Source: Apostichopus japonicus | Lineage: Eukaryota > Echinodermata > Holothuroidea > Aspidochirotida > Stichopodidae | Assembly: GCF_037975245.1 (NCBI RefSeq) | Contig: NC_092571.1 | Coordinates: 17,913,917 to 17,977,916 of the forward strand | Direction of reading: 5' to 3' | DNA length: 64,000 nucleotides | Shown here: positions 1 through 64,000 of the stretch, in pieces | Layout: every line of letters starts with the position of its first letter | Numbering within the stretch: position 1 is the stretch's first letter | Notes under the pieces: model-generated | Seen by the model: only the letters and a program-made list of their open reading frames with translations | Told to the model about the DNA's origin: nothing | Database searches by the model: none | Translations under genes and position numbers: made by a program

Positions 1-99
1 GTTGATGGATTGTCTCTCATTCTCCTCCCCAGCCACTGCACTTTTGTGAGGAAATAATTCTTTCATATGATTACTATCGTAGAAACATTTGCAATTTAC

Positions 100-2288
100 C
101 CTTTCTGACAGGCCATAGCTTATGTCGGTGAAGACGATATTTGCTGTCTCCAAGCCTTGTAAAGTGCGATCGTCGGAGAGAACCGTATTTATCTCTTCTC
201 TTTCCTCAAGCACCGGAGGCATCTGCAACAATGTTTCAGCTTCCTGAGTGGCTGCCTCTCTCAGCTTTGAAGAAAGATAAAAAGAGGAGAGATTGCACTT
301 AAAAACTAACATGGAAACAACAAACATACACACACAGGGGAAGTTTTATCCGATATTGCATTGCAAAATGCTATGTTAACTACACAAATTGCTATACTAG
401 TGGAATGATGTGTAGCATTTCTTGTACATAGGATCATAGTATTTTGCAAAGGAAAGTTCAGAGCCTTCAAATTATTCACTGCACACAGGTAAATTTCTTA
501 CTATGTTGTAACACTGGTGTCATGTTCAGATACTTATCATTTACTATATCCACATTACTCAATATTTTGACAAACTATTAACTTATTAAGTAATTGTAGA
601 TAGCCCAACAGCAGTGAATCCTGTATAAATACAATGGAAACTTCATGGATACTCTCAATGCTGGCATCATTATAAGATGATCCAATCTGACATGACCTTT
701 GACATATATTAACTCACACCTATACAGAGGGCTTTATCTCCAAGTGGCACATTGACAACGCACATCCACAATATGGCAGCCTATTGACACAAATGTTAAG
801 GTCTGTTATTCTTCAAATGAAGCGAGTTCTATTCACATATCAGTGGAGTTGTTCTTCATTAGGATCTCTATCATGTAACTTAATTATGGTTGGCCTTGCC
901 TCATCTTTGTCGCAAACACATAATATTTAGGTGACAATACTCACCTCTTGCAGCTTCCTTTCACTGATGAGGGAGTAAGAAGGAGGACTTAAACTTTTCT
1001 TTTGAGGTCTGAAAACCTTGTTCAGGTTCATTCCTGTAATTTTCTTTAAAATTCTTTGCACCTCTTTATCCTGGAAGGCATTCTCATCTGGGAACGAAAT
1101 GGAACATACAACTTAAAAAAAGGGGGTAAAAAAGCAGCTTATGACATATATATTACTGTTGTACACATCTGATACGGTACAGTAGAATGGTGTGGCAAAT
1201 GGCTCACTTATGTGTATACGCATGAAAGAATACCATCAGTAACATTACTTCTGACATAAATTTAATATGAAACTGGCATATTTTGGTGAAAACTGTGGAA
1301 GGTCCAGCTAACTTTAGTAAGGTTCTAGCACCACTGTATTGTTTTAAAATGTTTCCGAGTTTGGAGAGCCCTACAATATGGTTACAGTAGTGGGAGGTGA
1401 AGAAATTAAGTAACATGGTAAATTGGAATATGTCTGATACCCCAGAGGTCAGGCTAGTGTTTTAAGTCAGTGACATGAACATCGTGGGGGGGGGGGGGGA
1501 GGGTGGATGCACCAGTTTGCCAATGCAGTAGCAGTTTGTCCTACTGTATAATTCAAACAGTTCTAGAGGAGCAAATGAGTTCATACAGTACTAGGGGAGT
1601 GCATGAGTGTGTAATTTAATGTGAGATGTCTTTCCTGGGATTTGTAACCTGTCACTTGAAAGGATAGACAAATAAATCAAAGTATTCCCTTCCCTGATTT
1701 AGTTCTTGCCCTACACCCAACCTGGAGCATTTTTAAACCAACTACCCCACTCCCATATCCTCTCCCCCAAAACAAAACGAAAATGAAGGCAGTCTTGATA
1801 TGCAACCTAGTGTCAAACTGAATTAACATGAAATGGTTGACATGTATCTTCTTTGGGGGATTAGCAATTTTCAGCCAGTAGGCTAGCTGATTTTTTTCCT
1901 CCGCGCCCCCCCCCCCCCCAAAAATGGATGTTAGACTAGAATTTTCATTTTCCTCTGGCCAAGCAAATTTGTAAAACGGCAAATCTGTCATTTTTGCCAA
2001 ACTGGCAACGGTCCGTGGTTACTAACACATACGGCTAGGCTATGCCTCACTTAGCCAAGGCTTACATTGACTATCGTATATCCTAACAAACAAGTAACAT
2101 AATCATCCAGACAGAGACATTTGGAAACCCCTTAAAGGTATTTAACAACCTTTTCTTGAAACTTCGTTACAAAAACTTCTAACAGCTGTATTTGGTGATT
2201 TAGTTCCGTTCAGTCTTGCAACCAAGCGACAAATTTGACCGTAGTTCTGGTACAAACAGGGCACCCGTGATTTCATGGACAGCGCCAT
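100..2288 (-). CDS. MRPS22: Mitochondrial small ribosomal subunit protein mS22, 5' exons (partial)
   Basis: Three coding exons on the minus strand: 2288-2150, 1087-945 and 264-100; the gene continues past the left edge. Phases chain correctly (1, 0, 0). Exon 1 starts at the ATG at 2288 and encodes about 46 residues rich in Arg, Lys and Ser with few acids, as expected of a mitochondrial presequence. Exon 2 carries the VQRILKKITGMNLNKVF stretch and exon 3 carries MPPVLEEREEINTVL and NIVFTDISYG, which I recognise from animal MRPS22 (mS22), a metazoan-type protein of the mitoribosome small subunit. The exon 1 donor (AAAAG|GTTGTT) is weak, so exon 1 is less certain than exons 2 and 3; its phase joins correctly to give a DEN junction. 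The C-terminal half is not in the window. Function is known from the family, not shown here. Confidence 0.85.
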
Positions 2289-3599
2289 TTTGCTTTTTAA
2301 GGCAGTAATGAACGCCAGAATTGTACAAAAATGGAAAGAGTGAATTGCACCGACGAAACTAATATCGGCAGAAATAATGAAAATTATTCCGTAGGTTAGG
2401 ATGAATTGCAGTATAGCATCACCTGCTTTGTCTACAACTGAAGTCCTATCCCATACTAAAATATATTGGAACGACGTTTTTTCTTATGAGAATAAGGCCT
2501 ATGTATGCCTAGATTGTGTTGACATTGACCGACAGCCACACAACCAACGAACACTTCCACATATATAACTCTGTAAATGCTCATGGTACCATACATTTAT
2601 GGCAATTTCATTTTGAGACGGACTTATTTGGTGACAAGTGGACTTAACTTTGGAGGTCATTTCCCACTGGAACCGTCTATTGTTAATTGCCACTTTGAAT
2701 TGAAGCTTAATTCACTTTTAGGATATTTATAATGAAAAGGTGTCACGTTGTTATTGTTGAGGGAAAAAAACATGCCAACTCCACTTTTGTTGATCGATGA
2801 ATAAAAGGTGTAAAAGGGGCCTCTTTTTTAATTTGTGATTGTGCGGTGTGCTTTCCAAAATCACGTTTCAATTCCGTTTTTGCCCCCCCCCCTTCCCCCA
2901 ATAAGTTGAACCCTCTTCCGCCGCCTCTGAACGAATATCTCAAATAGAGAAGCATGGACAGAGATTATACCTCATAGTTGCCTCACACAGAACTCTGCAA
3001 AAGCGTTGACGTTCACAACAGGTCAAAATTTGGCAACTTTGTACACCTACAAATAACTAAAAAATACGGGCAACATTGAGGATTACCCAAGTCATATGAT
3101 ATTATGGTCAGTCAATCAAATCTCGAGTTTAGGAGAAAATATGATGTTTTTTCGCCTAACAGTTTGGAAAAATTTTCTTTCGCTTATAAGTTTTGCATTA
3201 TATTTAGACCAAATCACTTTGTCCATGCATTTAGCCAACACCATAATAAGTACCGAGTAACCAATGGAATTAGTTTGCTTTTAGAACATTAATAATTCTA
3301 CATCCAGACGAGAAACATGATTAATCCCTAAAAAAAATTTATGCAACATTATGGGTATGTTTTGAAGTTAATTTATTATTCCAATTCTGAACAAATAATG
3401 GGCTTAAAACCTTGAAAAGTGGGGCTGTCGGGTATTGTGGGCCGTTACGTAGTATTACCTACAAAAAGCAATGATCCACAGGAGATGCGATGAGGTCGAA
3501 CATGATGTGTGACTGGCGACAATCTTGAAAAAGGTTATGGATGAAAAAAAACTATTGGGAAAAACTTGGCAAAAGTGTACATCATCTGGTTGGTCATTT

Positions 3600-3664
3600 T
3601 CAAGCCCGAGAAGTGCCATTTCCGGTGATCTGGGGGGCTATCAAAACCAGAAATGTTCTTGTAC

Positions 3665-3723
<59 letters not shown>

Positions 3724-3810
3724 AAATATCACGAAGCGCGCGAACAATTTTGGGAATGAAAGTTGCTACGCGCCTGCACCCAAGCAAATATCCCCCCCCC
3801 CCCCAATATT
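3600..3810. mobile_element. Degenerate MITE fragment interrupted by a (TA)n array
   Basis: The stretch 3609-3664 (gaagtgccatttccgg... then gatctgg and ttcttgtacg) matches the interior of the MITE at 17456-17746, and 3735-3800 resembles the part that follows it. Between them sits a (TA)n array at about 3665-3721. The terminal sequences seen in the intact copy are not found here, so this is a decayed family member. Confidence 0.45.
3665..3721. repeat. (TA)n microsatellite
   Basis: An uninterrupted alternating TA tract of about 57 bp. The open frames that cross it (runs of Tyr-Ile) are artefacts. Confidence 0.95.
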
Positions 3811-4578
3811 TGAAACAAATCGCCGCCCCTGTTATTAATGGTACAAATGAAAGTGGGGTATTTTGTCTTTGTTGTTTGTTTATCTATAATGTTTTATCTT
3901 GGCCTCGGTCAATAAGTGTTAGGTATTTTCATTTACAGTTGATTCAAGCTTTAAGGAAATAATCCAGTTTCTCCGCCATTTCTTACCGCACTCTTCAGTA
4001 AAAATTACACTAACTTCATCTTCACGGAATAACCATGCAATATCAGTCCCACTGATATCAGTCGCAAACAACTGTGTCGGTTATTGGGAGCGGATGTGAT
4101 GGTTTGGTTTTGTAGCTGCACATTATTCCGGTCACTAGTACATGGTATGGGAGGTCGAGGGGAACGGCAGGAAGAGGTTTTAATTACCTATTTTTCTTGA
4201 ATATTTTGGAATCATCTTTTTTATGTTGGAGTTCTTCACTTCTATATAGCCTTTCCATATTAAGTAAGGGAAGCGCATGGGTCAGGGTGGGGGGGGGGGT
4301 GGATGTTTATCCACGGCCATCTTGTTTGACGGTAACGGTATGCTTTATCATCTTGTTGCGGATATTATGTGCTAGCTCCGTATAAATATTTCAAGAATAT
4401 ATTAATGTAACGAATGCAATCTATATCTGAACTTATTTTCCATCTTGTGCAGAATTATTGTCAAAGCACAAAGAGAGGAATTATGTAGACTTATGGTAAG
4501 CAAGAGTTAGACTTTCGACACACGATAAGAAAACAAAAAGAAAGAGAAGAATTGAGAGGCCAAATTGAAAAGTGAACT

Positions 4579-4584
4579 TTTATT
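4579..4584 (-). terminator. Candidate polyadenylation signal of the repeat-peptide gene
   Basis: AATAAA on the minus strand, about 360 nt downstream of the proposed stop codon at 4950-4948. It is a plausible 3' end signal, but the match is short and other tttatt sites lie nearby. Confidence 0.35.
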
Positions 4585-4947
4585 AAGATCAGTATAAACA
4601 AATTAGAGTAATCAGGGTACCGTTTTTTCCCCCTCTAATCACCAGGTATGTTACTTTTACTTAAGTGGGCACATTCCAATTAATCAAATTAATTGATGCC
4701 AATATCCTAATGTTAAACGGATGTTTGAATGCGTGAAATTGTTAATAGTTGTGAAAGGGATACGAACATTTTGTCCCAATACAATTCATAACAAGGAGTA
4801 ATTTTGTTATACTGTCAAAACATGCACCAATGCGTTGACTCGGTGGGTATTAGTTCACTTTATACATTTTTCTTTTAGAAGACGGCTACTCCCTTTCATG
4901 TCTCAGACAGAAGGTTAATCTGCTTCTCGCTTTCCATCAAAAAAGAT

Positions 4948-4971
4948 CTATCTCCAACCAGCTTCCTTTTC
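4948..4971 (-). CDS. Terminal exon of the peptide precursor, decayed repeat unit
   Basis: After an acceptor (cattaacag) the frame reads EKEAGWR and then TAG. The DNA beyond the stop still resembles a type A unit: the same frame continues IFFDGKREAD and then another stop. This end of the gene therefore appears to be a repeat unit that became a terminal exon by point mutation. Confidence 0.5.
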   Translation of the reverse strand, partial: EKEAGWR

Positions 4972-7900
4972 CTGTTAATGAATACATGATAACAAAAAAA
5001 AATTTCATATTAACTAATCCATTAATAAAGCAAAGCACATAAAGAAATACAACATTCTTATTTTAATTATGTTAGTTTTGGGGGAATTTTGAAACAGTAT
5101 CTAGCAGACCTGCATCACTGCTATCATATTGCTGGGCAATGGTTTTGTCTTTCAAAAGAAAATAAGGGAAGAAACTTAAAAGTATTTTGCGCAGTTGCAT
5201 GTAGAAATTATATTTGGTTAAACCTTGATTAGCTATGAGCTCGTCACTTAATTTAAAAACAAATTCAAGTCCTTGTATTAATTTGTAAACTGTTACAAAG
5301 AACAAGTGCTACGTCAAGATACATTATTGTCAAACACCATAGGTTTGTTATGGTTTGTTTCAAATAAAATTTGGTACCTTTAAGTTAATCAAAATTATTC
5401 AAACTGCAAGTGTTAGATTATGTTGACTCAGCGAATACATTTCAAAATACGACTAATTGTGATGACAGTGTTAGACAGGATAAAGTATATCTAGAAAGAA
5501 TAGCTATCAAAACTTTAGCTTAAATTTTGGTGCTTGAAACAATTAGCTTAATAATTTCTTTTAAGCAGTTTTATCTTTATTACAACAGATAAGTCATCAA
5601 GACCTTCATCAGCTCCATCGAAAATAATCATTTCCCAACCGTTCTCATGCAGCATCTCAGCACCATGTGCTTTCTTCTAATGTAATGGAACGAGAAATGG
5701 GGGGGGGGGGGGGATCTGATTATTTTCAATACCTAAGTATCGCTGTAATATAAATAATTTCATTAATATACCACAAAAACCTGAAAAGATGAAGTGAGAG
5801 ATTTATTAAGTTTGGTCTAATGATATGACACATTCAAAAATAATATTTTAACGGAACGGTACAAAATTGAAGTGAGTGACAGGATTACTATACACTGCAG
5901 ACAGAAGCCATTGCATTAAAACACATTGTTGATTGAGAGACCGAGTTGGAAAAGTTATTCTCAATATTATGACCAAAGCAAGAGTATATGATTCACGTAA
6001 AAACGAACAAATGCATCGAATAAGCCATCGGAAAGCCACAAAACATAGGAACACACACACACAAAAAACGACAAGTAATAATAACCAATCCCTTTCATCA
6101 TTTAACTCGTGCAGTCTTAATAACCGTTACCTCAAGGTCTTCATCTGCTTCTCGTTTGCCTCCAAAGATGATCTTTTTCCAACCTTTCTTATTCAAGTCC
6201 TCGGCTTCGTTCTCCTGGTCAGAAAGATACAAGTGGTTACTTTTGTTGAAATAAATTGGTATTAGAATTGAAGCAGTTAAAAAGTTATATTACTTTCTCC
6301 CTTTCACAGTCTTACAAGTCAGGACATTTTTCGAAATTTAATGGGGTTACACAAATTGCAACACAGCGGTACAGGTTAGCATTCAAACATAGACAGGAAT
6401 TACACCATAGGTGTCAGCTCTTAAAACAATTTAAGAAGCAATGTCCAGAATAATATACAGTGATTATATTTCACGACATAATCAGAAATGATTGTTAACA
6501 GTAAGTAGATTAAATAAAGACAAAACATGTTTACTGAATATTTTAGATTTTTCATGAATAAATAGATTCACGTGAAGTTATTGTATGTTAAACATAAAGG
6601 ACCATACCTCTAGGCCTCGCTTTCCTCCCCATAGGATCTTTCTCCAGCCCTTTTCGTCCAAGTCCTCAGTTTCTCTCTCCTTGTACGTAAAATAGAAAGA
6701 AAACGTCATAGTTGCCTTACTTTTGTAATAATCTCCCAAAACAAATTACTATATGCAACATTGCCCAGTGATCATAACAAACCAACTGCTCTTTATGTGA
6801 ACAGGGTCCCGTGGTATTTTGGTGCCATACAACTTTGAAAGTAATTTCGGACTTGAAATGAAAGCGAATACACCTCTGCATGGGCAGCATTTGGCATGTT
6901 TCATGTAGTTACACTTCGTATAAATACCTCAGTATATTTTCTAAATGAACTTATCATTTACATATGACATTTGTAATAATCATTACCTCAAGGTCTTCAT
7001 CTGCTTCTCGCTTTCCTCCGAAGATGATCTTTTTCCAGCCTTTCTCATTCAAGTCCTCGGCTTCGTTCTCCTGGTCAGAAAGATACAATTGGTTTGCTTT
7101 CGTTGATATTAATTGGTATATAGATTTGACGCAGTTAACGGTTATTTACTTTCTCCCTTTCACATTCTTACAAGTCAGGACATTTCTCGATATTTAATGT
7201 GGTTACACAGTTTGTAACACAGTGGTACAGTGTATCATTAAAACATAGACAGAATTTACAATATATATGTGTCAGCTCCTGAAACAGATTAAGAAGCAAT
7301 GTCCAGAATAATATACAGTGATTATATTTCACGACATCATTAAAATGATTGTTAACAGTATCGGATTAGATTAAGTAAGCCAAACATGTTTGATAAACAT
7401 TTCAGATTATTCATGAATAAATAGATTCACGTGAAGTTATTGTATGTTTAAACATAAAGGACCATACCTCTAGGCCTCGCTTTCCTCCGAAAATCTTTTT
7501 CCACCAGCCCTTTTTGTCCAAATCCTCAGATTCCCTCTCCTTGTACGTGAAATACAAAGAAAACGTCATAGTTGCAGTACCCTTGTAATAATTTTCCAAT
7601 ATTTATACAAAATATAGCAAGTGATAATGCCAAACCCCTTCCTTTCTGTATACAGGGTCCCGTGGAATTTTGGTGCCATACAATTTTGAAAGTAGTTTAA
7701 GAATTAAAATGAAAGCAACTATACCTCTGCATGGGCAGCATTTGACATGATTCATGTAGTTACACTTTATATAAATACTGTATCTCCGTTTATTTACTAA
7801 ATTTGATTATCATCTAACTCTAACAGTCGTAATAACCATTTCCTCAAGATCTTTATCTGCTTTTCGCTTTCCTCCAAAAATGATCTTTTTCCAACCTTTC

Positions 7901-10900
7901 TCATTCAAGTCCTTAATTGGCTTCGTTCTCCTGGTCAGAAAGATACAATTGGTTACTTTTGTTGAAATAAACTGGTATTAGAATTGAAGCAGTTAAACAG
8001 TTATATTACTTTCTCCCTTTCACAGTCTAAAAAGTCAAGACATTTTTTGAAATTTAATGGGGTTACACAAATTGCAACACAGCGGTACAGGTTAGCATTC
8101 AAACATAGACAGGAATTACACCATGGTGTAAGCTCTTAAAACAATTTAAGAAGCAATGTCCAGAATAATATACAGTGATTGTATTTCACGACATAATCAG
8201 AAATGATTGTTAACAGTAAGTAGATTAAATAAAGACAAAACATGTTTGCTGAATATTTTAGATTTTTCATCAATAAATAGATTCACGTGAAGTTATTGTG
8301 TGTTAAACATAAAGGACCATACCTCTAGGCCTCGCTTTCCTCCGAAAATCTTTTTCCACCAGCCCTTTTTGTCCAAATCCTCAAATTCCCTCTCCTTGTA
8401 CGTGAAATACAAAGAAAACGTCATAGTTGCAGTACCCTTGTAATAATTTTCCAATATTTATACAAAATATAGCAAGTGATAATGCCAAACCCCTTCCTTT
8501 CTGTATACAGGGTCCCGTGGAATTTTGGTGCCATACAATTTTGAAAGGTAGTTTAAGACTTAAAATGAAAGCAAATACACCTCACAATTTTGAAAGTAGT
8601 TTAAGACTTAAAATGAAAGCAAATACACCTCTGTATGGGCAGCATTTGGCAAGATTCATGTAGTTACACTTTATATAAATACTGTACCTCCGTTTATGTT
8701 TACTAAATTTGATTATCATTCTATCTCTAACAGTCGTAATAACTATTACCTCAAGGTCTTCATCTGCTTCTCGTTTTCCTCCGAAAATGATCTTTTTCCA
8801 GCCTTTCTCATTCAAGTCTTCGGCTTCGTTCTCCTGGTCGGAAAGATACAATTGTTACATTTGTTGAAATTAATTGATATTAGAATTTAAGCAGTGAAAC
8901 AGTAATCTTATTTTCTCCCTTTCACATTCTTACAAGTCAGGAAATTTCTCCATATTTAATGGGATTACACAGTTTGGCACACAGTGGTCCAACCCAGTGA
9001 TGCATTCAAACATAGACAGAAATTACAACATTGGTGTCAGCTCTTAAAACAATTTAAGAAGCAATGTCCAGGATAATATACAGTGACTACATCTCACGAC
9101 ATCATCAGAAATGATTGTTAACAGTAAGAAGATTTCATAAAGACAAACCATGATTGATTAACATTTCAGATTGTTCATGAATAAATAGATTCACGTGAAT
9201 TTATTGTATGTTAAACATAAAGGACCATACCTCTAGGCCTCGTTTTCCTCCCCATAGGATCTTTCTCCAGCCCTTTTCGTCCAAGTCCTCAGTTTCTCTC
9301 TCCTTGTACGTAAAATAGAAAGAAAACGTCATAGTTGCCTTACTTTTGTAATAATCTCCCAAAACAAATTACTATATGCAACATTGCCCAGTGATCATAA
9401 CAAACCAACTGCTCTTTATGTGAACAGGGTCCCGTGGTATTTTGGTGCCATACAACTTTGAAAGTAATTTCGGACTTGAAATGAAAGCGAATACACCTCT
9501 GCATGGGCAGCATTTGGCATGTTTCATGTAGTTACACTTCGTATAAATACCTCAGTATATTTTCTAAATGAACTTATCATTTACATATGACATTTGTAAT
9601 AATCATTACCTCAAGGTCTTCATCTGCTTCTCGCTTTCCTCCGAAGATGATCTTTTTCCAGCCTTTCTCATTCAAGTCCTCGGCTTCGTTCTCCTGGTCA
9701 GAAAGATACAATTGGTTTGCTTTCGTTGATATTAATTGGTATATAGATTTGACGCAGTTAACGGTTATATACTTTCTCCCTTTCACATTCTTACAAGTCA
9801 GGACATTTCTCGATATTTAATGTGGTTACACAGTTTGTAACACAGTGGTACAGTGTATCATTGAAACATAGACAGAATTTACAATATATATGTGTCAGCT
9901 CCTGAAACAGATTAAGAAGCAATGTCCAGAATAATATACAGTGATTATATTTCACGACATCATCAAAATGATTGTTAACAGTATATGATTAGATTAAGTA
10001 AGCCAAACATGTTTGATGAACATTTCAGATTATTCATGAATAAATAGATTCACGTAAAGTTATTGTATGTTTAAACATAAAGGACCATACCTCTAGGCCT
10101 CGCTTTCCTCCGAAAATCTTTTTCCACCAGCCCTTTTTGTCCAAATCCTCAGATTCACTCTCCTTGTACGTGAAATACAAAGAAAACGTCATAGTTGCAG
10201 TACCCTTGTAATAATTTTGCATTATTTATACAAAATATACCAAGTGATAATGCCAAACCCCTTTCTTCTGTATACAGGGTCCCGTGGAATTTTGGTGCCA
10301 TACAATTTTGAAAGTAGTTTAAGAATTAAAATGAAAACTACACCTCTGCATGGGCAGCATTTGACATGATTCATGTAGTTACACTTTATATAAATACTGT
10401 ATCTCCGTTTATTTACTAAATTTGATTATCATCTAACTCTAACAGTCGTAATAACCATTTCCTCAAGATCTTTATCTGCTTTTCGCTTTCCTCCAAAAAT
10501 GATCTTTTTCCAACCTTTCTCATTCAAGTCCTTAATTGGCTTCGTTCTCTTGGTCAGAAAGATACAATTGGTTACTTTTGTTGAAATAAACTGGTATTAG
10601 AATTGAAGCAGTTAAACAGTTATATTACTTTCTCCCTTTCACAGTCTAAAAAGTCAAGACATTTTCCGAAATTTAATGGGGTTACACAAATTGCAACACA
10701 GCGGTACAGGTTAGCATTCAAACATAGACAGGAATTACACCATGGTGTAAGCTCTTAAAACAATTTAAGAAGCAAATGTCCAGAATAATATACAGTGATT
10801 GTATTTCACGACATAATCAGAAATGATTGTTAACAGTAAGTAGATTAAATAAAGACAAAACATGTTTGCTGAATATTTTAGATTTTTCATCCATAAATAG

Positions 10901-13900
10901 ATTCACGTGAAGTTATTGTGTGTTAAACATAAAGGACCATACCTCTAGGCCTCGCTTTCCTCCGAAAATCTTTTTCCACCAGCCCTTTTTGTCCAAATCC
11001 TCAGATTCCCTCTCCTTGTACGTGAAATACAAAGAAAACGTCATAGTTGCAGTACCCTTGTAATAATTTTGCAATATTTATACAAACTATAGCAAGTGAT
11101 AATGCCAAACCCTTTCCTTTCTGTATACAGGGTCCCGTGGAATTTTGGTGCCATACAATTTTGAAAGTAGTTTAAGACTTAAAATGAAAGCAAATACACC
11201 TCACAATTTTGAAAGTAGTTTAAGACTTAAAATGAAAGCAAATACACTTCTGTATGGGCAGCATTTGGCAAGATTCATGTAGTTACACTTTATATAAATA
11301 CTGTACCTCCGTTTATGTTTACTAAATTTGATTATCATTCTATCTCTAACAGTCGTAATAACTATTACCTCAAGGTCTTCATCTGCTTCTCGTTTTCCTC
11401 CGAAAATGATCTTTTTCCAGCCTTTCTCATTCAAGTCTTCGGCTTCGTTCTCCTGGTCGGAAAGATACAATTGTTACATTTGTTGAAATTAATTGATATT
11501 AGAATTTAAGCAGTGAAACAGTAATCTTATTTTCTCCCTTTCACATTCTTACAAGTCAAGAAATTTCTCCATATTTAATGGGATTACACAGTTTGGCACA
11601 CAGTGATCCAACCCAGTGATGCATTCAAACATAGACAGAAATTACAACATTGGTGTCAGCTCTTAAAACAATTTAAGAAGCAATGTCCAGGATAATATAC
11701 AATGACTATATTTCACGACATCATCAGAAATGATTGTTAACAGTAAGAAGATTTCATAAAGACAAACCATGATTGATTAACATTTCAGATTGTTCATGAA
11801 TAAATAGATTCACGTGAAGTTATTGTATGTTAAACATAAAGGACCATACCTCTAGGCCTCGCTTTCCTCCCCATAGGATCTTTCTCCAGCCCTTTTCGTC
11901 CAAGTCCTCAGTTTCTCTCTCCTTGTACGTAAAATAGAAAGAAAACGTCATAGTTGCCTTACTTTTGTAATAATCTCCCAAAACAAATTACTATATGCAA
12001 CATTGCCCAGTGATCATAACAAACCAACTGCTCTTTATGTGAACAGGGTCCCGTGGTATTTTGGTGCCATACAACTTTGAAAGTAATTTCGGACTTGAAA
12101 TGAAAGCGAATACACCTCTGCATGGGCAGCATTTGGCATGTTTCATGTAGTTACACTTCGTATAAATACCTCAGTATATTTTCTAAATGAACTTATCATT
12201 TACATATGACATTTGTAATAATCATTACCTCAAGGTCTTCATCTGCTTCTCGCTTTCCTCCGAAGATGATCTTTTTCCAGCCTTTCTCATTCAAGTCCTC
12301 GGCTTCGTTCTCCTGGTCAGAAAGATACAATTGGTTTGCTTTCGTTGATATTAATTGGTATATAGATTTGACGCAGTTAACGGTTATATACTTTCTCCCT
12401 TTCACATTCTTACAAGTCAGGACATTTCTCGATATTTAATGTGGTTACACAGTTTGTAACACAGTGGTACAGTGTATCATTAAAACATAGACAGAATTTA
12501 CAATATATATGTGTCAGCTCCTGAAACAGATTAAGAAGCAATGTCCAGAATAATATACAGTGATTATATATCACGACATCATCAAAATGATTGTTAACAG
12601 TATATGATTAGATTAAGTAAGCCAAACATGTTTGATGAACATTTCAGATTATTTATGAATAAATAGATTCACGTGAAGTTATTGTATGTTTAAACATAAA
12701 GGACCATATCTCTAGGCCTCGCTTTCCTCCGAAAATAATCTTTTTCCAGCCTTTTTCGTCCAAGTCCTCAGTTTCTCTTTCCTTGTACGTGAAATACAAA
12801 GAAAACGTTATAGTTTCCTTACCCTTGTAATAATTTTCCAATATTAATACACAATACATAGACAATTGATAATACCAAACCATTTCCTTTGTATATACAG
12901 GGTCCCGTTGTAATTTGGTGCCATACAACTTTGAAAGTAATTTAAGAATTAAAATGAAGCGAATACACCTCTGCATGGGCAGTATTTGCCATGATTCATA
13001 TAATAACACTTCACTAAATTATTCACTAAATTAACATATCATCTATCTCAAACAGTCGTAATAACCGTTACCCCAAGGTCTTCATCTGCTTCTCGTTTTC
13101 CTCCGAAGATGATCTTTTTCCAGCCTTTCTCATTCAAGTCCTCGGCTTCGTTCTCCTTGTCGGAAAGATACAATTGTTACATTTCTTGAAATTAATTGGT
13201 ATTAGAATTTAAGCAGTTATCTTATTTTCTCCCTTTCACATTCTTACAAGTCAAGGAATTTCTCCATATTTAATGGGATTACACAGTTGGCGCACAGTGG
13301 TCCAACCCAGTGATGCATTCAAACATGGACAGAAATTACAACATAGGTGTCAGCTCTTAAAACAATTTAAGAAGCAATGTCCAGAATAATATACAGTGAC
13401 TATATTTCACGACATCATCAGAAATGATTGTTAACAGTAAGAAGATTTAATAAAGACAAAACATGATTGATGAACATTTCAGATTATTCATGAATAAATA
13501 GGTTCACGTGAAGTTATTGTATGTTAAACATAAAGGACCATACCTCTAGGCCTCGCTTTCCTCCGAAAATTATCTTTCTCCAGCCCTTTTCGTCCAAGTC
13601 CTCAGTTTCTTTCTCCTGATAAGTACGAAGGAAAACGCCATAGTTACCTGACGTTTGTAATATGTTACCAGTATAATATGTATATATGTATGAATAAACC
13701 TCCCGGTTTTTGGTTACTAACACAACTCACACAAAGCATAGTCGAACTTTAGCCATATACTATTTTAAATAGTGTTTAATCATAGACTGAAAATGTAAAC
13801 ACTATACACGACTGTTCTTATGACTTCCACCGAACCTAAACACTCTTTAGGTATGAATTGACGAAGGTCATACATCCACAGCGACTCGGCATGATCCACA

Positions 13901-15013
13901 CCACGTGTTTCATGCACAATATTTTCTTTAGCCGTAGACCTAATGTTAGTGTAGTAATTATGCCGTAGTCCAAAAACAGAACAAAATTTGTTGTTCCATG
14001 TTTCAATCGCTCTTTTTTGGCATTGACTGTTGTAGGATCCCAATTGTACCAAAGCAATAGGTCACAAAATATGAATTATGTCAAAACGAGTTAGAAGAGT
14101 CACACGGCAAAACATCATAAGTTGAACCCATTTATATTAAGGCACTGTGCAACCAAAGCCTACATGCGATTGATGACTATGAATATCAACACGCTACGTG
14201 ATATCAGTATGGTGACGTTAGCTACCGGAGATATAGCTTATGATGCTATCACGTTTAGTGTGACACTTATGTAATATACAATGACCTAGGAAGAAAATGT
14301 AGTCGGATTACTGCTATTCCGGCTCGATTCGAACGATACACCAATACTAGCATTCTTCGATAGGGGTAGGCTAATCAATATTTTACGAATGACTCTAGGT
14401 TCTTAGATTTATTCGCAATGGGTTTTTTCGACTACAAAACTTAAAAACAATTAAATAATGTGATAATGACACACTTATCTGACAATGTCAATGTTCAATC
14501 ATAAATATATAATCATAAATAATTCGTAAGAATAGGGTATATAATATTATAATAGCAGCATGAAAAGTCTATATTTCCACGAAATATGTAAAAATTGTGT
14601 TATTCAATCCCCCAATTCGATAAAAAGCCGAAATAAAATGTCGATATTTCAAGATAAAAGCTTGCAATTTCTATATAAACATCTTTACAACTTTCGACAT
14701 AAAACGGTAACATTTCGACATATATGGTCAATATTCCGAGATTTCATAAATGTCGATAATTTGCGATGAAACAGTTGCATCTTAAAGGCAAAAAGGCAAA
14801 ACCTCGATCTATAAAACTTTCGAATCGAAAATTGAAGAAAAAATCAAAATAAGTAGGAATGCCAACATTAGGAGAAATACAGTTTTGCCCCACCCCGCCA
14901 CATTTCTTGATGGCTCTAAGCCACTGGTGATGATAAGGCAAACTTACCAAGCTGGCGGCAAAAACAGCCAAGAATGCACTGAAGCACAACAGGATCAAGA
15001 ATGATAACTTCAT
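4948..15013 (-). CDS. Secreted multi-peptide precursor built from tandem micro-exons (unrecognised)
   Basis: Exon 1 (15013-14948) encodes a signal peptide (MKLSFLILLCF..., 22 residues) ending in phase 0. It is followed on the minus strand by small exons between AG and GT, all in phase 0 with lengths divisible by 3. Type B (72 nt): 13615-13544, 12781-12710, 11921-11850, 11014-10943, 10162-10091, 9302-9231, 8394-8323, 7539-7468, 6679-6608. Type A (84 nt): 13155-13072, 12312-12229, 11452-11369, 9693-9610, 8833-8750, 7070-6987, 6214-6131. Each encodes an acidic spacer (ERETEDLDE or ENEAEDLNE), Lys, a nine-residue core (GWKKIIFGG, GWRKILWGG, GWWKKIFGG or GWRKIIFGG), then Lys-Arg. Type A ends in a second acidic run, EADEDLE. 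A divergent exon (5676-5584) and a short terminal exon with a stop (4971-4948) close the frame. The layout predicts proteolytic release of many short cationic peptides, perhaps C-terminally amidated. Neuropeptide or antimicrobial role is inference; I recognise no family. Confidence 0.75.
5584..5676 (-). CDS. Divergent repeat-unit exon without basic cleavage sites
   Basis: A 93-nt phase-0 open segment between AG (ttacattag) and GT (GTAATA). It aligns with the type A unit: ENGWEMIIFDGADEGLDDL keeps the Gly-Trp, Ile-Ile-Phe and Gly positions and the acidic tail. It has lost the Lys residues in the core and the Lys-Arg site, so it should not release a cationic peptide. It may be a C-terminal spacer domain or a decaying unit. 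Confidence 0.5.
7843..7930 (-). pseudogene. Broken type A exon (frameshift, lost donor)
   Basis: The unit is 88 nt instead of 84. Four extra bases follow the codons for ENEA and bring a stop into frame. The donor is GAGGAAATG rather than GAGGTAATG, so the GT is missing. The Gly-Trp core is still recognisable. Because every unit is phase 0 and a multiple of 3, skipping this one leaves the precursor in frame. Confidence 0.75.
10462..10549 (-). pseudogene. Broken type A exon (frameshift, both splice sites lost)
   Basis: It is the duplicated partner of the broken exon at 7843-7930 and has the same 4-nt insertion and the same missing donor. In addition its acceptor reads ctgaccaa where other copies have ctgaccag. 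The unit was therefore already broken before the 2.62-kb duplication and has decayed further since. Confidence 0.75.
12710..12781 (-). pseudogene. Type B peptide exon with mutated splice donor
   Basis: The frame is intact and encodes DEKGWKKIIFGGKRGLE, but the donor is GAG|ATATGG where the other copies have GAG|GTATGG, a single G-to-A change at the first intron base. The exon is probably skipped, or a cryptic donor is used. The coding sequence itself shows no decay, so the change is likely recent. Confidence 0.6.
14948..15013 (-). CDS. Signal-peptide exon of the peptide precursor
   Basis: The ATG at 15013 opens a 22-codon exon: MKLS, then a hydrophobic core rich in Leu and Phe, then AVFAAS with a likely signal-peptidase site after Ala-Ala-Ser. 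It ends at a consensus donor (TTG|GTAAGT) in phase 0, which matches every downstream micro-exon. No other exon between here and 13615 is needed to keep the frame. Confidence 0.75.
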
Positions 15014-15102
15014 TTTGTTCGATGAAATTCTCAAGGTGTTGCCAGATACAAAACGTTGTCAGCAGATCTGGTGAACGAGTGCACGAATTAAAGTTTCTGC
15101 AA

Positions 15103-15110
15103 CTTATAAA
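15103..15110 (-). promoter_or_regulatory. Candidate TATA box of the peptide gene
   Basis: On the minus strand the sequence is TTTATAAG, about 90 nt upstream of the ATG at 15013. That would place a start site near 15075 with a short 5' UTR. It is a short motif judged only by position. Confidence 0.4.
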
Positions 15111-16949
15111 AACTTTTGAAACCACCAGCAAAATTGAGTCTCTAACGTTACCATGAAAGGTCAATTGACCGATAGTATCAATGATGGTACAATTAAGGGT
15201 AACGTAATACTTTATGCATCTTTTATTACATCACTTGACCTGAATCAGATGGACCCTATGCCTTTCGTTTTAATACAGGTTAAAATGTTGAAAAAAAAAT
15301 TGAAAAAATTATAAAATGGTCGTGGAACCCCTCACTGGTCATATACACTTTCCCTGCACATGCTGTTAATGGAAGTAGAAATTTACCATGATAATTTTAT
15401 TGTTCTTAAACAGTAAATTGTTCTATAATAATTATTTATAAGTGACCGTGATAGACCAAAATCTTAAAATTGTCGTTTGCTGAGTGAGCAATTTTAGGCT
15501 TAGAAGGGACATTGAACATTTTTCGACGATATTTCTAAACTTCTACTTTAAATTTGTCAACATTTCAAAATTGTTTGATAGTTTTATACCATTTTAATAT
15601 TCCAAACCATTCAGTCTGCCTTTCCTATCACTCTCCTATCTATTCTTCCTTTGCTCTATGCATAGGCATTTAAAGAATGGTGAATTAATGTTTTGGAAAA
15701 CTTGCTAAATACCGTTAAATTGTCATTTACTGATTCACTGCAGTTATCAATCAATCAATCATAATTAATTGATTACATTCCCATTTGTTTTATCCTCTAA
15801 CAATTTTCTTTTGACAATAAAGAATATATCTTTAACCTTAACTGTCGTATTAAGTTACTTTTTTATGCCTTTTACTTCAATATCTACTTGGCTTGACAAA
15901 TCAAGTTACGATCTTCAGAGTTCTTGTGTTTACAAGGACACTCTACTCTAGGGTACTCTAACGCGGATTATTGACCACTTCTACTGATGACTTCAACCTT
16001 GAGTCACTTCACTTAACTTTTTCAAAGTTCAAACTGGCCATCCATGAAATAATTACCCATAGTTCCACTTACCAGTGGGGAAGGAAGGGGATTAGGGTTA
16101 TACGGTACTGCAAAACCCCATGCACTGCATGCTTTCTCTCCATACACCAACCTATTAAGACCTATTACAAAGTGCACTTTATCAAGACAAACGTGACTGT
16201 TCTTTCAAGTTTTTGCTTGTTTGTTGTTGTTGTTGTTTTGCCGATATTTGATGCTGTCAAAGTCATATCCATGTAAAAAGACAAGTGGAATCAAATTTGA
16301 AATACAGTTTTAAGTAAACTCGTTGCAGATAGCTCACATGGTTCTGCCCCCCGTAACGTCGCACATTATGTTCCCCGAACCTAAAGAGAATCGAGTGAAT
16401 TATTATTACGTGTAGATTATGTAATACGCTGATTTTGAGGATAATTAGTAAATATGTATGTGTTGTCTATACATACAGTAGGGTAACATATGTCACGGTC
16501 AAGGAATAGCTATTACCAATCGGCTATATAGGCAATGGCAGTCCTTACGTCATCTATCTCTCGTGTCGAAGCTATCTGGTAACCGTGACTACGTTTATTA
16601 GATATAAAATTATGTCTGGAAGCTGCGTGCTAGGGGTAAAGAAGTAATAGTAATGCCATAGGTGAGAAACCTCTGCCTATGTTAATCGGTATGTACATTT
16701 ATATACATTTTCATAAATACCCTTTACAAATATTGTACAATGAAGTGTGTTATGGTATATTCCTCTATGTATCTTGAACCCGCGGGCTCATCAAACAAAG
16801 TGACCAGATAATTACGACTCGCACACACACACACACAACTTAATTCCCTTTTATGACGTCAGATAACATGATAAAATGTAACTTTAAACTTTACTTCGGC
16901 AAGAATAAATGGTGATCCGTTTCATTATTGTTGTTGATTGTTGATTAGA

Positions 16950-17240
16950 AACTATTAGAACATTTTTTATGGATTTTCTGTGCACTGTTGGACAGTGAAG
17001 AGTGTAGTGTTGGACAATGAACGTTATGTGTATTGTGAAGCAGTGGACAGTAAAACGTGCATTGTTAGACAAATAGCAGTGAACTGTAGAACTGTGTACT
17101 ATAGGACAATGAATAGTGTTCTGTAGGACAGTGAACAGTGTTTTGTATACTGTAGGACAGTGAACAGTGTGATGTGTACTGTATGACAGTGAACTGGAGT
17201 GTACTGTTGGATAGTGAACAGTGTACTGTTGGATAATACA
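16950..17240. repeat. Minisatellite, about 30-bp imperfect unit
   Basis: Repeated variants of gtactgtaggacagtgaacagt occur across the segment, with drift between units. The minus-strand open frame through it (HYPTVHS-like repeats) is a by-product of the repeat. Confidence 0.75.
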
Positions 17241-17455
17241 CCACAAAATGGAACTTTACGTCAAGAGGTTCGAAGAATGATCTTGATAACTACCATGGAA
17301 TTACTTTCCCTACCTGTCTTTGAAAACTCTCCCCATCAGTTTTAAACGAACGTATTGTGAATTATCTCAAATGCACTAGTGATGAGCAAGCCGAGTTTAG
17401 AAGTAATTACTCCACGCCTTACGAGTAACCCTCTTAGATTTAGAGAAAATGATTT

Positions 17456-17746
17456 CAGGCGCGTAGCCAAGGGGGGGGGCGAAGGGGGCAGCCGCCCCCC
17501 CCTTGAGCATATTTTTAATTTTTTTTTAAATGTTTTTATGATATCGCTAGTATTTTCGAAAGAGAAAATGCTAAGATGCAACCTACAGGGCCTGGGAAGT
17601 GCCATTTCCAGCGATCTGGGAGGCATTGTCAGCCAAAATTTTCTTGTACGCTTCGCGCCAATCATGATGGCGCTACGCTTAGATAGTTTACAATGCCGAA
17701 TCTACATTTTCGCCCCTCCCTTGGCAAATTCCTGGCTAAGCGCCTG
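17456..17746. mobile_element. hAT-type MITE with 8-bp target-site duplication
   Basis: The ends are inverted: caggcgcgtagcca at the left and tggctaagcgcctg at the right. Both flanks carry the 8-bp duplication aatgattt (17448-17455 and 17747-17754). The element is 291 bp with no coding capacity, and G/C-rich runs sit near the left end. An 8-bp duplication and a CAG start point to the hAT superfamily. Confidence 0.8.
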
Positions 17747-17865
17747 AATGATTTAGTGTCACAATAGTGTACTTTAGTAATATTATTCAGAAGATTTTTA
17801 TAGCGGTAAATGAATAGGACACTTTTTCCAGTTGGGTGAAAAGCCAGGAAGTACTGCCCGTCTTT

Positions 17866-18528
17866 GGTGCGCCTAGTGTGCCATTTGTCATTAAATCGAT
17901 ATATGTAAAATTAAATTGACATATGTGAATGACTACACAAGCCTATAGCTAGATATTGGCATTGGCAATAAGCCAAGCTGTCCGGTTAGGTCATTGTAGG
18001 CTTGCACAACCAATTAAAATGCATATCAAAAAACTGCTGGATCTTCCATGGTCATGGTTACCAATTTTGGCATTGAAGCAAATCTTAATAAAATAAACGC
18101 TGTGAAGATACCGTTTAGCTATTCTAATTTCAACTGTTTGGATTATGGGTCTATTAATATGCATATAAACTTTAGTCATAGCACGAAAACTGACATATTA
18201 CATTTTATTTCGACACATTTCTTCCAATCAGAACGCTAGGAAACAATATGTGACAGTGGTCTTCCAATGAGAGCACGAGAAACCGACATATATGTCAATT
18301 TTATATGACATATGTTGATTTCTACCAATCAGAGCACAAGCAAACAACAGGTCCCACTGGTCGTCCAGTCAGCGCACGAGAAACTTACATATGGCAATCT
18401 GTACTTGAACTTCAGCCTCTGAAGAAGATCCTGCTAGGATTGAAACGTGAAGCCCACGTACTTTTACACATATCTCAATTTAATTCGATATACATCAATT
18501 TCAGGACTTATGGCACACTAGGCGCAGC
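17866..18528. mobile_element. Non-autonomous element with about 65-bp imperfect inverted repeats
   Basis: The left arm (17866-17932) and the reverse complement of the right arm (18462-18528) share tgcgcctagtgtgccat and then an AT-rich stretch with attaaattga. Between the arms are several copies of a ccaatcagagcac...agaaac motif about 60 bp apart. Near the right arm lies a CTGAAGA-hairpin-GAAA segment (18419-18445) like that in the Penelope repeats. It may be a small retroelement derivative; the class is uncertain. Confidence 0.55.
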
Positions 18529-18809
18529 GTACCCGACGGTATATATTGGTGGAGACACTATATCCCGACAGGTACTGTTCCGAGGGACAAGTGACACTAT
18601 CATGTGCTACACCGCAATCAAACGTAATACATAACAGTTACGTAACCGTTGTTAGGACGTACATAGTTTGCACTGTGTGAAGAAGATTGTGTAAGACGCG
18701 TTCGTTACTCAAGCCTAGGACGGTTTAGAACAATACTTTACATTCTTCATTTTAAAAACATTTTAAACACCAGCAGGTTATATCTTCATTGCAGGCACAA
18801 GGATATCTG

Positions 18810-21800
18810 ATGGCTTTAATATCTACCAGAAGTATTGGACAACTTCTTCAGTCCCAGGGAAGATTTTTTCCTGCTCAGGTATGTATCGCATTTGGTAACC
18901 TTATTGTAGGCCGAACTTGTATTGTAAGCCTAAGCCAGCCTGTAGCCTAGGCCTTACAAAGTTACATCTAAGGCCCTCTTACGGGCTCGGCCAGTGTTAT
19001 GTTAATGTTGAAATTGTGCCTGCAGTCTAAACCCAAGGTTAGGTCAAAGTCATAGGACAGTGCCGGGAGATGTGGAACCCTAAGGAAAAGGTCAGCGATA
19101 ACTTCTACCTTAGGCCTAGGCTAGTAAGTAGTAACACTACACTGACAACTTTCAGTACTAGCCCAGCCTACAAAGCCTATTCGTAGGGTAGAGTATAGCC
19201 TACATCATATGCATGTATAAGCCCTTCACTTTGGGAAATCTAGGCTAGAACATATGAGAGTTCTTAGACATCACAAATTTGACAAATTGGAAAATATTAA
19301 ACAAAATTAAACACCAGAAAAAGGTTATTTTATTATAGAATGTAGCATACCTATTCAACTTAAAAAATGAAATAGAACTTGGCCAACAAGTAACATTGTC
19401 ATTAACTATACTTTTGGCCTTTGAGTCATGCCAGCGGGCTTGAGCGCCATGGCATGCCTTCTGTGATTGTGAGAAGTACCATTTATTGCATGCAGTATGC
19501 AGGCCTAACAAGAAAACAAAGAAAAGCAAGAATAAAAATAATATTTTTATTTTTTTAAATCTGCCCATGTTCAAATCGATCTTAATGTGCAAGTTATGTA
19601 CCCAACATTGACAAATACACTTGTTACTGGCGAGTAAATGCTAGGCTTTTGAGAAATTCGCTAAAGTTAGACATTTTGTAGAGCCATTAAGACATAGGCA
19701 GTTCCCAGTTCACCTAGATAGCTTTACTCGCCAACACAAGCGTTACAAACATTTTGTATTAGATATATGGTATAAGCAATGCCTTGAAGAACATCAAGCA
19801 AGTTTTTCCATTCTTAAGCTGATCTATCAATGACATTCTCTTTGACACAAGTTGTACAAATATGGGAATTTTTCATGTGCGGTGTTTTTGACTTTGTTCA
19901 TAAACTAGTACTGTGGAATGGCAAAACATGCATAGTGAAAGTCTCAAACTTTGAAGATTTTTCATTACAAAATAAGGCAAACTAGCCTTTTTCATTACAA
20001 AATAATACAAATTAGTCTCATGAAATGTCAAGTACACAGGGTGGTACTACTGTAGATCTCTTCTAGATAAAAAAAATCAGCTGTCTTCAGCCTAACCCAT
20101 TCTCACTATTTAACTGTCACTATTTAACTATTTTTCGGAGCAACTCTACTGTACAACCTCATAAATTAATCATGGAAAAGCTGGAAACCTGACAATATAT
20201 AGCAAGAACTTGACACTTACAGTAAAACTCAGTTAAGAGAAATTACCAGCTCTCACATGGCTACAGTATGTTGGTAGTAATTTGGCAAAGAAAACCCTCC
20301 ATTGAACAGAATCGCAGCAAAATATATTTAGCAATGAATGAAACTTGATTGAAGAACTCTAGTATGCTATAGTTTGCTAGTACTATGATATCAGAACCTG
20401 AAGTTAGTTCCAATGTGTAGCGAAACACTCAGTTAAGTTGTACCACAACATTCATAATTACAGTATTAATTGAAACTTATATAAAAATTCCTCCTGCAAC
20501 GTAGGCTTTATAAATTTCCTTTCCTAAACATTCAAGGTTGTTCGACTGGCTCAAACAGCATCAGCACCACAACAAGAAAATGAGCAGAGGTTGAAGAAAT
20601 TTTCAGTTTACAGATGGGTGAGTACTATCTACAGGCTTGTTGAAAACAATAAACTTAATTTGACCACTTGTTATTAAAACAAGAAGTTTCTGGTTTTTGA
20701 TGTTGTTTTGTATTTTTTATGTGCAAGGAATGAAAGAAAAAAATAAAAACAATTTAAGTACATTATATACTCCTTCTTTAGAATACACTTGACTTTTAGA
20801 GTTGGATAAACATGTCATACTGTACCATATGTTCTTCCATATTTTCTAATCTCTAACAGAATCCCGAAAAGCCTGGTGACAAACCTCGTATGCAGACATA
20901 TGATGTTGACTTAAATAGGTTAGTATGGCAGTCAATGCATGCTACATGCTAGGCTGAATATTGAAATGCAACCATATTACAATATGGCACATGTATGTGA
21001 CATTTGAACTTTGACATCTCTCAAATGTGTTCTAACTTATTGTTTTCAAATTTGAGTCTTTGCTCTAATAGCGAGTTTTCAAACAATTATGTCAAAGGTA
21101 AAGTTAACAGAACTTTTGCCTTTCCTTTCAGTGACTTCATGAACTGTATGACTTATTGCACAATGATGAGCTCATAACAGGAACATTGTTTCTTTGGGAA
21201 AGGGTGGGAGGGGGGGGACAGGTGATTATGCCCAAAAAAGTATTAATCATTAGCTCATCCCAAATCAAAAATGTTGTCACATGAAACATGAGCAGTGAAT
21301 GTATTGAGTTGTAGATTACTGGTGTTATGGTTTAGAACAGGGTTGTCCAACCTACGTCCCGCGGGCCACGCATGGTTGCGTCCGGCCCGCCAGACATGCT
21401 CTACAGTGCGAAATGATAGTGAGCAGATATATTGATAACAATTTTAAGCTATATAATCAATCATTCGAACCTTCTGGTCCAAAAAACTGCATACAGGTCA
21501 GTTTGTGTGACACTCTCTCAGCGAAGGGGGGGGGGGTGGCTGGACTTTATTCATGTGTTATCAGGAAGGAAAATAAATCAGTGCGCTCCGCGCGCAGTGC
21601 TCATATCTTGTTGCCTTGGGATTCGGGCAAAAGTCGAAAAATCGAGCGTAGGGTTCATGCGGCCCCCTCCTTCATCATAATCATTCCATGCGGCCCTCCT
21701 CTGCAAAAGGTTGGACAACCCTGGTTTAGAAAGTCATGCTCCAATCCATCTGCTCTTTACTTCAAACAATAAGGGATCTTCATCATCAAAATAAAATTTC

Positions 21801-24800
21801 TGAGGGTCACCAGTTCAACTCATATTCCAGCCAAACATTTCATTGCTTCAAAACATATTACTTCCCAATCACAGTTTTCTGTTCCTTCTTTGATGATGAC
21901 GCCCGTGACCTCTTTGTTTTCCCTTCTAGTTGTGGACCAATGGTCTTGGATGCCCTAGTTAAGATCAAGAATGAAATGGACCCTACCTTGACCTTTAGGA
22001 GGTCGTGTCGGGAAGGTATCTGTGGTTCTTGTGCCATGAACATCAATGGAACCAACACTCTGGCCTGCATCAGGTATGGAAACACTTGACATATACTGAC
22101 TTTCCTCATCCAGTACTGCTCTGCAGTACTGCTTGATGTCGCATTTCTCTAGTTCTCCCAGATCACCACAGTAAATATTGATCAGGCAGCCAGACAAGCC
22201 CTTTGTACAAAGTGTTGATCTACAGACAAGTGTCACAGAACTTTTACTAATCCATCTAGCATGCATGTACATGATGGTCGTTTTGTGCAATTTCTGTTGT
22301 GTTTTTGTAGTGTCACATTAAAGTTGAATTACAAGTCCTCAAGTATTAGTTTGTCTCAGAAATAATTAATTTTGTTTTATACATAGCTTGACAAGACTAT
22401 TTGGCTGTTATGAAGAATCTTGGGCATGTATTATCTGTGTTACAGATCAGTTGTGTTTCCATGCCATCTATTGTACATTCAGTCACTGAGTATGCAATAA
22501 TCTCAACCCAAGCTAGCAACAGTACCATTTGGTTTGTTGACCAGGGAAACCAAATGAGATACAGAAATATCATATATTATGATTATTATTATGCCAATTT
22601 TTATGATCTTTTCTCCATAATTAAGACATCTGTTTTCCAGTTTTACTTTTAATAATCCGTTATTGCAACTGAGCTTAAGTTAAGGTGTTTATTTAAATGG
22701 ATCTGAAAAAAAAGATAATTCTTAGTGAAGAGGGACATTTCTTGTTTTCCAACTCTTTTTTTTCTTGGTTTTAACCCATTTTACAATTTCTTTTGTTTTG
22801 CTCATTCAGCCGCATCGACACCTCTCAGAACAAAGCAACCAAAATCTATCCACTTCCACACATGTATGTTATCAAGGACTTGGTACCAGTAAGTACAAAT
22901 GTGTAGTTGCACTATAAGCTTCATACTTCAATAGGTTCATAATACCCTGGATGTTCTTTTGAAAGCAAAAAAAGGAGCTGTTCGCAGTTCCAAGCAATAT
23001 TAACTATGATTACATTCCAGATGATCTAAACAAAGCACATGAAGTGATTAAATCATGTACTGTTCATTTATCGTAATTAGTACCAAATTCTTTTTTCTAT
23101 GCTTAAAGGTCAAAAGTAATTGGACTCATATATTGGCCCGTGAATTATAGGTAAAAAGTTGTCAAAAATAGCCTCTTGGTATTTCTGACTCACCAAATTA
23201 TTTTAAGTGATTTGGGTGTTTTAAAGTGGACCGCACACTGCTAGATTGAACAAACAACCAGACTCAATGGATGGTCCTAACATGGATGACCATTGATGAT
23301 CAGTTGGTTTATGTTAATTAGGACTATAACTGTAATCACGATGTAGCCAGGTTTTAGTCGCATCGAAGTCAGTCTGGATTCGTCACCATTTAGCATCTTT
23401 TTAAACTTGTTTTTCTACTGCCTGTCAGCTACGATTGTACAGTGTGTGGCAGTTATGGAGAGGGTTGCAGTAAAAAGGGCCATTCTTAGCAATAATAACT
23501 AAAAGTGGATGCTCTAAATATCCTTTGAGTCTCAAGTTAATTTTCTCTTAGACATTTATTTTTTACCCCCGCAGTTAACTTATAGACTAACATTGTTCAC
23601 TTCTTATATGAACCGTCTTGGACGATGTCGGACAGGATGATCATCAGAGATATGTGATGCACTTTTTGTGAATTTCATCTCTTTGGTGTGGGCCCTGAAA
23701 AGGAGCTAAGAGACTTGACCTTTGGCCCTGCAAAAGGAGCTAAGAGCTTGACCAAGTTTACCATGGAATTGAAACTACCTCTATTTCTGCGACAATGCAT
23801 GTGACCCCTTCCACTTTTTCACCTTTCCCACATGTTATATGCAAATTGAGCAACTATTGTATCATTCTCCATTTGGCTTCTTTTTTCCCCCTGCAGGATA
23901 TGAATAATTTCTATGCCCAGTATAAATCTATTCAGCCATACCTGCAAAGGAAAGAGGAGATTAAATATGGTGAACAGCAGTTTCTGCAGTCAATTGAAGA
24001 CAGGGATAAACTGGTAAGGTCAAAGGTCGTTTTAAACATGAATGATAATCTAAGCAAAACCAAGGTGGCACACCTGATGTAGTTTAATTTTGATTGTTTA
24101 GAATAAAATAGTTGACCTTGCTTCATTTTGTCTCCTCCCCATCCTCATTTATACCCCTTTTGAGGAACAACCTTTCTGTTTGGACAACGTCGAAATGGAG
24201 ACCTAGTTTGTTAGATGGATGACTTGCATGATTTCTCACTGGTATATCAGCCTTGGTAGCATATTTTAACCAGATCTCACGTTATCACGTAGGCTGGTAT
24301 AATCTGTAACCAGTAAATTCTAAACCAGTAGTCATCAGGCAGTCCATCATCTTGGCAAGGTTGCATAAAGGCACAAAATGCTCCCCCCCCCCCTTTTCAA
24401 ATTTTCTGTGCTTTGTTTATACTTATTTTTAACCTTATTCTGTTTGTAACTTTAATATTTGATATTTTATGTGTTTGGCTGCAGGGAGAAAATTTCCATA
24501 TTCTTATGGACGAAATAAATCTATCCATCCATCCATCTGTCTGTCTGTAGATCTTAACCTAGAATCATATTTTTCATTTGTTGTTGTCATTCTTTTGTGC
24601 CCTTCTTCAATTCCTGTTGTGGATTAACCTATTGTAATAAATACAGAATCATTCTTTTGTTCAATACTAAGGATCTTAACCTTCATCCTATTGTGGTATT
24701 GTTCAACTATTGTTGTTTTCATGCTTTTGTTCATTTCATGAGATATGTTTTGTTCTCTAACCTATTGTAATATATACCATCCCTTTGTTCTCTTCTTGAG

Positions 24801-27032
24801 ATACCTTTTGTTCTTTAACCTATTGTAATATATACCATTCCTTTGTTTTCTTTCTCAGGACGGTCTGTATGAATGTATCATGTGCGCATGCTGCAGCACC
24901 TCCTGTCCCAGCTACTGGTGGAATGGAGATAAATACCTCGGACCAGCCGTTCTCATGCAGGCCTATAGGTGGATGATCGACAGCCGAGACGAGCTTCAAG
25001 CTGAACGTCTGTCCCAACTCCAGGATAAGTTTTCTGTTTACCGATGCCATACCATCATGAATTGCACAAGGACTTGTCCCAAGGTGAGTCATAAGACATT
25101 TTGTAAACAGTTATTTACACTTCAGTGTACTTCTATTTGAATATATAAAGTTATATATGCTTAGTTGTTGTGGGGTCGTTTCAAATGTTAACATGCAAAA
25201 AGTTAGTTTGGAGACAGCATCTGTGCATGTCGTCCCTGTCTGTGACTTTTATGAACAGGTCAATCGGTGACCATTCACTGAAATTTTGAAGCACCAGACA
25301 ATATTTCCAGTATCCTACATCCAGGACGATATCTGGTTCACCAACGTTATTTATACTTAGACACAGAAGCATTTCTACGTAGGTTTTGGAAAAGATTGTT
25401 TTGGTTTTTTTTTTTCGATCCTCGTGCCCCAAGTAACATGTTCACTTCTACCAACTGTGTGTTTGGAATGAATCTATGCTGTTGATTGCGTGTTGTATGT
25501 AATGTTAACAAATATTGTTTTGTCTCAGAACCTGTTGGTAGTGTAGTCTCATGTCTGTCAATATGCCGTGACAGTTTGAGACAAATATTCATCAAAACTA
25601 TTTTGAATAGACCTTCTCACAGTGGACTATCATCTATTGATAGTTTTCCTTTCATAACTTTCCAATTCCGAGTGATCTGAATGAAAGTGTGTGAATTATT
25701 GGCTTGTAATTATTCTCGATGTATCGGCTGTGATAGATTGCCAGTGGTATGTGTTCCCTAACGTGTTAGTGTGCATACATCAATTCATAGAGTGTAGGAT
25801 AGGATAGAGTGTAGGAATGCACAAATGCCTTTGACCGAAAGTTTTGTACTCTAACCGATTGACCTTTTGACCCATTGCACAAACAATGGTGTAACTTCAA
25901 ACAAGCTTGTAAGCTACTCTTGAACTAAAAGGTTTATGGATTTTGTTGTTAATATATGTAATATTTGTAATAAATAATCAATGTAAATTAATAATTAGAA
26001 ATAAACTATTTCACTTTTGGATAGATTTACCCTAACATATATATGTTAGCACAATTCTTCTACACAAATCCAGACCTAATTCTAAATCTCCATAATATTG
26101 ACCGATGAAGTAAATAAACGTAACTTATTAGTATTGTATCTATTTTTCCCCCCGAATACTGGTCAAACTGCAATCAGTGTTATCTTTGTCAGTGAGTAAA
26201 GTACCCACTTTTTTTGCAGCTTCAGTATGGTTAGAATTACAAGCATGTTACAGTAGTCAACAGTTGTCAAGAGAGCTATCATGTAGTATCTGATTCAATG
26301 GAAGATATAATAGCTTTGTGTATCACAGAAATTGATGGTAGGCACCATACGCATTCCGGTTCACTGAATTATTTTCCATGAAGCAATAGTGGAATTTGCT
26401 GAAAAGAGTGGAAAGTGGCTGGTAAATGATGCAACAGTCCTTAAAACAATTCAGAGTTACAGTGTACACTGTATATACTGCAGTACACAGTATATAGCTA
26501 GGCCCTACTTGTGCATATGTAACAGGTAACTATACAGCTTTACTGCATACAGCGAACCGGTGTTATCCCTAGGATGTTAAAAAGGGTGGGGGGGGGGGAG
26601 AGATCAATTTATTTTGGGGGGATTTTCAACTATGGAGCTATGGCTGACTGTACACAGTGGACATATAGCGTTGCTGTACACAGTGGAGATGTACAGTAGC
26701 TATGCCTTTACTGTACACAGTGAACAAGTAGCTATGCTTGACTGTACACAGTGTACATGTAGCTATGCTTTACTGTACACAATGGACATGTAGCTATTCC
26801 TTACTGTACACATTGGATATATAGTTTTACTGTAGACAGTGGAGATGTAGCTATTCCTTACTGTACACAGGGGACAAGTAGCTATGCTTCTCATTTCACA
26901 ATGAAAAGATGTGATTGATATATTTTTGTCTTTTTTTCTGTTTTGCAGGGCCTGAATCCAGGCAAAGCTATTGCTGAGATAAAGAAATTGCTATCCTCCT
27001 CCAAGAAGACTGCTGCAGCAGCCTCCGCTTAA
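18810..27032 (+). CDS. SDHB: Succinate dehydrogenase iron-sulfur subunit
   Basis: Eight coding exons: 18810-18878, 20537-20617, 20860-20918, 21930-22073, 22810-22888, 23897-24013, 24859-25083 and 26949-27032. All junctions are GT-AG and phases are continuous, giving 285 residues (the human protein has about 280). SDHB is the electron-transfer subunit of mitochondrial complex II, passing electrons from the flavin of SDHA to ubiquinone through three iron-sulfur centres. The N-terminus is a basic mitochondrial presequence. The 2Fe-2S ligands lie in [16 protein letters not shown] and the following LAC. The C-terminal ferredoxin half has [16 protein letters not shown] and [14 protein letters not shown] for the 4Fe-4S and 3Fe-4S clusters. 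[20 protein letters not shown] is also strongly family-like. No break is seen. Introns hold a MITE (intron 3), short tandem repeats (intron 6) and a minisatellite (intron 7). Confidence 0.97.
21338..21723. mobile_element. hAT-type non-autonomous transposon in SDHB intron 3
   Basis: The ends are perfect inverted repeats: cagggttgtccaacct at the left and aggttggacaaccctg at the right. They are followed by GC-rich subterminal sequence (gtcccgcgggcc). The flanks carry the 8-bp duplication gtttagaa (21330-21337 and 21724-21731). The 386-bp body has no coding capacity. The terminal sequence is typical of animal hAT elements. Confidence 0.9.
24380..24550. mobile_element. Possible LINE or SINE 3' tail ending in tetranucleotide repeats
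   Basis: An AT-rich stretch ends in tatggacgaaataaat followed by short (ATCC)n and (TCTG)n tails. This arrangement resembles the 3' ends of some non-LTR retroposons. No coding part is present and no target duplication was found. Confidence 0.3.
24600..24855. repeat. About 63-bp tandem repeat before SDHB exon 7
   Basis: Variants of taacctattgtaatatatac followed by a cttttgttc stretch recur at about 24626, 24757 and 24818. The last copy runs into the polypyrimidine tract of the exon 7 acceptor at 24857-24858. Confidence 0.65.
26640..26890. repeat. About 38-bp minisatellite in SDHB intron 7
   Basis: At least six imperfect copies of ctgtacacagtggacatgta followed by gctatgctttac. Units vary by substitutions and small indels. 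The array ends about 50 bp before the final exon's acceptor. Confidence 0.8.
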
Positions 27033-29338
27033 AATGAGATAGCGAGGAAGGAGAAATTTGAAAAGAGAAAGGAAATTCATCACCACTACATCCACATCCA
27101 CATCCACTACCCTCCTTAACCCACTTGCATCCAGCATGGGTAAAAGAAAAGCAAGCAAGTGCTTTTGCAATTCGTCGTAAAGACTCGGTTCACTGACTTG
27201 ATATGAAAAGGTCATTCAAATTTCTTGTCAAAAATCTGTTAATTCCATAGAAGTGTTTTAATTTCTGCTGTAATTTCGGAAAGAAGACCAGTCACGCATT
27301 ATTTTTGTCTAATTTATTTTAACTGTTGTTAAGAAACGGTGTACAATTTTTGTAGTGGTTGTGGTCAGTTACACGTGCTAAAAGAGTAGAGTAGATTGTC
27401 TCTTACAGACAATAAATTATCAGATCGAAGAAAAACACCATATATGCTGAAGATCCGGATGTGTACTTAAAAAAATTGCATAAACAGAGACCAGGAAAAT
27501 CTATAGAGAAATCTATTTTATAGATTTTCCTACCTCTCAGGAAACCTTGGCTTTCAAACTATTTTATGCCCATTTGTGAGTATTTTTGTCAATTATTTGC
27601 ATGGAGATACATTTTATTGTGAGCTTGTATAGTGTGCTATCGTACCTTAGTTTTGGTCTCCTGCTTTGAATCACACCAGGTGGAAAGCTTTGTACTCTCA
27701 TAAGAGGTTCGAGTCATGTGGCGGTGAGCATAGCCCTATCTGAGGGTATCGTGGCAAAGACCAATGGCATACAAGATATTTTAACTGGACTATTGAAGTC
27801 AACATTTTACTCTATGATAATGATCCGATATTGAATGGTGGAAGGGAGGGTTGAAGGAGGGGGTTGGGCGGTGGGGGGGGGGGGGGGGGAATGGACTAAG
27901 CAGATGACTACTGATGGAGGGAAGCTTTTGGACGCAGCATGGATGAGAGGTGCATAAGTGGTGTAACTATGGCACATCTTTTTGCACTGTGTAAAACTTG
28001 TTTCCCTTGTTTATATATATATGTTTATATATATGTCTCCAATTATGTTTGGTGTCAGTACAATGAATGTAAAAGCTGTACAGGTTGGCCAATTTCTCTG
28101 ACAGTGACCCTCACAAACTATGATAAAGTGTGTTGCTTTCTTTCTGGTTGGTGTGGTAAATTTTAGGTAAACATTAGAAAGAGTTGTAATAAAAAACCAC
28201 GGTGTAATGTAGCTAGTTACCCCCCTATTTGTGCACCCTTCCTCCAACACACACCCCCCTTTCGTTATCTCATTAATGGTCTGTTCGATTTCCTTACTGC
28301 CAAAGTATCTTTCAGCGGAAGTTTTTGGTGAATGTTTGGTGGAACGTTTCCCGACGAGATTTTCAATACTAGGTGAAGTGACTGTATGGGTTTACGACAA
28401 TAGAAATATATTGGGTGAAGTTAAAAGTTAGATGTTCCTGTCCTTTTTTGGTTACTATTATTATGATTGTCTTGTTGACATTTGTTATTGAGTCATAGGG
28501 GTTGATGCTATTGTGAGATTTGTACTTCAGAAGCTTTGGTTTTCTTCAAGGAAACATCTACAGCCACTGGAACATCACTGAAAACTTTCAATGCCAGTGA
28601 TGTTTGAAATTATTGAGAAACCTTCTTTGTACGCAGAAATCAAAGATTAAACAAAACTACAAATGGTTTGGTAAAAACCCTATTATCTTCATCTATGGCT
28701 GAAAGGTTCTGAATATTATCAAGAATAAAACAGGCAAGTTTAGCTTAATTAATACGATGACGTCATTAACTCTACTGTTTCAAAATGCACACTTTCTGGA
28801 AGATCTCTTGTAGCGATTTTCAAGCACAAAAATACATGCCTGACAAGAATTAAAAGTTTGGAAGTTATGTCCTTCCTTAAGAAAATCATAGAAAGGGGGA
28901 GGATTGGGCAAAACCCTTTCCACTCCTTCCCCTCCACCCTACCCCCCCCCCCCTCCCACCAGATGTTACGCCCATGATTTAATAATGAAATGTTTGATAC
29001 CCGATAGTGTAGGTACTGATTCGCAACGTAATGAGAAAGAAACGTAAAGAATATTGCGTTTCTATCAGTGGTGATAACTGCATCCAATTGGATGTATACA
29101 TATAAATAATATATGTGTTGTCCGTTCACAATGGAATATTGGCTGCTGTAGGAGATCTCGTCAAAACCGTAGAACAACAAGGGAACCATTTTACGTTAAT
29201 CCTATCAATGCGTACATGCGTTGGACACCATTAACTGTACACTCTGCCAAAGAAGCTATCACAATAAAGGGAGGGTGGGGGAGTAGATATACTTTCCGTA
29301 TTAACTACACGTTAGAAACTTCTTTGAGATAACTTGAA
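27033..29338. other. SDHB 3' UTR and convergent intergenic region
   Basis: SDHB (+) and the phosphatase gene (-) end toward each other here. A candidate SDHB polyadenylation signal AATAAA lies at 27411-27416. A G-run is at about 27871-27890 and a C-rich segment at 28920-28965. I see no supported gene; the open frames at 27939-28431 and 28749-29189 look random. Confidence 0.6.
27411..27416 (+). terminator. Candidate SDHB polyadenylation signal
   Basis: AATAAA about 380 nt after the SDHB stop codon, within a plausible 3' UTR length. Confidence 0.45.
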
Positions 29339-40856
<11,518 letters not shown>

Positions 40857-43294
40857 GTTGAAAATATACGTCTCAAAAAAATTTAATACTTCGAAAGACG
40901 AAGGTTACGAAACAAGGGGCACTAATACATTGGTACTATATACGTACCATCGATGGCATACGAATCATGGTTTGACAAAGTGATATTCATTATTTTCTTT
41001 ATATGTTGATCTTAATACCTGTTGATAAGAAGGGTCAAAAGTCTGAAATTCACCTCACAATTAAGACATCAAACAACGGTATTTACCTGCAACAGATTAG
41101 TTTAACCATTCGGTTTGTAGTTCCAACAGTGATAAAGCGATATGGCATCGTTCACGCTTACAGAAATGTATACTTAAACTTCTTTCAATACTAAGTAATC
41201 GACAAACAATACCAACTTTTTTTGTTTTTCATCGTCCATCACGTCATAGACTGTGGGGCAAAAGGCAAAATTTCCTTTAGTTTTTTTTTTAATTTAAGAG
41301 CCCACCTCTTAGGCCAACGTAATTTCTTGATAAAACTGTTGCTTAATTAAAGCGTCCTTATAAAAAATTCACTTTGTTCCACAAAAATTCCGCGGACGTT
41401 AAGGAGAAAATGGAGGTAAAGAATATTGGAAATGAAGGGCGCCCTCTAATTTTCAATCTGCCCAAAACACCTCTACATTTAAATGGAGTTCACCGAACTC
41501 TTTCAGAAATGTCTAGATCTAAATAAAAATTCACATAATAAATGTTAATGACAAGTTTGGGGTCACAAACACATTGATATTTGGTAAGTTCAAAGGTCAG
41601 TTTTTCCACACACACTCATACTAGTTTTAAAGCAAGCTTATGTATAATGTAAGATTTGAGGATTGACATCACTGTGAACTTTGAAATGCAATGTTGATGC
41701 TACCTTATAAATGTGCCAATACTCCTTTACATACTATTTGTTAATTTTCTCACAGCATGTGCTATATGGCGAATTTTTGGTGGAACAAAGCCGATTCACG
41801 AATAATATAATGTTTGTGAATTTTTCAGAGTCATTTTGAGTTGCCCCTCGATCTGGTCTACGGAACTGCAAGAAAAACGTACAGCTTGAATTTGCTGCAC
41901 TGTCTATCATGGATGATGGTTAGGGCAATTAAATGTGTGAGAATCTTTAGCAGTATCACTTAGGATCCAAGATAAAAGAAAACTTTAAAGACATGCCAGT
42001 ATAAGTTTATAACTTAGAGTGCATGGCATGCGGCAGTGGCGTAGTAAGGTACTTTTGAGTGGGGGGGGGGAGGGGCTGAAGACTGATGGCCGGCCTGGGG
42101 GAGGGTCTAAGGGGAGGGGGTGTCCCCCTCCCCTTTGGATTTTTTTCTTGAATTTCCAGGTGGCCTCAGATGCAATTTGGTGCAATATAGCACACTTCAA
42201 CACCCACTCCATTTTGTAAATAATTTTACATTTTCACCTGGCCTTAGATGCAATTTGGTGCTCCAAATGAGATTTTTTTCTCATTTGGAATGAAAAAGGG
42301 GTTTTCTGACTTGCGAAGCGGGGGGGGGGGGGGCGGAATGATACTTCCGCCCACCATATTTTTTACTGGGGGGGGGCTGGCGCCCCCCAGCCCCCCGGTT
42401 CCTACGCCCTTGCATGCGGGTGTGACAGTGTAAAATCTCCCGTTGAGCAATTTTTCAACATGTTATATATATAGCTTAGTTTAAAACATCCTACCGGTTA
42501 AAATAACTCCGATATCTCGAATTCAATGTCAGAAAAATGCAAGGTTTTTGAATTTAAAATAGCTGTAAAATGTTTAGGACCATTATTGGTTCAGAAATAG
42601 ATGTTCAAGTTACCGAATGTCGACCGATATCACCATGAAAGAGGAGGGTCTCGCCTCCTCTCTGGCACTTTATACTTTGGCCCCTGAAATTCCCGATAAC
42701 TTGAATGATTGACTATTGAAAACACTAAAGCATATTTTTGAGACTTTTTTGCTGTAAATTTTATGTTTCAGCATTTTAAACATCGGTTAAATATTAATGT
42801 CGTTATTTTGGTCAAGATATAAAGTTTCCTAAAATGGACCTATTTAACACTTGGAAGCGGACGGTCGTCTCCACTCTGGTATCATTCATGTCGCTCAAAT
42901 TTCTCCATAAATGGGATTATTCAATAAAATAATCAACTGCTCCTTGCGTGATAGGTCTAAGTTGCACATTGCCCGTGTGGCCGCTGTTGTCAGAACACCG
43001 TTGATAAAATACGGTGATTTCATTTTCGCTACTGTTATCGTTGTTATTGGCTGCGGCTATAATCTGTCACTAAGCGCTGCTAGCTTCCGACAGGCGTACT
43101 GTACGCTGTGCATTCTATTCGATCGGCACACACTGTATTATGCGCGTGTTGCAGTACACTAACATACACTACAATAGTACAAGCATAGGCACATGTGTGA
43201 AGACACATGAAATTTTGGTAACCTTCATTCCGATTTATTTACACAAAGACAAACATTGAAGTTTCCAAAATTCTTTAGTTAGTGTTCTTTAGTA
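40857..43294. other. Intergenic region between alkaline phosphatase and TARDBP
   Basis: The two genes diverge here, so both promoters should lie in this segment. It holds the MITE at 42034-42411. A GTATATAG on the minus strand near 40943-40936 could be a TATA box for the phosphatase gene, but this is weak. No gene is supported; the open frame at 42911-43162 has no recognisable features. Confidence 0.55.
42034..42411. mobile_element. hAT-type MITE with 8-bp target-site duplication
   Basis: The left end cagtggcgtag and right end ctacgccctt are imperfect inverted repeats. The flanks share gcatgcgg (42026-42033 and 42412-42419). Both ends carry long G- or C-runs, and a ggcct-agatgcaatttggtg segment is repeated inside. 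There is no coding capacity. Confidence 0.7.
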
Positions 43295-43309
43295 ATGATC
43301 GAAGTCAAA

Positions 43310-46300
43310 ATGGAGTTTATACGAGTAGCAGAAGACCAGAACGACCAGGAACCGATTGAGTTACCTGTTGAAGATGACGGAACAATCCTTTTGTCCACAG
43401 TAACAGGGCAATTCCCAGGTGCCTGTGGCCTAAAATACAGAACAGATAGGGGATCTTGGAGGGGTGTAAGATTAGCAGACGAACGACTGCACTTTACCGG
43501 TGCTGCTTGGATTGATACCGTTTACTGTGTGGTGTATCCAAAGGGTAAATAGCTATATTAAGTGTGACAAGTAGGCCTATACACTATTGCCTAGACTAAC
43601 TGTTACTAGGCTTGTGCCTAGCCTACTGTACACCTATCTGTATGACTAAAGTAGCCTAGGCCGAGTCTCTATGTTAGGCTCGTTGTCCTACACTGAGGCT
43701 ACAGTAATACAGTCTAGGCCTAGTCTATATTGGGATCAAGTCTCTTATTTCACCGGTTGGATTGTTCCATTTGTGTATTAGAGGTTGAACTTTTGGGAAA
43801 ACACCTAGGCTACTTACTTTAATTGTGTTATATTCTCTTAACTTAGCCTACTCTAGCTGGATAGGTAAATTGCAAACCAAACTTGACATGTAAAATTTGT
43901 TGTGAACCAATGACAATGTAGAGCTTTTGCTGTGTTACTTTTACTTTTTTAGGCTATTATTACAAAATGTATGAACAAGATTTTCATGTTGATAGTTTCT
44001 TTTCTGCTGATATAAAAAAGAATATGCAGTCCTAGGTAATTTCGAACGGTACGTCATTAGTAGCATGGTACAGTAGGCTCATAATTGATGCACTTAATAA
44101 ATTAAGGATTTGATTAACGATGTCTATCAACGAAAAATCAAAATTACTCAACTGTATTTGTTTTTCATATGTGTAGTTCCTCAGAATTGTAATTATCTCA
44201 AAATATTTATTGTTCTGTTCCTACGCAACATACTTTTGAGCAGAATTTGACCACAAATGTCTGCAACTGGTGTCAAGTTCTTTCATACCCCTAAATTGAC
44301 ACATTCGTTGATAAAATAACTCTAGTTTAGGCCTAAGTATGCATCCATTGACTTTGGATGCTGTTTGCTATGCTCTGAGCCTCTAAGATATGATTGGTCA
44401 GGTCCCAGATAGTTGTGGTATTATATTGTAGTAATTAATGGTTATTTTCAGGGAGTACAGTAAGATTTCCAAATGCCAAGAAAATGTGCAAAACTGGGGG
44501 GGGGGTTGTGGGGGGAGGGTGTTAAATGCTTAAGAAAACCACAAGTTGATCAGCATATTCCATATACCAATGGATTAAAACTCATCAAATATGTAACTCT
44601 GCTTGACTGCAAAAATTTGCCTGCTGTACATATCGTTGCTAGTAATATTTGAAGGTTCGTCAATTATGAAGCCTTTACTATATATGTACAAACATATGTA
44701 TGGGGTATAAAACGAAAATTTAGTGACAAAAATAAGATTCCTGTCCTGTCAGATTATGTATTTTGTACCAAATTCCTTACTGGTTGGTTTGTATCTTTAT
44801 TTTACAGAAAATAGGCTATAAATGCACATGTGATGTTATTTCTTTCAGAGTAATCTTTTAATGGCCAGAGCATAGAATCAAGCAGTTGGTTGTCTTCAGA
44901 TAATTACTAACATTAGCGCCAGTATAACTCAGTGGTTCATCTTAACGAAGGCTATAAAGACACCATCTTTCATGCAAAATTATTGTCAAACCTTATTTCC
45001 ATTCATTTTTGGAGAAATTAAGTCACCTGAGGTTGGATTTGATGTGTCATACATCTGTTCTACTGTATCACAAATATAAATTGTAACAGGGTCCTGGTTT
45101 ACACTGTTATATATTTGTATTTTCTTGTGTGAAATTAACAGATAATCTTATGTAGCATTCATTACCATAATGAGCATATGTCCATGTGACACCAATTGTG
45201 TCTAGTTCTACAGGTACAGTTCATCAGTTGATCATTTTGTGGTTAATTTGAATGAATTTATCCCTATGTTACCAGGGACCACTGGTTCAGAGAACAAGAG
45301 AAAAGGAGAAGAAAGCTCTGGAAATCCCGCAGGCAAGACAAGAAGACTTGATGTGAAGAAAAATCAGGATCTTGTTGTTCTTGGACTTCCCTGGAAAACA
45401 ACAGAGGAGGAATTAAAGACCTATTTTGAACAGTATGGAGAGGTTGTTTTCTCTGAGGTGAGTGAAATTTTTGTTTTCAATCTGCGGACAATTTTTTTTT
45501 CGAATGACATGAACTTGCTGCCAACAGACAGTAGGTCTTAAATATTAAAAGGCATTTATGCTTGCCTTCTTCTCTTTACAAGAAGATGCCTTCTTAAAAC
45601 TTAACTTACCTGTAGCTTAAATTTAGCTAAAAGGTAACCTCGGAGTGAAACTGATTCCCTCTTCCTTGGTAACTATGTAATGTAGTTACTGTGTTACTGT
45701 AGTAAATAAGAACACTTTGCAACTGACTGTACCACTACAGTCAGAAATTGAAGTTTTCATCTGCAGAATTTTGTTCCCATTGTGTTTATGTAAGTCCCAA
45801 AGGATTTAGTTTGTCTTGAAAAAGCATCATAAGTTTTTTGAACAGCAATACAGCCTGTTACTTAAAACTGGTGAAGGATATCAATGTTGATCACTGATTG
45901 TACTGGTGTGTATGGTTGAGAATCTTTGTGGTTTTGTACAGTAGATAATACTGTATGTACCCAGTGATTCCTGTCACTAGTTGGAAAAGCCTTCAAGAGA
46001 AAGATTGCTTGGTTGAAGTTGCATGGCAATCAAGTGTGAGTCAGTTAATTAAATCCTTGTTATATATCTGTGTCAATAGAGTGTGTGACCCAGTCTGTTA
46101 CTGTCCAGACCAGTGAATAAACAAGCTGTACATTGTATATACAGTACAGTATTGTACAGTTCTGTGCTGTACAGTACTGTTCTGTACAGAACTGTACTGT
46201 ACAGTACTATGTTGCTGTTGGTAAAATGGGTCATATAGTATCTTGATCTTTATGTATTACTATACTGAAGTAAGTCAGTTTTGTTGCTTTGAAAATGAAT

Positions 46301-49300
46301 GTGGATTTGATATTCCAGAAAAGTTTATATGAGAATATAATGTGTACAGTATGTGGAAGCTGGTTGGGGCTGTTACTGTAATAATTATAATAATGAAAAT
46401 GCATATGTGATGCATTCCTCAAACATATATATGAAGAGTTTGAGGAGAAGTCTGTCATATGCAGAGATGAGTTCCGTAATTATGTGAAAGACATGGTGTG
46501 AACTGCAAGTGGTGGTCTGCCATTTGGCATAGCTGTCTGCTCGAAGGTTGCTTGTCTGCAGCTCCTGTTGAATAGCAAATGATTGTGATGGCATGAGCAA
46601 GAAACTGGAGGGACTTCTCAGACCACATGATGATGGGACACTGCATTGAGAGTTTTCTTGAAGCGTTAAGTGGGATGTACTGTACATAACTTGAGTTCAA
46701 GTGCTGCTGAACCGTTTCGATATCTGTGCTTGCTGTACTTGTAAGTCTGTGATGAAAGAGGTTGCTTTGTTGTTGAAGAGACGGCAGGAATGGACCATGA
46801 GTCGTGAAGAGATGGTGCCCGGTGTACCGTTAAGACAGTATGCATGTACAGTACCCCTTTGTTGTTTTGTATCCTGAAATTTGCTATGCCAGATTTTTGA
46901 GATGACTTTTTGTGAAAGCGGAAGAAAAAAGAAAGAAAGAAAGGGAATGCAATCTGGATGATTGTGACTGAGTGAGGTTAAACGTAGGAGAGGCAGCTAC
47001 TGTGACTGGAGAATGGAGCATGACACATGGAGTGTTGTGTGAGGAGTCTTCTCGGATCTAGGGGATGAATAATGTGATGAGGATGTGTCTGGTCAGCTTT
47101 TTGCCTGGTGGTTTGAAAACAGACTGTACATGTTTGTGGATGCTCTCGACAATATGAACGTGAAAAAGTCCCATTATGGTGAGTGTTTTACGTTTTCCTT
47201 ATTCTGTTCTGTAGCAAAGCAAGTAATAGTGAGCTACTAACCCACTGTTGTGTGTAAAACAGACAACAAGTTGAGCAGGCCCTATATATGTTACAGGCTG
47301 TGTGAGACGCTTCTTTAAGCTGATCACAGTGATCAGATCATTCAAGTTCTTGGTTAATATGTAAAGACTGGATCAATGTTTGAAGTAATTGACTGTCCAG
47401 ACCCATATCAGTTTACCTGGCCTCTCAGGATTGTCGCCATGAAACCCCTAGCCCCTCCCCCCCCCCCAGCCTCCCAAAATGATCAACAATGCTGACAGCT
47501 AAGCTTGCCATAGACCCTCATAAAAAGTGATGGTCTCTATTTAGTACAGTATGCCTCATAGTCTACAGACAATACGGTATTAATGGCCACTTTTCTGATC
47601 CATTTACTTTCTTTCCATTTTCTTTCTCATCTCTCTTAATATGATTTGGAATTTACATATAATGAATAGATAGTACAGTAGGTGTTGTTCACTACATACA
47701 GTTCTATATATCTTACAACTGTAATTGCTGCTCTACAGTAATGTTAATAAAAATCCTCTGGAAAACGTTGCATCTTACATGATTAACTAGTACCGTTAAT
47801 GTGATTGTTCAAACTGTACAATATTGCAATCAACAGAAAAGTTTTTATGTAATTGTTCTGTCAATATTCTGGCTCATTTTCTGGAGAAACAGAAATCAGT
47901 CTGTCATTACAAGAATAATTTTCTGATATGCAAAATCTCAAAGCTTGTAGTGCTCTCATATACAGTATCATGTGATCTTCTAAGATGTACATGAGTAGAC
48001 AGATATATCTATATATATTTGGCAATAGAAAGTGTAAAAACTGTAATAAACACTCTTTATGATTTATAGGATATGTCTCAAATGTCATAAATTATTTCTC
48101 GTCATGAATATCTTATGGATCCATCAATTTTGCATCAATTCCTCCCAATATAGCTGAGAAGTAAATGCACTGTGCTAGAAGGGAGACTCGGCAAATTGGA
48201 ATGTGCATCTACGAGGAAAGGTTTGCCAGAGCCAGACGCTAGCATGCACAACAACCAGAGGCTGAATAGACTACGACTCGAAACGTCCCTAGATGCCTTC
48301 TCCCACTGCACTCAGCAATTGCATCAGCAGGTAGAAATCCTGAAATCACACAAACGGCAACTTGGCCACCTACCCACCTCCGAAGTCACATCGTTGGAAC
48401 TTTCTCTCTCCCTCTTGGAGCGATGCCTTCACCATCTCAGATCGGGTGAGGAGCAGGCGTCTAGACCAATGTCTCCTCAGGGGTCGTCTTCTCACCGCCC
48501 ACCTCAAGGTCCGTCCCACCAAACCTCGTCAGACGTGAGGCAGGCTTTCAACGTAGGAGCGGGGATAATCTGCCAAAGCTCTAGCAGTCATTGTAGAACC
48601 AGCGATCTCCTCCAACCGTCCAGTGTTCTAAACGGGGAGAGAAGTAGTCTGCAGGCCATGGAGATGAATGCTAGAAACCTAAACCATAACATGTGCACAG
48701 GGTCGCGACCGGGGTCAACGGAAAGCCGTGAGAACATGTTCCACCTGTCGCCGATGAGCAACATTCACGATTACGACGAGGACCAGAGCTGGTTGGAGTA
48801 TGATAGCAGTTACGATGGAAATGCCACAAGTAAGTCTTTTAGAAAGCCAGAAAATGTTTGGCAGATTTTACTTCTGAATCTACGTTTCATTGGTGCTCAG
48901 TATTTGGATAAGCAAAACAAATGAACATAATGGATGGGCGTAATTTTGCTATTAGTGGCCAGATGATAAAGACATACTGTTCAAATCAAGCTGCCCCCCT
49001 TCCATCCCCTATAAGAGAAGCGGTAAGAAGACCTAAAGTTACCACAGGCTTCTACTACAGCCTAGTTTCCTTGGCCAGTGGGAAATTCTAATGATTTGAA
49101 TTAAAATCTATGACTATTTTAAGAAGCATTTAACCATGTGATGACAGAAAGAGTATCCCTGCAAACATGAACTGCACACAACTTCCTATATCTTACTTTG
49201 ACAGTGGCCGCAAAAATAAAGTCGTTAGTAGCGAACCCGAAATGGGGCCGCCTGCATTACCGTAACGGTGCCACAGAGCTCACCCGATCGCTGGCTCACA

Positions 49301-52300
49301 TTCTCTACACCAAGGAAGAGTTAATTCTCTCGACGGTGACAGGGAGGAATGGATTTGAGGCTCTGGATAATGTCAAGCTTATGGCAATCAGAGGTAAAGT
49401 TTTATTAAGAATCTGTGAGTATGTATCTTCGATCGGTCATCTCATTCTCTCCGTCATGTTGTATCTCAACGAGCGTCATAGGTACCAAATCTGGTCCGAG
49501 GGCAACCTACCGGCCTATCCTATCCTAGTTTAGTAATAGTTTGACTTGGATTCTGCCAATCGGTGTTTTTCTCTGGGGGCTCATAGAAAATTTATGGGGA
49601 AGCCCTAGGTCGCTGAGACAACATGATACCTTCTTTGTAGTAAATGTACTGTACCTGTGTCTCCTTTAACACTTTTACTTCAAACCATGCCAAAACAAGA
49701 TTTCTTCCAAATTCTACTGTACTGTTGAGGACTGAGATTCATAGGGCACCTAGTTGTCATGTTATTTGCAGGGCACCATTTTCATATATGGAGAATAAAT
49801 ATCATCTTAATTAAAATATGATGAGAGACCTGGTGCCACTCTTACAATTAAGCTTTTTTTGAAGATGCCGGGAATTTTGGTTGCAGTTTGCAAACAGACA
49901 TTTCCCATTTTGTACTTATTTTTTAATCTTTGTTTGTTGGTGTCAGTTCTGCTTCCTTTAACTTGCGATGTCTGGGACCACATTTTATGGATATAAGCCA
50001 AATCTGAGAATTTAGAGCTACCTGTCCAGAGGCCTCATACTATAGCATTAATTTGTTTGCTTGGTCTCGACATTCCTTTGAAGAAAACTCTGTCATAACC
50101 TCTAGTGAATGTCAGAAATCACACCCTCTGTATTTGTAAATTAAAGCTACTTGCATACTAAAGCAAGTTATTAACAGAAAACTGGGACACAAACAAAAGG
50201 GAGAGTTTGACTTGTAATTTGGGCTTGTCTTATGCATGCCCTAGAATTTATCACATGGAAATGTGTGGGGAATGCTCGATATCACACTGCAGTTAAGTAT
50301 TGTAGTGTCTTCTAAACATTATCCAAAGCAAAATAATAAATCAAAACAGATCACTTCCAACTTTGGGGTTGAAGCGCAGACTATTATACTTGCAAGGACC
50401 ATGGTTGTAGATCCTGTTTGAGCCCATATTTTCGTTGCTCTTTCTGATTCTAAATTTCTTGTTCAAATCGAGCTGAATTTTCCCGCTTAAACCTCTACTC
50501 TTATCTCGGGATTTATTCTACATAAATATATATAACCTGAAGGGCATTTACACTGATCCATGTTCCAAATTAGAACAACAGAAAGGTTGACAAAGGAGAA
50601 TAATTATTTTGCCTCTGGTGTTAGCCACAGAATCGTCCAAAGTTTTTCAAGCATGATTAGTTTTACATTCCTTGATGATGGTTGGTTGTGTAAACCTCTG
50701 AGATGATTAGAAATGATCCTGGACTTGGTTTTGGAAATCATCTGCCATGAAGATGGTATAGCATCCTCTTTTAGTGGACTTGCCGTACGATAGGCATACA
50801 GTATGTGACACCGATGACGTTCTAGAGCACTAAGCAAAGACCGGTAGCAATTTTAAAGAGGAAATCATACAGGTTGCACTTTCCACCTGGATATTCTTAC
50901 TGATGACAAATCAGTGGGAAGACTTTTCTATCGCTGGTAACTGCTGTTTCATATCTGTGTGTGTGGTTGTGGAGTCATTCGGTTTTGGGAACAACCTTGG
51001 AGAGGGGTAGGGATCTAACTTTCTGTTTATCACTCTCTGGCTCTTTGTTACTAGTTTTCTTAAATGTGTTTTATCCATGTAACATTGTTGGCAATCAGTA
51101 TAAATTGTAAGAAATCAATTATTGACTGGTTTTTCCATTTTATATTCCATTATGCTTTCATATTCTCACATATTGGCTTTCTTATATTTGTTTTGTCTTT
51201 TTTCATCAGAGGCTGTTGAGAAGAAATATGGGCATTCCGGTAGTGACTTTGAACAACTGTGGAAGCAGTGCGTGACCTCCCTAGGTCAACATTGCAAGTA
51301 TCTAAGACAAAAGAGTGGCCTGTCTCATTCACCGCAGCTGGTGGTGAGCCACGGCAGATACAGACAGGAGAGTCCCGAACAGAAACCCATCATCACGGAA
51401 GAGAAAGATCTTCAGCATATCATAGTTGCTGACCTAGAGTGAATATCATATAAACATATTGAGGTCAAGGTTGAAGATGTGTATAGTGATTTCTGAAGAA
51501 ATACAAGACATGGTATATAGACTATGACTTTAAAGTGAATTTGGCATATATTCATGTAAATCAAGGTCAAAGGTTGCTGCAATACGAAGTTATTGTTTTA
51601 AGTTCTAGAGGAATTCCAACATGTAGTAGGAGGTACAAGACATGGTATAGTCCATTACCTTCAAGTGAATTTGACATATATTCATGTAAATCAAGGTCAA
51701 AGGTTGATGCAATAGGAAGTTATCATCATTTACTAGGGAAGCGCAACATACTTTGTAGATGATGCTATGTATGATGGACATGTAAATTGAGGTCAAAGGT
51801 TGATGCAATAGGAAGATATCATTATAAGCTTGGGAAGCCCAACATACTTTGTAGGTGATGCTATGTATGATGGACATGTAAATTGAGGTCAAAAGTTGCT
51901 GCAATAGGAAGTTATCATTATAAGCTTGGGAAGCCCAACATACTTTGTAGGTGATGCTCTGTATGATGGACATGTAAATTTAGGTCAAAGGTTGCTGCAA
52001 TAAAAAGTTATCATCATAAGCTAGGGAAGTCCAACATACTTTGTTGATGATGATATGCATGATAGACATGTAAATTGAGGTCAGAGGTTGAGGCAGTTCA
52101 AAAGTATTCACTGAGGTAAGGAAAGTACATCATGCTATAGTTGCTGTACTTGGGGATGAAGACGCTCTCCCTCGATTTTACAAATACAGAAATTTCACCA
52201 CATGAAGGTTAATAAGGGAGTATTAAATCAGTGATAGAAAAAGCATTGAATTTAAAACATTAAAGATTTGAAATTGTTTCTTCATCATTTGAAAGAAACT

Positions 52301-55300
52301 AGACTGGGTCACACTTCTAAATTTGATTATGATGAAATTTAGTTGTGCAAGTTGTGCAAGGAGTCGAGCTAGAGGGCTGCTTTATAAAGGAAATTTAGCT
52401 TCTAGTTTGGCTGGTTTTGTTTGAAATGAATAAAGTCATGGTGATCAGATTGTTAGGTGGAGTTACTGTACAGTACTCTTGTGCACATGGCTTTTCACTA
52501 AGTGCGTTATTCTCAACCACCGATAATAAGAAGTAAGTTATTTATTTTTAAGACTTGTGTGAAAAGTGTTTCTTAATACAGATCCCATTTTAATTGTGCA
52601 ATATCCCATTTTAATGTTGCAAACAACAAATACCTTATAGAAACAGGGAAGGAATATGGTCTTCTCCAAAATGAATGCGGTTGGAAAGGTAGCTTTTCAG
52701 AGCTATAGAAACGTTGACAGATTTTACAAAAAACAAAACTTGCAGAAGTGTAACAGGTGAGAGAGTTTAGATTTTCATCAAAAATTCACAACTTTCTATA
52801 ATTAGAACAGTTATTATGTAACAGTTTCTCTTATTCATACCATTTTGTTCTTCTAAACAGCTTGTCGTCAAAGTCATCAAATAAGAATAGTTGTCCCTTT
52901 GTTATCATCAGTGTATAACCAAGTATGCTAGCTATATGTATCCAACATATTTGTAAGCGCTTTTAAAGCAGTTGATCAGAACATGATTTAAAGGCCATAG
53001 GAATTCCATCTTTAATAAGCCCACAGGAAGGCAATTTCCAAAAAACAGAAACATTTCTGAGTACATCAATTAATGTTAATATTATCAATGTAGATCACCT
53101 TACTGTAGGTAGACCTCTGATGGTGTCCTGACATAAGTCCAGTATCCCCTTTGAAGGTATAATCATTCCAGTTTTAGCCCGCTGCACATCCATGTGAGGA
53201 TGGAACCTCATTTGCTCTTATTTTATCTTGTGTTTGTATTTTTGGCATACTTTACCTACTAATAATTAATAACTAGGTTATCTGTTCTTTCTGGGTGGGG
53301 GGGGGGGAGAATTTTTCTTGTTTTTATTTTAAAGAAACAACAAAGAGGATATATGTACATACGTACTGTATTGACATTGTGTATGTTCTTGTACACAAAT
53401 ACTTCTCTCGTGGGAAATCAAAGTTGTTCAGAGGTAACATTCTCAGAGAACACTTTACTGTAGATGGCTTGCGGCCATATGTTACTAAAGCTCTCAACAG
53501 GAAGCATCTCTTATGGAGGTTACCATGCCAACTAGGGCTGGCTTCACCTACTCAAATATATTGAAAAACTGTGTCTCTTCTATTAAAATCGATGCCGTAC
53601 CTGGGGAAATCTTAAAAAATAAACATGCAAGACATGCAAGTATCGTACAGTACACGTGTATCGACACCTAGGTTTCAATATTTTGTTTTAATTAATGTCT
53701 GCCAAGTTTTTTTTCTCTCTGTATCAATTCATCGAAAAGGAATTGTACCCGAACCAACACACCGTTAGAATGTTGAGCAGGGAGACTTGCAATGGGTTGG
53801 AAAGGTCCTAACTCGTTGTCGTATTCCAGCATAGTTGCGTATACGCTATGTGCCCTATTGAAATTTTCACCAGTACCCGGGGGGGGGGGGTATATGGAAC
53901 TGTAGTCCATATCCTACTATAAGGTTAAGTGTTCATACTTCCACGTAGAGCATTATACTCATTCTCATTGTACTACTTGTACTAGCACTGATACTGGCAT
54001 GCTCAGTATATGCATGGTACTATTTTTTCATATATATACATACACACATACATACATATATATGAGATGTAAATAATGATTCATTCTTATTGTGAAAAAA
54101 CTGTACTGTATTTTTATACTGTCACTTGTCAAGATCTGTTGAAAATGTGCATGATCATTTTTATGGCTTTCTGTAAAAAATTACACCCAATTTTTGCACA
54201 TTTTCTGGATGGTTGCATGGTTATCAAATTTTACAGGCTTTAGCAGTACATCTCTCGACAGTACAAGATAGTAAGGTTAAAGGTAAGGGTATATGTCATA
54301 TTAGTGACTAAAAGCAAGAGGGCCCTTAGTGCCCCCACCCCTCACCCCTTCCCTCTTGCAGCTTGTGGCTATTAAGGTCACTGTTATGTGCATTGCAACA
54401 AAATGGTGTAGGGTTTCACACAATTAATGGTACACAAGATTGCAGATTTGTTCAAACTGTTCATCATAGTCATTTTATTTATTATTTGCCATATTCTTGC
54501 CCTTTATCACAACTGAAATGTTACCTGCATTATTTATAACTATTAGTATTTTTTTTATTATCTTTAATGACCAATTATTTTAGTTTGGTCCTGTTACTCA
54601 GGTATTTTTTTTTTTTTTGTGCAATCTTTTTCTCTTTAGAAGGGTAGGGAGGGAGGTAGTATGCTTGAAACTTTTGTGCAATTAACTAATAGTTTCTTTC
54701 TTTTGGGGGAGGGGGGGATGGTGGGTATCATTTGTGCTATGACTAGTATGTTTGAATTATTTCCTGCTATTGTTTATTCAGGTAGAGGATCCTGGCCGTA
54801 ATACTCTTAATTTCATTTGTGGCACAAACAGATTTGAAAAGTTGCCCCGAAAAGGTACATATTGACAAGATTTAGCATATTCTGTGAGCTGACTGATATT
54901 CAGTAGTTCTCTGACTGATATTTTTTTCACATGCTCGGCAAATTTTGATACTAATTTCTGTACGAAACCATATTTGTGTACTGGGCCGGCCCTCTTTCCT
55001 AGAAATTTTGGAATCCATCAAGTTCTTGTATCAGTTTTCTGTGACAGAATGTGTTTTGTTGCAGAATGGTTGTCTTTTCCATTCCGTTCAGATGGTAGAA
55101 AGGTAATTAGCAATTAGCAGGGTACAAGGTGGTAACCTTTTAAGCATAAATTGGATAATGACTTATTTTTTCTTCTACAATGGTAACCTTTGACTCTGAA
55201 AGGTATTCCAGTATAATTGGTTAATAAACATTATCATGTTTGTAAGTACTTATGCTAAGAGAATTTACAGAAAGTGTATTAAATACAAACTTGACACAGA

Positions 55301-58300
55301 CATTTAAATATTTTATGGGTTTGTTCTTTACTGTTATAATAACATACAAGTGTAAGTTTTGCAATCCATCATGGATGGGGGAAAGTTGGTTGCTTGACAG
55401 CCCCCTGACATGAAATTGAACTTTGTTACCTCTTAAACTGTGGAGGTATTTCATAGCTTTCTATCATTTATGTTTTCTTTTTTCTATTTTATCTAAGGAT
55501 CATGGTAAGATAATGTATTCACCTGGATCTATCTGCTAAATTATAAATATTTGTTAAATTGCAACATGTAAACAGAATTTTACTGTTGTAAGGTCTGACA
55601 TATGATGTTGTGAACTTTAACAGATACTCCCCCTCCCCCCCCCCAAAAAAAAACACCCTCATAATGAAACAAACAAAACGTTTTAATTCTGTAATTACAG
55701 GCCTTACAATTCATCATGATTAGCTTGGCTGATACCCTGGTCAATGTCCATCTGTTTCTTCTCGCATCGAGACCTCTCCCTCCTTTTTCTACCCTATTAT
55801 TTCTCCCTCTGTTCAATATGGAGACATGCATCAAATGTTCCCCTAAATATTTACACAAAATGGGTGTCAGTGACATCATCCCAGTGAGACAACCGTAATA
55901 AAAATTCCGTCTGTGTAACTTCAAAACTATTTTAAGCAATTTCTCAGCAAACCTTCTCGCCATCGTCTCATTTTACTGATGTTTAGAATTTGCTTCATTA
56001 ATGTGTTCAGCTGAGGGGGGGTGGGGGGGGACATTGACATGTTTGGTTGAGAGAATTCTTCATGGAGTATTTAAGGTGTGATCAGCATTTCTACAGACAG
56101 TATTAGCTCTCTACAGTAGCGGATTTTAACACTATTAGGTTATAGTTTGATTTGATTTATACATGGCTTCCTCCCTTAACCTGCCTCCTCACTACATCAG
56201 TACTCTTGTATCTAAAGTGGCCTACTGTGAGGAGACAGTTAAGCTTATTTGTCATGCAGTAAATGTTCAAAATTGGTAAGTTTATGAAGTTTTAAGTGTC
56301 ACTGCACTGTTTCTGTGTTTATTTAAGTGAACGTCCTCAGTTATTATTTTTTTTTCGAGTCATTTTATAATATTGGAAAGGTAATTCACTCAGTCTTAGA
56401 TAATTCTGAAAAAAAAGTGAAGCCTTTTTGTTTGCATTTTTATTAACACTCTGTTCTGCAGTGTTAATGTGTTTTTTATAAAGTAGTTCTATAAACTCTT
56501 ACTGTACATGGAGATGTAAAGAGTATTAAAAGATCTTATGATATATACTCTTAAATTGTGAATTACCAAACAAAATTAGGCCTTAGTTCAACTGAGGGCG
56601 TGGCCACAGGTGTATTGTCTCTGTGGAGATTATGTTTTTATTCCTATTTAATGAATGAAACATTTGGTAAGACCTGAGGTTTCGGAAATTCATCCCTTCT
56701 CTTGGCTGGTAATGTAAAGAAAGAGGTGGAAAAAATGTGTCAGAAAGAGGTGAAAAAATGTGTCTATGTTTACATTGCCATTCTGAGATTTTATATGGGT
56801 TAATATATTGTTTAATATATTGTTTAATATAATATAATATATTATATAATATATATATATATATTAAATAATGATAATGTAAAAAATATAATATAATATA
56901 ATAGTTTATATGGGTTAATATATTGACCACAAATTGGTTATGATAGCGTAATCATGATTATGATAGAGTAATTATGACTGCATTGGTGACTGCAGTAGCC
57001 AGACCCATAAACTGTAGTTTTACAACTGTTTTTTCCCTGTCAGAAAAAAATTTCCTTGCATCCTCTTTTAACAACAAAAATCTCTGTGTAATACACATGG
57101 TTACATATTACCTATCATCTTTTTCCTATCAGATACATTTCTTTATTTATACTCATTTTCTTCTCCAGATTAAATTTGATCGACTCACCGGCAAGTCGAA
57201 GGGCTTTGGGTTCGTGAGATTCGCCGAGGCGGAAACTGGGAAGCAAGTCATGGTCAAGAAGCACATCATCCAAGGAAGAACCTGTGAAGTTAAAGTACCT
57301 GACTCGAGGGTAAGACTGCCAGCTCCATGTCTAAATTATGGGGGAGGTGGGGGGGGGAGGGAATGGAGGGAGGGAGGGAAGGGGGTGGACAGGCTATCGT
57401 ATGGAATACACCATTTTCACATCCCTGCTGATGTTCAAAAGCGAAGCTAGTATATACACAGGAAACATAATAGACTTTAAAGATGGTAAAGGTTAAGTAG
57501 CAGAATCCATGAAGGCTAAGACTGCCATAAGAAAGACTGAATAAGTGAGACTTGGGTGATGAGAGACAGGCTGTTGTATGCGATTTAAAGTTTTCACATG
57601 TCATATACTAATGCTTATAAGGGAAGTCCATTATGAACAGAAATCTTAATTCTAGACAGATTAAAGTTCACTTCATTCAGGGTAAGAAGGCTTCTAGGTG
57701 CCACTTGTAAATGCTTATCCACTTTGTTTTACCCTGTTATTGGATGTGTAATAATGTAAGTATTGAGCAGGAAGTGTCACTGCAGTGTATGATGTGAACA
57801 CTGCACAAATTAGAGGAAATCCCTTAGAAGCAGTGTGTAACCCCAAAAATGTCTAGAGTAATGACTGCCATACTTGAAAACTTTCATGACGTAGAATGTG
57901 AAAGTTCCATTTTGGCTGTACTACATGCAGTACATACTGCATATTAAAGGCAGTCTCTCACTGAATAAGTGGCATCTCGAAATAATGCTCGTTTCTTTAA
58001 AATGACTTTGTCCACTTCTCGCTCTCCCTCTCGCAGCCCGAAAGGAGAAAATTATTCGTCCGTTGCCTCTCAAAGGACATCAGTGATGCGGACCTGAAGG
58101 AGTACTTCTCAGACTACGGTGATGTGACAGAAGTGTACCTCCCCAGCCCTCATAGAGGATTTGCGTTTGTGACGTTCGAAGATGGCGACATTGCGCAGGA
58201 ATTGAAGGGCAGAGATCACATTATAAAGGTATTGTACTTACAGTAGTCTGTTCTTTACAGTCAAAAATATTATTACTAATATGGTGACAGATCTGTAGCA

Positions 58301-60529
58301 ATCTTTATGTTTTAATTAAGACTATAGGTTGATTGGAAAAAAAGGATAAATGGATGACCTGACGGCTGGGGCGTGGGGGGGGGGGCACATCACAAACTTG
58401 TTTGTTGTTGTTGCACTACAGTGGTTACCTTTTAGATCTGCCCTCCTCTGATATCCATTCCAGACTGCTGCCCTCATTCTCGTACCTAAGTGTCCAGACA
58501 TTTTCATTAGTTGGTAAAATCATGGACTATGACTCATGTGGCATCAGTGAAAACATAGCCAAACAGCACCTTCAAAACTCATGTCAATGTCCTTCTCAAA
58601 TAACCTTTGCCTTGCCTTTGAATAATAAGAGACTGGTTGGCATCTCGACAGTTTCCTCCAGTTTGCGTTGACCTATGGTACTGGTAAAAATGCCTAGGGG
58701 GGCCCCTCGGTAGTTTTTATCTTGGATAACATTTTGTAATCAAATATCTGCCCTGGAGAGGGAAATAAAGATTTTCATCTGTTATTAGTAAACAAAATCG
58801 TGAACTTTGTAAGGGTTATAATAAAGAATGTGTATAATTTAGTAGTTAATAATTGTTAAGATAGGTAAATAATTTATATAGAGTCTGTGTCTAAATAAAC
58901 ATGTCCCGTACAAATTTACATCATATTTTTATCTGAGAGTAACATGTGATTACCAACTAGTAGTAGGTTATTACTCTGTCGGAGTGTATTACAGACCGCT
59001 AATTGCTTCATTCTTGTTGTGGCGTCACTGATTGTATGCTATATTTAGACCACCAGATACATGCGATAAATTAAGGTGATGCAATATGCCTGACAGTTAG
59101 GCTTGTCCTTACTATCACTAATGGTAGGTTAGGCCTACGAAAAATTGCTTGCATAATATCATACTACTGCCTCAAGACAAGGACATTTTCTGCAAGGAGC
59201 ATTGTTTAAGACATTATTAGTCTTCAAGACACGTCTAACAAGTGTATTGAGATTCTGCAGCATCGCTACTCTAGGTTCTCTCGCTCATCCCTGCTTTAAA
59301 TTCTCTCGCTCTTGTTCGGTTCAATTGTTAACCAGTTTGTACTGTTGGTGAAGTCTCTTGGGACTACTTGTTGAGTGAAGCATGTCCCCTTTAAGTACTT
59401 TCTTTCTCTCATCAGGGTCACCATGTTCAGTTGAACGATGCAGAACCAAAGGGAAAGAACCGGAACCAGTGGGAAGGAGGGGCGGAAGGATTCACTGGCT
59501 CTGGACCGGGAAGCTCAGGTGATCGAGGTGAGAATAGTGTGATGCTTCCCAGACTGTGAGACTCCGCACAAAGATGGGTCCTCACAGGGTCCTCACCCTC
59601 TAATGGTGGGCCTGTGAGCAGTGTGGCGTAAAACAAATATTGATTGGTTAACATTGTTTCCAAAAGAATCATCTAACAGTTAACTGGGCCCTATCACTGG
59701 ATGATCTGTTTCCCAAGTTTTGATAAATGTTTTTTATGTAATCGTGCCATTGTTTACAAGCTTTTAATCAATATATACAATCAATTCCAAGCTGTGGGCA
59801 ATGAATGTACAGATTCCTCATCATCCATAAGGGAGTATACATTCAGTGATTTCAGGCCTTAAAAACTAGTTTAGGAACACCAACAGATTAGTGCCAAAAG
59901 GTTGGGAAACAGGGTGTCAGTGATTAAGGAACAATCCATATTTATTTTATTAAATCACACTATGGGTCACCAGAATGGGTCACCCAAAAGTTCGGGCGTT
60001 GGACAGACCAAATCGTCATATGTTTTACCGATTTTTCGCTAAAGAAGTTTTCCTCCTAATTAGTAATGACCATATTTTCCTTTCCAATATTTTAGCACCA
60101 TTCAGTGGGAGAGGCGACAGAGAATACCGAGATTTCAGAGGCAGAGACTTCCATGACGACCGAGATAGGGGAGGCAGACCTCAGGGACGATTCGGTCGAG
60201 ACAACCGTGAGAACATGGGAAACATGGGGAACCAACTACCCATGGCACTCGCGGCAGCCCTCAACCAGGCCGGATGGGGTATGCTCCTGCAGGGTATGCA
60301 GGGACAGGGTGGCCCCGGCGGACACGGCAACCAGGCGGGGCCGAACAACGGCGCGACTGGGGGAACGTCCGGAAACCAACCGCCGGCCATGGGAGGTAAC
60401 ACGGACGGGTTGGGTGGTGGATACGGCAGCCCTCATGGTATGGCGTGGAGCCAAGGAAATCAAGCAGGAGGAGGCGCCGGCGATAACGCAGCTGGTTACT
60501 TTGGTAACCAAGCCAAAGGGAGTTGGTAG
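43310..60529 (+). CDS. TARDBP: TAR DNA-binding protein 43 (TDP-43)
   Basis: Six coding exons: 43310-43544, 45276-45457, 57169-57309, 58037-58228, 59416-59527 and 60096-60529, giving 431 residues (human 414). TDP-43 is a nuclear UG-rich RNA-binding protein acting in splicing and RNA stability. The ATG at 43310 is preferred over the in-frame one at 43295 because its context is better (AAAATGG) and it aligns with the human start. Domains in order: N-terminal oligomerisation domain (IRVAEDQ... [15 protein letters not shown]), a basic nuclear-localisation segment (NKRKGEE... KTRR), RRM1 with LVVLGLPW and [11 protein letters not shown]2 with KLFVRC and RGFAFVTF, then an Arg/Asp-rich and glycine-rich low-complexity tail. 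The tail contains [18 protein letters not shown], which corresponds to the conserved helix of the human prion-like domain. All splice phases join. Intron 2 is 11.7 kb and contains another gene. Confidence 0.96.
46140..46210. repeat. Palindromic TACAGTACTGT-rich cluster
   Basis: Short overlapping copies of gtacagtactgt and its complement, able to fold back on itself. It lies in TARDBP intron 2. Confidence 0.6.
47176..51442 (+). CDS. BEN-domain protein nested in TARDBP intron 2
   Basis: Three well-supported coding exons: 48154-48829, 49205-49393 and 51210-51442 (365 residues with stop). Junctions are GT-AG and both internal junctions are phase 1. The first begins with a Leu/Lys/Glu-rich stretch ([16 protein letters not shown]) and another helical segment around [19 protein letters not shown], probably coiled coil, then a long Ser/Gln/Pro-rich region. 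The last two exons encode a BEN domain: [38 protein letters not shown] and [19 protein letters not shown] fit its helices. BEN proteins bind DNA and usually act in transcription repression. The coiled-coil plus C-terminal BEN layout recalls BEND5, BEND6 or Insensitive. The first exon starts in phase 0, and the ATG at 47176-47178, directly before a strong donor (GTGAGT), would supply a start. That upstream exon is a guess. Confidence 0.75.
51430..52100. repeat. About 96-bp tandem repeats downstream of the BEN gene
   Basis: Four to five copies with a period of 95-96 bp share aaattgaggtcaaaggttg, then gcaataggaagttatcat, then aacatactttgtag and gatgctatgtatgatgg. Two longer related units precede them (from about 51490). 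The array begins at or just after the BEN stop codon and so would lie in its 3' UTR. Confidence 0.85.
52101..57168 (+). other. Remainder of TARDBP intron 2
   Basis: I see no supported coding exon. An AATAAA at 52429-52434 could serve the nested BEN gene. Other contents are G-runs near 53297, 53881 and 54708, a short TA/CA tract near 54040, and an imperfect TA-rich stretch at 56800-56910. The exon 3 acceptor is at 57167-57168. Confidence 0.55.
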
Positions 60530-63500
60530 ATAAAGGCAAACGAGGGCAGTATTTCTCCCATTTCCCAACACAGATACCACAGTGAACATTGTGTATATAG
60601 TTACATGCAGGTGAAAGCCTATAAAAGTGCCATTGCAAATCAAATTTTGTTCATTGTTATTCAAATAATGTTGCAGCATTCAGATTTGTGATACCAAAAA
60701 AAAGAAGAATTTTTGTTACAGTAAATGTTGTTGTAATAAATAAATTAATTTGTCATAACCAAAAAAAAGAAACTGTGTTTAGCCATGAGTAATGATTGGG
60801 TTGACACTTTTAATAACCATCTTTTGAATTCTTTGCCGATGGCAGGCCTGCATAGGGTGTTTAGTTTGCATGCCAACTCTAGGCTTTGGAACACTTTGGT
60901 CGTCTGGAATATCAAATTATCACCCCCCAAAAAAGAAGGAAAACAGTTAGTACCGTTAAGTTCTATTGATGTTAGTGTACAAAGAAACAGATGCGTACTT
61001 AGGAGAACTTTTTCAAGTTTCCTGAAAGTTAGGACAGATGGGAATGGTGCTGTTGATGGGGAAATGTTCTAGTTATTACATTAGCAGTTTTACCTAAGCC
61101 TTAATAATGAATAAAACAAAATGCCTGGAATGCAGTTATTTTTACTATCGCTGAGCAGTTACAGAAGTAGGCCCCACAGTATGTGAGAGATGCTCTGTGG
61201 CTTGTAGCCTACACTTTGTTGGTGGCTGAAATAAGTTTGGGGGTGGGGGAAGGATTGATTTGTGAAGTGGGGGGGGGGCAGGACAGGATTTCTAGATATC
61301 GTTTCTGCATAACAGCGAACTTTAACATGTGATGCCTTGTGGAAGTGTAAAATTTGAAATATTTTTTAAGAAGAAATTTCAAAAATCTTTCTTTTTTGGG
61401 GAGGTGACTTGAAGGCCAAAAAAATAATTTCAGATTTCAGTTGTTGTGACAGTTGTCTCCGTTACATCTGTAAAATCTCACAAAATAAACAACTGGTGTC
61501 TTTCACATTATCTCAAAAGATTTCCCCTAAGAAAATGTTGATTATTTTGCTGACCTACAGATTATCAGTTTAATATGTTCAGGCATGTTCCCCTTGGATT
61601 CGTTTATAATGGTTCACTGTTTTGCAAAAATCTTTACTGTGAAATCTGTGCTAAATATGGTTTTAAAAAAAAGTTGTTGACGATCGTTAGGAGTAAAATC
61701 CTGAGATGAAATGTAACCTGAATACCGAGAATCTGAGACATAGGTCGATTGGAGAGACGGATTAAACCTTGTGTAATTGCGGATTAATTTGGATCAAATC
61801 TGTTAGAAAAGGATTAGCTGGTTTGTGTAATGAGTGTGGCATGTCACTTCAAATTTTAATGAGTGTGAAATAAAAAGTTTTGTCATTCCTAGACTGATGT
61901 AAATTAGGAAACAATTTTTAATTTGAAATTTCTATAAAGATTTTGTTGTTTGCACGAGACTGAAATTCCTTGACACATTTTGGTTTTCAGTTATGATAAG
62001 TGACATTGTACAGTACATGTGTTCTACATTGCACACTGTAGTTATAACTTGGAAAATTTGTTAAATATTTAACCTTTTCTCAATTTTGTTTCTGTGTGTG
62101 TGCATGTTTCTTTTTAATTGTTTCTTTGGGACTGAAAGAAAGAACCCAAGTAAGTGATGTGTGTTTTTTTTTTTCACAACAGCATCTGCATAAAAAAGTG
62201 GTTGGGGAGAAGGGAGGGTTGGGGGCGGGGGGTAATAAAATGGAAGGTAACGTACTGCTATGTGGTAATTAGGGGTAAGACACTATCTAGAGAGGAACAC
62301 ATGAGAAAGCTGTTCTGTTCTTAAAAAAAGTGTGAATTTCAAGAGCTTTCTCAGTTGGAAATTTTGGCTTATACAACAGTTAAATTACGTTCAAGCCCAT
62401 CATGTACCCTTCCCATTTTCCTACCCCCTCCCCCACCCTACCCCGACGCCCCACCCTGCTTGATATTTAGGCCTTGGAGTTTGTTGTCATGTTTATGTGT
62501 GAAGTGCTAGACTGACTTTTGTATTTAAATGCAAAGGAATGGAAGTGAGTGCTGTCTTGAGTGAAGTATGGCAATGAAAGACTTGATGCCTAATGGGTGA
62601 TTTGTTATGGAAAATATTTTTAAAATCTGAGCCGAGGTAGTGTGAGTAATTATTAGTTTAAAGTATGGCTTTTGTATCCACTTTCTTTGTATAATCATCA
62701 ATAAAAAAAATTGTAAAGTTGAATTGAATGAGTCTCTTTGATCATTTATTTATCTGGATTTTTGCTTTTATTTTGTTAAAGGATGAAAAGGCAACTTCTT
62801 TGTGAAACTGTGGAGCATCAGTGGAGTGTAAAAGACTTCTCAGATGGGGAAGGGGGGTGGGGGTTGGTTCCAAATTCCGAATTCATTAGCAAGGGAACAT
62901 GTACATCTTGTTCAACTAGGCATGACACGCACACATTCTTGACTGAATGATGTGAAACATCGCACGCTTTCCCGTTAGATTGAGTAAATTGTCTGAACAT
63001 TCTTACACCAAACATAATCAAAGTTGTTTTACTCACCTGCGCATGCCCACCACCAAAAAACAATATTGAAACATCTGATCAAGTTACATACAGCCTAAAC
63101 CGATGCACATGTTAAATATCAAGAACATAAACTTTGCTGTTCTGACAGTAATTAAGTTCATGCTTTCGACGAGAATTGAGAAATTACACTGAGTGACATA
63201 TTTGGCTGTCCAACCAATCGGAAATTTATTTCTTAATGACATCTTCTTATAGAATGTCACGTCACGACGAATCTTGATTTATATGAAGATATCGTGTTAC
63301 TACCGTATAATGACAATGAATTGTAAGAAGTAGGTCTTGCCTTAAAAGGAAAACGCTACGGTATATTATGGCATATATGTATCAAACTGAGAGGTGAGAT
63401 GTGTAGGCCTGCATGTCTAATGAAGTTATAGTATTCGGAGGGATTTGTGTAACGAATATCGCAGCCAGAAAATGAGTTCATATGTCCGTTGGACCCTATA

Positions 63501-64000
63501 TAGAAAAGGGAGATGCATAGGCCTATTGGTCTACTCTTTATGCTATTGTCGAATATTATTTAATATGCGATAACTTCATGCGATAAATATAGTAATTATT
63601 AAATACTTGGTTAACTTAGATTACAAGATCAATAACCCGCAAATATTAATTAGAGCAGCCAGATTTTGTAACCGCGTGTAGTCCAACTTTCACACATTTA
63701 GAAAGCTGTATTCAATTAGTTAACGAAGAACCCACTTTCACATTCCTTAGTTCGACCCCCCCCCCCCCCCTCTCTGTACAGTATGGAAGATATTGCACAT
63801 ATATAAAGGTGCTGTATGTAGAATGGTGCAATATATTGCAACTTAAATGCTTATACACACATACATGTGCACACACACATATATAAATATATATTTATGT
63901 ATGTATATATATCATCATCACATCATAGGTATGTCTGTGTATATACAGAAGATAATATGAATTCAAAATTCTTCACTGACGTCATTGCGAGGTGTTCAAG
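60530..64000. other. TARDBP 3' UTR and downstream intergenic DNA
   Basis: AATAAA sites lie at 60735-60740 (about 205 nt after the stop) and 62700-62705 (about 2.2 kb after it), so short and long 3' UTRs are both possible. A short TG tract is near 62092. The open frames at 60785-61072 and 62818-63063 have no recognisable features. The right edge has a C-run near 63757 and CA/TA microsatellite sequence near 63850-63910. Confidence 0.6.
60735..60740 (+). terminator. Candidate proximal TARDBP polyadenylation signal
   Basis: AATAAA in an AT-rich context (ttgtaataaataaatt) about 205 nt after the stop codon. Confidence 0.5.

Follow-up and report, generated by a model that had tools for sequence, protein, structure and literature searches.

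What is encoded by the run of short, similar exons on the minus strand of this holothurian contig, and what might its products do? The window, the whole stretch of DNA analysed here, comprises 64,000 nucleotides of the Apostichopus japonicus genome (NCBI RefSeq assembly GCF_037975245.1, contig NC_092571.1, positions 17,913,917 to 17,977,916 of the forward strand), and all coordinates refer to it. The original prediction was of a secreted precursor encoded by about 20 tandem phase-0 micro-exons, each carrying one short cationic peptide.

Organization of the repeat array

Read on the minus strand from 15013 to 4948, a signal-peptide exon is followed by 18 tandem repeat exons, a diverged exon and a stop exon. 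The repeat exons are of two types, nine B (72 nt) and nine A (84 nt; 88 nt in two frameshifted copies), in strict B-A alternation, which bears out the predicted order of a signal-peptide exon (15013-14948) and then alternating 72- and 84-nt exons. Against the estimate of about 20 micro-exons, only 15 of the 18 repeats are intact, i.e., open, in phase 0 and bordered by GT-AG. The three broken copies are one B without a donor and two A that are frameshifted and without a donor. Exon sizes are 66, 72, 84 and 93 nt, with one of 24 nt.

15103..15108, minus strand: putative promoter, the hexamer TATAAG, which resembles a TATA box, 95 nt 5′ of the ATG (sequence pattern)
14948..15013, minus strand: exon 1, signal peptide MKLSFLILLCFSAFLAVFAASL, 22 codons, phase 0, donor GTAAGT (single genome match)
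13544..13615, minus strand: B1, 72 nt, core GWRKIIFGG-KR (sequence, profile)
13072..13155, minus strand: A1, 84 nt, core GWKKIIFGG-KR (sequence, profile)
12710..12781, minus strand: B2, core GWKKIIFGG-KR, frame open, donor AT for GT, probably skipped
12229..12312, minus strand: A2, core GWKKIIFGG-KR (sequence, profile)
11850..11921, minus strand: B3, core GWRKILWGG-KR (sequence, profile)
11369..11452, minus strand: A3, core GWKKIIFGG-KR (sequence, profile)
10943..11014, minus strand: B4, core GWWKKIFGG-KR (sequence, profile)
10462..10549, minus strand: A4, decayed, an insertion of 4 nt bringing in a stop, donor GA for GT, acceptor AG gone
10091..10162, minus strand: B5, core GWWKKIFGG-KR (sequence, profile)
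9610..9693, minus strand: A5, core GWKKIIFGG-KR (sequence, profile)
9231..9302, minus strand: B6, core GWRKILWGG-KR (sequence, profile)
8750..8833, minus strand: A6, core GWKKIIFGG-KR (sequence, profile)
8323..8394, minus strand: B7, core GWWKKIFGG-KR (sequence, profile)
7843..7930, minus strand: A7, block duplicate of A4, same 4-nt insertion with stop, GA for GT, acceptor AG retained
7468..7539, minus strand: B8, core GWWKKIFGG-KR (sequence, profile)
6987..7070, minus strand: A8, core GWKKIIFGG-KR (sequence, profile)
6608..6679, minus strand: B9, core GWRKILWGG-KR (sequence, profile)
6131..6214, minus strand: A9, core GWKKIIFGG-KR, Lys-Lys before core (sequence, profile)
5584..5676, minus strand: diverged acidic exon KKAHGAEMLHENGWEMIIFDGADEGLDDLSV, 93 nt, without Lys-Arg, weak donor (50th percentile), use uncertain
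4948..4971, minus strand: terminal coding exon, EKEAGWR-stop, an A repeat that has decayed, followed by a putative 3′ UTR
4579..4584, minus strand: putative polyadenylation signal AATAAA

A profile derived from these same repeats and run over six frames of the window recovers all 18 repeat exons at E ≤ 2.6e-11; with this repeat-built profile, the diverged exon scores E 0.038 and the next best match in the window E 3.7. Splicing itself is predicted: when all GT and AG sites of the window are ranked by a consensus matrix, the 15 intact repeats have donors in the 94th-99th percentile and acceptors in the 75th-99th. The stop exon is in the same phase as the signal exon and the intact repeats, and the exon layout predicts that the tandem repeats would be joined in one transcript. 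As read from its sequence, the hydrophobic 22-residue exon 1 is an N-terminal signal peptide. Lys-Arg follows every core (18/18), and the predicted glycine before it is present throughout: each of the 18 repeats retains Gly-Gly-Lys-Arg, in contrast to variation at other residues. The layout by itself is very probably that of a multi-copy secreted peptide precursor.

Coding constraint, growth and decay

The seven intact A copies differ mostly at synonymous sites (pS 0.198, pN 0.015), and the array is therefore constrained as coding. Corresponding values are pS 0.265 and pN 0.093 among the nine B copies, and pS 0.715 and pN 0.142 between A and B over 21 codons. Third codon positions hold 20 of the 33 variable sites (P 0.0012, for sites that are not independent). 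Divergence of the A exons, the two broken copies included, is 5.6% against 13.1% and 22.7% in the 250-nt flanks, whereas divergence is no lower in the B exons than in the flanks 3′ of them (12.0% vs. 10.3%). Among the matches listed, likeness of A to B in register is limited to the exon through Lys-Arg and at most 18 nt of the acceptor. By pN, the B cores are more variable than the remainder of the B exon (0.155 vs. 0.055), as might be expected of defence peptides; pS is likewise raised in the core (0.365 vs. 0.205), so the greater variation need not reflect selection.

The array expanded through block duplication. Two 2.6-kb blocks are 98.7% identical in a gapped alignment and, since they differ at 29 sites, are not exact copies. 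Ungapped self-comparison at a shift of 2619 gives 1872 identical positions out of 2610, a figure that is too low because of indels, and the gapped value is preferred. Unequal crossing-over would enlarge the array; given the symmetry of the intact exons (phase 0-0), skipping of dead exons and duplication of blocks would leave the frame unbroken. Micro-exon arrays of this kind can thus expand and decay with the reading frame preserved. The genome search gave no second site for the array among the matches listed, and no further repeat was found at E ≤ 1 in the 9917 bases past the left end of the window. A 17/17 match to stichopin in the genome agrees with the earlier suggestion of an echinoderm and makes A. 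japonicus the almost certain host.

Predicted peptides and their possible roles

Splicing, processing, amidation and activity are what we infer beyond the observed repeat anatomy and coding constraint. The signal peptide would bring the precursor into the secretory pathway, where a convertase would cleave after each Lys-Arg and a second cleavage, after Lys, would release an N-terminal Gly-Trp; a carboxypeptidase would remove Lys-Arg, and PAM would convert the last Gly to an amide. Judged from the repeats, the likely products are amidated octapeptides, lying between acidic spacers, with a predicted yield per precursor of seven GWKKIIFG-NH2, four GWWKKIFG-NH2, three GWRKILWG-NH2 and one GWRKIIFG-NH2. 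Each amidated core has a charge of +3. Past residue 19 (429 residues), the predicted precursor contains no Cys, its acidic residues (130) outnumber the basic ones (91) and its pI is 4.74, in keeping with the expectation that acidic spacers balance basic cores; the spacers would neutralise the cores until release. The lysine expected before the core is present, but the N-terminal cut is less straightforward than supposed: 10 of the 15 intact cores are preceded by a single Lys (Glu-Lys) and thus lack a dibasic site, which counts against the processing scheme, and five by Lys-Lys. A PF03712 search of the genome gave four matches above the cut-off, on two contigs. We take this domain to be common to PAM and dopamine-beta-hydroxylase-like enzymes, and the matches are accordingly not treated as proof of amidation. 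Amidated peptides, e.g., NGIWYamide, are made by A. japonicus (PMC3432112, Table 1).

The multi-copy secreted layout that was originally read as a prohormone or an antimicrobial precursor is supported, and of the two roles we favour defence only slightly over a neuropeptide; the whole statement, that a multi-copy precursor is cut to amidated octapeptides acting as secreted defence (antimicrobial) peptides, has a chance a little short of even. The cores are cationic and Trp-rich, yet eight residues are few for a peptide that acts on membranes, and the hydrophobic moments of three cores are unexceptional against permutations (58th-91st percentile at 100 degrees, 3rd-44th at 160 degrees). Compared by eye, GWWKKIF agrees at 5/7 positions with GWFKKTF, the start of the heavy chain of centrocin 1, a sea-urchin antimicrobial (PMC3561256, Table 1), while GWKKIIF agrees at 4/7 and GWRKILW at 3/7. 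Anionic propeptides neutralise the cationic peptide in centrocins and strongylocins (PMC10608444). Alternatively, after the same processing of the same precursor, the octapeptides could be neuropeptides or hormones acting on GPCRs, with related ligands supplied in high dose by the number of copies, a serious possibility whose chance is clearly below even. Neuropeptide precursors are described as usually marked by a signal peptide, by cleavage sites of basic residues and by multiple copies (PMC3432112); other precursors of A. japonicus also have the amidation Gly and acidic spacers (PMC6586643, section 30), and many-copy echinoderm precursors exist (PMC5627052). The A core is constant in 7/7 intact copies, at the low pN given above, and 12/15 intact cores end in IFG, both of which fit a receptor ligand; however, the other three end in LWG and positions 3-6 vary. 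Also counting against a neuropeptide, the precursor genes of PMC6586643 are said there to have one to five coding exons, where this gene would have about 16 to 21, and it is missing from the 44 A. japonicus precursors that this source names, as far as its section list, section 30, section 47 (part 1 of 2) and word finds extend. Its absence from the section list suits a defence role, but may reflect only a failure of repeat assembly: transcriptome assembly trouble is reported there for two other precursors, and genes of this type are prone to be missed by assembly that repeats confuse.

Two further explanations are much less probable. A decaying, unexpressed relic, or a copy number that is partly an assembly product, is improbable: the three broken repeats, the origin of the last exon, the near-identity of the blocks and the lack of a transcript-derived protein in the database searches would all fit, but the synonymous excess among intact copies, the intact signal exon, the TATA-like box and AATAAA, and the 29 differences between blocks argue otherwise, and word and length limits could have hidden transcripts from those searches. 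Slightly more improbable still is an uncleaved secreted repeat protein with a structural, adhesive or binding role. The strongly repetitive, highly charged sequence and the lone Lys before most cores would suit it, whereas the constancy of Gly-Gly-Lys-Arg despite variation elsewhere, and the joint loss of Lys-Arg and cationic core from the diverged exon, would not. Returning to the defence peptides, an extended version is unlikely: a holothurian cassette gene of alternating symmetric micro-exons with one peptide each, whose blocks are duplicated, lost and re-mixed without frame cost, so that how many amidated Trp-rich defence octapeptides are made, and in what mixture, would differ between individuals and between splice forms, their release depending on an unusual cleavage at Glu-Lys / Gly-Trp.

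Database searches and known systems

No convincing relative of the precursor was found in protein database searches with queries of 98, 244 and 448 residues, the word and length limits of which could miss transcripts. With the 448-residue query, none of the 8000 candidates scored reached E ≤ 10. The sole match of the 244-residue query, P0001 (100% over 22 residues; 2210-nt contig, source tag 'lgn'), was rejected as a relative, being the signal exon continuing into its own intron. In Pfam, this query scored 34 bits for baeRF_family10 (cut-off 27.1) and 22.6 bits, at the cut-off, for KR; both memberships were rejected as sums of weak repeat matches of which no stretch passes alone, and the seven further families listed were all below their cut-offs. 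Rfam gave no match at gathering score in the window. A literature string search with the cores returned an unrelated plant paper and no relevant paper that prints them. Topical searches yielded comparators instead of the gene among the papers listed. Word searches of PMC9598280 (0 hits) and PMC13228809 (4 places) found no relevant passage, and none of the A. japonicus neuropeptide precursors whose published descriptions were compared matches the array. The gene would appear to define a family, not described before, of peptides secreted for signalling or defence; if so, this would be a new peptide family in a farmed echinoderm, with exon coordinates and exact masses in hand (calculated [M+H]+ 947.5825, 975.5887, 1014.5996 and 1020.5778).

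The 98-residue query matched P0001 and P0002, the latter an uncharacterised protein of the snail Gigantopelta aegis (LOC121368050, isoform X2; E 3.2e-5, 42% identity over the query). P0002 has a signal peptide and three units of acidic-EKR-(FIDIIIGG, WLDIVIGR, LIDIIFGG)-KR. Its score was reached by 0/2000 full shuffles, 52/2000 class-preserving shuffles and 349/2000 core-only shuffles; since the two nulls that keep the layout reach it, the claim of homology is weakened, and the likeness of this mollusc protein may be convergence. P0002 has no match in the A. japonicus genome.

Tandem peptide-encoding exons are already known from the Xenopus laevis caerulein and magainin genes (PMC3731216), where several near-identical copies of a secreted defence or hormone-like peptide likewise lie in duplicated exons of one gene; by description, the present array differs in its two alternating exon types, 18 repeats and predicted octamers. 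Sea-urchin centrocins share with it an echinoderm host, a cationic chain starting with Gly-Trp and with basic residues at positions 4-5, and an anionic prosequence (PMC4805251, PMC3561256), but they join a heavy and a light chain by a disulphide, for which the precursor here lacks Cys after residue 19. A genome search of A. japonicus with the centrocin 1 heavy chain, run without a positive control, gave no match. The complex precursors of spider cupiennins and latarcins similarly combine several short linear cationic peptides with short anionic linkers and are cleaved behind a basic residue that has Glu close to it (PMC7889660). Likened by description and from another phylum, the spider linker motif has Arg at -1, where Lys is found here. 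The A. japonicus NGIWYamide and F-type SALMFamide precursors are also secreted and repetitive, with Lys-Arg sites and amidated products, but have other sequences and one to five coding exons (PMC3432112, PMC6586643). Schistosoma micro-exon genes resemble the array in having a signal peptide and many short symmetric exons, although these are of 6-36 bp, as against 66-93 nt here except for the 24-nt coding end (PMC5825161).

Exon layout and coding constraint

The precursor gene lies on the minus strand of the window, and its model comprises the following features:

15108, minus strand: putative TATA-like box
15013-14948, minus strand: exon 1, encoding MKLSFLILLCFSAFLAVFAASL, with GTAAGT directly after it
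1.3 kb, minus strand: intron after exon 1, followed by the first B exon
13615 to 6131, minus strand: repeat array of 18 strictly alternating exons, each B exon (72 nt) preceding an A exon (84 nt)
5676-5584, minus strand: diverged exon downstream of the 18-repeat array
4971-4948, minus strand: last exon, with TAG at its end
4584, minus strand: putative AATAAA

The locus is a genuine gene under coding constraint, with the predicted product being a multi-copy peptide precursor. In the six frames of the window, a profile derived from the repeat sequences recovered the 18 repeat exons at E <= 2.6e-11 and matched the diverged exon weakly (E 0.038); no other match scored better than E 3.7. Fifteen of the 18 repeat exons are open, in phase 0 on both sides, and bordered by AG and GT. 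The B exon at 12781-12710 (B2) has AT in place of its donor GT, and the A copies at 10549-10462 (A4) and 7930-7843 (A7) both lack their donor and carry a common 4-nt insertion with a stop; A4 also lacks its AG. When scored with a splice consensus, the donors of the 15 intact exons fall at the 94th-99th percentile of window sites and the acceptors at the 75th-99th, and the donor of the diverged exon is weak (50th percentile).

Since the repeat copies are tandem duplicates, likeness among them proves little alone. The pattern of their differences, however, exceeds chance. With pairs that are not independent, pS and pN are 0.198 and 0.015 among the seven intact A exons (four distinct), 0.265 and 0.093 among the nine B exons (seven distinct), and 0.715 and 0.142 for A against B (21 codons compared). 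Third positions account for 6/8 variable sites in A, 10/19 in B and 4/6 fixed A-B differences, or 20 of the 33 sites pooled (P 0.0012). Divergence of A exons is 5.6%, against 13.1% and 22.7% in their 250-nt flanks (36 pairs, broken copies included), and that of B exons is 12.0%, against 21.4% and 10.3% (36 pairs); the last figure is below that of the exon itself, so the contrast fails 3′ of B. Among the matches listed, which cover two of the nine A copies fully, in-register A-B alignment begins no more than 18 nt upstream of the exon and stops at the codons for Lys-Arg, and the remaining A-B matches are intron stretches common to both flanks.

Array growth and genomic surroundings

The 2.6-kb block A2-B3-A3-B4-A4-B5 is 98.7% identical to A5-B6-A6-B7-A7-B8, with 29 mismatches in an alignment of 2624 positions; A8-B9-A9 is 93.3% identical to the start of the second block over 980 positions. 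The dead A4 was copied along with its block and gave A7. Unequal crossing-over among symmetric exons would yield this block pattern, and whole-exon gain, loss or skipping would leave the reading frame intact. A 48-nt tandem doublet (8535-8631 and 11155-11247) was also observed within an intron of both blocks and, because both carry it, probably predates their duplication.

The window corresponds to C11:17913917-17977916 of the assembly. In the searched genome (671,581,487 bases, 35 contigs), the repeat query gave at least 16 matches, the signal exon one, and a 737-base exon-intron piece at least 14, all at the precursor locus; no second locus for the array was found among the matches listed for these queries. 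Neighbouring genes in the window encode Fer2_3, alkaline phosphatase and RRM domains, the first presumably SDHB and the last, we assume, TDP-43-like. A reverse transcriptase with a GIY-YIG domain (31465-33531, minus strand), which we take to be Penelope-like, has a second fragment similar to it by eye at 37022-37741 (plus strand). A GATG tetranucleotide array of ~143 copies (38198-38768) adjoins an exon that matches positions 1-49 of the alkaline phosphatase profile, and a minisatellite with a 96-nt unit is found at 51683-52095 (4.3 copies, 90% matches).

Predicted peptides and their role

The model precursor has 448 residues and, past residue 19, contains 130 acidic and 91 basic residues and no Cys (pI 4.74). 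Its fifteen cores comprise GWKKIIFGG (7), GWWKKIFGG (4), GWRKILWGG (3) and GWRKIIFGG (1), each with Lys-Arg directly after it; the two residues before the core are Glu-Lys (10/15) or Lys-Lys (5/15). Cutting at Lys-Arg, then trimming and amidation at Gly, would release amidated octapeptides carrying a charge of +3. Peptides isolated from A. japonicus include amidated ones (PMC3432112, Table 1). An N-terminal cut at Glu-Lys would resemble the spider quadruplet motif, which has Arg at -1, where Lys stands here, and a Glu at position -2, -3 or -4 (PMC7889660). Without this cut, the products would be longer and would keep an acidic stretch at the N-terminus.

As to their role, we lean slightly towards defence over signalling. 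The cores are cationic and Trp-rich with neutralising spacers, although their hydrophobic moments are ordinary, and B cores vary more than the remainder of the B exon (pN 0.155 vs. 0.055), although pS is likewise higher there (0.365 vs. 0.205). GWWKKIF matches GWFKKTF, with which the heavy chain of the sea-urchin antimicrobial peptide centrocin 1 starts, at 5 of 7 positions (PMC3561256), and the other cores match it less well. Signalling, ranked slightly lower, would fit the neuropeptide-precursor-like layout, the A core identical in 7/7 and the IFG end of 12/15 cores.

Relation to known peptides

The precursor is new in sequence, was not found in print by the literature searches made, and is of a kind already known: the caerulein and magainin genes of Xenopus laevis have the same general design of tandem-repeated peptide-encoding exons (PMC3731216). 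The core strings gave no relevant match in the literature, only an unrelated plant paper. The 2019 A. japonicus catalogue lists 44 precursors, whose genes have between one and five coding exons, and its section-list names, sections 30 and 47 part 1 contain no match to this precursor (PMC6586643); none of the twenty myoactive A. japonicus peptides in Table 1 of PMC3432112 matches the cores. A resemblance was observed to an uncharacterised, apparently three-copy secreted peptide precursor of the snail Gigantopelta aegis (P0002; LOC121368050 isoform X2), the only protein of like layout among the database matches. Some shuffles reach its score (52/2000 class-preserving, 349/2000 core-only), and homology is therefore not claimed.

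GN-19 was found in the genome with 15 identical of 16 aligned residues (peptide length 19), and stichopin, reported until then only from A. japonicus according to PMC6586643, with 17/17. Stichopin-coding places occur at C7:453120-453170 (17/17 residues) and C7:17063366-17063416 (16/17) of the host assembly (G000). Reads were reported to differ at one stichopin codon, with N in some and K in others (PMC3432112), for which these two loci might be the explanation.
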